From Methylocucumis oryzae (lineage in GTDB: Bacteria > Pseudomonadota > Gammaproteobacteria > Methylococcales > Methylomonadaceae): a DNA stretch of 64,000 nucleotides. Of this stretch, positions 1-64,000 are shown in pieces; the first letter of the stretch is position 1; every line of letters begins with the position of its first letter. Both the position numbers and the translations under genes were made by a program. Where the stretch lies: the NCBI RefSeq assembly GCF_000963695.1, contig NZ_LAJX01000029.1:1-64000 (forward strand). The letters run 5' to 3'. The notes beneath the pieces were generated by a model that saw only the letters and a list, made by a program, of their open reading frames with translations, was not told the DNA's origin and ran no database searches.

Positions 1-1641
1 CCTACCCCAGCCCCAACGACAGCTAGTGTTGCAATCAACCAAGCGATTCTAACCGCAACACCAGAAGCCACAACGCCCGCAATAAAGCCGCTCCCGCATA
101 CGCTTCATAGCGGTAACCGCTGGCTGAAACTATCACCAGCAACAATTAAATCCGTCAATGATGCGATTGTTGCAGGCGACTCCGCTAAAACAGCTAACAA
201 AGACTCTATTGACCTATTGCTAGCACCTAAAAAAGAACGCATTAGAACGGTTATTTATAAAATTAAATCTAACTCTGGCCAAACAAGCGTCGCAGCGGCA
301 CATATACCGAATCCTGACCTCACGCTGCCTAAACAAGAACTGCCGCCTAATCCAACTAAAAGTCAGCTTTTACTGAAAAAAATCATTGCTAAAAAACAAA
401 ACAGCGCACAAGCAACCACGGCAAAAACCGTCGATACCACACTTAACGCACCGAAACTTAATAAACAGCCTTATGAACGCGTACAAGCGCAATTAGCGTG
501 GTACGCACAACATAGTGATTACTTAAGCCGGGTTGCTGAACGTGCAACACCTTATCTTTTCCATATTGTCGAAACATTGCGTAAACATCAGTTACCCATG
601 GATTTAGCGTTACTACCGATTGTAGAAAGCGCTTATCAAGCCAACGCAGTATCGCCCAAAAGCGCTGCGGGTATATGGCAATTTATCCCGACAACCGGCT
701 TAGATTTCGCGCTTAACCAAGACGAAGTCTTCGATGCCCGTTATGATATTCCAGCCTCTACCCGTGCTGCTGCCGAATTTTTAGGTCGATTAAACAAGCA
801 TTTTAACGGTGACTGGCTTTTATCATTAGCCGCCTACAATTGCGGACAAGCCACTGTTGATAACGCCATAGCCCATAATAAAGCCAACGGTTTAGCCACC
901 GATTATTGGTCACTGACATTGCCCCAAGAAACCCAAGATTATGTCCCCAAATTTCTTGCGGTAACAGCTCTGTTCGCAAATCCAGAGCACTATAAGCTCA
1001 GATTACCCAAAGTTAAAAACGAACCTTATTTCATTACCGTCACGTTAAAAGACGAAGCTACGCTGAATTATTTAGCTAAACAACCATTAACGGTCGTTTC
1101 AGAATTATCTGGCATAAACCCTCAACACCTGTTAACGCTGAATCCAGGCTATCAAAAACAAGAATTCCCCGAACACAAACCCATACAACTGCATCTACCT
1201 ATTGCCCAGGCTAACCAACTGCAACAACGCTTACAGCGCATACAACACCCAGAACTCAAGCAAGAAGCGATTGAATTAGTCAAGCAAGTCGATAGACCTA
1301 ACTTCAACCCCTGGTCTAACGCCAATGACACGCAATTAGATTGGTTAGCAACCATCAATCCAAGCCTACCTTTTTTAAGTTTAGACACCGATAACCCTGT
1401 GTCACCCCTCAATACCGCCCCTAAAGATAAAGTGTCAGACCGTGGCGTTATCATTCACTATGTAGACGCTAACGAAACCCTTAGCTCTATTGCGATTAAA
1501 TTCGGTGTTAGTGAAAAAAGCATACGCTCAGCCAATCAGATACCGGCAAAACAAACCCCCATGATAGGCCAAGAGCTAGTTATCCCAAACGAAAAACAAG
1601 CATCTATTTTATTTAACAAACCGGCTAAATTAGACGGTTAA
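1..1641 (+). CDS. mltD: Membrane-bound lytic murein transglycosylase D-like, 5' partial
   Basis: The reading frame is open from the first base of the window, so the signal peptide and true start lie upstream; 546 residues are visible. A SLT/goose-lysozyme-like domain contains the catalytic glutamate at 625-627 in the motif PIVESAY, followed by SPKSAAGIWQFIP and the LAAYNCG motif typical of MltD. A LysM peptidoglycan-binding repeat sits near the C-terminus (about 1450-1605). MltD-family enzymes cleave glycan strands in the periplasm to give 1,6-anhydro-muropeptides. The N-terminal visible part is low-complexity and Pro/Thr/Ala-rich. The gene ends just before a palindromic repeat and faces the LysR gene convergently. 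Confidence 0.85.
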   Translation, partial: PTPAPTTASVAINQAILTATPEATTPAIKPLPHTLHSGNRWLKLSPATIKSVNDAIVAGDSAKTANKDSIDLLLAPKKERIRTVIYKIKSNSGQTSVAAAHIPNPDLTLPKQELPPNPTKSQLLLKKIIAKKQNSAQATTAKTVDTTLNAPKLNKQPYERVQAQLAWYAQHSDYLSRVAERATPYLFHIVETLRKHQLPMDLALLPIVESAYQANAVSPKSAAGIWQFIPTTGLDFALNQDEVFDARYDIPASTRAAAEFLGRLNKHFNGDWLLSLAAYNCGQATVDNAIAHNKANGLATDYWSLTLPQETQDYVPKFLAVTALFANPEHYKLRLPKVKNEPYFITVTLKDEATLNYLAKQPLTVVSELSGINPQHLLTLNPGYQKQEFPEHKPIQLHLPIAQANQLQQRLQRIQHPELKQEAIELVKQVDRPNFNPWSNANDTQLDWLATINPSLPFLSLDTDNPVSPLNTAPKDKVSDRGVIIHYVDANETLSSIAIKFGVSEKSIRSANQIPAKQTPMIGQELVIPNEKQASILFNKPAKLDG

Positions 1642-1678
1642 ACAAACTCAGGCTATGCTCTTTAGACGGGATAATGCC

Positions 1679-1800
1679 AAGTAGGGACAGGGCGTTTAGA
1701 GAGCAGGTGTTGGCAGCAGGGACGCTGCCACCAAGCCTACAGGGATGTATTTACGGCGTCCTGCGCTCTGAATGCCCTGTTCCTACTTAAGTTGGTAACC
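1679..1800. repeat. MITE-like palindromic repeat, copy 1
   Basis: An approximately 120-bp element with imperfect terminal inverted arms: AGTAGGGACAGGGCGTTTAG on the left matches the reverse complement of the right end. The internal part has a GGCAGC/GCTGCC hairpin and an AAGCCTACAGGGATGTATTT core. Related copies lie at 40205-40316 and 53957-54091. The right edge covers the stop codon and last codons of the LysR gene. There is no coding capacity. Confidence 0.85.
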
Positions 1801-2692
1801 CAAACTCATGATGGCTTAATTGCTCAATAAACCAACGTAACACTTTCCCTTTATTCGTTGTTTTCCACGCCATATAAATCGACTCCGGTGCAATCGATTC
1901 TTGCACCGGTTTTTCTATCAATAGTTTTTGCTCCAACAAAGCTTGTACTCTATGTCTAGGCACAAAACCTACCCCCAAACCTAACTGTATTGCCGCCACT
2001 TTTTCGCCAATACTAGGTACACGCAACATAGGTTTTTTACCGAATAACCTGCAATTTAACGGCGCTTGTTGTCTTGAAGAATCTCTGACCACGACAAACC
2101 GATGCAAAGCCATTTGCTCCTGCAAGATAGGACTGTTGAATTCGGCAAGTGGATGATTAGGTGCGCAAACAAACACCCATTCGATTTGCTTAATTAATTG
2201 ATATTTAATACTAGGGCCGCCCGCATGATTATGCATACCAATACCAATGACTAAATCAGCTCGGTTTAGCAGTATCGCCTCTAGTGTTCCACCTAATACT
2301 TCCTCATAAACGTTAATTTCTATATCAGGCATCAACTGATAAAAATTCGCGATATAAGGATAAATAAAATCTAGCTTAAGTAATGAATCTATCGCTAAGG
2401 TAAATACCGGTTCGTAGCCTTTATGGGTTTTTTTAGCGGTAATCGCCAAACGCTCGGTAGCCGCTAAAATTTCCCGTCCTTGCTCTAGCAACACCTTACC
2501 GGCATCGGTTAATACCGCCTTGCGGCCTACTTTTTTAAATAAAACAATATCCAAATCCTGCTCTAATTTTTGCACAGAATAGGAAATCGCCGACGGTACT
2601 TTATATAACTCATTCGCCGCCGCCGCAAAACTGCCTTTGCGATCAATCGCATCGATAACTTCCAGCGCTTCTAGCGAAATTAAATGTTTCAT
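1787..2692 (-). CDS. LysR-family transcriptional regulator (YhaJ-like)
   Basis: A 301-residue protein of usual LysR length. The N-terminal winged HTH (about residues 5-63) reads AIDRKGSFAAAANEL then SAISYSVQKLEQDLDIVLF, close in pattern to the E. coli YhaJ subgroup. A LysR substrate-binding domain follows from about residue 90 to the end. It would act as a cytoplasmic DNA-binding regulator; the inducer and targets cannot be read from the sequence. No divergent partner gene lies upstream, where there is a 680-bp gap. Its C-terminal codons overlap the edge of the repeat at 1679-1800. Confidence 0.85.
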   Translation of the reverse strand: MKHLISLEALEVIDAIDRKGSFAAAANELYKVPSAISYSVQKLEQDLDIVLFKKVGRKAVLTDAGKVLLEQGREILAATERLAITAKKTHKGYEPVFTLAIDSLLKLDFIYPYIANFYQLMPDIEINVYEEVLGGTLEAILLNRADLVIGIGMHNHAGGPSIKYQLIKQIEWVFVCAPNHPLAEFNSPILQEQMALHRFVVVRDSSRQQAPLNCRLFGKKPMLRVPSIGEKVAAIQLGLGVGFVPRHRVQALLEQKLLIEKPVQESIAPESIYMAWKTTNKGKVLRWFIEQLSHHEFGLPT

Positions 2693-3370
2693 TTCAAATC
2701 CCTACTATTATCAATACGTTCGCCTAGAAATCAGGTAGCTTTGTCGGACTGCTAACGTAAGAGACATAGTCTGTAAAACCGTCCCAAATTAATAATGCCA
2801 AAAAGCACTAAACCTAAGAAAACTAAAGGCGGCTAGCCAAGCGATTATCGTTGAAATAGCCCTAAGTGGCAAACAAAGTGTCCGCAAAGCGTGTGCTTAA
2901 ACACGCTGTAATGCTTGATAAATACAAGTCAGCTTTCTATTACGAAACTAAATATGTTGTTAATTTGGGTTTTAAATTAAAACCGCTTAGCGCTTTAATC
3001 CCGCTTTGCCTGGCCGAATAACACAGTTTTTGATGGGGATTGGTCCGATAAGTACACAACATATGGGTACCAAGCGTCGGTAGGTAACAGCTATGCCAAC
3101 GCCCCAGTAAAATAAGGAACGCCGGAGAATCTCATTTTTAGCGGCTTATAGGCATAAAAGTGTTAAATAATTTATGAGCAGTTACTTATTAAGTTTCACG
3201 GTTTAATGAAGCAAGTCACTTTATGCAAATGACAGCTAGGAAATAAATATCACTTATCGCCTATGCTGGAGCGAAAACCGGCTTAACTTAAAACCTCGCG
3301 ATAACCACTCATTAGCTCTTAAAAAACTAGTTTTAACAACCGCTTTTAATATAGCCACATTAAGAGTACC
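2693..3370. other. 680-bp region without a recognisable gene
   Basis: No reading frame of convincing length or composition is present on either strand. It contains a palindrome, GGTTTTAA-A-TTAAAACC, near 2969, and several stop-riddled stretches that could be remnants of lost genes, none recognisable. The upstream control region of the LysR gene must lie at its left end. Confidence 0.5.
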
Positions 3371-5205
3371 TTACATTTGAATAGTAATTTGCTCATCCCT
3401 AAATAAATTTCTGGCAATCAATTCAGCTTTTGCCTCCGTAGGATTTTCAGCAAAAAGGATAATCCGCAAATCTTGTATCGCCCGTGAAAAGCACACATAT
3501 GCAAGATTAAGACTTTTTTTGCTTTTGGCCTTCTGTCGGTTCCTTCCCCACTGTTCTTGGTGTTAGCAATTTGGAAAAACTGTAATTATGCCAATTTGCT
3601 TCGGTATCATCAAAAACCACAAGTACTTTTTTAAACTCATCGCCTTTTACACCATGCTGAGTGCTGTAAGGCGTTAAATCAAGGATGAATTTTCGGTATG
3701 CGACAAGCTCATTAGCTTTATGCTTGAAAAACTCATCCATCAGCCAGTCGCCTTTTTCTAACCCATGTTCTACATCATCGTAAACCTCTGAACGGGGTTC
3801 TCTCTGAAGATGCTCGGCAAGCGTTTCTGAAAGGCGGACTAATCCATGCTGATTTGCTACGTTTAGAATTTCTTTGATGGTTTCGTTAGGCCAGATAGCA
3901 ACTAAGGCTTTAATTGCTGTTTGAGCTTTTTCTGTCACAGTTTTAATAGTTAAGTCTTTACTAACACCTTCTGGATCAAGCAAGGGGCTGTGTTCACGCA
4001 TAACTTGAATGATGGCTGCATGGTCATCAATTCTATGGGCTTCAATCAAAGGTATCAGAACATCGATGAATGGCTTTAGTGCAAAGTGTTCGCCTTCTTT
4101 AAATGAATCTTCGACGGTTTGTGAAGCGTAGTTTCCGGTGAATAATTGATTAAGTTTAGAAAAGCCAAGACGATGCGCGATCATCTGCCTAGTCAGAAAC
4201 AGTTGTTTAATACCATCAGCGTTTTCCCATTGAAAATGGACAAGTGCCATGTCAAATTGTTTTAGTGCATTGGAAAGCTGGTCATCTGTATAAGTATTAC
4301 GATTGCCATTGCCTGATTCAGCTTGTATCAGCCTGATTTCCACACTACCTGTTACATTGCTTGTGCCCGGCATCTGTTGTAAATCTGGACGGATAGCATT
4401 CAGCAGCTTAATGACTTCGGTTGAACAACGATAATTTTCGGTTTTTTTGATTAACTTATAATCAGATGGGCCATTGAATTGTCCTGCGCGTTTTTCATAA
4501 ATCTGTTGCATTGGATCGCCAAAGTAACCAATGATTGGCAAACCCTCTTCCGAAGCAATTTGATTTAGTGCCTCCATGATATTGCCAAAGGTATCCTGCG
4601 ATTCATCAATAAAAATATATGGAAACTTTTGCCCGATAATTTTTTGCAAATTAGGCAGTCGCAAAATCATCATCGAAACTAAATCAACTATATCATCGTG
4701 ATTTAAACTACCTGTTGAATAATCCCGTCTTCCACTGTCGTCATAGTTAAATTTGGACACAAGATGGATGTGATTAAGGTCATGTTCTAATTTAGCCACT
4801 TGTTCACGGGCTTGCTTTGCTTTTTGGCTATTCCCTTTAGTATCTGCTTGTTTTTTTGAGATTCGCTTTGGAATAAGTTCATTTTTCAGCGTATTACAAA
4901 TATCTGATTGATAATTTTCTACCAAACTCCACAAAAAACCGTGAATCGTTGACACGGCAAACAAATCATCTAAATTCGTCCGGCGTTTAATGTTTTCAAC
5001 CGCAACATTTGTATAAGTGATACAAGCTATCTGTTGATTTGCAGCACGAAGCGATTTTCCATATTTACAGCGAATGTATTCTAATGCCTTTATTAAAGAA
5101 CCTGTCTTGCCAGAGCCTGCACCAGCAACGACAGCAAAAATTTTTATGCAGATTAATACAAGCTTTTATTTTCAAGTCTGCAAGCGTGTCCTTATGAGTT
5201 TTCAT
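3371..5205 (-). CDS. gajB: Gabija-like UvrD-family helicase (GajB-like), two frameshifts
   Basis: A superfamily 1 helicase of about 610 residues once two single-base indels are corrected: one at the A/T run 5136-5145 and one at the T run 3514-3520. The N-terminus has Walker A GAGSGKT (residues 28-34), then ACITYTN, a Walker B motif IFIDESQDT near 4600, the motif YRCS, and a C-terminal motif VI SLNLAYVCFSRA. The start ATG overlaps the stop of the OLD-nuclease gene in an ATGA, which implies translational coupling. Class 2 OLD nucleases are characteristically paired with such helicases in Gabija anti-phage systems. Its length is somewhat above that of the Bacillus GajB. The frameshifts are at homopolymers and are probably sequence errors. 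Confidence 0.75.
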
Positions 5206-7317
5206 GACACGACCTCTGAAAAGATTGCGGACTGTTTTTCCAATTCCAACAAATCACATAGCCATTTTAAGCCCTCAACTATGTAGGCTGGCGTAATCCA
5301 TTCTTCATCTGTATTTATTTGTTCCAATGCAAATTCAACTTTTTTGTACTCTTTGGCTTTAACGGTTTCATATACTTTTTGGTAATCGACCTCAAAATCA
5401 GGGACTGTTTCTAAAGCAACAAAGGCGTTGATTTTTCCTTCTCGAACCTTACTTATATTTTCGTAAATAAAAGCCTCTTCAAAACGTTCTTGGAATCATT
5501 TTGGCGTCACTGCCATAATCTGGAACGGGGATTTCCTGCTGAAAAGTGACATATCTATTACATGTGTCTGAACATATTTTGTCTTTTGACGTTAACTTTA
5601 TAAGCGATGAAATTTTCTTTTCTTCTTTTGTTGACTTCTCTTTAATGCCCAACAGAAGTGATTTTATAGACGCATTGCTAGTTACGGCGTTATCTTCATT
5701 TGCTCTGCAAGCACTATGGTTGTTATTTGGATCAACGGAATCTAAATCGGTAATAACGAGCGTTGGCAGCTTTATGAAATCCAATAATTCAGCAAACCGA
5801 TGTGCATAAGCTCCGCCCAATTCAAGGATAGTCAAATACGCTGACTGAAGTTCAGGTGTTACCTTCTTTATCATTGTTGGCATAAGCAATCTCTCAACCG
5901 TGCCTTCAACAAGAATCGCAGCATCTGCAAAAAAGAGATCGCAATGGGTCAGTTTCAAATATTTTTTTAGGAATGTAATATTTTCAGGTACGGCCTCATT
6001 TTGAAAATTAGCAATATTAAAAATTTCGCTTGCAATAGCTTTAGGTTTAACTGAGTTTGTATCGTATTTGGAAGGTGAACGGCGAAAATAACGAATATAT
6101 TGAAAATCAGCCTCGGCAACTATATGGGAAGAATGAGTGGTAATGACTAATTGTGCTAAATGGTCTTTTAAGTCTGTATCAGCAAGCTGGTTTTTCATTA
6201 CCTCCCTGATTTTACGGATGAATGTCTGTTGGACTTGGGCGTGTAAATGGGCTTCCGGCTCTTCAACAAAAATCAATTGGCACCATGGACGATTGGTTTC
6301 TGTATTGACCCACTGAATTTGAAAGTGGGCAATTTGAATTGCCAGATAAATCAAGTTCTTAAACCCCAAACCGTTATAAGCTTCTGGAAGCTCATGGTTC
6401 GTTTCATTATCCAGATACGCAATAGCGGTATTACCACTCAGAGCTTTCTCTGGGCTGAGATTAGAAATAACCTTAAGCCCACGATCATTTAAACCTGGAA
6501 ACCCCAAACCAGCGATAATTTTTATAAGCGGCTTAAATTCCGTTTCATAATGCTGTGTTAGTTCTTCGTTATTTTTATCAATTGCTTGAGCAGAATTTAC
6601 GTTGTGATTGCGTTGGTTTAGATTATGCGTATAAAACGCTGTAAAAACAGATGATAACCGATTGCTCTGAGCAGAATCCTTGTCATCAATATTGCGCTGT
6701 GCGTCCACATAATCGACACGTAATAACATGGATAAACTTTTAGGCCCATTAATTTGCTTATCCATTAACGTTGCTCTTGGTGCCTCTGTATCGGAGAACC
6801 TCTCAAGGACAAAATATTTTAATGAAAAATACTTTGTTAAGTTATTGGATTGCGACAAAAAATGAGATAACGGCTTTTGGTTACCGCTTTTCGGGTATAT
6901 TGCTAAATAAGCATTATGTAATTCGACTGGATCATCCACGGAGAAACATATCCTTATCCCTACTTCTGAATAATTTTCCTGTAATGTAGGTAATAAATGA
7001 GCAACTAGACCATAGTTGATTGATGGAGAGACCGTAAACCACAAATCAAGCTGAATGCTGGGGAGTTTTTCACTTAGTTCTTCTTCATCTGGATTAATCT
7101 CGGTCTGGCCAAATTTATCAATCTCAGCAATTAATGGGGAAGAAAAATCATGGATTTTAAAACCACGGTCACGCGATACAAAAAGCCTAAATGCGGCTGT
7201 AGCGGATGTTTTACCAGCATTGTTGGCACCCACAAAAATTGTTTCAGTTTCTTCAAGATTAATGGTTACATCTTCAAGACGGCGGAAATTGCGTAAGCAA
7301 TATCGATTTAGATGCAT
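5202..7317 (-). CDS. gajA: Gabija-like OLD-family ATPase/TOPRIM nuclease (GajA-like), frameshift
   Basis: About 704 residues after correcting one indel at the A run 5481-5484, which restores SRTF-like PRTFEEAFIYENI and a 90-residue C-terminus. The start chosen is the ATG at 7317, preceded by AAAGGA seven bases upstream; an in-frame start 78 bases earlier has no such site. The ATPase part has Walker A GANNAGKT (residues 30-37) and Walker B LIFVEEPEAHLH near 6275. The TOPRIM part has ILVEGTVER near 5912 and VITDLDSVD near 5750, carrying the metal-binding acidic residues. Known role: GajA is a nucleotide-regulated DNA endonuclease of the Gabija defence complex. An unassigned OLD protein is the alternative, but the coupled helicase favours Gabija. 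Confidence 0.75.
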
Positions 7318-7456
7318 AAAATTTCCTTTAGAATATTTATTGGCAAATGTTTGTGTAGTTTGAAAAACGATAAAACCATATACAAAGTCTAGCATTTAAG
7401 CATAGTTTATTTATAAAATACAAACTATTAACTAACAAACTACTGGGACAATCTGT

Positions 7457-7774
7457 ATGCAACTTGATTTATCAGCGTTACAAAATGCAATAGCCAAGTT
7501 AGACGAAGCATTGGCGTTTTGTCATTCAGAATTAGCTAACAGCCGCCGCCGAAGAAATGACATTTAACGAGTTGATTCGACGAGGCTATGCACTAGGCCT
7601 GTTACAAGCAGAAATTTCAACCTGGCAAGCGTTTCGTAAAGATCGTGGTACAACTAGCCACACTTATGATGAAACTAAAGCCGCCGAAATTTTTTTGCCG
7701 CACTACCCACTTTCCTTAATGAAGCGCGCTTTTTGCTGCAACAAATTCAAACACGACAAGAAGGTACAGTGTGA
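7457..7774 (+). pseudogene. HEPN/HepT-like nucleotidyltransferase-partner gene, internally deleted
   Basis: The N-terminus (MQLDLSALQNAIAKLDEAL) and the C-terminal half (MTFNELIRRGYALGLL to RGTTSHTYDE) match the HI0074/HepT HEPN family, and the RNase-type R-x4-H motif RGTTSH remains. Between LANS at about 7548 and AAEEMTF the family normally has some 40-47 residues of helix, which are missing, and the reading frame changes at the junction. A second one-base shift lies in the T run 7690-7696. The deletion is too large for a homopolymer error, so the gene is probably inactivated. Its stop overlaps the GTG start of the next gene. Confidence 0.65.
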
Positions 7775-8097
7775 CCGCATCACTTGCGATTCGCCCACAA
7801 GACTTAGCGATTGTTAATAAGATTTTGCAACAAACGTTACCTAAAGAAGCCAACGTTTGGGTCTTCGGCTCGCGCGCTAAAGGCACAAATAGAAAAGCCT
7901 CCGATTTAGACCTAGCTATTGATGCAGGTCGTCCGTTAACACGCATAGAGCGATACGCACTACACGAGGCTTTTGACGAATCTAACTTACCTTATAACGT
8001 CGATTGTGTTGATTTATGCAGCGTCAGTGAGGCATTTAAAGCTATTGTTAACCAAGAAAAAGTTTTGTTGTCAACGACTACCCCTGTAAAAGCTTAG
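7771..8097 (+). CDS. MntA-like minimal nucleotidyltransferase (antitoxin type)
   Basis: A 108-residue protein with the minimal nucleotidyltransferase signature G-S-x10-D-x-D in the stretch starting GSRAKGTNRKASDLDL. In characterised MntA/HepT pairs this protein adenylylates the HEPN toxin and neutralises it. It starts with GTG inside a GTGA overlap with the upstream HEPN gene, the normal operon layout of the pair. It has no apparent indels, in contrast to its partner, so the antitoxin appears to have outlived the toxin. It lies between the Gabija-like genes and the PKS. Confidence 0.7.
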   Translation: MTASLAIRPQDLAIVNKILQQTLPKEANVWVFGSRAKGTNRKASDLDLAIDAGRPLTRIERYALHEAFDESNLPYNVDCVDLCSVSEAFKAIVNQEKVLLSTTTPVKA

Positions 8098-8320
8098 TTA
8101 TCCAAGCCACAGCCCATCATCAGAACCATGTTATACTCACACCGTTAACGCCGTGGCTGACGGGTGAGTGCATAAGGTACGCGTAGCGTACCCTACGAAA
8201 GTCGGAACAGCGGTAGCAGCAGGAGTGCAAACCTGGGTTTGCACGAATACAAGCCAAGGCTTGTACTGCAATCACCTAGCTAGCCCCACTACCGCTATAA
8301 CTAAACGTTGAGAGTAATTG
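8098..8320. repeat. Cluster of short perfect palindromes upstream of the PKS
   Basis: Three perfect hairpins follow one another: GGTACGCGTAGCGTACC (8176-8192), GTGCAAACCTGGGTTTGCAC (8225-8244) and TACAAGCCAAGGCTTGTA (8248-8265). The last two are bracketed by an outer inverted pair AGCGGTAG/CTACCGCT (8209-8216 and 8289-8296). The arrangement resembles REP/BIME-type extragenic repeats. The PKS promoter, if local, must lie within or beside this array. I see no gene. Confidence 0.75.
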
Positions 8321-9154
8321 ATGGCTTCTTATGACGACAACAGCTTAGACGCTGTGATGCAACAACTGATAGATGCAGAATTAATTCAAGCCGCGCGCGC
8401 AACGCTAGCGGCAGACGCGTTATTAAAGCCAAAGCCTAATCCCGCTTCACATTGTAGCTTAGGGGCTTGCGAACAAAGCCAAGCCCCGCTTTCGCCAAGC
8501 CACAAGGATGTGGTAAATGCAGAAAACGCATGGAGCGGTTTTTCTGCAACCGGTTCAGAACACCTAACGGAGTTTACTGCCTCGGTGGTCGAGATTGCCG
8601 CAACGGTGTTAAAAATCCCACTAGAGCGTATTGATCCTTATGAGAATATGGCGCGTTATGGCGTCGATTCCATCTTAGTGACAGAGATTATTAAACGCAT
8701 TGCCGAGCTGTTAGACCGCCCCATCGCGCCGACGATTTTTTTTGAAGCTAAGCATTTACACGAACTGGCTGAAATTTTATACCAGCGTTTTCAAGCCTCG
8801 GTGTTAAAGCGCTATACCACAACGCCAAGCCAGACCGAACCAGTCGTTACGCATCAAGCACCGACTGAGCCAGACCCATTAGACCAAGAAGTACAATCTT
8901 GGCTAGACCGTTTTCAAGCTATTAGTAGCACCGGGCAAACGATTAGCGTCACGCCTGCCATTCATACCGAAGTTAATAGCAGCCTTTCTTATCCCACTGA
9001 TTCCAGCCTTCACGATAACGAAACCCCAGCCCATTTAGCACCGCCAACCCACGCCGAAACGCTTTATCCACCCATTGCAATTATCGCCATGTCGGGCAGT
9101 TTTTGCCCAAAGCCAGACATTAGCCGAGTTCGAGCAGCATTTACAGAGCGGTGA
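8321..9154 (+). CDS. PKS segment 1: N-terminal acyl carrier protein and start of KS1
   Basis: The start is ATG 8321. Residues 1-80 are a helical, then Ala/Pro/Ser-rich leader; an acyl carrier domain follows at about 85-157 with the phosphopantetheine serine at residue 117 in GVDSI. The sequence then enters KS1 (IAIIAMSGSF) and loses frame at the T run 9100-9104; removing one T continues the KS as FAQSQTLAEFEQHL. The line therefore begins with a free-standing ACP and no loading domain, so it must be charged by another protein. An 8-bp inverted repeat GGGGCTTG/CAAGCCCC (8462-8487) lies inside the leader. Confidence 0.85.
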   Translation: MASYDDNSLDAVMQQLIDAELIQAARATLAADALLKPKPNPASHCSLGACEQSQAPLSPSHKDVVNAENAWSGFSATGSEHLTEFTASVVEIAATVLKIPLERIDPYENMARYGVDSILVTEIIKRIAELLDRPIAPTIFFEAKHLHELAEILYQRFQASVLKRYTTTPSQTEPVVTHQAPTEPDPLDQEVQSWLDRFQAISSTGQTISVTPAIHTEVNSSLSYPTDSSLHDNETPAHLAPPTHAETLYPPIAIIAMSGSFCPKPDISRVRAAFTER

Positions 9155-9317
9155 CGATTGTATGAGCGAAGTCCCTACCGAGCGTTGGGATTGGCGTTCG
9201 GTGTTTGGCGACCCAAAAACCGGTGAGTTTAGCAATGTCAAATATGGCGGTTTTATCCCTCACATAGACCAATTTGACCCGCAGTTTTTTGGCATGTCGC
9301 TAGAGAAGCGGAGTTAA
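9105..9317 (+). CDS. PKS segment 2: KS1 N-terminal part
   Basis: This frame carries ERWDWRSVFGDPKTG and KYGGFIPHIDQFDPQFFGMS, standard ketosynthase N-terminal motifs. Frame is lost at 9300-9301 where one base is missing; inserting it gives SPREAELMDPQHRL, the expected KS continuation. That short third frame runs to the A run 9401-9407, where removal of one A leads into the next segment. No independent function is implied for this piece. Confidence 0.8.
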   Translation, partial: AQSQTLAEFEQHLQSGDDCMSEVPTERWDWRSVFGDPKTGEFSNVKYGGFIPHIDQFDPQFFGMSLEKRS

Positions 9318-9407
9318 TGGATCCGCAGCATAGGCTATTTATAGAATGCGTTTGGCAGTTACTAGAAACAGCGGGCTACGCACCCGAATCGTTTTCGGGC
9401 AAAAAAA

Positions 9408-10208
9408 GTCGGTTTGTTTTTAGGTATTAATCTACAAGACTATGCACATTTAATCGACCGTGCCGGTGCGATAGAAGCGCTACATTTAACCAGTTTAGGG
9501 CATATGTTTTGTCCTAACCGAATCTCGTTTTTACTCAATATTCACGGGCCTAGCCAAGTCATTGATACGGCGTGTTCCAGCTCGCTAGTGGCTTTGCACA
9601 GGGCGGCGTTGAGCATTCAGCATGAAGGCTGTGAATACGCGATTGCCGGTGGTGCTAATTTAATGATTACGCCGGATATGCATATTATGTATAGCAAAGT
9701 CGGCATGATTTGTGAGGATGGTCGCTGTAAGACCTTTGCGAATACCGCCAATGGTTATGCGCGCGGCGATGGTATAGGCGCAGTGTTATTAAAACCCTTA
9801 GCTCAAGCAGAAGCCGATGGCGATACGATTATAGGCGTGTTGCGCGCCTCGGCAGAAAACCACGGCGGCTTGTCAACCTCACTCACCGCGCCTAACCCTA
9901 AAGCGCAAGCGCATTTAATCGTTGAAACGCAACGCTTAGCCGGTATCGATCCGCGCACGATAGGTTTTATCGAGTGTCATGGCACCGGTACGCCATTAGG
10001 CGACCCTATTGAAATCAATGGCTTAAAAATGGCCTTTACTGAGCATTTACAGCATTTAGGCGTAGCGTTTAATGGCCAAGCCTTTTGCGGCCTAGGCTCA
10101 GTAAAATCGAATATCGGTCATGCCGAAACCGCCGCCGGCATTGCGGGCGTGATTAAAACGCTGTTGTCGTTACAACATAAAACGCTTATATCAAAGCTTA
10201 CATTGTGA
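9408..10208 (+). CDS. PKS segment 3: KS1 catalytic core
   Basis: This segment contains the complete ketosynthase triad: nucleophilic Cys 9573-9575 in DTACSSS, His 9978-9980 in ECHGTGT and His 10119-10121 in KSNIGH. KS1 is therefore expected to be condensation-competent. Frame is lost at the AAA run 10193-10195; removing one A gives SLHCETLNPLLELEHSPFY, the usual KS C-terminal continuation. Confidence 0.85.
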   Translation, partial: VGLFLGINLQDYAHLIDRAGAIEALHLTSLGHMFCPNRISFLLNIHGPSQVIDTACSSSLVALHRAALSIQHEGCEYAIAGGANLMITPDMHIMYSKVGMICEDGRCKTFANTANGYARGDGIGAVLLKPLAQAEADGDTIIGVLRASAENHGGLSTSLTAPNPKAQAHLIVETQRLAGIDPRTIGFIECHGTGTPLGDPIEINGLKMAFTEHLQHLGVAFNGQAFCGLGSVKSNIGHAETAAGIAGVIKTLLSLQHKTLISKLTL

Positions 10209-12864
10209 GACGTTAAATCCGTTATTAGAGCTAGAACACAGTCCGTTTTATATTTTGCAACAAGGCTGCGACTGGCTTAAACCGGTTATCGATGGCGTTG
10301 AATATCCGCGCCGCGCTGGGGTTAGCTCGTTTGGTGCCGGTGGCTCCAATGCGCATGTGATTATCGAAGAGTATAGCGCCGAACCGTTACCCGTTATGAA
10401 TGACGGCAAGCATGTAGTGGTGTTATCGGCTAAAACAGCTAATGCATTAAATGCACAGATTAAGCAGTTATACGAGTATTTAACCCAAACTAATCGGGAT
10501 AATCTTCGCTTAATCGACTTGGCCTATACCTTACAAGTGGGCCGTAGCGAGTACGCTTATCGCTGGGCTACCGTCGTCAACAGCTTAGAACAATTAAGCC
10601 ACGCGCTGAATGCTAGCTTGACCAATCACACGGCTGGCTACGCGATTTTCCAAGGCCAACGCCCAAAAACCAGCCCAACAGACACGCTATTAACCTTAAC
10701 ACCTCCTGACTCGCCTGAGTATTTAACTTCTTTGGCGCAACGCTGGGTACAAGGTATTCCGGTTGCTTGGCAAAGTTTGTACAGCAATGTTAACCCAAAA
10801 CCTAGACGCATACCGTTACCGACTTACCCCTTTAATCATAAACGCTATTGGTTGCCTGACCTGTCATTAAGCCATAACCGTCATGCGCTTAAGTCAACGT
10901 CATGGCTACACCCGCTATTACAACAAAATACCTCACGCGTCGGCGAACTGCGCTTTAGCAGTCAATTTTCTGGTCATGAATGTTTTTTCACTGACCATGT
11001 GATAGCAAACGCCAACGTATTACCCGGTGTGGCCTACTTAGAAATGGCTAGAGCGGGTTATGTGTTAGCGGTTAATAATAGCCAACCCGTACCAGTACGC
11101 ATTAAAAACACAGTGTGGATTAGCCCTTACCGCTTTAGCGCGAATGCCGCACCGTTACACATTAGCTTATTCACCGATATGGAGGATAGCTTACGTTTTC
11201 AAATTTATTCTGAAAACTCAGCCGATACTGAACGCGTGTTACATGGTCAAGGCGTGATCACATCATTAACGCCATGCCAGCCTGAAACGCTAGATTTAAC
11301 CGCATTAATCTCAGGTTTTGACAGCACGCCGTTATCAAAATCTGTGTGCTATCAAGTATTTCAAACGTTAGGATTAAACTATGGCGCAACCCATCAAAGC
11401 ATAGACTGGCTGTATTATCGTCAAGGCGACGCACCCGACGTACTCGCTAAACTCAGTCTTCCCAGCGCTATTCCATCGGATTTATCAGGATTTTATTGGC
11501 ATCCAGGCGTCTTCGATGGCGTGTTACAAACCACGCTAGGCATGTTATTTGCGACAGGCCAGCTTAGCCCGGAACTGGATTTAACTGCGTTAACGGGCTT
11601 ACCGGCTTCGCTGCCATTTGCGTTAACCGAGTTAGAGATACTCGCGCCTATGCCTAACGAGCTATGGGTTTGGTTACGGCGCACACCAGGCCATGCGGAT
11701 AACGTTAATGTGCAAAAATTCGATATGGATGCTATTGATGAACAAGGCCAAGTTTGTCTGCGTCTGCGCGGATTTTCTTCACGCGTTATCAGCAATACCG
11801 ATACTCGCGTAAACCAACCGGCAATGCTTGCTAATGAACACAGTCATCAGTTGTTGCTGTGCGCACCAGACTGGCAAACCGTTACATTAAACCAACCGAT
11901 TACACCGCCAACGCTTACCCGACATCTCGTCTTATTATTAGGTTTTGCACCTGACCTAGCGCTCAACGGCTTAACAAGCTCAGCCACGCTAAAGCAACTA
12001 AAAACCGCAACAGGCTCACCCGCTGAAATGTATTTAGCGTATGCGTTAAATCTGTTTGCAGAAATTAAAACCTTAATGAGCCATGACCAACCTGGGACGC
12101 ATTTATTACAACTGATTATTTACGAACCTGAACAAGCCTCACTTTATCGCGGTTTAACGGGTTTGTTGCAATCAGCCGCCAGAGAATACCCCAAATTACG
12201 TTGTCAATTGATTAGCTTGACCCAAACGCTGAGTACATCAAATTTAGCGGCGTTGATTCATCAAACACAAGCTCATTTTGAATACAGCCAGTTAGTATTT
12301 AATGGTCAGTCGTATCAAACCTTAAGCTGGCAACCGGCAACAACTCACCCTCCTGAGCACATTGCCTATCAAACCGGTGGTGTATATTTAATTACAGGTG
12401 GCGCCGGTGGTTTAGGTTTGTTATTCGCTGAAGCGATTGCTAATGCCGTACAACCGGTAACATTGGTGTTATTAGGCCGTTCGCCTTTAAGCAGTGCACA
12501 ACACGCCAAAATATCGGCTATTGAACAAACAGGCGCTAAACTCATTTATCGCCAAGCCAATCTCGCTGATGCGGCGGCGCTCAAGGCCGCCATCACCGAT
12601 CTTAACCAGTTAAATGGGGTGTTACATTGCGCCGGGGTGTTACGCGATAATTTTATTGCGCGTAAAACCGAAGCTGAATTTAACGCCGTGTTTGCAGCTA
12701 AAGTGCAAGGCACGCTTAACCTAGATTTAGCCACCGCTGACTATGATTTAGATTTTTTTGTGCTGTTTTCATCGGTCGCGAGTAGCTTAGGCAGCGCGGG
12801 ACAAGCTGATTATGCTGCTGCCAATGGCTTTTTAGACGCATACGCAGCTATCGCCAACGCCTAG
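10195..12864 (+). CDS. PKS segment 4: KS1 C-terminus, DH1 and KR1
   Basis: Domains in order: the KS1 end (SSFGAGGSNAHVIIEEY); a post-KS linker ending in PLPTYPF; a dehydratase with catalytic His in DHVIANANVLPG and Asp in HPGVFDGVLQ; and a ketoreductase with NADPH motif TGGAGGLG, active-site Ser in LFSSVASS, Tyr in ADYAAAN and the following Asn. The DH motif H-x3-G-x4-P has Asn in place of the usual Gly. The KR has Asp in the VLRDN loop, as in B-type ketoreductases. Together KR1 and DH1 would give an alpha,beta-unsaturated intermediate. Frame is lost at about 12849; adding one T restores AYRQRLVANGQRRGKS. Confidence 0.85.
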   Translation, partial: SLHCETLNPLLELEHSPFYILQQGCDWLKPVIDGVEYPRRAGVSSFGAGGSNAHVIIEEYSAEPLPVMNDGKHVVVLSAKTANALNAQIKQLYEYLTQTNRDNLRLIDLAYTLQVGRSEYAYRWATVVNSLEQLSHALNASLTNHTAGYAIFQGQRPKTSPTDTLLTLTPPDSPEYLTSLAQRWVQGIPVAWQSLYSNVNPKPRRIPLPTYPFNHKRYWLPDLSLSHNRHALKSTSWLHPLLQQNTSRVGELRFSSQFSGHECFFTDHVIANANVLPGVAYLEMARAGYVLAVNNSQPVPVRIKNTVWISPYRFSANAAPLHISLFTDMEDSLRFQIYSENSADTERVLHGQGVITSLTPCQPETLDLTALISGFDSTPLSKSVCYQVFQTLGLNYGATHQSIDWLYYRQGDAPDVLAKLSLPSAIPSDLSGFYWHPGVFDGVLQTTLGMLFATGQLSPELDLTALTGLPASLPFALTELEILAPMPNELWVWLRRTPGHADNVNVQKFDMDAIDEQGQVCLRLRGFSSRVISNTDTRVNQPAMLANEHSHQLLLCAPDWQTVTLNQPITPPTLTRHLVLLLGFAPDLALNGLTSSATLKQLKTATGSPAEMYLAYALNLFAEIKTLMSHDQPGTHLLQLIIYEPEQASLYRGLTGLLQSAAREYPKLRCQLISLTQTLSTSNLAALIHQTQAHFEYSQLVFNGQSYQTLSWQPATTHPPEHIAYQTGGVYLITGGAGGLGLLFAEAIANAVQPVTLVLLGRSPLSSAQHAKISAIEQTGAKLIYRQANLADAAALKAAITDLNQLNGVLHCAGVLRDNFIARKTEAEFNAVFAAKVQGTLNLDLATADYDLDFFVLFSSVASSLGSAGQADYAAANGFLDAYAAIANA

Positions 12865-15800
12865 TCGCCAATGGTCAACGGCGTGGTAAATCGCTAGCCA
12901 TTAACTGGCCGTTATGGCAAGACGGGGGTATGCAAATGCCTAAAGCCGCCGTCAAACTGATGCAAACGAATACTGGAATGCTGCCATTGCCAAGTTCAGC
13001 CGGTTTATCAGCGCTTAGCACGCTGTTAAATCAACCGGGTTGGCTATACTTAGTATTATTCGGCGACGCTGAGCGTATATGCTCGCAGTTATTAACGCCT
13101 GCCCCAACCGCTCACCCCCAAGCGCTTATGACTATGAACAATCCGCCAGAACCTAACCATAACGTGTTAAGCGATAAATTAATTAACGTGTTACTCGCAC
13201 AAATCGCAACAATGATGAAGTTCGAGTTAGCCGACTTAGACCCCGATACCGACATCAGTGAATATGGCTATGATTCGATTTCATTTACTGAGCTAGCCAA
13301 TCAACTTAATCAGCGTTATCAACTAGACTTAGCACCGACTGTCTTTTTTGAGCAAACCTCGGTTAAACAGCTTGCCCAGTATTTAAGCCAACATTATAGC
13401 GAGCGCTTAACCAGTCAATTAGGTATCACGCCAGCGCAGCCTATTACACGCCCTACCCCGTCTTTACCACCGCAACCTAAACAGGTAGTCAATCCCACGC
13501 CTAGCCGTGCTAGGCAACCTGAGACTCAAACAACTGCCGCCGATATTGCCATTATCGGCATGAGCGGCCGTTTTCCTATGGCGCAAGACTTAGACGAATT
13601 TTGGCAGAATTTATACCAAGGCCGGGATTGTATTAGCGAAATCCTGCCTCACGTTGGGATTGGCGTGAGTATTTTTGGCGACCCCAAAACGGAATCGAAT
13701 AAGACGAACGCCAAATGGGGCGGTTTTATTGATGGCGTTGAGCAATTCGATGCGGAATTTTTTGGCATTTCGCCGCGCGAAGCCCGCATTATGGACCCGC
13801 AACAACGTTTATTAATGGAATATGTCTGGTTAGCATTAGAAGATGCTGGCTATTCGGCGCAAGCCTTAGCCGGTAGCCAAACTGCGTTATTTATCGCTAC
13901 AGCGTCTAGCGGTTATGGCGATTTAATGGCAAAACATCATGTCGATATTGATGGTTACAGCGCTACGGGAGTCGTTGGTTCGGTCGGTCCTAACCGCATG
14001 AGTTATTTTTTAGATTTGCACGGCCCTAGCGAACCGATAGAAACGGCGTGTTCTAGTTCATTAGTCGCAATACATAGAGCGGTATTAGCACTCAAACAAG
14101 GCGATTGCGATTTAGCCATTGTCGGCGGCATTAATCTCATCTTAACGCCGGAAACCCATATTAGTTTTAACAAAGCCGGTATGTTATCGCCGGACGGACG
14201 TTGCAAAACCTTTTCGCAACACGCTAATGGCTATGTACGCGGCGAAGGTGTGGGCATGTTGGTGTTAAAAAAGCTTGCCGATGCCGAAACCGCAGGCGAC
14301 CCTATTTATGCAGTGATTAAAAGCAGTGCAGAAAATCACGGCGGACGCGCTAATTCATTAACAGCGCCTAACCCTAAAGCGCAAACGGCGTTATTAAAAG
14401 ATGCGTATCAACGCGCCGGCGTATCAGTCGATAGCATTAGCTATATCGAAGCGCACGGCACCGGTACTGAGTTAGGCGACCCTATCGAAGTCAGCGCGTT
14501 AAAATCCGCATTTAGCGAGTTAACCGGTTCTAGCCCAGAAAACCGTAGCGGCTATTGTGGTCTGGGCTCGGTGAAAACCAATATCGGACATTTAGAATTA
14601 GCCGCCGGTGTCGCTGGCGTTATAAAAGTCTTATTACAAATAAAACATAAAACCTTAGTTAAAACGTTACATGCCGAGCCAGTTAACCCGTATATTCGCT
14701 TAACCGATACGCCGTTTTATCTAGTCACTGAAAACCGCCCTTGGCTGCCAGACCTTAACCAACCTAGACGTGCGGGCATTAGTTCGTTTGGTTTTGGCGG
14801 CGTGAACGCGCATATCGTCTTAGAAGACTATCCAGAAGCCACGCCCACGCCTGATGACGGTCAAGATATTGTATTCGTGTTATCGGCGAAATCCGAAGCG
14901 TCGCTAAAAGCCTATGCCCAGCGCTGGCTAGCCTTTATTCAGCAGCAACAACAACTTGAAGCTACCAATACCGATACCGACACGCTCACGCAATCCATTA
15001 AGCACTGCGTCGCTGAACTGTTGCAAGTTGACACCGGTGATATTGCTTTAACCGATAGTTTTGCCGAATTAGGTTTAGATAATGTACAGAAAAACCTGTT
15101 AAGAACTCGTTTAGAACAGGTGTTAGAACAACCGCTTTCAGCGTACACGTTTGATAAAACCAATACACTCGCTGAGCTATTAGCTTTAATCGCACCGGAC
15201 AACCTTCAGCATAAACCCATCCAAGCTCGTTTATCGCTAATTGATATGGCGTACTCGCTACAAATCGGGCGCGCCGCTTTGGATTATCGCCTAGGCTTTT
15301 ATGCGCGTTCATTGACCGACATTGCCGATAAACTGACCACTTATATCCACAACGAAATCCATAACGAAACCGTCAGCAGCGGCATTTATACCGGCTATGC
15401 CAAAGCCAATAAAGAACTACTGGCGACATTTAGCAGCGATGACGAGTTACAAGAAGCACTGCAAAAATGGTTAATACGCAAAAAATTCGACCAACTGTTA
15501 AATTTATGGAGTAAAGGTTTAAACATTGATTGGCAATTACTTTATCCGACTCATAAACCTAATCGGGTTCGTATACCGACCTATCCTTTCGTGCGCGATA
15601 GCTATTGGTTTAGCACCGGTTCAACCACGCCGCTACCGGTCGTTAGCCAAACTAAGCTGCATGAACTACTGCATGAAAATGTATCTACGCTTAAACGCCA
15701 TAGTTATAAAACCGTATTAACCGGTCAAGAAACCTTTTTACGCGATCATCGTATTAATGGTCAGGCCGTATTACCCGGCGTGGTCTATCCACAAATGGCA

Positions 15801-16733
15801 TTAACCGCGCTTAACTTAGCCTTAGCCGATCAAGCAATAAGCCAAGGTATTGTGCAGTTTAGTAATATTACCTGGTTAAGCCCGTATATCGCGACTTCTA
15901 GCCAAGAACCGTTATTCACCGAAATTCAAAACATCATCAGCGGTGGTTTTGGTTATAGCATCAGCTCTAAAACCTCAGAACCTATCATACACAGCCAAGG
16001 CCGAATTAAATTATTAACTGAAACACCCGCTATTGAGCCGATACAGCTTGAGACCTTAATTAGCCAAGCACAACACGAGTTACCCGGTGCGGCTTGTTAT
16101 CAGCGTTTTAATGAGTTTGGTATGGTCTATGGTGCATCGCATCAAGCCATTACCACGCTTTATTTAGCTCAAGACTGGGTACTGGCGAGGCTACAAGCCA
16201 ACCCAAACGATGCCAAAACCTGGCAACTACCGCATGGTTTAGTCGATTCAGCCTTGCAAGCCGGTATTGGTTTTGCATTCATGACTAACACTGCATCAGC
16301 CTCGGTTGCGTTACCGTTTGCCTTAACCGAATTAACACTGCTCAACGCGTGTCCTGAGCAAGCCTGGGCTTGGTTACGTTATCAACCTGCCTCTATCAAT
16401 GCCAAAATCAAACAGCTAGACATTGATATTTGCGATAACCACGGCGTGGTCTGTATTCGTTTACGCGGTTTACTAGCCCGCTCGCCGGACAAGGCAAAAG
16501 TAGACATAACGGCGATTAAACCTGCACCAGTAAGCCAACCGGCAAGCTCTGTACAACAGCAAGCGCAACAATGGCTAATTAACCTACTCGCTGCCACTAT
16601 TAAGCAAACGCCTGAGCGCATTAAAGCCGATGCGCCGTTAGAAAAATACGGCATAGACTCCATCATGATTGTTGAGTTAACCCGGATCCTGGAAGGCTAT
16701 TTTGGCACGTTTATCGAAAACCTTATTTTTTGA
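12852..16733 (+). CDS. PKS segment 5: ACP, KS2, embedded ACP-like domain, DH2, ACP
   Basis: Domains in order, counting residues from the ATG at 12930: end of KR1 (WPLWQDGGM lies just before); ACP with Ser116 in GYDSI; KS2 with Cys374, His509 and His554; a post-KS linker carrying an ACP-like fold (685-755) in which the usual Ser is Asn718 (GLDNV); linker end RIPTYPF; dehydratase with His940 in DHRINGQAVLPG and Asp1106; ACP with Ser1244 in GIDSI. There is no ketoreductase in this module. Two compensating indels at about 13642 and in the T run 13672-13676 scramble some eleven residues; the restored reading is PASRWDWREYFGDP. Frame is lost again at 16710-16712. Confidence 0.85.
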   Translation, partial: RQRLVANGQRRGKSLAINWPLWQDGGMQMPKAAVKLMQTNTGMLPLPSSAGLSALSTLLNQPGWLYLVLFGDAERICSQLLTPAPTAHPQALMTMNNPPEPNHNVLSDKLINVLLAQIATMMKFELADLDPDTDISEYGYDSISFTELANQLNQRYQLDLAPTVFFEQTSVKQLAQYLSQHYSERLTSQLGITPAQPITRPTPSLPPQPKQVVNPTPSRARQPETQTTAADIAIIGMSGRFPMAQDLDEFWQNLYQGRDCISEILPHVGIGVSIFGDPKTESNKTNAKWGGFIDGVEQFDAEFFGISPREARIMDPQQRLLMEYVWLALEDAGYSAQALAGSQTALFIATASSGYGDLMAKHHVDIDGYSATGVVGSVGPNRMSYFLDLHGPSEPIETACSSSLVAIHRAVLALKQGDCDLAIVGGINLILTPETHISFNKAGMLSPDGRCKTFSQHANGYVRGEGVGMLVLKKLADAETAGDPIYAVIKSSAENHGGRANSLTAPNPKAQTALLKDAYQRAGVSVDSISYIEAHGTGTELGDPIEVSALKSAFSELTGSSPENRSGYCGLGSVKTNIGHLELAAGVAGVIKVLLQIKHKTLVKTLHAEPVNPYIRLTDTPFYLVTENRPWLPDLNQPRRAGISSFGFGGVNAHIVLEDYPEATPTPDDGQDIVFVLSAKSEASLKAYAQRWLAFIQQQQQLEATNTDTDTLTQSIKHCVAELLQVDTGDIALTDSFAELGLDNVQKNLLRTRLEQVLEQPLSAYTFDKTNTLAELLALIAPDNLQHKPIQARLSLIDMAYSLQIGRAALDYRLGFYARSLTDIADKLTTYIHNEIHNETVSSGIYTGYAKANKELLATFSSDDELQEALQKWLIRKKFDQLLNLWSKGLNIDWQLLYPTHKPNRVRIPTYPFVRDSYWFSTGSTTPLPVVSQTKLHELLHENVSTLKRHSYKTVLTGQETFLRDHRINGQAVLPGVVYPQMALTALNLALADQAISQGIVQFSNITWLSPYIATSSQEPLFTEIQNIISGGFGYSISSKTSEPIIHSQGRIKLLTETPAIEPIQLETLISQAQHELPGAACYQRFNEFGMVYGASHQAITTLYLAQDWVLARLQANPNDAKTWQLPHGLVDSALQAGIGFAFMTNTASASVALPFALTELTLLNACPEQAWAWLRYQPASINAKIKQLDIDICDNHGVVCIRLRGLLARSPDKAKVDITAIKPAPVSQPASSVQQQAQQWLINLLAATIKQTPERIKADAPLEKYGIDSIMIVELTRILEGYFGTFIENLIF
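14982..15194 (+). other. ACP-like domain lacking the phosphopantetheine serine, inside the KS2 linker
   Basis: Residues VAELLQVDTGDIALTDSF, GLDNV and the helix-rich remainder to LAELLALI follow the acyl-carrier pattern, but the modification site GLDS is GLDN (codon AAT, 15081-15083). It interrupts the linker between FVLSAKSEASLKAYAQRW and LSLIDMAYSLQIGR, which are adjacent in KS1 of the same protein. It cannot carry a pantetheine arm and may be structural. Confidence 0.7.
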
Positions 16734-19700
16734 ATACCAAACCTTAGCCGAACTGACCGATTATTTATTAAGCCAACATCGCGCGCGCTTTCAAACCTTG
16801 CTTAACACGCCGCCTAGCCTACCTGCGCTTAAACCCGTTGATAAAACACAAGCAGTTAGCACATTACCCCAACCCGCGCCTATACCCGTCAATACGCCAC
16901 ACAGCGGCTGTTTAGACATTGCTATCATAGGCTTAGCCGGTCGTTACCCCAAAGCGCTAGACGTTAACGAGTATTGGCAAAACTTACGCAACGGGCGTAA
17001 CTGTATTAGCGAAATACCGCCAGAACGCTGGGCTTGGCAGCAGTTTTACAACGCTGACCGCAGTCAGCATCACGGTCACTACAGTAAATGGGGGGGGTTT
17101 ATTGACGGCGTAGACCAATTTGATGCGCTGTTTTTTAATATCTCGCCACGCGAAGCCGAAGCCATAGACCCGCAAGAACGTCTGTTTTTACAACACGCCT
17201 GGTTAGCACTAGAAGATGCAGGCTATACGCCAAGCGATTTACAACAACTGGTTAATACCTTGCAACCTGAGCTACCGGCACAAGTTGGCGTTTATGCCGG
17301 TGTCATGTATAGCGAATATCAATTGCTGAGCATAAACCAACCGGATACCGTCGCTAGCGCTAGCTATGCCAGTATCGCTAATCGTGTATCGTATTTTTTG
17401 AACTTACACGGCCCAAGTTTAACAGTGGATACCATGTGTTCTAGCTCGTTAACAGCGATTCATCTAGCGTGTCAGGATTTAGCTCAGGGGCGTACCGACT
17501 TAGCCATTGCCGGTGGGGTTAATGTTAGCGTGCATCCAAATAAATATTCCATGCTAAGCCGAGGCCAGTTCATCTCAAGCTTAGGTCAATGCCAAAGCTT
17601 CGGCGTTGGCGGCGATGGTTATATACCCGGTGAAGGCGTAGGCGTGGTCGTGTTAAAACGCTTAGCCGAGGCTGAACGCGATGGCGATAACATTTATGGC
17701 GTGATTAAAGGCTCGGCACTGAATCACGGCGGTAAAACCAATGGCTATAGCGTGCCCAATCCTAAAGCACAAACCGCTGTGATTCGGCAAGCCATGCGAC
17801 AAGCGCACGTTAAAGCCGATGCGATAAGTTATATCGAAGCGCATGGTACCGGTACGCAATTAGGCGATCCTATTGAAATCACCGGGTTAACAAAAGCGTT
17901 TCAACAAGACGGCGTTACCGGCTCTTGCCGTATTGGCTCTGCTAAATCCAATATCGGGCATTGTGAATCCGCCGCCGGTATTGCTGGATTAACCAAAGTG
18001 TTATTACAACTAAAACACCATGAAATCGCACCGTCACTACACGCAGAAACGTTAAATCCCAACATAGATTTTGCTGCAACGCCGTTTATCGTCAATCAAC
18101 AATTAACGGCTTGGGAAAAACCGGTTGTTAACGGCGAAACCTTAACCCGCATCGCCGGGCTGTCGTCGTTCGGCGCAGGCGGTGCTAATGCTCATATCAT
18201 TATTGCTGAATACGATAGCCCAACCGTAACGTCCGAACCCGTTGCTACACCTCAGCTCATCGTGTTATCGGCTAACACCGAAGCACAACGGACTGCTTAT
18301 GCGCAAAGCCTACTGGCTTGGTTAGACAATAACGCTAACAACACTGCTTTAACCTTGGCTAATCTCGCTTATAGTTTAAGCACCGGCCGTATGGCTATGT
18401 CTAAACGCTTAGCCATCATCGCTGAGGATTTAACCGGCTTACGCCAACAACTACTCGATTTTCTAGCTCAACCAGAACAAGCTCAACCAATACAAGGTAT
18501 TTATGTCGGTATAGACGATGACATAGAAACGGTTGCACACGAGCAAGTCAGCACTTGGTTTAACAGCCACGAACTCGCCTTATTGGCGGATTATTGGCGG
18601 CAAGGCGGTGTTATCGCCTGGCGTGAACTGTATTCGGGCAAACGCTTAACCCGGTTGAATGTGCCGACGTATCCGTTTGCCAACGAACGCCATTGGTTAA
18701 GCGTCGCTAACACAACGCCCGACAGCACGCCTATGCTTAGCGAACATGGTTTACTGTTGCTGACACCGATATGGCAAGCCACAGCACTCAACGAGTCTAG
18801 CCCTGTGCAACATTATGCTGCTCGCCTACTGGTCACCGTAGGCATCGCAGAATTTGCCGATAGCATTGAATTAAAGATTGATAGCACTGACTTAGTAACA
18901 AGCTATCAACAAACCGTCGTTGCATTATCATCTCAGTTACAAAATTTGCTAAAACACAACCCTAACGGCCAACTGTTATGCCAGGTGTTAATACCGGGCT
19001 TAGGTTATGCAGACTCACTACAGATTTTCGCAGGGCTAGCGGGTTTGTTAGCAACGGTTTCACAAGAAAATCCAAGGCTGACCACGCAACTTATCGCTTT
19101 AGAGCAACAGGCTAAGGCACACGATTTAGTATCGTTACTGGCGCAACACAGTAACTCTGGCTTTATCCGCTGTCAAAATAACCAATTCTTACGACAAACC
19201 TGGCAAGAAGCAGCATTAATCCCAAATACCACCCCGCTGTGGCGCCAAGGCGGCGTGTATTTAATCACCGGTGGCGCTGGCGGTTTAGGCTTAATTATCG
19301 CCGAAGCCATCGCTAAACAATGTCCTAATCTGGTATTGCTATTGACCGGGCGTCGCTCGCTAGACCACGATGACGCTTGTTTTAAATCGCTAGCCGATTT
19401 AGGTACTCATTTTGAATATCATGCCCTCGATGTCGCCGATGAACCCGCCGTAAGCGCGTTCATCGCTGAAATAAAACAACGCTACCAAACGATTAACGGC
19501 ATTATTCACGCCGCTGGCATTACTCACGACCAAGCCTTCATCACTAAATCAGAGCAAACTCTACTCGCCGTATTAGCCCCTAAAGTGCAAGGCTTAGTGA
19601 ATTTGGACTTAGCGACACGTGGCTTAGATTTAGACTGGCTGGTGTTATTCTCATCAGTGGCAGCTTTTGGTAATCCCGGCCAAGCCGATTATGCCGCCGC

Positions 19701-22239
19701 CAACGGCTTTATGGATGCTTATTGCCAATACCGTAACCAACTCAGCCAAGATGCGTCGTTAGCCAGTGAGCAAAAGCCTCACGGTATCACGTTAACGATT
19801 AATTGGCCGTTATGGGCCGACGGCGGCATGAGCGTGCCAGAAACCGTGAAACGGCAAATGTGGACGAGTGCGGGCATAACACCGCTTAGCACGGAACTAG
19901 GTTTACGCGCATTTAACCAAATAGTAGCGTCAGCACTTACGCAAACCCTAGTATTAGCCGGTGACTTAACCAAGTTACGCGCAGGGTTAGTAACACCAAC
20001 GCCTAAACCGGTAAGCCCAGCGCCTATTAAACCCAGTACCGAAACACTGGAAAGCCAAGTAGTTAGCTATTTAAAAGCGTTGCTCAGCGAGCTGTTAAAA
20101 CTACCTGCCCACCGTATTGATGAGCACAGCCCATTAGAGAGTTACGGCGTTAATTCGGTGGTCGCATTAAGCTTAACGAATGAACTGGAAAACCATTTAG
20201 GTAGCTTGCCTAAAACCTTATTCTTTGAATACCCAAGCTTAGCGCAAGTCAGCGCTTATCTGGCTAGCACATATCGCCAAGCGTTACACGATGGTTTAGG
20301 TTTAACCGACTACACGGAGGATAAGTCAACTATAGCTACGCCCACCGAACCTAAGCCATTAGCAACAGAACAAACGAACGCCGACATCGCCATTATCGGC
20401 TTAGGTGGACACTTGCCAAATGCCGACACGCTAGAACAATTTTGGCAACATTTGCTTAATGGCGAGAGTAGCATCACCGAAATACCCGCCAGCCGTTGGG
20501 ATTGGCAAGTGCTAGCCGATACAGCGCATACCCGTTGTCATTGGGGTAGTTTTATCAATAATGTCGCAGCGTTCGACCCGTTATTTTTTAATATCACGCC
20601 TAAAGATGCGCCTTACATAGACCCTATGGAACGACTGTTCTTAGAAACCGTTTGGCAAGTGTTAGAGCGTTCCGGCCAATTAGGCGAGCGCTTAAGCCAG
20701 TGTTATCAACAGCAAGTCGGTGTCTTCGTGGGCGCGATGTATCAACATTATCGAGACTGGCTGGCGGATTCTGAGCAGCCTAGCAGCTTATTATCATCGT
20801 TTAGCGCTATCGCCAATCGTGTATCGTATTTTTTTAATTTTCAAGGCCCTAGCGTCGCAGTAGACACCATGTGTTCATCGACTGGTATTGCCTTGCACAT
20901 GGCCTGTACCAGCTTGCTGAATGGTGAAATCAAGCTAGCTATTGTTGGTGGCGTTAATTTATCGTTACATCCAAATAAATACCAAGGCTTAAATCAAGCG
21001 CAATTAGCGGCGAGTCGCGCAGACAGTATCAGTTTTGCCGACGGTGATGGTTATATTCCAGCGGAAGCGGTCGGTGCAATCGTGTTAAAACCGTTAACAG
21101 CGGCCATAGCGGAAGGCGATGAGATATTAGCCGTGATTAAAGCCACTGCCGTTAATCATGCGGGACAAGGCTCAGGCTTTGCCACACCTAATCCAGCAGC
21201 ACAAGCCGAGCTGATACAAGCGTGTTTGGACAAAGCCCAAGTTTCCGCCAACACGATAAGCTATGTCGAAGCTGCGGCTAATGGCATGGCCTTAGCGGAT
21301 GCCTTGGAATTCAGCGCGTTGCGCAAAGTCTTTGCCAATACAACGACACCTTGCGCGCTAGGCTCAGTTAAAGCGCTAATCGGCCATGCTGAAGCGGCTT
21401 CGGGCTTTACCCAACTGGCTAAAACTGTATTGCAATTGCAACATCAACACATCACACCGATTCCTGAACCGACTCGCACTAACCCTGCGATAGCGTTAAC
21501 TGATACGTGTTTTTATTGGCCGCGTCAATCAAGCCCTTGGCCATCTAATGGCACTGAGCCGAGGCGAGTATTAATCAATTCGTTTGGTGCCGGTGGCTCA
21601 AATGCCTGCATACTTGTTGAGGAATTCATTAAGCCAGAACATATAATCGCTAACGATGATACCCCCGCACTGTGCCTGTTCTCCGCTAAAACCCAAGCGC
21701 AACTCAGCGCAATTATTCAGCAGTTCATCGCTTATTTACAGAAAACAAAGGTTAATCTGGCCGATTTAGCTTATACCTTACAAGCAGCACGTCAGCACAT
21801 GACGTTGCGCTTAGCCATTATTGCCAGCAATCAAGACGATTTATTAGCCCAATTACACGCGTATTTATCAGGACAAACCGAGGCGTTATTCATAGGCGAT
21901 ATGCATAACGACACGACAGCCATTAAACAAAATATTGCGGTTGACGATGGCTTGGAACGCTTAGCACAAGCGTTTCAACAACAAGACTGGTCAACCTTGG
22001 CGTATTACTGGGTGAATGGTGTGGCGCTGCCTTGGCTAAGCTATTACCGCGCTGAACCGCGTGGCTTGCTCACTTCGTTACCGGCTTATCCATTATCCAC
22101 AGAATGCTATTGGCTAACGTTACCCCCGCCGATTAATGAGCTGTCAACCAATAACACGCCAGCATTACACCCGCGTTTTTGCCTCCCGAACTGCAAAGAA
22201 GTTCAGTCTGCATTCCCACGCAAAGCGTGGGAACGATGA
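16711..22239 (+). CDS. PKS segment 6: KS3, KR, ACP, non-elongating KS4
   Basis: The ACP end (LSKTLFFEYQTL) leads into KS3 with an intact triad (VDTMCSSSL, EAHGTGT, KSNIGH). The linker ends in VPTYPF. A ketoreductase follows (TGGAGGLG near 19270, LFSSVAAFG, ADYAAANG), then an ACP with Ser at 20155-20157 in GVNSV. KS4 keeps the Cys (20872-20874) and the second His (21385-21387), but the first catalytic His motif EAHGTGT reads EAAANGM, with Ala at 21274-21276. This is the mark of a condensation-incompetent KS0. The frame stops inside a palindromic repeat (22188-22233); removing one T at 22176-22180 reads through it. Confidence 0.87.
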   Translation, partial: LSKTLFFEYQTLAELTDYLLSQHRARFQTLLNTPPSLPALKPVDKTQAVSTLPQPAPIPVNTPHSGCLDIAIIGLAGRYPKALDVNEYWQNLRNGRNCISEIPPERWAWQQFYNADRSQHHGHYSKWGGFIDGVDQFDALFFNISPREAEAIDPQERLFLQHAWLALEDAGYTPSDLQQLVNTLQPELPAQVGVYAGVMYSEYQLLSINQPDTVASASYASIANRVSYFLNLHGPSLTVDTMCSSSLTAIHLACQDLAQGRTDLAIAGGVNVSVHPNKYSMLSRGQFISSLGQCQSFGVGGDGYIPGEGVGVVVLKRLAEAERDGDNIYGVIKGSALNHGGKTNGYSVPNPKAQTAVIRQAMRQAHVKADAISYIEAHGTGTQLGDPIEITGLTKAFQQDGVTGSCRIGSAKSNIGHCESAAGIAGLTKVLLQLKHHEIAPSLHAETLNPNIDFAATPFIVNQQLTAWEKPVVNGETLTRIAGLSSFGAGGANAHIIIAEYDSPTVTSEPVATPQLIVLSANTEAQRTAYAQSLLAWLDNNANNTALTLANLAYSLSTGRMAMSKRLAIIAEDLTGLRQQLLDFLAQPEQAQPIQGIYVGIDDDIETVAHEQVSTWFNSHELALLADYWRQGGVIAWRELYSGKRLTRLNVPTYPFANERHWLSVANTTPDSTPMLSEHGLLLLTPIWQATALNESSPVQHYAARLLVTVGIAEFADSIELKIDSTDLVTSYQQTVVALSSQLQNLLKHNPNGQLLCQVLIPGLGYADSLQIFAGLAGLLATVSQENPRLTTQLIALEQQAKAHDLVSLLAQHSNSGFIRCQNNQFLRQTWQEAALIPNTTPLWRQGGVYLITGGAGGLGLIIAEAIAKQCPNLVLLLTGRRSLDHDDACFKSLADLGTHFEYHALDVADEPAVSAFIAEIKQRYQTINGIIHAAGITHDQAFITKSEQTLLAVLAPKVQGLVNLDLATRGLDLDWLVLFSSVAAFGNPGQADYAAANGFMDAYCQYRNQLSQDASLASEQKPHGITLTINWPLWADGGMSVPETVKRQMWTSAGITPLSTELGLRAFNQIVASALTQTLVLAGDLTKLRAGLVTPTPKPVSPAPIKPSTETLESQVVSYLKALLSELLKLPAHRIDEHSPLESYGVNSVVALSLTNELENHLGSLPKTLFFEYPSLAQVSAYLASTYRQALHDGLGLTDYTEDKSTIATPTEPKPLATEQTNADIAIIGLGGHLPNADTLEQFWQHLLNGESSITEIPASRWDWQVLADTAHTRCHWGSFINNVAAFDPLFFNITPKDAPYIDPMERLFLETVWQVLERSGQLGERLSQCYQQQVGVFVGAMYQHYRDWLADSEQPSSLLSSFSAIANRVSYFFNFQGPSVAVDTMCSSTGIALHMACTSLLNGEIKLAIVGGVNLSLHPNKYQGLNQAQLAASRADSISFADGDGYIPAEAVGAIVLKPLTAAIAEGDEILAVIKATAVNHAGQGSGFATPNPAAQAELIQACLDKAQVSANTISYVEAAANGMALADALEFSALRKVFANTTTPCALGSVKALIGHAEAASGFTQLAKTVLQLQHQHITPIPEPTRTNPAIALTDTCFYWPRQSSPWPSNGTEPRRVLINSFGAGGSNACILVEEFIKPEHIIANDDTPALCLFSAKTQAQLSAIIQQFIAYLQKTKVNLADLAYTLQAARQHMTLRLAIIASNQDDLLAQLHAYLSGQTEALFIGDMHNDTTAIKQNIAVDDGLERLAQAFQQQDWSTLAYYWVNGVALPWLSYYRAEPRGLLTSLPAYPLSTECYWLTLPPPINELSTNNTPALHPRFCLPNCKEVQSAFPRKAWER

Positions 22240-22477
22240 AACCGATATTCACCAATTTTTAACCTCGTATTTAACCAGTGAATTACTGATTCCGGCCGAG
22301 CAAATACAACCGGCTAAACCTCTAGCAGACTATGGCATTCATTCTATAGCCGCCGTGCAATTATTAAAACGCCGTCAGTGGTTTTATTGGCGTCGCAATA
22401 CCTGGACGGGCATTATTAGAGCACCCCACGCTAAACGCGTTAGCAGACTATATCGAAGGCTTGCTGCACACCTCTAG
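22181..22477 (+). CDS. PKS segment 7: repeat-derived linker and ACP after KS4
   Basis: In this frame the palindromic repeat is translated without a stop as a basic linker (FASRTAKKFSLHSHAKRGND), then an acyl carrier domain begins: DIHQFLTSYLTSELL, with phosphopantetheine Ser in YGIHSIAAVQLLK. Frame is lost at AAAAC 22366-22370; removing one base gives AVSGFIGVAIPGRALLEHP, the normal ACP end. This ACP presumably presents the chain to the condensation domain that follows. Confidence 0.75.
   Translation, partial: ASRTAKKFSLHSHAKRGNDETDIHQFLTSYLTSELLIPAEQIQPAKPLADYGIHSIAAVQLLKRRQWFYWRRNTWTGIIRAPHAKRVSRLYRRLAAHL
22188..22233. repeat. REP-like palindrome inserted in the PKS coding sequence
   Basis: A hairpin with 9-bp perfect arms, TTCCCACGC-aaa-GCGTGGGAA (22213-22233), is preceded by a weaker one, GAACT/AGTTC (22188-22204). 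This type of palindrome is normally extragenic. Here it lies in the linker between KS4 and the following ACP. Confidence 0.8.
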
Positions 22478-24233
22478 CGAAGCAATACAACCTGACGTTA
22501 ATGAAACCCATGATATAGAGCAGACTGTTGAACAAGCCGCTGTCGATAACCTAACCACACGTCAGCCGTTATCAGAAGGTCAAAAAGGCTTATGGGTATT
22601 ACAAAAAATGCATCCTGAATCCAGTGCTTACAATGTACCCATCGCATTTAGCTGGCGACAACCGGTAGATATAGCTGTTTTAGCGCAATGCTATCAGTAT
22701 TTATTAACCACCTTCCCTATTTTGACCACGCGCATTATCGAAGAGCAAGGCGAACTGTATCAAATCACTCGCGCCCCTGATCTAAGCGCTTTCAGGCATG
22801 AAAATGCCGACGAACTCAGCGAAGCACACCTACAACAACGGCTACAAACGTTAAGCAAGCAAACGTTTAATCTGGAGCAAGAGTCATTGTTTAGAATGAC
22901 AGTGTGGACGAGTCGGCAACAGCCAACTACGGTATTACTGGTGTTACACCATATTATTACTGACGGTCGTTCCTCGGCGCTGTTATTATCAGCGCTAGTT
23001 AATGCTTATCATGCCTTCATTAATGACGAGCTGCCACAAAGTTTACCGCAGCCGGTAAGCCGTTATTATGATTTCGTCAATGCCCAACAACAGATGCTAA
23101 TCACTGCCGAGGGACAAGCGCATTTAACGTACTGGCAACAGCAGCTCAGCGAGCTACCACACCTAGACTTAGCCTACGATTATCCAATCACTGCCAACAA
23201 AACCAGCAAAGGCCAAAGCGTACATTCATCGGTTCCACCGTTGCTAACGCGCCAGCTAAAAGCGCTCGCCAACGAACATAAGACCTCGCTGTCCGACGTC
23301 TTACTAAGCGCCTTTTTTGTCTTATTATTCCGTTATACCGGACAAACCGATATGGGCTTAGGTATGCCTACCTTAGGACGCCACGATAAACGTTATGACG
23401 AGATATTAGGCTATTTTGTTAATATGATGGTGGTACGCGCTCAGCTTAAGCCACAACAAACGTTTAGTGAGTTAATCAAAGCGCTACAGCTCACCGTTAT
23501 CGACGGTTTAGACCATGCAGCCTATCCATTCCCTGCGCTGGTTCGGACATTAACACATCAATCACCGTTGTATCAGGTGGCATTTGCTTACCAAAACTTT
23601 GCCCCAGGCCATGACAATGGCTGGTTACCAGAGCTTGAGTTTAATCCTGATATACGGCAAGAAGGCGCTGACGCACTCGGCCTGGAAATTTATGAGCAAG
23701 CCGGTGGCTTACAATTAAGCATGGATTTTGATGCGAATATCTTTAATGAATCTTCTGTCTTGGCACTCTTAAAACATTACACCATTCTATTAGCCGAACT
23801 GGTGAAAAATCCAGAGCGTGCGCTCAGCGACTACGACGTATTAACACAAGTCGAACAACGTTTAATTCTCAATGAATGGAATCATACGCCTAAACCGAAT
23901 GACTTAAACGTTACCGAACAAACGCTGCCCGAACTGTTTCAGCAACAGGCCAAACACACGCCTAAGCGTATCGCACTCATCGCCGGCAAACAGTCTATTA
24001 GTTATAAAGAGCTACATCAGGCCGTTCGGCAGTTAACACGCCAATTACTAAAACTCACAGTAAAACCAGGCGATGTCGTTGCCGTCAGCCTTAACCGCTC
24101 ACCTGAAGCCGTTATAAGCTTGCTCGCGGTCTTTCAAGCCGGTGCGATTTATTTACCGATAGACCCAGACTTACCGGCTGCACGCATTGAAGTCATGATA
24201 AACCCGTGCTGGCGCGCGCTTATTAGTGACTGA
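22371..24233 (+). CDS. NRPS segment 8: condensation domain and start of adenylation domain
   Basis: After the ACP end (LNALADYIEGLL) comes a condensation domain with RQPLSEGQKGLW and the catalytic HHIITDG motif (H-H-x3-D-G intact), through LGYFVNMM and PLYQVAF. An adenylation domain then begins (LPELFQQQAKHTPKRIALI, ISYKELHQAVRQL, AGAIYLPIDPDLP). Frame is lost at CCC 24203-24205; removing one C gives INRAGARLLVTDSRID. This module condenses the polyketide acyl chain with an aminoacyl thioester. Confidence 0.87.
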   Translation, partial: AVSGFIGVAIPGRALLEHPTLNALADYIEGLLHTSSEAIQPDVNETHDIEQTVEQAAVDNLTTRQPLSEGQKGLWVLQKMHPESSAYNVPIAFSWRQPVDIAVLAQCYQYLLTTFPILTTRIIEEQGELYQITRAPDLSAFRHENADELSEAHLQQRLQTLSKQTFNLEQESLFRMTVWTSRQQPTTVLLVLHHIITDGRSSALLLSALVNAYHAFINDELPQSLPQPVSRYYDFVNAQQQMLITAEGQAHLTYWQQQLSELPHLDLAYDYPITANKTSKGQSVHSSVPPLLTRQLKALANEHKTSLSDVLLSAFFVLLFRYTGQTDMGLGMPTLGRHDKRYDEILGYFVNMMVVRAQLKPQQTFSELIKALQLTVIDGLDHAAYPFPALVRTLTHQSPLYQVAFAYQNFAPGHDNGWLPELEFNPDIRQEGADALGLEIYEQAGGLQLSMDFDANIFNESSVLALLKHYTILLAELVKNPERALSDYDVLTQVEQRLILNEWNHTPKPNDLNVTEQTLPELFQQQAKHTPKRIALIAGKQSISYKELHQAVRQLTRQLLKLTVKPGDVVAVSLNRSPEAVISLLAVFQAGAIYLPIDPDLPAARIEVMINPCWRALISD

Positions 24234-26487
24234 TAGCCGTATCGATACCGCTAATGTATTAACGACGCCTATCGAAACGCTCTACTTAGACCTGATACGC
24301 TCTGGCATCAACACCGACTTATTCAAAAGCCCTCCGGCTATACAACCAGACCAGGTAGCCTATTTGCTGTATACCTCAGGGACTACCGGCGAACCTAAAG
24401 CCGTGGCCGTATCACACGCCGCCTTAAGTCAGCATTGCCAAACCGTCAAACACTATTATCAACTCACAGAGCAAGACCGCATCTTGCATTTTGCACCATT
24501 TAGCGTCGATGCCTCATTAGAACAACTACTACCCGGCTTAATCACAGGCGCGACGATTATTTTACGAGACGAAGACTTAGGCTCAGCCCAGCAGTTTTTA
24601 CAACAACTTAATATACTCAGCGTCAGCGTGCTGGATTTACCACCAGCATTCTGGCATGAATTATTATCAACCAGCCAACCACCGGCATTACCCAAATTAC
24701 GCTTAATTATCACCGGTGGCGAAGCACTTAAACGCGATACTTATGAGCGCTGGCGTCACAGCCCATACGCCAATATCCGTTGGCTAAACGCCTATGGCCC
24801 TACGGAAACCACGATTACGAGCACTCTGCACCAACTAGGCGATGCGCAAGACGAACGTGACACCAAAGCGTTTTTACCGATTGGTCGTCCACTACCTGGC
24901 GAAACCGTTTATATCTTAGATGCTTATGGCAATCCGGTTCCGCCTGGCGTCGCCGGTGAATTGCACATAGGCGGTCACAGTCTGGCTTTAGGCTATTGGC
25001 AGCAACCCGAGCTAACCGCAGAAAAATTCATCTCGCACCGCTTATGTGAACATGGCTTGTTATATAAAACCGGCGATTTAGCGCATTGGCGTCAAGACGG
25101 CGTCATCGTGTACTTAGGCCGTACTGACCAACAAGTCAAATTACGCGGCTATCGCATAGAGTGTGCAGAAATCGAAGCCCGATTAAGTCAGCACACAAGC
25201 ATCGTAGAAAGCGCTGTCCTACTCGATACGGCTCACCAACTCAGCGCCTATTGTGTCGTCAAACCAGGATTTAACATTAATGCAACCGAGTTAACTGCGT
25301 TCTTAGCTGAAACGCTACCTAGCTACATGCTGCCAACTAATTTCATCACAGTAACAGAAATTGCTCGCACCGGCAGCGGCAAAATCAACCGTCAAGCCTT
25401 AAGCCAACTCGCCGCTAAGCGCCAAGAATCTACTGTTTTTATTGCGCCACAAACGGCAATGGAGCAACGTATCGCAGAGCTGTGGCAAGAGATACTCAAC
25501 CTGCCTCAAATCAGCATACATGATGATTTTTTTGACTTAGGTGGTCATTCGTTGCTAGCCGTGCGCTTACTGACAGCCTTACAACAAACTTTCGGTGTTG
25601 AATTATCGCTGTCCAAACTCTTGCAAACACCGACCATAAGCGCGATGGCGAAAAAGCTCAATACACTCAAACCTGTAGCCTGGACACCTATCGTCAGCTT
25701 ACAAAGCCAAGGCCAATATAGCCCAATCTTTTGCTTACACGCAGCGGGTGGTCATGTGTTAGCTTATCGCAAACTCGCTATGCAACTCGGCAAACACCAA
25801 CCGGTATTTGGCTTAGAATCCCCAGGACTTAACAATCAAGCACTGCCAACCCGTTTTGAGCAACTTGCCAGCTTTCACCTAAATGCGATACGCGGGCAAC
25901 AACCCCAAGGGCCTTATCATTTATTAGGCTGGTCATTAGGCGGTGTATTAGCGTATGAAATCGCCAGGCAACTACAAAGCCTAGGCGAAACCGTCGCTGT
26001 GCTGGCGTTAATCGACGCGTACACACCTAAGGCCTTGCAATTAATCGATACTGATATTAACCAACTACTTTCTGCGCAAGACGACCCGGAGTTAGTGCTC
26101 TTGCATCATTTCGCCAAAGAATTAAACGTAAACTTAAGCCTAGAACATTGGCAAAACATTATCTTAAGCGACAACCGCATCGATTGTTTTATCGACCAAA
26201 TAAAAAGCAAAGACTCGCCAGTACAAGCGCTAAGCAAAAGCAAGCTCACCCAGCAAGTCCATGTTTATCAAGCCCATTGCCAATTACTAAACGCCTACCA
26301 ACCTAAACCTTATGCCGGCAATGCCCTATTGTTTGGTAACGAACAGCATTTAGACAATCATTGGCTAGAACTCATTACAGGCAATGTCACTATCGTCAAT
26401 ATCAACGCTGACCACTATGCGATGATGTCGGCAGGCAATACCGCCATCATCGCCAGTAAACTCAATGCTATAACGCATAATCGATAA
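24205..26487 (+). CDS. NRPS segment 9: adenylation domain, PCP and thioesterase
   Basis: The adenylation core motifs are present: LYTSGTTGEPKAV, NAYGPTETTI, GELHIGG, YKTGDLAHW and GKINR. By hand alignment to GrsA-PheA the binding-pocket residues read D-A-E-D-I-G-A-I-T; two acidic positions suggest a basic or polar substrate, but this is not a firm assignment. A peptidyl carrier domain has Ser 25549-25551 in LGGHSLL. A type I thioesterase has Ser 25933-25935 in GWSLGG, Asp 26014-26016 and His 26413-26415 in NADHYAM. Release could be hydrolysis or cyclisation. The stop overlaps the xthA 3' end by 20 bp, convergently. Confidence 0.88.
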   Translation, partial: RAGARLLVTDSRIDTANVLTTPIETLYLDLIRSGINTDLFKSPPAIQPDQVAYLLYTSGTTGEPKAVAVSHAALSQHCQTVKHYYQLTEQDRILHFAPFSVDASLEQLLPGLITGATIILRDEDLGSAQQFLQQLNILSVSVLDLPPAFWHELLSTSQPPALPKLRLIITGGEALKRDTYERWRHSPYANIRWLNAYGPTETTITSTLHQLGDAQDERDTKAFLPIGRPLPGETVYILDAYGNPVPPGVAGELHIGGHSLALGYWQQPELTAEKFISHRLCEHGLLYKTGDLAHWRQDGVIVYLGRTDQQVKLRGYRIECAEIEARLSQHTSIVESAVLLDTAHQLSAYCVVKPGFNINATELTAFLAETLPSYMLPTNFITVTEIARTGSGKINRQALSQLAAKRQESTVFIAPQTAMEQRIAELWQEILNLPQISIHDDFFDLGGHSLLAVRLLTALQQTFGVELSLSKLLQTPTISAMAKKLNTLKPVAWTPIVSLQSQGQYSPIFCLHAAGGHVLAYRKLAMQLGKHQPVFGLESPGLNNQALPTRFEQLASFHLNAIRGQQPQGPYHLLGWSLGGVLAYEIARQLQSLGETVAVLALIDAYTPKALQLIDTDINQLLSAQDDPELVLLHHFAKELNVNLSLEHWQNIILSDNRIDCFIDQIKSKDSPVQALSKSKLTQQVHVYQAHCQLLNAYQPKPYAGNALLFGNEQHLDNHWLELITGNVTIVNINADHYAMMSAGNTAIIASKLNAITHNR

Positions 26488-27239
26488 TAAGTGGCGCATG
26501 ATCGGAAAAAACGTTGCTCTTTATAAATCGAGCTAGCTAACACTTTATCTTTTAACGAAGCACTAATCAGATGATAATCAATACGCCACCCCACATTCTT
26601 GGCCCACGCTTGACCTCGATTAGACCACCACGTGTATTGCTCAGCATCTTGGTTAACCAATCTAAACGCGTCATACCAAAGCCCGGTGGCAAACAACTGT
26701 GTTAACCACTCGCGTTCTTCAGGTAAAAAACCAGAATTTTTTTGATTGCTACGCCAGTTTTTTAAATCGATTTCTTTATGGGCAATATTAATATCCCCGC
26801 AGATAATCACATCGCGCCCAGATTGCCCGCGTTGTTGCAAATACGGCGTAAACCTATCCATATATTGATATTTAATCGCTTGACGCTCGTCGCCTGACGT
26901 ACCTGATGGTAAATACAGCGAAACCACACTGAGATTACCAAAATTTTGCCTCGATAAAACGACCTTCATAATCAAAATCATCCCAACCTATACCGTATTG
27001 AACGTCATCAGGTTGCTGTAAACAATATAACGCGACGCCGCTATAACCTTTTTTTTGTGCGCGTCATGATAAAAACAGTGATAACCACGGGGATGAAAAC
27101 ATTCGGCACTGAGTTGGTCGATTTGAGCTTTGGTTTCTTGAATACACACCACATCGGCATGTTGTGCCAACATCCAAGAAAAAAATCCTTTGCGTTCGGC
27201 TGAGCGAATGCCGTTTGCATTTAACGTAATAATGCGCAT
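26468..27239 (-). CDS. xthA: Exodeoxyribonuclease III, three frameshifts
   Basis: The start is ATG 27239 (MRIITLNANGIRSAERKGFF). Restoring single bases in the T run 27049-27056, the T run 26944-26947 and the A run 26506-26511 gives one protein of about 255 residues ending DHAPLIIDYAL. Endonuclease/exonuclease/phosphatase-fold motifs are visible: the metal-ligand Glu in CIQETKA, the SLYLPSG segment, GDINIAH, and the terminal DHAP with the catalytic His. The enzyme acts on abasic sites and 3' ends in base excision repair. The 3' end overlaps the PKS stop convergently. Confidence 0.85.
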
Positions 27240-27322
27240 AGTAAAATAAGTTGCGAAAATGTAAGGGAAACCTTATTATACCTGGCTTTTTAAAGCTAAA
27301 GCCCGCAGGTAGTGATAACACT

Positions 27323-27523
27323 ATGAAACCAGATATTCATCCTAACTATAAACAAATTACCGTGACTTGCGGCTGTGGTAACACCTTCGTCACTGGTTCT
27401 GTCATCGGCAAAGATTTGTTAGTCGAAGTATGCTCCGCTTGCCATCCATTTTATACCGGCAAACAACGCGTTGTTGATACCGCTGGCCGAGTTGATAAAT
27501 TCCGTAAGAAATACGGTCGTTAA
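27323..27523 (+). CDS. rpmE: 50S ribosomal protein L31
   Basis: A 66-residue protein, [19 protein letters not shown], ending KFRKKYGR. It has the cysteines TCGCG and CSACHPF of the zinc-binding (C+) form of L31. The start is ATG 27323; an in-frame extension upstream has no family match. It binds the 50S central protuberance and bridges to 30S. It is monocistronic, with a hairpin shortly downstream. Confidence 0.95.
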
Positions 27524-27544
27524 TACGCTAACAAGCATTGCTTT

Positions 27545-27565
27545 CCCTCTCCCTATCGGAGAGGG
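27545..27565 (+). terminator. Hairpin downstream of rpmE, possible terminator
   Basis: A perfect 8-bp stem, CCCTCTCC/GGAGAGGG, with a 5-base loop. It starts 22 bases after the rpmE stop. No T run follows, so it may be a repeat or a Rho-type end rather than an intrinsic terminator. Confidence 0.4.
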
Positions 27566-27985
27566 TTGCTATCAAAACCTCCTCCTGATAGACGGACAAC
27601 GTCACCTCGCAGAGTAGCCATCAAGGCAGACTCTTGCAACTAATACACGCGGAACAATCATGTTCGGTTAAGTCGTTTGTTTTCGTTGCTATACCATTTA
27701 CACCGATTCTCGCGTCGTATAAAGCATCACAGTTATATCTTTAATGCTAACATTGAAGCCATAGCTAAACCGATTCAACTGTCTTATTGAAAAATCATCT
27801 GAATAGATTAAATTCAGTTAGAATAGCGTTCGGCAATCTTATCACTCTTGCTCCAGCCTTTTTTCAATCCACTGCTAACCTGATGTGTTAATAAACAAGA
27901 TGCTGGGAAAAAAGCAAGATAGCCATCGCTGTCAACAATAACTTAATCTCTGTAGAAGAGAAGTTTTAGACTTGCAGGAAATGTA
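27566..27985. other. 420-bp intergenic region upstream of proC
   Basis: No gene is recognisable. In many gammaproteobacteria a yggS gene precedes proC; no yggS remnant is visible here. The proC ribosome-binding site GCAGGAAA is at its right end. Confidence 0.5.
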
Positions 27986-28811
27986 ATGAACACAAGCAAA
28001 ATTGGATTTATCGGAGGCGGCAATATGGCCTCTAGCTTAATTAACGGCTTATGCCAAAGTGGTCATAAACCTGAAAATATATGGGTTTCAGACATTAACG
28101 CTAATGTTTTAACCACGTTAAACAGCTCTTTAAACGTTAATACGCTAACAGATAATATTGAATTATTGAATAATGTCGATGTTGTCGTCTTAGCGGTAAA
28201 GCCACAAGTACTTAAACAAGTAGCACTCACGCTAGCATCGGCGTTATCACAGAAACCTATTTTGGTTATTTCAATCGCAGCCGGAATTTCGCAAGCTAGC
28301 CTAAGTCACTGGTTAGGCGAATCTTTGGCTATTGTGCGTTGTATGCCTAATACGCCCGCGTTAGTCCTAACCGGAGCGACAGCGTTACATGCTAATTCAA
28401 ATGTCACCGCTACACAGCGGGATTTAGCGGAAAATATTATGCGCGCCGTTGGCATCGCATTATGGGTAGAGCAAGAAAGCGCACTGGATGCAGTCACAGC
28501 ATTATCTGGCAGCGGACCTGCCTACTTTTTCTTAATGATGGAAGCAATGGAAAATGCCGCGTTATCCTTCGGTTTAAGCCATGATATAGCGCGTTTACTG
28601 ATACAACAAACAGCGTTAGGTGCCGCAAAAATAGCCTTAGAATCAGAAGAGTCACCGGAACAATTACGCTTTCGAGTCACATCGCCAGGCGGTACCACAG
28701 AACAAGCCATTGCCGCATTCCAACAAGGTGGTTTTAACGAGTTAGTCGGCACAGCACTGACTGCGGCAAAATAGGCAAATCGAGTTATCCAAACAAATGG
28801 AGCAAAGCTAA
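27986..28811 (+). CDS. proC: Pyrroline-5-carboxylate reductase, frameshift near the 3' end
   Basis: The N-terminal NAD(P) motif GFIGGGNMASS and the family signature running from TALSGSGPAYFF and LLIQQTALGAA to TSPGGTTEQAI identify ProC, the last step of proline synthesis. The observed frame stops early; removing one A from the run 28768-28771 gives the usual C-terminus (RQIELSKQMEQS) and a 274-residue protein. The restored stop TAA overlaps the yggT start as TAATG, so the two are translationally coupled. The ribosome-binding site is AGGAAAT. Confidence 0.9.
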
Positions 28812-29387
28812 TGGCTAGCAATTATTTCACCGACCCGCTAGTACTGGTTATCGACAGCGTCGCATCGCTGTACATTTTAGCTGTTTTATTAAGGTTTCTG
28901 CTGCAATGGTGTAGCGCACCTTACTATAACTCTATCTCACAATTTTTAATTACGCTTACTCATCCGCCATTAAAAATCTTACGCAGATTTATTCCGCCTA
29001 TTGGCAAAGATAGACAGTGCGTCGTTAGTCTTGGTGTTAAGCTTGCAAATGCTTACTAATGTTTTAATATTGTTATTAAATAAGCATACGATTAATATCG
29101 GCGCGCTTGCGGTCTTATCGTTAGCCGACTTAATCTCGTTATCATTTAATATTTTTATCTTTGCCGTGTTTGCCAGAGCTATTTTAAGCTGGATAAACCC
29201 AGGCAGTTATGATGCTGTCAGTTCAGTATTAACAAGCTTAACAGACCCTGTGTTGAACTTATGCCGAAATTTTATACCTGTCGTGGGCGGTTTTGACTTA
29301 TCACCGTTAGCGGCGTTATTAATGTTACAACTTGCTAGAATGATGATTCTTCCACCGTTTCAACAACTAGCGGCAATACTTAGTTAA
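28811..29387 (+). CDS. yggT: YggT-family membrane protein, frameshift
   Basis: About 191 residues after removing one base near 29009, where IPPIGK continues as IDSASLVLVLSLQML. It consists of two YggT repeats, each with hydrophobic helices and an LRRFIPPIG or CRNFIPVVGG motif. It lies directly after proC, as in many gammaproteobacteria. The molecular function of the family is not settled; a role in osmotic or membrane homeostasis has been proposed. Confidence 0.88.
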
Positions 29388-29460
29388 CTAGTAAATAGCT
29401 CTAATCGCTCATCTTTACTTTGATTAACCTATGTGCTTAGCAAACAACTTCCACTTTTCG

Positions 29461-31356
<1,896 letters not shown>

Positions 31357-31366
31357 TTAATTATTA

Positions 31367-32414
31367 CTATAATTTTTTATCGTTAAAAAAACCGTCTAAA
31401 TTAAAATCCTCATCGTCGGTTACGATGATATTCATATCGGTGTCAAACACATCATTACCGATGCCAAACGCCTGGGCTTTATTTTGATTTTCTAATACGC
31501 GCTTAAATTGGATTAGCGTAGAAATAATCGAACTCATTTCAGCCATTTGCACAGGATAATTGCCAGACATACTATTCGTCATCATATCCTTAACAGCTCT
31601 GACCAAGCTTTGTAAATCTAGCGTTAAAATCTCCGATGTCTTTCGATAACCCACGAAAAAAGTTAATAGCATAAATAACATCGGAACCGCTATGACGCTT
31701 AATATCATAACCATATCGACGATTGAGCCGCCTCCTCTATACTGATAATAAACTTCCCAATCAGTATCGGAAACTTTAACTTTTTCTTCGGTAAACGTAC
31801 CTGAAATAGGTTTATTGCCTAACGCGCCAACCACAAGGTTAGCTTGACGCAACTCCAAATACACATCGGTTACTGAAATCGCTTTCAGGGTTTTAAGCAC
31901 TAACGCTTCATCTAAACTGGCTAAAATAACACCCGAGGGCTGGTTATTAAGCATAATTCGTCTAGCTATCGCAAGATGACGATCTAATCCCTTATCGCCT
32001 TGTATGCCTGGAGATTGATTTTTAGCCAATGTCTCCCTAACTAAGTCTAAGTCAGCAAATCCCATGCGAGGAGTTGATTTTTCATCAATTTCGTTAACAC
32101 CAGGTAGTAAGATTCTGATTTTCAAAACGTTAGGCACATGCTTTTCTAATTTTTCTGCCACTAGTGCTAAAAGCTCAGGTTTAGCTAACGTAATCGCAGC
32201 TAATACCTCAGGATCTGCCGCCATTTTATCTAAGATGGTATTTAACAAATTAACTTGCGCAGACAATGCCATTGCAGCGCTTTTTGCTTGTGCCGATGCA
32301 GCATCATGTTTTGCCTTTGCAATTTCAACATCTGTCAACCAATAAAACGCCTGCGCCTGCGCCAAATACCATTAATAGCGCAATCACCGATAACCAAGAA
32401 AACACCCGTGCCAT
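31367..32414 (-). CDS. Membrane protein resembling the N-terminal sensor part of AlgC-type phosphomannomutases; frameshift
   Basis: The start is ATG 32414, with GAGGT eight bases upstream; it opens with a membrane helix (VFSWLSVIALLMVFGAGAGV). One indel between 32335 and 32345 joins this to VEIAKAKHDAASAQ. A periplasmic domain of about 200 residues follows, then a second membrane helix (VMILSVIAVPMLFMLL), a short helical region and an acidic tail. In many gammaproteobacteria this place between dut and argB holds algC with a membrane-anchored N-terminal extension. Here the gene stops before any mutase domain. Identification rests on position and topology. Confidence 0.5.
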
Positions 32415-32436
32415 GTTTTACCTCACTGATTTAAAT

Positions 32437-32886
32437 TTAATGCCGCCCCGTGTGACCAAAACCTTGTTCGCCTCTTTCACTAGCTGAAAACTCATCAACC
32501 AGCGTAAACTGAGCTTGAACAATAGGCACAAATACAAGCTGCGCAACACGGTCACCGACATGAATAGTGAATGGCTGCTGGCTACGATTCCAACATGAAA
32601 CCAATAATTGGCCTTGGTAATCCGAGTCTATTAAACCAACCAAGTTACCTAACACAATACCGTGATTATGACCTAATCCAGAGCGAGGCAAAATCAAACC
32701 GGCATACTCTGAATCGATATGTATGGCAATGCCTGTAGGAATTAACTGCGTTTCACCTGGATTAAGGGTCAGTTCTTGATTCAAACACGCTCTTAAATCC
32801 AAACCAGCCGCACCTAACGTTGCATAAGTGGGTAATGGAATGCTAGTGCCTAAACGTGTATCGAGTATTTTAAGTTGAACATTCAT
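32437..32886 (-). CDS. dut: dUTP diphosphatase
   Basis: A 149-residue trimeric dUTPase with the five motifs visible, including [33 protein letters not shown] and a C-terminal [10 protein letters not shown]. It hydrolyses dUTP to dUMP, limiting uracil in DNA. Its start overlaps the coaBC stop by 17 bp, indicating one operon. Confidence 0.95.
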
Positions 32887-34113
32887 TCTTATTGTCTTGC
32901 CATTGTTGATAAATCAATTCTATAAGCTGTTTTGCTATCTCAAGCTTATCGGCCATACTGAAATGCGTTTGACATAGCTTCGCTTTATCGCGCCAAAATA
33001 CAGTTAACGCATTGTATTCACTATCAAAACCGCCTATCCCATCTCCTACATGATTTGCAGCAATCATATCGGCATTTTTCTCTATAAGTTTAGCTTGCGC
33101 ATACTGCTCAAGCTCGTGGGTTTCAGCAGCAAAGCCAACGGTAAATGGGCGATGCTCCGTTAATCCGGCAACAGCCGCTAAAATATCCTTTGTTTTTTGT
33201 AAAACAATACTCGAAGAGTCAGCTTGCTTTTTTATCTTACGCGGCGCGACTGTCACGGGCGTATAATCTGCTACAGCGGCTGCGCCTATGTATATCTGAT
33301 GGCTGATAGCTTCTGCGATAACCGCATCATACATTTGCTGAGCCGTCTCAACATGGATAACTCGCATATTTGATGGAACTCTTAACGACACCGGCCCTGT
33401 TATTAACGTCACATCGGCACCTAAACGAGAAGCGGCTATTGCCAGAGCAAAGCCCATCTTGCCAGAACTTCTATTACTGATAAAACGAACGGGGTCTAAA
33501 GGTTCTCGGGTAGGCCCGGCGCTGATTAAAAAACGCAATCCAGCTAAGCTTTGCGCGTCTATTGGTGTAGACTTAAAAAACGCCGCTATATAATCAAACA
33601 AAACCTCTGGCTCTAATAATCGCCCTTGCCCTACTTCACCACACGCTTGCTCACCACTATCAGGCCCTAATATTTTTATGCCATAACGAGTTAAACGTGC
33701 CACGTTTTCCTGCAGCACGGGTTTACGCCACATCGCTTGATTCATCGCTGGAGCAATGAAAACCGGGCATTCAGCCGCTAAACAGAGGTTGATAATAAGT
33801 CATCAGCTAAACCTACACTAAGTTTAGCAATAAAATTGGCAGTTGCTGGTGCAATCAAAACGACATCCGCCCAGCGAGCTAAACTAATATGATCCATCGC
33901 GGCTTCAGTTTCTGAATCTAATCGCTCGCTCAGCACAGGATGACCTGACAACGCCTGTAACGTTAACGGGGTGATAAATTGAGTTGCCGCAGACGTCATC
34001 ACCACCCGAACGTCTGCACCTTGTTTACGCAATAGCCGAATTAACTCACAGATTTTATAAGCCGCAATTCCACCGCATAGGCCTAGCAAAATATGTTTAT
34101 CGGTAAAAATCAT
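32870..34113 (-). CDS. coaBC: Bifunctional phosphopantothenoylcysteine decarboxylase/synthetase, frameshift
   Basis: The CoaC part ([20 protein letters not shown], the HISLARWAD region, and [10 protein letters not shown]) and the CoaB part ([37 protein letters not shown]) form one protein of about 414 residues if one base is added near 33785-33788. This restores [20 protein letters not shown], with the catalytic Cys. The protein makes 4'-phosphopantetheine from phosphopantothenate in two steps. It is essential, so the break is likely an error. Confidence 0.93.
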
Positions 34114-34270
34114 AGAGAATTAATTGTCGGTAGGATGTGTAGGCGATATATGAATACGAAATTGAACGTCATAGTTAAACAATCTATACTAGGTCGACGC
34201 GTTGCCTCTCAATGTTATCATAACCAGAAATGATAATGCGAAACCCACAACTTATTAACGCAGAAAAATC

Positions 34271-35111
34271 ATGATACAAGTTGCTTCATTGCGTTATGGC
34301 GTAATTTTTAAAAAAGCCTTTTCTCAGCCCGATATTTTTAAGGCCTTTGTTAAAGCTATTTTAGGTATAGATTTAGAAATAGAGCGGGTTGAAACTGAAA
34401 AATCATTTGATCCTTTAATTGGTAAAGTCGATTTGCGTTTCGACTTATTTGCCGAAGATGTTAAAAACCGTATCATCGTCGATATTCAACACGCGCGCTA
34501 TGAAGACCATTATGACAGATTTTTGCATTATCATTGCGCTGCGTTATTAGATTTAATCGATAGCTCTAAAAGTTATCGCCCTGACACGCGTGTGTTCACA
34601 ATCGTCGTACTAACCTCAGGCGATAGACACAAAAAAGATGTCTTAACCATAGACTTTGACCCTAAAGATGCAGACGGCCAAGGCATTAACGAAATAGAGC
34701 ATAAAATCATTTACTTATGCCCCAAATATGTCAATGAACAAACCCCTAAAGCTTACCGCGAATGGCTACAAGCTATCGACGACACCTTAGACGAACAAGT
34801 CGATGAGACTCGTTATCGTCAAGCCGCTATCAAAAAAGTCATTACGCTAATTACCAAAGAGTTGATAACGCCTAAAGAACGAGCTGATATGATAGAAGAA
34901 TACAATCGCGCCGAATTAGCACGTAAAGAAGCGATGGAAAGTTGGTTGCAAGGATTAGAGAAAGGTATAGAGCAAGGCCTTAAACAAGGTATTGAAAAAG
35001 GCATCGATGAAGGCATAAAAAAAAGGTAAACTAGCCATCGCTCAAAGCATGTTAGAAAAAGGCTTTGATGTAAATACAATTAAAGAAATTACCGGCTTAT
35101 CGGAATTTTAG
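34271..35111 (+). CDS. Rpn-family (PD-(D/E)XK) recombination-promoting nuclease / putative transposase, frameshift
   Basis: About 280 residues after adjusting the A run 35017-35024, which adds the family's typical tail (GKLAIAQSMLEKGFDVNTIKEITGLSEF). The nuclease core is DPLIGKVDLRFDLFAED followed by IIVDIQ, fitting the PD-(D/E)XK_2/Rpn pattern, and a repetitive charged region of GLEKGIEQ type precedes the tail. Members are widespread, often multicopy, and E. coli RpnA is a DNA endonuclease. No flanking inverted repeats are evident. A TTATCAT/ATGATAA hairpin lies just upstream. Confidence 0.8.
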
Positions 35112-35250
35112 CCCTACCATAACGACACATTGCGCAACATTTAATACCAATCTAAAAGCGATGCCATTGATATTCACTAATAGGTTATTTTCATCAGGCA
35201 AAAAGTACTTTACTGCTGCTAAGTATCACTTAGCTTCATAATTAATCAAA

Positions 35251-36181
35251 ATGATAGACAAATTAAACTCTCCATTAGTATCTGTTGTCATAGCCACTTA
35301 CAACGGCGAACGCTTTATCCGAGAGCAACTCGATAGCGTACTACACCAAAGTTACTCAAACTTAGAAATTATTATTGTTGATGATTGTTCTTCAGATAAT
35401 ACAAGGGCGATTCTTGACGATTATGCAGAGAAGTATCCGCAGATTAAGCTGTTCAAAAACGAATCGAATTTGGGCTATCAAAAAAACTTTGAAAAGGGAT
35501 TTCTATTAGCAACAGGAGACTATGTAGCCCCCTGTGACCAAGATGATATTTGGCTACCTACAAAAATTGAAGTCTTGCTAAAAAATAGCAACGATTATGC
35601 GATAGTTTATTGCGACTCAGCGTTTATCGATAAAAACGGCTTATCGCTTGGCCGAAAAATGAGTGATATTAAGGGCCTAACCGATTTTGACGACCCAATT
35701 ATGTTCGCGTTAGGTGGTTCTGTTGCAGGCCATGCCATGTTAATAAAAAGACAGCTGATTTTAGATACGTTACCTTTCCCTGATGAATTAATGCCACACG
35801 ATTACTGGCTAGGTTTTGTTGCAACGTTTAACAGCAAAATTAAATTCATTAATGAAGCACTCGTTCTATACCGGCGTCATGATAAAAATATTTTTGGTGC
35901 CATTGACAAAAAAAACAAACAGCGCGAAACAGCAGCTCAGCGCGTAAAAAATGCCCGACAACGTGTGTTTTTACTTTACCAAAAAGTGCCCAGATTATTT
36001 ACCAGATTCCAAACAAGCTTATCTTCAGCTCCATCAGTGTTATGAAAACTATTCGTTCAACAATAATATGGCAAGAATGTGCTTTTTCTTTAAGCACCAA
36101 AAAAAAATCCTTGCCTTTAAAAAAAGGAACGAATTTAGACGTCACCTATTTTGTTTAAAAACCTTTTTTAAAATCCTCTAA
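35251..36181 (+). CDS. Family 2 glycosyltransferase, frameshift
   Basis: A GT-A fold enzyme starting SPLVSVVIATYNGERFIREQL, with VDDCSSDNT and the metal-binding segment APCDQDDIW. Removing one A at 35981-35985 joins LLYQK to CPDYLPDSKQAYLQL and gives about 309 residues. It is first in the LPS-core operon and is followed four bases later by the GT9 gene. It probably adds a sugar to the LPS core or O-antigen; donor and acceptor are not deducible. Confidence 0.82.
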
Positions 36182-36185
36182 GGAT

Positions 36186-37202
36186 ATGCAAATTCCTAAA
36201 AACGTTATTATCAGTCGCACTGATAGCATCGGTGATATGGTTTTGACATTGCCTATGGCCGCTGTGTTAAAAAGCCACTTTCCAGAGCTAATTATCGGCG
36301 TGATGGGCAACGAATACACGCGCCCTGTTGTTCAAGCCTGTTCTTTTGTCGATGTTTTCATTGATAAAAATGATTTCTTAACTAAAAAAATCTTACTTAA
36401 AGGGCACTCACCTGAAAGTATTATTCATGTCTTACCACGCCGAGAACTAGCAAAACGCGCGCACGAGCTAAAAATTAACTGGCGTATTGGCACACGCAAC
36501 CGAGTTTATCATTGGCTTACTTGTAATAAATTAATAGCGCTTAGCCGCAATCAATCGCCTTTACACGAAGCGCAACTCAATCTTAGCTTACTTAAACCTT
36601 TTCAAATAAAATCAGACTGGTCTTTAGCCGAAATTGCGCATTTAACAACACTCAACCAACTACCGCTATTATCTAATCAGTGGCGTCAATATCTTGAGCC
36701 TAGTAAATTCAAGCTAATTTTGCATCCAAAATCACGCGGTAGCGCCAGGGAATGGGACTTAAGCTATTTTTCTGAGCTAATTAAAATGCTAGATGCCGAT
36801 AAGTTTCAAATTTTTATTAGCGGTACTGATAATGAAAAGCAAGCCTTACAACCTTTATTACAAGATGTCGGCGACCGAGTAACGGATATATCAGGTCAAC
36901 TCAATTTAACTGAATTCATTGCCTTTCTTGCCGCATGTGATGGCATTATTGCCTGTAGCACAGGGCCATTGCACCTAGGCGCAGCGTTACAAAAACACGC
37001 TTTAGGTATTTACCCACCTATGCACCCTATTCACCCTGGACGCTGGCAACCGATAGGAACTAAAGCGCGGGTTTTTGTCCTAGATAAAACCTGTAATACA
37101 TGTCGCAACACCCCATCGGCCTGTGCGTGTATGCGAGCGATTAAACCGATAGAGTTAAAACTGGCGCTAGACCAAATCTATAGCGAAGAATTTGTCCGTT
37201 AA
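36186..37202 (+). CDS. Family 9 glycosyltransferase (heptosyltransferase-like)
   Basis: A 338-residue GT-B enzyme with ISRTDSIGDMVLTLP at the N-terminus and HPKSRGSAREW, FISGTDNEKQ and ACSTGPLHLGAAL in the C-terminal half, the hallmarks of ADP-heptose:LPS heptosyltransferases. The ribosome-binding site AAGGAT is just before the ATG. The neighbouring ADP-heptose synthesis genes support a role in transferring heptose to the inner core at the cytoplasmic membrane. Confidence 0.87.
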   Translation: MQIPKNVIISRTDSIGDMVLTLPMAAVLKSHFPELIIGVMGNEYTRPVVQACSFVDVFIDKNDFLTKKILLKGHSPESIIHVLPRRELAKRAHELKINWRIGTRNRVYHWLTCNKLIALSRNQSPLHEAQLNLSLLKPFQIKSDWSLAEIAHLTTLNQLPLLSNQWRQYLEPSKFKLILHPKSRGSAREWDLSYFSELIKMLDADKFQIFISGTDNEKQALQPLLQDVGDRVTDISGQLNLTEFIAFLAACDGIIACSTGPLHLGAALQKHALGIYPPMHPIHPGRWQPIGTKARVFVLDKTCNTCRNTPSACACMRAIKPIELKLALDQIYSEEFVR

Positions 37203-37207
37203 CCCTG

Positions 37208-38425
37208 ATGCCGACCTCAGAAAACAGCCTAAATCAATTGAAGACCCATATTTTAAGATTCTCTACTGAGTCAATCCTGCTACTGCTGATTTCGATTTAT
37301 TTTTCAACGGCTGTTTCAAGTATCTTATCAATAATCGTCATCCTCGTTTGGCTAGTATTGGGATACTACAAACATTTACCAAACCTATTAAAAACTCATC
37401 CTCCAGCGCTATGGGCAACCTTGGTTTATGGCTATTTTTTATTCGCAATAACATACAGCCACGCGACTATTGCTGACATCAGTTATACGTTGACTAAATA
37501 TATAGAATTATTATTTATCCCGATTTTTATTCCCTTTCTAACCACCCCAAAAACACATCGTCTTGCCTGGCGCGTATTCGTTGCAGCGTCGGTGTTAACA
37601 TTGCTTGCCTCTTACCTTATGGCTTTTGGCTGCTTTGGCGAAGTCTTAATGCTCAACGCATCCCCTAAGAGTCGAATTACTCATGGCATTCTCATCGCCT
37701 ATTTTGCGTTTTATTGTTTACATAAGACATCACGCACCAACCTAACCCAAAAAATAGTTTTTGGTGGATTATTTATCCTCTGCTGGCATAATCTGTTTTT
37801 TATTGTTAATGGTCGCACAGGTCAGTTTGTATTGGTTGTCTTAGTCTTGTTATTCGTCAATCAAAAATTAAGTTTAAAACAAGGCGGCATAACCGTTCTT
37901 ACACTCGTAGTGTTTATCAGTCTGTTTTATTGTTATTCGGAAAAAGCACAACGTCTGCACGAAGGCGTCATTAACACGCAAGCCTTTTTTCAACCCATAC
38001 CCACACAAACCGATTCTTCTATGGGGTTACGTTATACGTTTTGGCGTAATTCATTAAAACTGATTGCGGAGAGGCCTTGGTTTGGCTATGGAACTGGGGG
38101 GTTTGTTGAAGCCTATAATCAAGTCAAAGGCATAAGTCCGGTTACTAAAAATCCACATAACGAATTTTTAAGAATTACCGTAGAAACCGGATTAATTGGG
38201 CTCACGGTTTATTTAGCTTTTCTGCTCAGTTACATTAAAACAGCATTCAGGTTGCCTGAACCGGAAAAATTACTGGCTCAAGGACTCATCACCTGTTTAG
38301 TCATTAGCAGTATTTTTAATAGTCCTATTATGGATCATACCGAAGGCCATTGGTTTGCTTTATTATTCGCCTTAACAAGCTCTGCATTACCTCAACATTC
38401 CAGCAAGCTCGCCTTGCCACATTGA
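37208..38425 (+). CDS. waaL: O-antigen ligase family membrane protein
   Basis: A 405-residue protein with about ten hydrophobic segments and the Wzy_C/WaaL pattern: NGRTGQF, the periplasmic loop with RYTFWRNSLKLIAERPWFGYGTGGF, and the conserved KNPHNEFL carrying the catalytic His region. WaaL transfers polymerised O-antigen from undecaprenyl diphosphate to lipid A-core on the periplasmic face. A Wzy polymerase is the alternative, but the position beside heptose genes and msbA favours ligase. Confidence 0.75.
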   Translation: MPTSENSLNQLKTHILRFSTESILLLLISIYFSTAVSSILSIIVILVWLVLGYYKHLPNLLKTHPPALWATLVYGYFLFAITYSHATIADISYTLTKYIELLFIPIFIPFLTTPKTHRLAWRVFVAASVLTLLASYLMAFGCFGEVLMLNASPKSRITHGILIAYFAFYCLHKTSRTNLTQKIVFGGLFILCWHNLFFIVNGRTGQFVLVVLVLLFVNQKLSLKQGGITVLTLVVFISLFYCYSEKAQRLHEGVINTQAFFQPIPTQTDSSMGLRYTFWRNSLKLIAERPWFGYGTGGFVEAYNQVKGISPVTKNPHNEFLRITVETGLIGLTVYLAFLLSYIKTAFRLPEPEKLLAQGLITCLVISSIFNSPIMDHTEGHWFALLFALTSSALPQHSSKLALPH

Positions 38426-38443
38426 ACTCATCTTACTACCTCA

Positions 38444-40200
38444 ATGAAAATCAGCTCTTCTCAAGGTGTTCATGCTTATAAGCGCTTATTAGCTTATGTC
38501 ATGCCTTATCGCCATTTATTCATCATTAGCCTGCTGGGCTTCTTGCTGTACTCCAGCACGCAGCCGATGTTCGCATCACTCATTCAACAAATCATCGATT
38601 CGCTGCAAGCAAAATCACGCGAGCAAATGCTGTACTTACCACTGCTATTCAGCGGTCTTGTTATCGTGCGTGGTATAGGCAATTACTTAGGCAATTATTT
38701 TTCTAGCGAAAGTGTCCTTAAGCGTCGTGCATAATCTACGCTGTGAAATTTTTTGCCAAATATACTGAATTGCCGACGTCGTTGTTTGACGATAATAACA
38801 GCGGTCACATGATTGCCCGTATCACACATAATGTTGGGCAAGTCGCCCAAGCCACTACCGATGCCGTACGCAAAGTCGTGCAAGAAGGCTTTACTGCACT
38901 GGGCTTGTTGGTTTATTTGTTTTATATGAATTGGCAGTTATCGCTAGTGTTTTTAATCGTTGCACCTATTATCGCTTTATTAGTGCAATATGTGAGCAAG
39001 CGCTTACGCCTATTAAGTCAGCGTATTCAAAACTCGGTAGGTGATATGACGCATATCACGTCAGAACTCGTTAACGGTCACCGTATTGTTAGAAGTTATG
39101 GCGGTGAAGCCTATGAAAATCAGCGCTTTATTGAAAGCAGTTTATATAACCGTAGGCAATCGCTAAAACTCATCACCACTGGCGCGGTACATAACCAAGC
39201 CATGCAATTCATCATCGCTGTAGCCTTAGCGTTTCTAATGTATATGGCAATGTTTTTAATGGAACAAGCCAGTGTCGGCTCATTTGTCGGCTATTTAACA
39301 GCCGCATTTTTACTGCCTAGACCGTTTCGCCAGCTCAGTGATGCCAATAGCGACATACAGCGCGGCATCGTAGCGGCAGAGTCCTTGTTTGAAATATTAG
39401 ATACTGCTAGCGAACCCGATTTAGGGCACTATGAAAAACCGCGTTGCCAAGGACACATAGAGTTCAAAAACCTCAGTTTTCAATACCCAAATGCTGAAGA
39501 CTACGCGTTAACGGATATTAGTTTCACGGCTAAACCTGGGCAAACCATTGCGTTAGTCGGTGCTTCAGGCGGTGGCAAAAGTACCTTAGTTAATTTAGTC
39601 TCACGCTTTTACCCGCATCAACACGGAGAGATACGCTTAGATGACGTCGAAATTAACGACTATAAACTTGCCAATCTCAGACAACACATCGCCTTAGTTA
39701 ACCAAAATGTTATTTTATTTAACGATACTATTGCCAATAACATCGCCTATGGTGGCCTAGCTAACGCAAGCCGAGACGCTATTATCAAAGCCGCGACCGA
39801 TGCTTATGCGATAGAATTCATTAATAAATTAGAGCACGGCTTAGACACACTCATCGGCGAAAACGGCGTAAAACTCTCTGGTGGTCAACGTCAACGCCTA
39901 GCCTTAGCACGTGCTTTGTTGAAAGATGCACCGTTATTAATTCTCGATGAAGCCACATCAGCACTCGATACTGAATCTGAACGCTATATTCAAGCGGCTT
40001 TACAAACCATTATGAAAAACCGCACCACTTTAGTGATTGCTCACCGCTTATCGACAATAGAAAACGCCGACTTAATCTTAGTCATGGCGCATGGTCGCAT
40101 CATTGAACGCGGGACACATAACGAACTGCTAGCGCAAAACGGTGCTTATGCCCGCTTACATGCGTTACAATTCAAAGAAAACGAAGCAATAGCTTTTTAA
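38444..40200 (+). CDS. msbA: Lipid A export ABC transporter MsbA, two frameshifts
   Basis: About 585 residues once one base is added near 38724-38726 and one T removed in 38749-38754, restoring VLKRVVHNLRCEIFAKYTELP. The N-terminal transmembrane domain is followed by an ATPase with Walker A GASGGGKST, the signature LSGGQRQRLALARALL and Walker B LLILDEATSALD. MsbA is a homodimer that flips lipid A-core across the inner membrane. Its place between waaL and gmhA fits an LPS operon. It is an essential gene, so the breaks are probably errors. Confidence 0.93.
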
Positions 40201-40204
40201 ACCT

Positions 40205-40316
40205 GGTTACACACTTTAGTAGGGGACAGGGCAGGTGTTGGCACCACCAAGCCTACAGGAATGTATTCACGGCGCCCTGAACCCTGAATATCCTGTCCCG
40301 TCTTACGTTGGTAGCC
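40205..40316. repeat. MITE-like palindromic repeat, copy 2 (short)
   Basis: The same element as at 1679-1800, with GGGGACAGGGC on the left, AAGCCTACAGGAATGTATTC in the middle and CCTGTCCCGTCTTACGTTGG on the right. It lacks the inner GTTTAGAGCGC part of the left arm. It fills most of the gap between msbA and gmhA within the operon. Confidence 0.8.
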
Positions 40317-40337
40317 ATAAACCTTTCTGGAGTACTC

Positions 40338-40940
40338 TTGAGAACTTTTTTAGCGACGCTAGCTCAGCATCAAACCCTGATAGAGCAGCTCAAATCCGAT
40401 GCAGAGCAGATTACGCAAGCCGGTCAAGTCATCGCAAACTGTTTAGCACAAAACGGGAAAATTTTATTTTGTGGCAATGGCGGCAGTGCTGCTGATTGTC
40501 AACATATCGCCGCCGAGTTAGTCGTGCGCTATGAACAACACCGTAAAGCACTTGCCGCTATTGCAATGACCACTGATACATCGATTTTAACCGCACACAG
40601 CAACGACTACGATTTTAGCAGCGTTTTTTCACGCCAAATTGAAGCTTTAGGGCAAACTAATGATGTGTTATGTGCAATTTCAACCTCAGGTCACAGCAAA
40701 AACATTATCAGCGCAGCGACTACCGCTAAAGCACAAGGTCTTACCGTCGTCGCGCTGACAGGCGGTGACGGTGGTGAGTTAAAACACCATGCCGACATTG
40801 CGATTATTGTGCCCTCATCTATTACTGCCCGCATTCAAGAAGCACATATCCTAATTGGCCACTGGTGGTGCGGTTATATTGAAGATTTACTGACGGAACG
40901 CTCGTGTTTCAATCCACATTCGACCTCATCTGTCGAATGA
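40338..40940 (+). CDS. gmhA: Sedoheptulose-7-phosphate isomerase
   Basis: A SIS-fold protein with FCGNGGSAADCQHIAAELVVRY and ISTSGHSKNI, converting sedoheptulose 7-phosphate to D-glycero-D-manno-heptose 7-phosphate. I choose TTG 40338 as start because GGAG stands five bases upstream and the family begins near there; an in-frame upstream TTG would read through the repeat. The last residues after IEDLLTE come from a palindromic sequence that reaches into the stop (40921-40965), so the C-terminus is unusual. Confidence 0.9.
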   Translation: MRTFLATLAQHQTLIEQLKSDAEQITQAGQVIANCLAQNGKILFCGNGGSAADCQHIAAELVVRYEQHRKALAAIAMTTDTSILTAHSNDYDFSSVFSRQIEALGQTNDVLCAISTSGHSKNIISAATTAKAQGLTVVALTGGDGGELKHHADIAIIVPSSITARIQEAHILIGHWWCGYIEDLLTERSCFNPHSTSSVE

Positions 40941-41060
40941 CAAAGCCATCGACAGATAGAGGTCGGTGGGTTGCCTCGCCCTCAAGGACGAGGCTACTAT
41001 AAAACATAACGAGGCTAAACCCTCATTGTCAATTTCAAATCCCCCTGAAGAGGGAGATTT
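40921..41060. repeat. String of palindromes between gmhA and hldE
   Basis: Three inverted repeats in sequence: CGACCTC-TCTGTCG type arms at 40921-40935 and 40950-40965, overlapping the gmhA stop; GCCTCG/CGAGGC at 40973-40994; and an imperfect AAATCCCCCT/AGGGAGATTT at 41037-41060. They fill the gap inside an apparent operon, like REP clusters that affect mRNA stability. Confidence 0.65.
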
Positions 41061-41079
41061 CAACCAGCAAGGAATTTTG

Positions 41080-42505
41080 ATGAAATTACCCAATATCGAT
41101 TTCAGCGAAACCCATATTCTTGTCGTTGGCGATGTCATGTTAGATCGCTATTGGTCAGGCACAGCTTCGCGCATTTCACCGGAAGCCCCGGTACCCGTCG
41201 TGCGTGTTAAAGCACTAGAAGATCGTATTGGTGGTGCCGCCAATGTCGCGTTAAATATCGCTCACTTAGGTGGACAAGTCACGCTAATAGGTGTGATTGG
41301 CAACGACCCAGAAGGGCAGATTTTACAAGAATTGCTTGAAGAGCATGGTGTGGCTTGCGATTTTGTCCAAGATAAAAAACGTGCGCAGTATTTGCAAGCT
41401 ACGCGTCATGGCACAACATCAGCAACTCATTCGTTTAGACTTTGAAGATACGCCGTTACAGTTCAATCAAGACGCATTGATTAAAAAACTCAAACAACAC
41501 ACAGCCAAGCATAGTGTGGTTGTATTTTCTGATTACGGTAAAGGTACATTAGCCAATATTGCGGCACATATTAGTATCGCTAAGCACGCAGGACTCAAAA
41601 TTCTGTGTGACCCCAAAGGACAAAACTACCAGCCTTATAACGGTGCTGACATCATCACGCCTAATTTATCAGAATTCCAAGCCGTAGTTGGCGCTTGTAG
41701 TGATGAAAACGAACTGTTAAGCAAAGGCCGCAGTTTGCTTAACCAACATGCGATTGGTGTGTTATTACTGACACGCGGCGAGGCCGGTATGACGCTGATT
41801 CAACCAGAATTCAGCCAATCACTACCGGCCCAAGCCAAAGATGTTTTCGATGTTACCGGCGCAGGCGACACCGTCATCGCCGTGATGGCCGCCGCCGTTG
41901 CGTTGAAAATGCCGCTACCTGAAGCCATGTATTTAGCCAACTTAGCCGGGGGCATCGTCGTGGGCAAACTAGGTACATCGACGGTTAGCATAGAAGAGCT
42001 GCTACATGCCATGCACGGCGACCGCGACTCGCAATACGGCATTGTTAGCGAAGAACAATTAGTACAGTTAATCGCCGCCGCTAAAGCGCATGATGAAAAA
42101 ATCGTGATGACCAATGGCTGTTTTGACATTTTACACGCTGGTCACATCGCGTATTTACAAGAAGCCAAAGCCTTAGGCGACCGTTTAATCGTAGCCGTCA
42201 ACTCGGACGCGTCGGTCAAGCAGCTTAAAGGCGACACTCGACCGATTAACAGCTTACAGCAACGCATGACAGTATTAGCAGCATTAGCCTGTGTTGATTG
42301 GGTCGTTGCTTTTGAAGAACAAACGCCTGAACGCTTATATTGCAAGCTGTTACCTGATGTCTTAGTCAAAGGCGGCGATTATTTACCCGAGCAAGTCGCC
42401 GGGGGGGATTGCGTCATTAAAGCTGGTGGCGAAGTCAAAATTTTACAATTTATCGAAGGCGTATCCACCACAACCATCATCAACAAAGCAAAAGGTGAAG
42501 CATGA
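41080..42505 (+). CDS. hldE: Bifunctional heptose 7-phosphate kinase / heptose 1-phosphate adenylyltransferase, frameshift
   Basis: The ATG is at 41080 with AAGGA upstream. The N-terminal PfkB-type kinase domain has [20 protein letters not shown] and the ATP/substrate motif DVTGAGDTV. The C-terminal nucleotidyltransferase has [16 protein letters not shown]. An indel between 41374 and 41387 splits the frame; about 474 residues when restored. It makes heptose 1,7-bisphosphate and later ADP-D,D-heptose; the intervening GmhB phosphatase is not in the window. The stop overlaps hldD as ATGA. Confidence 0.94.
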
Positions 42506-43449
42506 TAGTCGTAACAGGAGGAGCCGGTTTCATCGGCAGTAACATCATCCGAGGCTTAAACCAACGCGGAGAAAAAAACATATTACTCGTCGATAATTTA
42601 GTCAACGGCCATAAAATGAAAAATATCGCCGACTTAGATATTGCCGATTATATGGACAAAAACCAATTTATAGAAAAAATCGACTCACCGCATTTTTTTG
42701 ATGGTATACGCGCCATTTTTCACCAAGGCGCATGTTCGGCAACGACAGAGTGGAATGGTCAATACGTCATGAGTAACAATTACGACTATTCCAAGCGCTT
42801 ATTGCATAATTGCATTGCCAGAAATGCCGCGTTTTTATATGCGTCGTCCGCGTCGGTTTACGGTACAGGTGCGAATGGCTTTCGCGTGGATAGAGCCTCT
42901 GAGCGCCCGATTAACATGTATGCGTATTCAAAATTCCAATTTGACCAATATGTGCGTGGCTTAATCGCTAAAACCGACATACCCATCGCGGGTTTTCGCT
43001 ATTTCAATGTCTATGGCCCACGAGAACAGCATAAAGGCAGCATGAGCAGTACAGCCTACCATTTTAACCAGCAAATCATAGCGCAAGGCGTTGCTAAATT
43101 ATTTCAAGGCAGTGACGGCTATAGCGACGGCGAACAACGTCGGGATTTTGTTTATATTGATGATGTTGTTGATGTCAATTTATGGTTTTTAGACCATCCT
43201 GAGCAACGAGGTATTTACAACGTCGGAACCGGACGCGCCGAAAGCTTTAATGCAATGGCTAACGCCGTAATAGCTTGGCATGGTAGAGGTCAAATTGACT
43301 ACATCCCCTTCCCTGAGCATTTGATTGGTGCGTATCAAAGCTTCACCGAAGCCGATATTAGTGGCCTTCGGGACGCAGGTTATCACAAGGCTTTTTTAAC
43401 CGTAGCCGAAGGTGTGAAACGCTATTTGGACTGGTTAAATACTCCTTAA
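42502..43449 (+). CDS. hldD: ADP-L-glycero-D-manno-heptose 6-epimerase
   Basis: A 315-residue short-chain dehydrogenase-type epimerase starting [16 protein letters not shown], with the active-site Tyr in NMYAYSKFQFD and FNVYGPREQHKG. It converts ADP-D,D-heptose to ADP-L,D-heptose, the donor for LPS inner-core heptosyltransferases. It overlaps hldE by four bases and ends the operon. Confidence 0.96.
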   Translation: MIVVTGGAGFIGSNIIRGLNQRGEKNILLVDNLVNGHKMKNIADLDIADYMDKNQFIEKIDSPHFFDGIRAIFHQGACSATTEWNGQYVMSNNYDYSKRLLHNCIARNAAFLYASSASVYGTGANGFRVDRASERPINMYAYSKFQFDQYVRGLIAKTDIPIAGFRYFNVYGPREQHKGSMSSTAYHFNQQIIAQGVAKLFQGSDGYSDGEQRRDFVYIDDVVDVNLWFLDHPEQRGIYNVGTGRAESFNAMANAVIAWHGRGQIDYIPFPEHLIGAYQSFTEADISGLRDAGYHKAFLTVAEGVKRYLDWLNTP

Positions 43450-43611
43450 CGACAGCCTCTTTCGTAAATCAACTTAACAACACAAAATATTTTTCGACGC
43501 TTCAAAGCGGCCAAGCTAAACTGTTATAGCGCGTTTGCCAAGATACTAGTTCACACAAAACTTACGCGCCTTTACTGTAACTTTATGACTTAGCCACTTA
43601 GAGGTAGCCTA

Positions 43612-44359
43612 ATGAAAACATCTGCATTCTTGCTTTACAGTGTCATCGCCACGATGGGTGTATTATTCAACCCTAATGCGCTTGCTGGCACACCGGTAAA
43701 ATACTTACGTTCAGTTCATGACGCATCTATCGCGCAAGCTTCTGAAATTGTCACGACGTTAGATGCAATTACTCCTGACAATACCAGCTTAGTCTGGAAT
43801 CAAGATAAAACACAACTCAAAGTGGTGACGTGGAAATCCCAATCGTCATACCAAAACTATCTGCTACCTTACACACAAACATCAAGTAGCGAAAAAAACG
43901 TCGTTTGGGTAACGCTAGCCCCTAAAATGCAAGAATTTTGCCGCGACTATTTGCAAACACACCCTAATGCAACACCATCAAGTCTTGACTATCGCCTCAA
44001 ACAACGCTTAGGTTTAAATCCAGATTGGCAATATGACGTCTTTGTAGAAATGTGGGTAGCACCTGAAGATATTTTCCGCCCGTGCGTCGACCCTGATACC
44101 AGCGACAGCCAATGCGAGCTAGATTTCACTACGCAACTGCCTGTAGTTAAAAACATTCAAGATTACAAGGCGTTTTTATCAGGCTATTTACTACCAAAGT
44201 TTTCGTTCTACGCCAGGCGTACCCTGGACCGGGTTAGGCTACACGTACGACTGGCGTAATCTTCATACTGAGCAAGGAGCTAGTGAATTTATCTTATCGC
44301 CAAGCACGCCTTATATCATTGACCAAGCAGTCCCTACTTGGGAATATTGTCAACCTTAA
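43612..44359 (+). CDS. Secreted protein of unknown function, frameshift
   Basis: A signal peptide (MKTSAFLLYSVIATMG to ALA) precedes a mature domain with four cysteines. Removing one T at 44200-44203 continues LLPKF as RSTPGVPWTGLGYTYDW and gives 248 residues ending WEYCQP. I do not recognise the family. AGGTAG stands eight bases before the ATG. It is not obviously part of the hldD operon, as a 160-bp gap precedes it. Confidence 0.65.
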
Positions 44360-44459
44360 TGAAAACCGTCATTGATAATAAGACGCAGATAGCCCACATA
44401 CACTACTAAGACTGATTTTGTAGAAAACGCTATGTGAGATACAAACATCCCTTGCATAG

Positions 44460-44484
44460 CGAACCTATTGCACTGATAGGTTCG
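44460..44484. terminator. Perfect hairpin in a convergent intergenic region
   Basis: A 9-bp stem, CGAACCTAT/ATAGGTTCG, with a 7-base loop, between the secreted-protein gene and the convergent membrane/spermidine-synthase-like gene. No T run follows on either strand, so function as an intrinsic terminator is uncertain. Confidence 0.35.
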
Positions 44485-44609
44485 AACAACCAAACTTTAG
44501 TGTTGTACTTATAACTTGAATCTGCGCGTATTAAAAGACGATAGCGAAAACAAATAACGCCTCTTAAAAATTTTAATCTGTAAAGCAGCGAGTTATTGTG
44601 ACTATGGAA

Positions 44610-46163
44610 TTATCGTACCAGCAATTCCGGCCCAAACCATTCCACTATCATGTGGCGATAATGCTCAGCTTTAGCCGTTTGCAAATGTTCTAACGGATTT
44701 AAATTATCGGTAAATATAATGCCGTTGGTATCATCCACATTAAACACGCGTTGCTTTAGCCAATCTGTTTGTCCTGGCAATAAGGTCGCTGCTGTTAAAT
44801 TCACCGATTTATGACCGGCTAAGAAAATAAAGTCATTAAAGTCTTTATCAGGCTCAGAGATAAACACGGTTAACTCAGGGAAAACTTGATGAACGGTTTT
44901 TGCTACTGCGGCTAATGCTTTACTCGGCTCACCGTGGGCAAAACCGACAAAATTTAACGCTAACATCCCTTGTTCCGACATTAACCCGCGTAGCTGAGTC
45001 AGTGTTTCTACCGTTAATAAATGCGAAGGCTCCGAACCACCGGTAAAGCAATCATGAATAATCAAATCATACGGCCCGGTTAAATGTCTGATTTCATAAC
45101 GCGCATCACCGACGATGGCACGCCCAGTTGGGTAAAAGCCAAAATAACGGCTTGCGGCATCGGCAACAGCCGGGTCGATTTCCAAGGTGTCGGTTTCAAT
45201 ACCATAGCGGTTGCGCAATACTTTCGCCATGTGTCCGGCACCTAAGCCTATCACTAACGCTTTGGTCATTTTCTTTTCCGCCAATGCTGGCATTAAGCTC
45301 ACAATATCTTGATAACTCATACGCGTCATGCCATCGTTAATACCTGCAGCACCAATCATAGACGCGTCCGAGGTTAACATGCGTAAATCACGGCCTGGCT
45401 CATCAATAACACGCACCCAGCCGTATAGGCTTTCTTGTTCGGATTGAATACGGAACTTGTCGTTGTGTCCATAAGCATGACCCGCGCTGATAATTTTAGG
45501 CGTTATTAATAAACCGATTAGCGCTAAAACTAAACTTGGTGCTAACGCTAATGAGCGCTTCACAACTTTTTGCTCATAAATTCCGACTAAAATAGCCCAT
45601 GCGAGTAAGATTAAGCCCGTATCGACTAAAATCTGCCTAGAACCTACTGCAGGAAACAGAAAAAACCCTAATGTTAATGTACCAATAACACTGCCAATGG
45701 TACTTACAGCATAAATCGTGCCCGCGCTATTACCTACGCCGTCCAATTTGTCAGTAATACGCTTAATCGCAAACGGCCCAACCATACCTAATAGGGTTAG
45801 TGCGGGGAAAAACAGCACTAAAGCACTGGTAAACGCTCCCATTCTTAAACCTAACGGATCGGTCGCTAATAAAACCGGTCGCGTCAACCAAGGGATGATT
45901 AACGTAAACACGCCAGCCAACGCGATAATAACCGACAAACCAATACGCTCGCTGTTGTCTGCTAAACGTCCACCGATAAAATACCCGACGGCTAATGCAA
46001 TCATGGTGACGGAAATCAACGAGGACCAGACATAAAGACTGGCACCATAAAATGGCGCAATCATTCGCGTTCCCAACAATTCAATGACCATAACCGCAGC
46101 GCCCGTCGTAAACACCGTTGCTAATAAACCCATTCGGCCAATCTTGGTCGCTGTTTCATTCAT
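44610..46163 (-). CDS. Fused membrane / spermidine-synthase-like protein
   Basis: The N-terminal half has about seven hydrophobic helices (GAAVMVIELLGTRMIAPFYG is typical of this fusion family). The C-terminal half is a Rossmann methyltransferase-like domain with VIGLGAGHMAKVL and DTLEIDPAV, as in SpeE. ATG 46163 is preferred, with GAGGA upstream. Whether it makes polyamines is unclear; the family is usually annotated as fused MFS/spermidine synthase. No speD is adjacent. Confidence 0.75.
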   Translation of the reverse strand: MNETATKIGRMGLLATVFTTGAAVMVIELLGTRMIAPFYGASLYVWSSLISVTMIALAVGYFIGGRLADNSERIGLSVIIALAGVFTLIIPWLTRPVLLATDPLGLRMGAFTSALVLFFPALTLLGMVGPFAIKRITDKLDGVGNSAGTIYAVSTIGSVIGTLTLGFFLFPAVGSRQILVDTGLILLAWAILVGIYEQKVVKRSLALAPSLVLALIGLLITPKIISAGHAYGHNDKFRIQSEQESLYGWVRVIDEPGRDLRMLTSDASMIGAAGINDGMTRMSYQDIVSLMPALAEKKMTKALVIGLGAGHMAKVLRNRYGIETDTLEIDPAVADAASRYFGFYPTGRAIVGDARYEIRHLTGPYDLIIHDCFTGGSEPSHLLTVETLTQLRGLMSEQGMLALNFVGFAHGEPSKALAAVAKTVHQVFPELTVFISEPDKDFNDFIFLAGHKSVNLTAATLLPGQTDWLKQRVFNVDDTNGIIFTDNLNPLEHLQTAKAEHYRHMIVEWFGPELLVR

Positions 46164-46216
46164 AACCTTATTCCTCGTCATTAAGCCAGTCAGCGCTTAA
46201 ATGTTGTTTTAAAATG

Positions 46217-47261
46217 TTAGATATACCAAGATTTAGGCATTTCTTCTTGCGGTAAAGGTTTTACAGTAATGACCCTCGCCATGCCATCGGTACCCACCAC
46301 TTCAACATCGACTTGCTCGGCTAAGCGACCTTGTCCGAAACGGGCGGTAATACGCGCTGCTAAATGAATATCTTGTGCGTCGGCCTCGCCATCTAGCAAT
46401 ACTAAAGGCCCGTTATGGCTGACTGAAGCTAAATTCACAAATGTATTGGTATACCCTTGCAGAAACCGATTCTCGCCTTCTTCGCGCGCGACAATAAGCT
46501 TAAAATGAGGTGCGGGTCTTATGTGTCTGCCTACTTTTAACAACATCACATCATCAAACTCATAATCTTTTTTGCCTTGAGCTTGCCATAAATCGACTAA
46601 CTTAGCACTATAGTTTTTATCAACTAAAAAACAACAGCCACCTGCCGGTTGCGAATAATCATGTAAGCCAAATTGCTCGGCCATTTCCATTTGCTGTTTA
46701 CGTGAACGTCCAGTAATGTCATGCAGCTTTTCCCTATCGACCCAACCTTCTCGTTCTGGCAATGTCGGCGCTAAGTTTTTAGCGCATAAAGGCCGCAACA
46801 ATAAATCATCAGCACCGGATTGTTTAGCAATAATAGGCATGGTGTCTTTGCGTTGCGACATAGGCCGTTGCCCAATCACTTCACCCGTGATAATAAAATC
46901 GAAATCGTTTTCCGCCAGCCATTGCTTGGCTTTATTCACCATAAAAATTTTACAATCTAAACAAGGATTTAAATGCGCACCATAGCCGTGTTTAGGATTG
47001 ATTAATACATTTTTATATTCTTCTATCACATCAATGATATGTAAGCGAATACCTAGCTGCTCAGCCACCCATAAAGCATTATTGCGTTTTGGTTTAGCTT
47101 GGTCTTTGGCTCGAATCGCATGAGTATGGCCTTCTACGCAAAAACCGGTAAAAAAAATTGATACCTTCGACGTGTATGCCTTGTGCCATAACGGTTTTAG
47201 CGGCTAACATCGAATCTAAACCGCCTGAAATTAATGCGACGGCTTTACGTTGTTTGTTCAT
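46217..47261 (-). CDS. PP-loop tRNA-thiolation-type protein with NFACT-like C-terminus, frameshift
   Basis: The start ATG 47261 gives MNKQRKAVALISGGLDSMLA, a PP-loop ATP-pyrophosphatase motif (SGGLDS). Removing one T in 47150-47157 restores NFFTGFCVEGHTHAIRAK and about 347 residues. Conserved cysteines include NPCLDCK and GGCCFLV. The C-terminal 130 residues (VGRHIRPAPHFKLIVAREEGEN) look like the NFACT RNA-binding-type domain. Proteins of this type are often called ThiI/MnmA-like, but the modified tRNA position is not known. Confidence 0.7.
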
Positions 47262-47319
47262 GTTTAAAGTAATAGCTCTTAAAAATCGCTATTATACCTA
47301 AGCTTAACTGCAGATGGGG

Positions 47320-49146
47320 TTAGTAAAATTTTGCTTTGAGTGCTAAGGCTTGCTGATAAGCATTGGTTGCTGACGTACCTAATGCAATAGCCGCTTCGGT
47401 GCTATGCCGTGCTTGCTCAGAACGCTGGCGTAATAGTGGCAAAATGGTAACCAACATATCGGTGGCAGCCCGCTTATCCTGTGCCGATAAGCTTATTTGG
47501 GCGCGTTTATCAACTATCCAGAATAAAGCTTGCATACGATAATCCTGTGACTGTGCAGAATACTGTTCATCGACTTGCTTAGCTGAGGCTAATAATGCTG
47601 AAACACTACCTTGACGCACTGATTGCTGTCGCACTTGATAAACAGCGCGTACCGCATCAAATAGCAGGCCTTGATGCGATGTTAACGCCGACATTTGATT
47701 AGCCGCTGCCTGTAATGTGTTTAACGCATTATAGTAAGTTGGGTCGTCAGCGATGCGCAAAACAGCATAATCATTTCGTTGAAGCAAGGTATTGAAAAGA
47801 TAACGTAAGCATTCCAAACGCCGTTCAGGTACAGACACTTGCTGACATTGCTGCACGGCTAACAACAACGCATCGGCACTAGGAATTTTTAAGACTTGCT
47901 CTAGCCACGGCAGCACATGGCTATATAGCTCTGTAGGCGATGCTTGCATACTCGCTGTCATTGTTGCCACCCAAGCCGATAAATGTTGGCGCAAAGTGTT
48001 CGCTTGCTCATGCCAATCGAAACGGGTTTGTAAAATGTTTAAGGTTGCTTCTGTTGCCAGTAACTCCAACGTCACGTGGCCTGGCCAGTCAGTAAAAATC
48101 TGCGTGACAGATTGAGTGAGTAATGCATCCTGAATTAACCAGTTCCGCCAAAACTGTAATTCAGCTACCGGAAACTCAAGCGTGTTCTTTGCATAGTGAT
48201 GAATGTGTTCAGCCAACACCGTCTTATCACGTTGATTGAAGGCTTGCTTAGGCATTAGCTGCGTTGTATTGCTTGCTATCAAATCCAGAACAGCTCGACC
48301 ACACTGAATATGTTGGTAGCTTGATAAACGCGAGCAACGTATTAATAAATCAGCCAAATTACCAGGCTGCCAATTCCTTAACGCATACCAAACCGCCGCT
48401 TTAATAGTGATTAAGCTTGGAGGACTGCTTTCTATCGCTTGCGCTATTGCATTTAAATCGTCTGAACTGAGCGACAAAGATTGTAACTGCTTAAGGCCAG
48501 GCTCAGAAAATAATACAGGTAGCAACCAAGTGCTTGGCCAATCCTGTATTAACTGCATAATCGACCACTGAGATAATGTCGCTAATAACCAGTCACGAAA
48601 CAGTGGCTGCACAACACCTGAGTTTTCAGACGATACTGTCAATGCCTCTCGTAAAAGCGTTTCAATGACTAATAAATCTTCTGCCGAAAACGAACTGGAT
48701 ACGGTTCGTTGTGCATACTGCTCTAAAAACGCACGCTTTCGAATCTCTCGTGACCCTGATTCAAAATAATTCGATAACGTCTCTGGCGGGATTAACGCGG
48801 CTTGTACTAATGCCTGTTGATACAGTGCTTTCTCACTATACGTTGATTGGTAAACTTGATTACCGACCGGGAAGGTTAACAAGGACAGTATTACAAGGCC
48901 GCTGACAATACAATAAGCCATGCGCGGTAATACATAGTTTAGCCAAGCTAAAATCCAATACACGACTAGCGCAACAACACCCGACGGAAGCCACCCCATA
49001 TATAATGCCAATTCTATTGCCGAAGGGGCGATAACATCAGAATGTCTGACGGGTTGATTAAGTCCCCAAATAAGCAAAGAGCAATAACTAGCAATAAATG
49101 CCAATGTTGCAACCGAATTAGGTGCGCCGATTCGCCGAGCTTGCAT
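47320..49146 (-). CDS. Large protein of unknown function with N-terminal membrane helices
   Basis: 608 residues. Three hydrophobic segments occupy about residues 10-100 (LAFIASYCSLLIWGL, VALVVYWILAWL, CIVSGLVILSLLTFPV). A long, Gln/Leu-rich, mostly helical region follows with no recognisable motif, resembling an alpha-solenoid. Start ATG 49146. No indel is apparent. It is downstream of, and in the same direction as, the small exported-protein gene. I do not assign a function. Confidence 0.6.
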   Translation of the reverse strand: MQARRIGAPNSVATLAFIASYCSLLIWGLNQPVRHSDVIAPSAIELALYMGWLPSGVVALVVYWILAWLNYVLPRMAYCIVSGLVILSLLTFPVGNQVYQSTYSEKALYQQALVQAALIPPETLSNYFESGSREIRKRAFLEQYAQRTVSSSFSAEDLLVIETLLREALTVSSENSGVVQPLFRDWLLATLSQWSIMQLIQDWPSTWLLPVLFSEPGLKQLQSLSLSSDDLNAIAQAIESSPPSLITIKAAVWYALRNWQPGNLADLLIRCSRLSSYQHIQCGRAVLDLIASNTTQLMPKQAFNQRDKTVLAEHIHHYAKNTLEFPVAELQFWRNWLIQDALLTQSVTQIFTDWPGHVTLELLATEATLNILQTRFDWHEQANTLRQHLSAWVATMTASMQASPTELYSHVLPWLEQVLKIPSADALLLAVQQCQQVSVPERRLECLRYLFNTLLQRNDYAVLRIADDPTYYNALNTLQAAANQMSALTSHQGLLFDAVRAVYQVRQQSVRQGSVSALLASAKQVDEQYSAQSQDYRMQALFWIVDKRAQISLSAQDKRAATDMLVTILPLLRQRSEQARHSTEAAIALGTSATNAYQQALALKAKFY

Positions 49147-49177
49147 GTACTCGCCTATTTTGACCTACTCGACTGGG

Positions 49178-49559
49178 TCACTGAATTTCTACTAACCAAC
49201 CGGCATCAGCCTTACACCGGTTAACACTTTCGGCATTGATTACAATGCGAGCAAATTCTTTACTCAGCTCAGCTGGTAACTGCCCTGATATCAACAAACC
49301 TTTATTCTGAACTGTCTGGGTGACTTCTACAGGTCGGCCTTTTACAGTTACTTGTATAGACTCAGCATAAGTATTAGGTGAAGCAAAAAATGAAAAACGC
49401 CGCACCTGGTTCTACTTTTGCGTTAGGAGCCGGTTTAAATTCGCTAAACGTGGGTTTTAAACAATCAGTAGCGTTACTACCACTGCTGCTGCCATAAGCC
49501 CATACTTGACTAACTGGCAACAACATTAATGCTATTAAAAAAATTTTTTTGTTAATCAT
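49178..49559 (-). CDS. Small exported protein of unknown function, frameshift
   Basis: A signal peptide (MINKKIFLIALMLLPVSQVWA) is followed by a Ser/Gly-rich stretch and a beta-rich domain. Removing one base in 49393-49397 joins EPGAAF to SFFASPNTYAESIQVTVKG and gives 126 residues. Two cysteines (DCLKP and NRCKAD) could form a disulfide. The ribosome-binding site AAGGATAAGG precedes the ATG. The family is not recognised; an Ig-like periplasmic domain is a guess. Confidence 0.6.
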
Positions 49560-49660
49560 AACCTTATCCTTTTATTTAACTTGATGCACCATTAAACTAC
49601 CAGCAAAACGTATTAAGTAAAGCACATAAATTAATCGTAGTGCATGAATTTGCCTTCCAT

Positions 49661-49676
49661 ACTCAATATGTTGTGA
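49661..49676. promoter_or_regulatory. NrdR box 1
   Basis: The sequence ACTCAATATGTTGTGA matches the NrdR consensus acaCwAtATaTwGtgt at most positions. It is centred 32 bp, three helical turns, from box 2, the spacing known for tandem NrdR sites. Confidence 0.65.
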
Positions 49677-49692
49677 TAATATATGAGTCATA

Positions 49693-49708
49693 TAACAATA
49701 TATTGTGT
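49693..49708. promoter_or_regulatory. NrdR box 2
   Basis: TAACAATATATTGTGT is close to the full NrdR palindrome. With box 1 it stands upstream of the ribonucleotide reductase subunit gene, implying repression by NrdR-ATP/dATP. Confidence 0.7.
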
Positions 49709-49779
49709 TTATAGTGCACTTTTACGCATTGCGCTAGCGGTATTACAACTCAACTAAACGACAAATCTAAGTGAAAGCC

Positions 49780-50468
49780 ATGGCTTATAAAATCGACCGA
49801 AAAATTACCGGCTACAAAGTCTTAAACAACAATACCCCTCTTGTTCCGGTAGATGCAAATACCGCAAAGCAAAATGACGTAGAAAGTATGCATGAAAAAA
49901 GTCGAACGCCCTGAGGTTTTATTGGGCTCGACTTATAAAATCAAAACACCTCATTCGGAACATGCGCTTTATATTACGATTAACGATATGATTTTAAACG
50001 AAGGCACTGAACATGAAGAACGGCGCCCGTATGAAATCTTCATTAATTCTAAAAACATGGAGCATTTTCAATGGGTGTTAGCACTCACTCGCGTCATCTC
50101 TGCCGTATTTCGAAAAGGCGGTGATGCTTGCTTTTTAGTTGAAGAGTTAAAAGCCGTATTCGACCCTCGTGGTGGCTATTTTAAGAAAGGCGGTGTGTTC
50201 ATGCCCTCGCTGGTTGCCGAGATTGGTTATGCCATAGAATCTCATCTTAAAAGCATAGGCATGATTAAAACCGAAGATTTAAGCGATCAACACAAACTTT
50301 TTCTAGCACAAAAAACGCCGTGAATTTGAATCGTTACACGGTCATGCGTCTAACGATAGTGAATTCCCTGAACAAGCCGTGTTATGCGCTAAATGTAGCA
50401 CAAAGGCTATGGTATTAATGGATGGTTGCATGACCTGCTTAAACTGTGGCGAAAGCAAATGCGGTTAG
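49780..50468 (+). CDS. nrdJb: Class II ribonucleotide reductase NrdJb-like (TSCPD) subunit, two frameshifts
   Basis: The start is MAYKIDRKITGYKVL. After correcting the A runs 49895-49900 and 50310-50315 the protein is about 228 residues: RPEVLLGSTYKIKTP, FINSKNMEHFQW, FDPRGGYFKKGG, and a C-terminal zinc-finger-like CAKC and CLNCGESKC. This matches the second half of adenosylcobalamin-dependent ribonucleotide reductase, as in the split NrdJa/NrdJb of Pseudomonas. The catalytic NrdJa is not in the window, although the genes are usually adjacent. Two NrdR boxes upstream support the identity. Confidence 0.82.
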
Positions 50469-50561
50469 CCTCTTGTTAGATTTGCCGCGAATAGCGTCGA
50501 TAAATCTTGCGAAACAAATTTCAATTGGTATAATACACAGCTCGAAGTTACTAAGACTTCA

Positions 50562-50637
50562 GGCGCGTAGCTCAGTTGGTTAGAGCACCACCTTGACATG
50601 GTGGGGGTCGTTGGTTCGAGTCCAATCGCGCCTACCA
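50562..50637 (+). tRNA. tRNA-Val (anticodon GAC)
   Basis: A complete 76-base cloverleaf: acceptor AGGCGCG/CGCGCCT, D-stem GCTC/GAGC, anticodon stem CCACC/GGTGG with loop TTGACAT, T-stem GTTGG/CCAAT with TTCGAGT, and an encoded CCA end. A strong terminator follows. Confidence 0.97.
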
Positions 50638-50643
50638 GATTCA

Positions 50644-50669
50644 AAGCACTGCATCGCAGTGCTTTTTTT
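50644..50669 (+). terminator. Intrinsic terminator after tRNA-Val
   Basis: A 9-bp stem AAGCACTGC/GCAGTGCTT with a 3-base loop, followed by a T run. It begins seven bases after the tRNA end and precedes thrS. Confidence 0.92.
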
Positions 50670-50698
50670 ATTGTGCAACCTAAAAACATCTGCCAAAC

Positions 50699-52606
50699 AT
50701 GCCAGTAATTACCTTGCCGGATGGCTCTCAGCGCGTTTTTGACCAAGCAGTTTCTATTATGGATATCGCTAAATCCATTGGTACGGGCTTGGCTAAAGCT
50801 ACGCTAGCCGGAAAAGTCAATGGTCAATTGCTAGATGCCAGCACAATAATCGAGCATGACGCAACGATAGAAATCATTACAGCAAAAAGCAACGAAGGCA
50901 TAGACGTTATTCGCCACTCTTGTGCACATTTATTAGCACAAGCAGTAAAGCAATTATTCCCAGAAGCGCAAGTCACTATTGGCCCAGTGGTCGAAAATGG
51001 CTTTTATTATGATTTTTCTTATCATAAATCCTTTAGCCCGGATGATTTAATCGCGATTGAAAACACTATGCAACAACTGGCTGAGCAAGACTTGCCTGTC
51101 ATACGCTCAGTAATGTCCAGAAACGATGCGGTCAGCTTTTTCAAAGCCCAAGGCGAACTTTACAAAGCCGAAATTATCGCCTCTATTCCTGAAGACCAAG
51201 AAATATCGCTATACCAACAAGGCAACTTTATTGACTTATGCCGCGGCCCACATGTGCCTAGTACTGGCAAATTAACAGCCTTTAAAATCATGAAAATTGC
51301 TGGCGCATACTGGCGCGGCAATTCAGATAACGAAATGTTACAGCGTATTTACGGTACTGCTTGGGCTGATAAAAAGGAGTTACAAGCCTATTTGCATAGA
51401 TTAGAAGAGGCAGAAAAGCGCGATCATCGTAAGCTAGCTAAAACACTGGATTTATTTCATACCCAAGAAGAAGCACCTGGCATGGTGTTTTGGCATGAAA
51501 AAGGCTGGATTATTTATCAGCAAATCGAACAATATATTCGGCAAAAATTACGTCAAAATGGCTATGCCGAAGTAAAAACACCGCAAGTGGTTGATCGTAG
51601 TTTATGGGAGAAATCGGGACATTGGGACAAATTTGGCTCAATGATTTTCACCACCCATTCCGAACATAAAGATTATGCTATTAAGCCAATGAACTGCCCT
51701 TGCCATGTGCAGATTTACAACCAAGGGATTAAAAGCTACCGCGATTTACCTATACGCTTAGCAGAATTCGGCTCTTGCCATAGAAATGAACCGTCTGGCA
51801 CGTTACATGGCTTAATGCGTGTTAGAAATTTTGTGCAAGATGACGCACATATCTTTTGTACAGAAGATCAAATTCAACAAGAAGTCGCCAACTTTATTGA
51901 CATGCTCTATGCTGTTTATAAAGATTTCGGCTTTGAAGACGTCATTGTCAAATTATCAACCCGACCAGTTAACCGTGTCGGCGATGATGCGGTCTGGGAT
52001 AAAGCTGAAGCGGCATTAGAGTTAGCCCTGAATAACAAAGGGTTGGACTGGGAATTACAACCGGGTGAAGGCGCATTTTATGGCCCTAAAATCGAATTCT
52101 CTTTGAAAGACTGTATTGGTCGAGTCTGGCAATGCGGCACAATACAAGTGGATTTTTCTATGCCTAATCGCTTAGAAGCCACCTATATTGCAGAAGATGG
52201 CTCAAGACAAATTCCGGTTATGTTGCACAGAGCCATTTTAGGCTCTCTTGAGCGCTTCATCGGCATTTTAATAGAGGAATTTGCCGGAACATTTCCTTTA
52301 TGGCTGGCGCCTGTGCAAGTCGTTGTCTTAACCATTACCGACAAACAAACAGAGTATGCACGAGAAGTTTTGCTACACCTTGAAAAACAAGGTATTCGTG
52401 CAAAAATTGACTTGAGAAATGAAAAAATCGGATTTAAAATCCGCGAGCACTCAATGCAGCGCGTGCCTTATTTGGTAATTATTGGTGATAAAGAACTAGA
52501 ACAAAAAACCATTACCGCACGTACGCAAAAAGGTGACGACTTAGGTAGCCTTTCAATCGATGACTTTATCTTGCGCTTACGCACTGAGATTGAAAGCAAA
52601 AAATAA
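50699..52606 (+). CDS. thrS: Threonyl-tRNA synthetase
   Basis: 635 residues, usual length. The N-terminal TGS domain is followed by the editing-domain motif [10 protein letters not shown], the class II catalytic core (the zinc-site segment MNCPCHV, and [28 protein letters not shown]) and a C-terminal anticodon-binding domain ([12 protein letters not shown]). The ATG lies 30 bases after a terminator with no strong Shine-Dalgarno. No indel is visible. It is followed closely by infC. Confidence 0.97.
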
Positions 52607-52615
52607 TTACAAGGT

Positions 52616-52631
52616 GGAGGATTAAGGTATC
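52616..52631 (+). promoter_or_regulatory. Shine-Dalgarno and rare AUC start of infC
   Basis: GGAGG at 52616-52620 stands eight bases before ATC 52629-52631. A stop codon (TAA) lies two codons upstream in frame, and no ATG, GTG or TTG is available before the conserved IF3 N-terminus. AUC therefore decides the start. Confidence 0.7.
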
Positions 52632-53156
52632 GCTGCTAAAAAAGATGAAACGCGCTTAAATGACGCCATTACCGCGCGCAGAATAAGAGTCATTGGACCT
52701 GAAGGTGACGCACTAGGGATTATGCCGCTGGATGAAGCCAAGAAAATTGCTTATGAGGCAGATTTGGATTTAGTAGAAATATCTCCTAATGCTGACCCTC
52801 CTGTTTGCAAAGTCATGAACTATGGCAAATACCAGTTTGAACAAAATAAAAAACTGGCTATTGCAAAGAAAAAGCAAAAGCAGATTCAAGTCAAAGAAAT
52901 CAAATTCAGACCGGGTACGGATGAAGGTGATTATCAAGTCAAGCTTAAGAGCTTAATCAAATTTCTTAATGACGGCGACAAAACGAAAATTACCGTAAGG
53001 TATCGCGGTCGTGAACTTGCGCATAGAGAAATTGGTATGGATCAGCTCAAGCGTATTGAAAAAGACTTAGAGGAAATCGCTGTTGTCGAGCAATTCCCGA
53101 AAATGGAAGGCCGACAAATGATTATGGTGATGGCACCTAAGAAGAAAAAACAATAA
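52629..53156 (+). CDS. infC: Translation initiation factor IF-3
   Basis: 175 residues when started at ATC 52629: (M)[26 protein letters not shown], then the IF3 body [24 protein letters not shown] and the C-terminal domain ending [10 protein letters not shown]. Starting at the first internal ATG (52722) would remove the conserved N-terminal domain. IF3 proofreads start codons, and a non-AUG start allows it to repress its own translation, as with the AUU start in E. coli. It binds the 30S subunit. Confidence 0.93.
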
Positions 53157-53174
53157 GTTAAGCACAACGAACAC

Positions 53175-53283
53175 GATGTATTTTGACTGAATACATCAAT
53201 TAACAGCTGAAAAGCTGTAGCATCATAATGATGCAAAACTCTTCCGGGCCGTGCATTTTGCCTTGTTGAGTTTTTCCTCAAGG
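53175..53283 (+). promoter_or_regulatory. Structured leader upstream of rpmI, candidate L20 autoregulation site
   Basis: Successive hairpins: GATGTATT/AATACATC (53175-53197), ACAGCT-gaaa-AGCTGT (53203-53218), GCATCA-taa-TGATGC (53220-53234) and a TTGAG/CTCAA stem (53266-53281). In E. coli L20 represses rpmI-rplT translation by binding structured RNA in this same gap. That this leader does so is inference. Confidence 0.5.
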
Positions 53284-53311
53284 ACCTTTAATTATCTTTG
53301 GAGCAAAACAA

Positions 53312-53510
53312 ATGCCTAAAATAAAGACTAACCGTGGTGCCGCTAAGCGTTTCCGACGCACCGGCAATGGCGGTTTTAAATGCGGACAGTCGTTCCGTCG
53401 TCATATCTTGACTAAAAAAGTCGACTAAAAGAAAAAGACAGTTGCGTAGGCCAGCAGCTGTTCATCCATCAGATTTGCGTATGGCTTTACGCATGATGCC
53501 ATATAGTTAA
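53312..53510 (+). CDS. rpmI: 50S ribosomal protein L35, frameshift
   Basis: [20 protein letters not shown] begins a standard L35. The observed frame stops after 40 residues; removing one A in the run 53414-53419 gives 65 residues, with [10 protein letters not shown] and a C-terminus MALRMMPYS, the family length. TGGAG precedes the ATG. It lies between infC and rplT as usual. L35 is near-universal in bacteria, so the break is probably an error. Confidence 0.93.
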
Positions 53511-53519
53511 GGAGCCGTC

Positions 53520-53882
53520 ATGCCAAGAGTAAAACGCGGTGTTACAGCAAGAGCGAGACACAAAAAAATTCTTAAGCAAGCAAAAGGTTACTACGGTGCG
53601 CGCAGTCGCATTTATCGCGTTGCTAAACAAGCGGTTATTAAAGCCGGACAATATGCTTACCGTGACCGTAAACAGAAAAAACGCCAATTCCGCGCCTTAT
53701 GGATTGCTCGTATTAATGCTGCGGCACGCATGTACGATACATCTTACAGCCGCCTAATAAATGGCTTATCTAACGCAAACGTCAAAATAGACCGTAAAGT
53801 TCTGGCCGACATAGCTGTTAGAGACATAGCTGCATTTGGTGAAATTGCCGCTATTGCAAAAGCAAACCAAAGTCCATTATAG
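53520..53882 (+). CDS. rplT: 50S ribosomal protein L20
   Basis: 120 residues, [18 protein letters not shown], with the arginine-rich N-terminal extension that binds 23S rRNA early in assembly and the globular C-terminal part ([19 protein letters not shown]). AAGGAG precedes the ATG. In E. coli this protein represses rpmI-rplT. Confidence 0.97.
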
Positions 53883-53890
53883 GCTTTACC

Positions 53891-53928
53891 ACTCCCTGGC
53901 TTGTTATAAGCCAGGGAGTTTATCTTTA
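53891..53928 (+). terminator. Intrinsic terminator after rplT
   Basis: A 12-bp perfect stem ACTCCCTGGCTT/AAGCCAGGGAGT with a 5-base loop, then TTTATCTTT. It separates the ribosomal-protein operon from pheST. Confidence 0.85.
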
Positions 53929-53956
53929 GTATTAGAGCCCATTGCTTTTAAACGTT

Positions 53957-54091
53957 GGTTACTAACTTAAGATGGGACAGGGCGTTTAGAGCGCAGGTGT
54001 CCGGCAGCAGGGATGCTGCCGTCAAGCCTACAGGGACGTATTTACGGCGTCCTGTGCTCTGAATGCCCTGTCCGGTCTTAACTGTGTAGCC
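53957..54091. repeat. MITE-like palindromic repeat, copy 3
   Basis: The most complete copy of the family also found at 1679-1800 and 40205-40316. Terminal inverted arms of about 40 bp (TTACTAACTTAAGATGGGAC on the left) and the internal GGCAGCAGGGATGCTGCC hairpin are present. It sits between the rplT terminator and pheS, where the pheST promoter would be expected. Confidence 0.85.
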
Positions 54092-54100
54092 TAAAGTTAA

Positions 54101-55157
<1,057 letters not shown>

Positions 55158-55173
55158 GCAGAGAACCAAAATT

Positions 55174-57550
55174 ATGCAAATCAGCGAAGCTTGGTTACGC
55201 GAATATGTAAATCCGCCCATTAGCACGCAAGAATTAGTTGCGCAACTGACCATGGCAGGTTTAGAAATCGATGCAACAACACCTGCTGCTGCCGTATTTA
55301 ATCACGTTGTCGTCGGCCAAGTACTTACAATAGAACAACATCCTGATGCTGACCGACTCAAAGTATGCCAAGTTGAAGTTGGCGCTGAACAGCCTTTGCA
55401 AATCGTTTGCGGTGCAACTAACGTCAGGCCAGGCTTGAAAATTCCAGCTGCACTTATTGGTGCAGAGCTACCTGGTGACTTTAAAATTAAACGCTCCAAG
55501 TTACGTGGCGTAGAGTCTATGGGCATGTTATGCTCGGCAAAAGAGCTCGGTTTAGCCCAAGACGCCCAAGGCTTGCTAGAACTACCCGAAACGGCGCCTG
55601 TAGGTATTGACATCAGAGAATACTTAGCGCTTAACGACACGCTTATCGAGCTTGATTTAACACCTAATCGCGCTGATTGTTTAAGCATGGAAGGTATTGC
55701 ACGCGAGCTAGCCGTATTAAACCGCATGGCTTGGACGCCTACACAGTTCACAGCACATACAGCAACACACACAGAGGTTATCGCTGTAGACGTTGAAACG
55801 CCTGCTGCTTGCCCTCGTTATTTAGGGCGCTTAATCAAAAATGTTAACGCTAAAGCTGAAACGCCAATGTGGATGCAAGAACGTCTGCGTCGCTCTGGCT
55901 TAAGAAGCTTAGGCCCATTAATTGATGTAACCAACTATGTGTTAATTGAATTAGGCCAGCCTTTACACGCTTTTGATGCTGATAAATTACATCAAGGCAT
56001 TTCTGTACGCAAAGCCCAGCCAGGCGAACAGCTTGCCTTATTAAATGGCCAAACTATTACTTTAGATAGTGACACCTTAGTCATCGCCGATCAACAGAAA
56101 CCATTAGCATTAGCGGGCATTATGGGCGGTAATGACAGCGCAGTGAGTGATGAAACGTGCACTGTATTTTTAGAATGCGCATTTTTTTACCCCACAAGAA
56201 ATTGCCGGGAAAGCACGGCGCTATGGTTTACACACAGATTCATCGCACCGCTTTGAGCGCGGCGTCGATCCAAGCTTACAAACTCGCGCTATCGAACGCG
56301 CCACCCAGCTAATCGTAGACATTGCTGGCGGTAGCGTAGGTTCGATAATCGAGCAAACCAGCGCAGCTCATTTGCCTGTACGTCCTACGATAAGTTTACG
56401 GAAAGCGCGTTTAGCCAAATTGCTAGGCGTTACCATTGACGATGCGTTAGTTGAAGACATTTTGCAACGTCTAGGCATGAAAGTAACAGCGAACGCAGGC
56501 AACTGGGACGTTACGGCGCCTGGCGCACGTTTTGATATTGCTATAGAAGCTGATTTAATTGAAGAAATTGCCCGAATTTACGGCTATAACCAATTACCAA
56601 AATCAGGCTCACTGATGCGTAGCGAATTACAATCCGCTACCGAATCAGTGTTAGAACTAAACCGGGTTGCCGACACCTTAGTTGACCGAGGCTATCAAGA
56701 AACGATTACCTATAGCTTTGTAGACGAGGCTATACAAAAAGCCATAGCCCCCGATGCTGAATTGATTCGCCTACAAAACCCAATATCTTCGGAACTGTCT
56801 ATTATGCGCACCAGTTTATGGTGCGGATTATTAAAAGCAGCACTGTATAACTTAAATAGACAGCAAAACCGAGTGCGCTTGTTTGAAACAGGTTTACGTT
56901 TTGTCAAAGAAAATAACGTAACATTACAACAAAAATCCATAGCGGGACTTATTACGGGCAACACCTATCCAGAACAATGGGGGCTATCCAGTAAACCAGC
57001 AGATTTTTACGATATAAAAGCCGATGTACAGGCTTTATTCGCGTTAACAGGTGTTAACGTAAATTATCTAGCGGACACACACCCCGCTTTACATCCAGGG
57101 CAAACCGCTAAAATAACGAGTGCAACAGGCGAAACCATAGGCTACGTCGGTATGCTGCACCCTGTTTTAGAGAAGCAACTCGGTTTTGATAATCGAGTCT
57201 TTTTATTTGAATTAGACCAAACTCTATTATTGAATAAAAAAATCCCTAAATTTAAACCGCTATCTAAATTTCCATCGGTGCGCAGAGACTTAGCGCTTAT
57301 CGTTAAAGAAACCATAAACGCAGAACAAATTGTTGCTTGTGTTCATGAAATCAATGAGCCTATATTACAAGACGTTGTAATATTTGACGTTTATAGAGGC
57401 AAAGGTGTCACAGAAGATTCAAAAAGTATAGCGTTAGGCTTGTTTTTACAAAATGACAACCAAACTCTGACGGATTCTGAAATTGATGCTATAGTAAATA
57501 GAGTGTTAGAAAATTTGACCAACAAAATTAGTGCAAAGCTGAGGGATTAA
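55174..57550 (+). CDS. pheT: Phenylalanyl-tRNA synthetase beta subunit, frameshift
   Basis: About 791 residues after removing one T in 56182-56188, which restores AFFTPQEIAGKARRYGLHTDSSHRFERG-type sequence (written here in two overlapping parts of the family motif). The N-terminal tRNA-binding domain (VVVGQVLTIEQHPDADRLKV), the B5 domain, the catalytic-like domain and the C-terminal FDX-ACB domain (FPSVRRDLALIV) are visible in order. It contains the editing site. It follows pheS by 16 bases. Confidence 0.95.
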
Positions 57551-57553
57551 TAA

Positions 57554-57859
57554 ATGGCGTTAACAAAAGCTGATTTTGCCGAAAGTTTGTTCGAGGAATT
57601 AGGACTAAACAAACGCGAAGCTAAAGAGATTATTGAATTTATTTTTGAAGAAATAAAAACCTCTTTAGAACAAGGCCAACAAGTTAAAATTTCAGGATTT
57701 GGTAAATTTGAGTTAAGAGACAAAAGCAGCCGTCCTGGGCGTAATCCAAAAACGGGCGAGGAAATACCCATTACCGCAAGACGCGTGGTTACGTTCAGAT
57801 CGGGCCAAAAACTAAAAGCGCGAGTAGAAGCTTATGCTGGAACCGAGCAACAACAATGA
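57554..57859 (+). CDS. ihfA: Integration host factor alpha subunit
   Basis: 101 residues, [18 protein letters not shown], with the DNA-bending beta-arm motif [12 protein letters not shown]. It starts three bases after the pheT stop and overlaps the next gene by 26 bp. IHF is a heterodimer with IhfB and can serve as a cofactor for tyrosine integrases, which may be relevant to the element in the nearby tRNA-Pro. Confidence 0.96.
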
Positions 57860-58187
57860 GTTACCGGTAATACCTGAAAAACGTTACTTCACTATCGGTG
57901 AAGTCAGTGACTTATGCGGTGTAAAGCCGCATGTGTTACGATACTGGGAGCAAGAATTCGCTGAGCTTAGCCCAGTTAAAAGGCGGGGTAACCGTCGTTA
58001 TTACCAACGTCATGATGTTTTAATGATTCGTCAAATTCGATCATTATTATACGAACAAGGTTACACGATAGGTGGCGCAAGAGCTTATCTTGTACGTGAC
58101 GAAGGCGGAGAAGACTCAACTCGCGCAAAAGAACTCATACAACACATGATTAGCGAATTAGAAGATATTCTTAATTTGCTAAAATAG
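57834..58187 (+). CDS. MerR-family transcriptional regulator
   Basis: 117 residues. A MerR HTH ([25 protein letters not shown], spanning about residues 18-42) with the wing [13 protein letters not shown] is followed by a short coiled-coil dimerisation helix. It lacks an effector domain with cysteines. The conserved place after ihfA is seen in many gammaproteobacteria; its regulon is unknown. The start overlaps ihfA. Confidence 0.88.
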
Positions 58188-58242
58188 TTATAATGCAATC
58201 CCTCAACGGATTTTAAATCCACATCAAAACCAATTCTTATAT

Positions 58243-58319
<77 letters not shown>

Positions 58320-58376
58320 ATTAAATCAATGACTTAGAAAATCATGTTTTTTGAAAAACCTCAAAATAGCGGTTTC

Positions 58377-58400
58377 GGGATAGCATCCGGGATAGCATTT
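58377..58400. promoter_or_regulatory. Tandem GGGATAGCAT repeats near attL (candidate integrase arm sites)
   Basis: Two copies of GGGATAGCAT separated by CC, followed by TT. The identical 24-bp arrangement occurs at 63463-63486 near attR, in the same orientation, and in both places AAATCAATGACTTAG precedes it. Confidence 0.6.
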
Positions 58401-58477
58401 GAAAGTTATTGCTGATTTTTAAGCGTTCCAAAACACCCGCACCCATTGCCGATATTCCAGGCACAAAAAAGCCGGTG

Positions 58478-58711
58478 TTACCCGGCCTTGTTTGCTCCAT
58501 ACCCCACCATCAAAAATATCAATTCATCATCGGTCATTTCGTCGATTGAACGCCCCGCTATGATTGCCTTGCACTGCTCATCTGTCCAAGGTGAAGGCAT
58601 AAGGTCTGGGTTGGCTATCAATGCCAATAATTCATCATCGGGCATCTTGTCGGGCATCTTAGGGATGCGATGACTGGTCTCCAGCTTGGCTAATCGGGTT
58701 TTTATGTTCAT
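58478..58711 (-). CDS. Small element-encoded protein, unknown
   Basis: 77 residues: MNIKTRLAKLETSHR, then an acidic Asp/Glu/Leu-rich part with two copies of a DDELL/DDELI-like motif. The start overlaps the upstream gene's stop as ATGA. It is the last gene of the element's leftward operon. No function recognised. Confidence 0.6.
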   Translation of the reverse strand: MNIKTRLAKLETSHRIPKMPDKMPDDELLALIANPDLMPSPWTDEQCKAIIAGRSIDEMTDDELIFLMVGYGANKAG

Positions 58712-58974
58712 TGGTTCGCCTCCAGGGCTTCAATTCTTTTTTCAAGGTCGCTACCTTCAATGACTTTGCCCACGGCCTGCAAGCACCAAGTCAGTTTGGT
58801 AGCGTCCTGAACATCTATGGTGCCGCTTCTGGCTTCACGGTACACCTTCGCCATTTCGCGCTTCACATCCTGCATGGTGTCCAGCTTGCAGCGGTATCGC
58901 TGGCCTTTCTGTGGGGGTAAGGTTTCGACCTCACCCGTTGCGCCATCTATCTCCACCGGGTATTTGTTGCTCAT
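58708..58974 (-). CDS. Small element-encoded protein, unknown
   Basis: 88 residues: a short N-terminal part (MSNKYPVEIDGATGEVE), then a helical region MQDVKREMAKVYREARSGTI ending in a coiled segment. It is coupled by ATGA to the downstream small gene. Similar small proteins occur in prophages and islands; no function is assigned. Confidence 0.6.
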   Translation of the reverse strand: MSNKYPVEIDGATGEVETLPPQKGQRYRCKLDTMQDVKREMAKVYREARSGTIDVQDATKLTWCLQAVGKVIEGSDLEKRIEALEANQ

Positions 58975-59061
58975 ATTGTCACCAAGGGTTTGGGATCTTT
59001 CATCTGTTCAAATCCTGCATGTTTCAGTAGTTTTTAACCAGTCTAAGTGGGGACAGGTTAC

Positions 59062-59156
59062 CGGACACCCGGACACTTCTATAGAAGTGTGTCCGTGTCC
59101 GTCCTGCTAATAACCCCGGACAACTTTTTAATTTGTCCGGTCTTGTCCGGTGTCCG
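59062..59156. promoter_or_regulatory. Iteron-like TGTCCG cluster, candidate replication origin
   Basis: Eight copies of TGTCCG or its complement lie within 95 bp (59062, 59070, 59090, 59096, 59117, 59134, 59144, 59151). They form two nested palindromes: CGGACACTTC around a TATA centre, and CCGGACAA/TTGTCCGG with an AT-rich loop. The cluster abuts the 3' end of the replication gene and has no coding potential. Origin function is inference. Confidence 0.55.
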
Positions 59157-59163
59157 TCCGCCC

Positions 59164-61241
59164 TCATTCGAAAATTCGCCAAACATAAGCGTCATATTCA
59201 ACAGTAAAGCCCTGATTCAATAACCTGTCACGGCATCGCTTGAACGCTTTACGCTTTGCACCATCGGTGTTGGCATCCACGACAATCGCCTTATAAGCCA
59301 GCTCGCGCCAATGCTCGATAGGAACAATCTTTTGATGCTTGCCGACAAAGGAATCGAATCCGCCAAACTTGGCTTTTATCTCCGCTGTCGGTTCTACCCA
59401 TGTGCCACAATAGCCTCACTAAGACTGGTTAAAATAGCATCATCACGCGCCGATAATTTGCGCTTTTTGGTATTGGTTTTGGCTTCTCCGCCATGCTCCA
59501 AATAAACGCTTGTCAGTGGTTCGCCATCATCGTCGCACCAATCCAAATCAATCGGCTTTAGATTGAATTGCAGTGGTTTGAAGGCTTCAAAGTCTTTAGC
59601 CTTATGACAGGTTAGGACAATCGCGCCGCCATCCTTGGTGGCGGAAAATTCGCCATCCATCGCCGCCCGTATGCTGGAACTGCCCCGGCTTCGGTCTTTT
59701 TGCCCATGCCCAGAATGATGAACAATCAAAGCCGCCGCCCCAAGCGGTTTAAGGTACAAGTCCACGTTATTAATAAACCGGCCTATGTCTTGGCTGCTGT
59801 TTTCATCGCCGTTCATGTTGCGGTGTAGGGTGTCGATAATCACTAGACCAGCATTCGGACAAGTGGCTTTGATGGTATCAGCTAACCAATTGATATTTTG
59901 AGCGTCCATAAAATCCGCCGGTCTTTTGCTGATAAACAGCCATTCGGGTACTGTCTGCTGATATTTGACTTCTAATGCCTTAAGCCTACGCGCCATGCCT
60001 GCGAAACCTTCACCGGCAATAATGACGACATCGGTTTTCTTAGTCCGGTAATCATTCCAATCCATACCAGCCGCCATGCAAAACGCCCAATCCAAAGCAA
60101 ACAGCGATTTTCCCGCGCCCGGTTCACCGAACAACAAATTAAGGCTTCCCTGTTCGATGATGCTTTCAAGTAGCCAGTTGATTTTAATCGGCGTTGCTGT
60201 CAATTCTGAGGCTTTTATCAGTGGGAACAATGGCTTTGCCTGCCTTGGGTCGCTTTCGTTTTGTGGCGTGTTTTTGGCATGTTCCTGCATATAAAGCCGC
60301 TGGTTTTGCTTCGTGATTTCAGAATTCCAGTTAATCGCCTTGGAATAGTCGCCGTCGCACTCCAGCAAGCGCATACAGTCAAAGGCATCATGGGCAAATC
60401 CATCGTTCAGCACATCGCCGCCATGACTATAAACCCGCTCCACGCCGCCCGCACAATTTCGCATAATTACCGCGCCGGGTGCTTTAGATGAACTGCCGGC
60501 CTGATAAACCTATCCTTCCCGGTGGGCTTGTAACCATTGCGCATAAGTACATCCGACACACAACAAGACTGGTTAAACTCTTGGATAGGGTTACGCCAGT
60601 TCGGTAACTGTTCGCCTTGCTGCGGTGTGTGTGGTGCAATTTTGTGCGGTTCAGGTATGCCTAATGCAGAATCAAGGCAAGGCTTCCAGTCGTCCCAGTG
60701 TTGCAGCATATCCAGTAAAACCGCTGGCGCTTCGGGAATCGCGGCAGGATTACCAATTAACTGATATGCGCCGCCGTCTGGATGCTTGCCAATATCACAT
60801 CTTGCAATTGCCACAACGTAATTCAAAGATAACAGCGCTGTTGTGTTTGAGTTGCCGCAAGCCTGCCCCCTCAAAGTCTTGAGGCAGTCTAAAAAGCAAT
60901 TTGCCATGGTTCGGCTTTGGGCTTTTGACTTCAGCCCGCTGTTCGCTTTCTAGCCAGTCTAAAAGCTGTAAGTCAGTTACTTCTTCAAAGACACGCCGCG
61001 CCACTTCCACATTATCAAGGTCAAGTGCAATTGTGTTTGATGCACCATGATAAAGCCCAAAATTAAAGCCTTCACAGCTGATAAAATCCGCCGCGTTGTT
61101 GCTGTAGCCGTTTGGGTTTTCGTTGCTTCTTGGCTGATTCCAGCCTTTGCGAGCTGGATTTTTTGAGGGCTTGCCGTTATTGTCGGGTATAGGAACTAAC
61201 GACAACCCCGCCGCGCATAATGCTGTAAGCTGTTGTTCCAT
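59164..61241 (-). CDS. PrimPol-RepA-type replication protein (primase-polymerase plus helicase), several frameshifts
   Basis: The start ATG 61241 has GGAGGG seven bases upstream. The N-terminal domain resembles the bifunctional primase/polymerase family (GLSLVPIPDNNGKPSKNPA, ALDLDNVE, HPDGGAY). A middle region follows, then a RecA-like ATPase with Walker A GEPGAGKS, VVIIAGEGFAG and the RepA-like VIIDTLHRNMNGDENS and LIVHHSGHG. Indels at about 60795-60815, 60494-60500 and 59397-59399 split it; the last correction adds a C-terminal domain ending YVWRIFE. Restored length is about 690 residues. It probably initiates replication of the excised element at the adjacent iterons. Confidence 0.75.
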
Positions 61242-61243
61242 TT

Positions 61244-61537
61244 TTAGCCCTCCAACAAAAGAACATAGCACGCCACTCGGTGCTTACCTTTGCCAGTATC
61301 ATCGGTCGACCAATGGGTTACGATGTTATGGCCTTGCTCCCTTAATTCCTGAACACGCGCCGCTGGGTGCATTATGTCCAATTCTTGCCGCGCTTGTAGA
61401 GTTGTAAGTGGCGCATGGTTGAGCCAGTCAAGTATTTTGTGGCGTTGTGAATTGGTGTCGCTGGGGGTAAAATGGCATTGCTGTTTCCCGCCTGATCTGC
61501 TGCCCGGTTCCCGCCGGGCGGTGCCTAATCTGCCCAT
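61244..61537 (-). CDS. Helix-turn-helix protein
   Basis: 97 residues. A winged-helix-like core runs from RHKILDWLNHAPLTTLQ to VQELREQGHNIVTHW, with a final strand KHRVACYVLL. Such proteins are common in phage satellites and islands. GGGGG stands upstream of the ATG, beside the alpA stop. It probably binds DNA. Confidence 0.65.
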   Translation of the reverse strand: MGRLGTARREPGSRSGGKQQCHFTPSDTNSQRHKILDWLNHAPLTTLQARQELDIMHPAARVQELREQGHNIVTHWSTDDTGKGKHRVACYVLLLEG

Positions 61538-61539
61538 GA

Positions 61540-61746
61540 TTAAGCCCCCATTTCTTCATGACGCGCCGACGCTTTATCAGCAAGCCATTGGTCAACTTCA
61601 GACTCAAGAAAGCCCATTGTGCGCGGTGATAATTGTATTTGTTTTGGGAATTTGCCCGCTTTTAGAAGGCTGTAGATTGTGGAACGGCTAAGGCCGGTCT
61701 TTTGGATTGTTACGGGTAAGCGGATTATTTTGTTTGATTTCGACAT
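61540..61746 (-). CDS. alpA: AlpA-family DNA-binding regulator
   Basis: 68 residues with an excisionase/AlpA-type HTH (TGLSRSTIYSLLKAGKFPKQIQL) and SEVDQWLADKASAR; no longer stretch is needed to place it. AlpA proteins regulate or assist integrase of P4-like islands. It is first in the leftward operon after the integrase. Confidence 0.85.
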   Translation of the reverse strand: MSKSNKIIRLPVTIQKTGLSRSTIYSLLKAGKFPKQIQLSPRTMGFLESEVDQWLADKASARHEEMGA

Positions 61747-62084
61747 GACGTAGGACTCGTTAAAAGCTTTCGTGCCGTCGAATTTTGAACAAGCGGCAAC
61801 GAAAGCAGATTAATAAAAATCGCTCTTTGTTGTCGCCATCACGTCAGTTTGAGCCCCGATTTAATGCGAGGTCGCGTGATTATTTGTCGGTGTCTTTGTT
61901 TCCGTGCTGAGCCTGTATTAACCTTGCGAGAGGGTAGACCAGTTTAAAACTGCTATCGTCGAAGGGGTTCGGGTCTTTGCTAGCTACTGTTGAAAAGTCT
62001 AGCACCGTTTTTTTATATGCGCAACCATTTTACAACATCTTGTGTCAAGTTTTTTTTAAAACGCTGCATTTAGTGCCTGGCATA
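61747..62084. other. 338-bp gap between alpA and integrase
   Basis: No gene is visible. It should hold the alpA operon promoter on the minus strand; a TTGACA at about 62050 reads leftward but lacks a well-spaced -10. Confidence 0.4.
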
Positions 62085-63392
62085 TCAGCCCGCCTTATTG
62101 TGCAGCAAGACCACGTTGGAACCGTCCATATTCACCAGCAAATTAAGCCTATCGCCTAATTTTTTCCATGCCTCTGCCTGTTCCGCTTTCAATTCTTGAC
62201 GCTGATAGATCCGTTTAACCTTGTTTTCTTCGGTGTGATTCAAGCATTTTTCAATCACATCCGGGCTGATACCTAAATCGCCCATTAACGTGGCTCCTGT
62301 GCGCCTCAAATCGTGCGATGTCCATTTGCCGCCTGTCAGCACTAACGCTTGTGAATCTTTAGAACGCCCGCTGAGAATGGTTGCAGTTTGCCGCCCGCGT
62401 ATCTGAATGCCGATTGATTTATCACAAACATGGCTGGAATTATCGCGATTCGGAAAAATCCAGGTATCGGTTTGCCGGGTGGTTGCCAGTCGCTTAAATT
62501 GCTCAAGTGCGAAGTCGGACAAATAAATCGTGTGCGCTTTGCCATTTTTGCTGTTGGATTCGGGAATAGTCCAGGTCTTCGCTTCAAAATTTACATCACA
62601 CCATTGTGCTTTTGACAGCTCACCGATACGACACATTGTTGATAGTGCAATCCAGACGGCACACTCCGTTGATTGCATAAAATTAGCATCGGGCATTTGC
62701 CGCGCTAACGCCCTGATTTCAGTTTCAGATAAGGTTCTGTCACGCTCTGTCGGCGCAGTGGTTAGTCGAACCACGCTAAGGCTTGCGGTGGGGTCAAACT
62801 CAATAATGTCACGGTCAACGGCGAACCTGAACATTTGCCGCATTAGCTTTAGGATGTTTCGCGCACTATGAACAGCATCGCGTTGTTTCAGTAGGTCAAT
62901 CACCTGTGTGATATGCCCTTTCCTGACATCCTCAACAAACAGGCCACCCAACACTGGCAACACGTCCTTTTCAAACATGCGGATGATTTCCTTAACGTCT
63001 TTGCGTTTGAGTAAATCGGTATCGCGCCAGCGAACAAACAAATCCCGCACTGTCACCCGCGCAGCCAGTTTGGTTATGGCTTCCTGTTCGGCAAGCTGTT
63101 GTTGTTTCGCCCGCTCTATTTTAAGTTTCGCCTCCAAGTTCGGGTCAATACCTTCTTTTAGCATTTGCGTGTAACTATCGCGCTCTGCCCGCGCCGCCGG
63201 TAAATTATCGGCTTTTAGAGTTAGCCATTTTTGCTTTCCTTCAAAGCGATAAAAGAACCGGAACGATATAGAGCCGCCTTGATTGACAGGTCTAACCCTA
63301 ATGTACAGATTGCCGCCATCGGGGATAAGTTGCTCTTTTTCGGTTGGCTTCAGGTTCTTAAATTTCAGCGCTTTTATTCTATTGATAGCCAT
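62085..63392 (-). CDS. Tyrosine integrase, P4-type (DUF4102 N-terminus)
   Basis: About 435 residues from ATG 63392; a TTG start nine codons earlier is possible. The N-terminal arm-binding domain (LIPDGGNLYIRV, FRFFYRFEGKQKWLTLK) is typical of P4-like integrases. The catalytic domain has Arg in STMCRIGEL, H-x-x-R in SHDLRRTG, His in CLNHTEEN and the nucleophilic Tyr in KRIYQRQE. All catalytic residues are present. No indel is visible. Confidence 0.93.
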   Translation of the reverse strand: MAINRIKALKFKNLKPTEKEQLIPDGGNLYIRVRPVNQGGSISFRFFYRFEGKQKWLTLKADNLPAARAERDSYTQMLKEGIDPNLEAKLKIERAKQQQLAEQEAITKLAARVTVRDLFVRWRDTDLLKRKDVKEIIRMFEKDVLPVLGGLFVEDVRKGHITQVIDLLKQRDAVHSARNILKLMRQMFRFAVDRDIIEFDPTASLSVVRLTTAPTERDRTLSETEIRALARQMPDANFMQSTECAVWIALSTMCRIGELSKAQWCDVNFEAKTWTIPESNSKNGKAHTIYLSDFALEQFKRLATTRQTDTWIFPNRDNSSHVCDKSIGIQIRGRQTATILSGRSKDSQALVLTGGKWTSHDLRRTGATLMGDLGISPDVIEKCLNHTEENKVKRIYQRQELKAEQAEAWKKLGDRLNLLVNMDGSNVVLLHNKAG

Positions 63393-63462
63393 TTTTGAGT
63401 TTATTTGTTTTTTTGACAAGTGATAGGAATTAAAAAAATCAATGACTTAGCTTGATTTTTTA

Positions 63463-63486
63463 GGGATAGCATCCGGGATAGCATTT
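63463..63486. promoter_or_regulatory. Tandem GGGATAGCAT repeats near attR
   Basis: Identical to the pair at 58377-58400, located between the integrase start and the attR core. Confidence 0.6.
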
Positions 63487-63611
63487 AAGCTGAATTTAAA
63501 AGAATCATATTGTACTTTGCTGGACGATAGCAAGCAATAATAGTCTGATTTTAAATGGATATTGTGAATAGTTAAAACTTCGTTGGATGGTAAAAAACGA
63601 TACTTTACCGT

Positions 63612-63659
63612 TCTGGGGGGCAAGTGGTAGCAGGTTCAAATCCTGTCGTCCCGACCAAT
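63612..63659 (+). repeat. attR core (duplicated tRNA-Pro 3' end)
   Basis: Matches 47 of 48 bases of 58274-58321. The 5' half of a tRNA is absent upstream, so this is not a second functional tRNA gene. Confidence 0.9.
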
Positions 63660-63718
63660 AAAATTAATAAGTTAGCTGCTTTTTTAAGTCTTGTTATTTT
63701 TGTAGTGTAGTAAATCTG

Positions 63719-63871
63719 TCACGGGTTGCGCCAATCGTCAGTTTCTATCTTGGCGTTTCTGGTTTTTTTCTGAAAAGCCTTACATAAGAGCAGGATTTCG
63801 CTTAATTTGTCAGGCAAACTAAGGATTTGCGTGGTTTTTGGTTTTTGTATCGGGGTTTTGCAGTTAATCAT
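63719..63871 (-). CDS. Possible small protein, unknown
   Basis: 50 residues from ATG 63871 (MINCKTPIQKPKTTQILSL), with AGGAG four bases upstream. An upstream in-frame ATG at 63916 has no such site. It lies just outside the integrated element. The only support is the ribosome-binding site and open frame; the family is not recognised. Confidence 0.3.
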   Translation of the reverse strand: MINCKTPIQKPKTTQILSLPDKLSEILLLCKAFQKKTRNAKIETDDWRNP

Positions 63872-64000
63872 CGCACTCCTGTTGAGGTGTATAACATCCA
63901 AAAAAACCAAATTCATTGCCTATGCCATATTAAGATGCGATATAAGCAGTTAGTTAAAAGATTATTTTTTTTGCCACGATGATTTTCACCGTTTTATCAA

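Follow-up and report, generated by a model that had tools for sequence, protein, structure and literature searches.

The window, a stretch of 64 kb at the start of contig NZ_LAJX01000029.1 of Methylocucumis oryzae (host assembly a MAG, completeness 88.6%), contains an island of 5338 bp flanked on either side by a copy of a 64-nt direct repeat that overlaps a tRNA-Pro (GGG) gene (58243-58319, plus strand; ARAGORN and Rfam), the site of integration. By repeat comparison, the left att copy (58274-58337, plus strand) is 92% identical to the right copy (63612-63675, plus strand). In 500-bp steps, the GC content is mostly 43-50% within the island and 36-42% at its ends and outside them. Just inside each end lies one copy of a 28-nt direct repeat (TTT.GGGATAGCATCCGGGATAGCATTT; 58373-58400 and 63459-63486), possibly the arm sites of the integrase.

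All genes recognized in the island lie on the minus strand. They encode a tyrosine integrase with an arm-binding domain (62085-63419; Pfam Phage_integrase, 1e-21), an AlpA-type regulator/excisionase (61540-61746; an ORF with a Pfam Phage_AlpA match, 1.7e-20), a small winged-helix protein (61244-61537; Pfam HTH_39, 6.5e-19), an initiator composed of PrimPol, AAA_25 (RepA-like helicase) and winged-helix domains (59167-61271; Prim-Pol 5.9e-10, AAA_25 8.6e-38), and two small predicted proteins from the ORF list that have no PHROG match (58708-58974 and 58478-58711). No capsid or terminase gene was recognized in the island from the ORF list, Pfam or PHROG. The initiator gene is split over four open frames (61271-60795, 60907-60467, 60509-59397 and 59415-59167) by three frame changes, one of which (near 59397-59415) falls inside the C-terminal winged-helix domain (59167-59460, delimited by alignment and by the predicted fold of the homologous domain of locus L092). 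Outside the island and just upstream, pheS and pheT (54137-57550), which are expected to be essential, each appear in the ORF list as two overlapping or adjacent ORFs rather than one, and therefore indel or sequencing errors in the assembly are suggested; the frameshifts in the initiator gene are equally likely to stem from sequencing error and from decay.

About 8 bases beyond the stop codon of the initiator gene (59164-59166, minus strand) begins a cluster of eight exact TGTCCG/CGGACA units within 95 bp (59062-59156; unit starts 59062, 59070, 59090, 59096, 59117, 59134, 59144 and 59151), a candidate origin on the basis of a unit search, a palindrome check and a blind scan. The first-pass annotation had reported eight such motifs arranged as nested palindromes immediately 3' of the replication gene; the positions of the motifs are exactly as it gave them, the palindromes are real and the location stands, with the correction that this assembly splits the gene over four frames. 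Because the stop codon of the gene comes before the repeats in the window, a reading in which protein coding continues through them was rejected. The unit occurs 28 times in the full 64-kb window, where shuffles lead one to expect 17.6 occurrences. When all 450-bp stretches of the window were scanned blindly, no repeated 6-mer was as extreme as that of the cluster (n = 8, p 1.6e-12; the runner-up, an unrelated stretch, 1.1e-8), and the folding stability of its strand exceeds that of 200 of 200 shuffles (z -4.1). No further copies of the cluster were found in this genome.

Read in the same direction as the gene (minus), the eight units have the start-to-start spacing >7>10>17<21>6>20<8< and form two blocks of conserved spacing. 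Block I (59117-59156) consists of direct units followed by an opposed unit across the A/T-rich spacer AATTAAAAAGT, and in block II the last opposed pair of units encloses a central 18-bp palindrome, ACACTTCTATAGAAGTGT in gene sense (59074-59091, coordinates taken from the sequence to about +/-2). Judged by eye, the A/T-richness of the block spacers AATTAAAAAGT and GTTATTAGC is only moderate.

Relatives of the helicase region were collected from 51 of 311 genomes of the order and from other classes and IMG/VR, where an alignment search yielded 24 relatives and a scan with a single protein yielded none. The only relative with a name is a Methylovulum MAG. Homologous elements without repeats at this place had been named in the first-pass annotation as grounds against an origin, and what was found is the converse: about 40 relatives have, in the same place, the same layout of direct units spaced by about 10 bp and then opposed units around a covarying palindrome, and the spacing of the units in the window, their layout intact, is identical to that of L008. 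The annotation had also proposed that the same motif would accompany homologous genes, which holds for the layout but not for the word, as this differs between loci (CGGACA, CGAACA, CGGGACA, CGTTACA, GGGTACA and others) while spacing and orientation are largely kept. Blind 6-mer enrichment in the 450 bp after the domain reached p<1e-8 at 42 of 56 loci, whereas 0 of 106 control stretches did so (0/56 inside the gene, 0/50 further downstream). For the words of the relatives, a Markov expectation was used in place of a word-count shuffle often dominated by A/T runs. Around the centre, 97% of the palindrome's pairs are kept across 16 distinct sequences, with 17 double-change cells, and pairing falls to at most 56% when the partner is slid as a control. 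Six loci (L118, L076, L084, L033, L034 and L014) have no clear word of the ACA type. Two others (L027 and L028) are unusually rich in units, with 21 CGTAAC words within 450 bp and more than one cluster. At L023, L025, L026 and L111-L113, the initiator ORF does not end with the winged helix but continues for some 50-150 further codons, which reach into the repeat region or cross it.

The variation of the word among loci was compared with that of the protein by testing each of 327 columns of an alignment of the AAA_25 and C-terminal regions against the base before ACA. Column 330 ranked first (z 10.1; next 6.5). At 40 of 40 loci, lysine occupies this column when ACA is preceded by G and then G or T, and never otherwise (lysine with G[G/T]ACA, 21/21; other residues with other words, 19/19; leave-one-out accuracy 0.90, against 0.77 for the next column), counts that are not all independent because words and proteins share ancestry. 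On a tree from which the recognition helix had been left out, the base changes 11 times, the residue 11 times and the two taken jointly 13 times, against at least 16 joint changes in shuffles; among ten independent pairs on this tree, eight switch together the same way and none the opposite way. That the rule takes a two-base form was recognized only after inspection of the 40 loci, and the rule was put in writing before a held-out set of further loci was fetched, a set that is small but alone counts as independent. Of these, all three lysine loci fit (L154, L156 and L158, the word of L154 being weak) and none of four non-lysine loci (L155, L159, L160 and L161) has the lysine word; L157, with threonine and GGGAAC, is readable as an exception, and the parts of the rule concerning Met/Val and Gln received no clear test. 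The weight of the two-base rule comes from the switches on the tree together with the held-out loci. Base -6 was left unused because the columns correlated with it are spread over the whole protein and resemble clade signal. In the window, the specificity residue indicated by covariation is the lysine encoded by AAA at 59248-59250 (minus strand; coordinates from the sequence), within the recognition helix AKR[K]AFKRCRDR.

The C-terminal domain of L092 was predicted by AlphaFold2 to be a winged helix with the tracked residue in helix 3. Foldseek alone gave no match to the predicted domain at E<=0.001; in the VIA comparison, ORC, Cdc6 and MCM winged helices matched at Z of about 8-9, which is evidence of fold only. 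The same helicase and winged helix, with the same kind of iterons, are fused to PrimPol at L008, L010, L020, L110 and L093, to TOPRIM with or without a zinc ribbon at L018, L090, L112 and L113, to a BT4734-like domain at L031 and to DnaB_N at L036. Because the N-terminal primase is swapped for unrelated modules while the iterons persist, comparison of these proteins indicates that the DNA is probably read by the winged helix at the C-terminus of the RepA-like helicase and not by PrimPol as such, and suggests that the origin travels with the helicase and winged helix while the primase part is swapped. The proposal of the first-pass annotation that the element's own initiator recognizes the cluster is thus retained for the protein and refined for the part that reads, PrimPol being exchangeable. 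We consider it fairly likely that a single residue of the recognition helix sets the bases before ACA, such that the specificity and compatibility of an origin would be predictable from the protein and changeable by a single substitution. If this rule is true, island compatibility and cross-talk could be read from sequence and tested by single substitution, and specificity would be readable as a code throughout a large family of initiators from islands and phages.

The cluster at 59062-59156, with its iterons and central palindrome, is thus very probably the origin from which a PICI-like integrated island of 5.3 kb replicates. The support is at the level of sequence: a layout kept 3' of the gene, diversity of the word, and covariation both of residue with word and within the palindrome; recognition by the element's own initiator, as first proposed, is favoured by the covariation of the word with the winged-helix residue. 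In small islands, the origin is usually a visual guess and is seldom paired with its reader.

The three frame changes could also mean that the initiator is a pseudogene in this strain and the cluster a dead origin here, a relic; this is compatible with the origin reading and is a possibility of lesser likelihood, given that the units and layout are intact, with the spacing of L008, and that the fragmentation of pheS and pheT points to assembly errors. It is quite improbable that the repeats are operators through which another DNA-binding protein of the island controls the small downstream genes: a small ORF follows the cluster at a distance of 88 bp, and the island also encodes HTH_39 and AlpA proteins, but near-identical HTH proteins accompany CGAACA in L148 and CGGACA in L149, a different HTH protein accompanies CGAACA in L152, inspection by eye of the ORFs listed for L151 (CGGACA) showed none like HTH_39, and it is the helicase's own residue that follows the word. 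The hairpin is most unlikely to terminate or attenuate transcription of the operon, with the repeats as by-products of a stable RNA stem, for although the stem shows compensatory changes and the strand folds strongly, no terminator-like site was called at the hairpin by sequence (an attenuator had been named in the first-pass annotation as an observation against an origin), Rfam matched tRNA only, the direct units about 10 bp apart sit outside the stem, L023, L025 and L026 have units inside a still-open reading frame, and an RNA structure is not expected to follow a residue of the helicase recognition helix.

As an origin, the cluster would function once integrase and AlpA had excised the island. 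Its units would then be bound by the RepA-like helicase through the C-terminal winged helix, and their spacing of about 10 bp would place the subunits on one face of the DNA; a helicase ring could be loaded at each of the two opposed arrays, the DNA would open at the A/T-rich spacers or the palindrome, and the fused PrimPol would prime synthesis for extension by the host polymerase. Specificity would be dictated by the winged helix, lysine at one position of the recognition helix going with G and then G or T before ACA, and Met, Val or other residues at that position with other words.

The best explanation of the cluster is an iteron origin of the kind found in SaPI and Gram-negative PICI elements, here putatively read by a helicase of the RepA (RSF1010) type. 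As in SaPI and the Gram-negative PICI EcCICFT073 (Fillol-Salom 2018, PMC6092414), the origin is directly 3' of the initiator gene and has two sets of iterons; there the initiator acts on its own origin, as is predicted here. The C-terminal domain of SaPI Rep reads iterons directly downstream of its gene (PMC7581432), and a plasmid was maintained significantly less well once the EcCICFT073 ori had been deleted (PMC6092414). The combination of int, AlpA and primase-helicase genes in a small att-flanked island also resembles Gram-negative PICI, although this island has no recognized capsid or terminase gene and no known helper. Unlike PICI and SaPI, it has a RepA/AAA_25-type helicase with interchangeable primase parts, units of 6-7 bp ending in ACA, and a covarying central palindrome. 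The pRN1 replicon likewise encodes a PrimPol-helicase-winged helix protein, ORF904, and has a stem-loop 3' of the gene that is required (PMC4234260), but its helicase belongs to SF3 and it has no iterons, whereas the island has an AAA_25/RepA core and clear iterons. In SCCmec, the C-terminal domain of Cch2 binds 5-nt direct repeats downstream of the gene (PMC7581432), which is similar to the short repeats and predicted C-terminal reader here, but Cch2 has a D5-type helicase, AAGTG repeats and a separate polymerase-like primase. By sequence, the solved structure nearest to the helicase core is that of RSF1010 RepA (1g8y, 1nlf; E 1e-8); initiation in RSF1010 involves three separate polypeptides (summarized in PMC4234260), whereas the island fuses primase and helicase, and iteron reading appears to reside in the C-terminus of the helicase. 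PICMI minimal satellites (PMC10803314) are similar in having about six genes, among them integrase, AlpA, primase and few others, but their model has a DUF3987/DUF5906 primase and a fis site where the island has PrimPol (PF09250)-AAA_25 and tRNA-Pro, so the island falls outside the definition of PICMI. A single literature search for islands of this type in Methylococcales returned nothing relevant.

Capsid-bearing islands of Klebsiella and E. coli (L039 and L041) have the words GCGGCA and AAGTGAG, respectively, 3' of RepA-family helicase genes. Where one genome has two modules, the words differ in G173 (L007 and L043, CGAACA and CGGACA) and in G176 (L017 and L042, CGAACA and GGGACA), a pattern that incompatibility between equal words would predict, but the pair in G717 (L113 and L119), which have CGGGACA in common, runs contrary to it.
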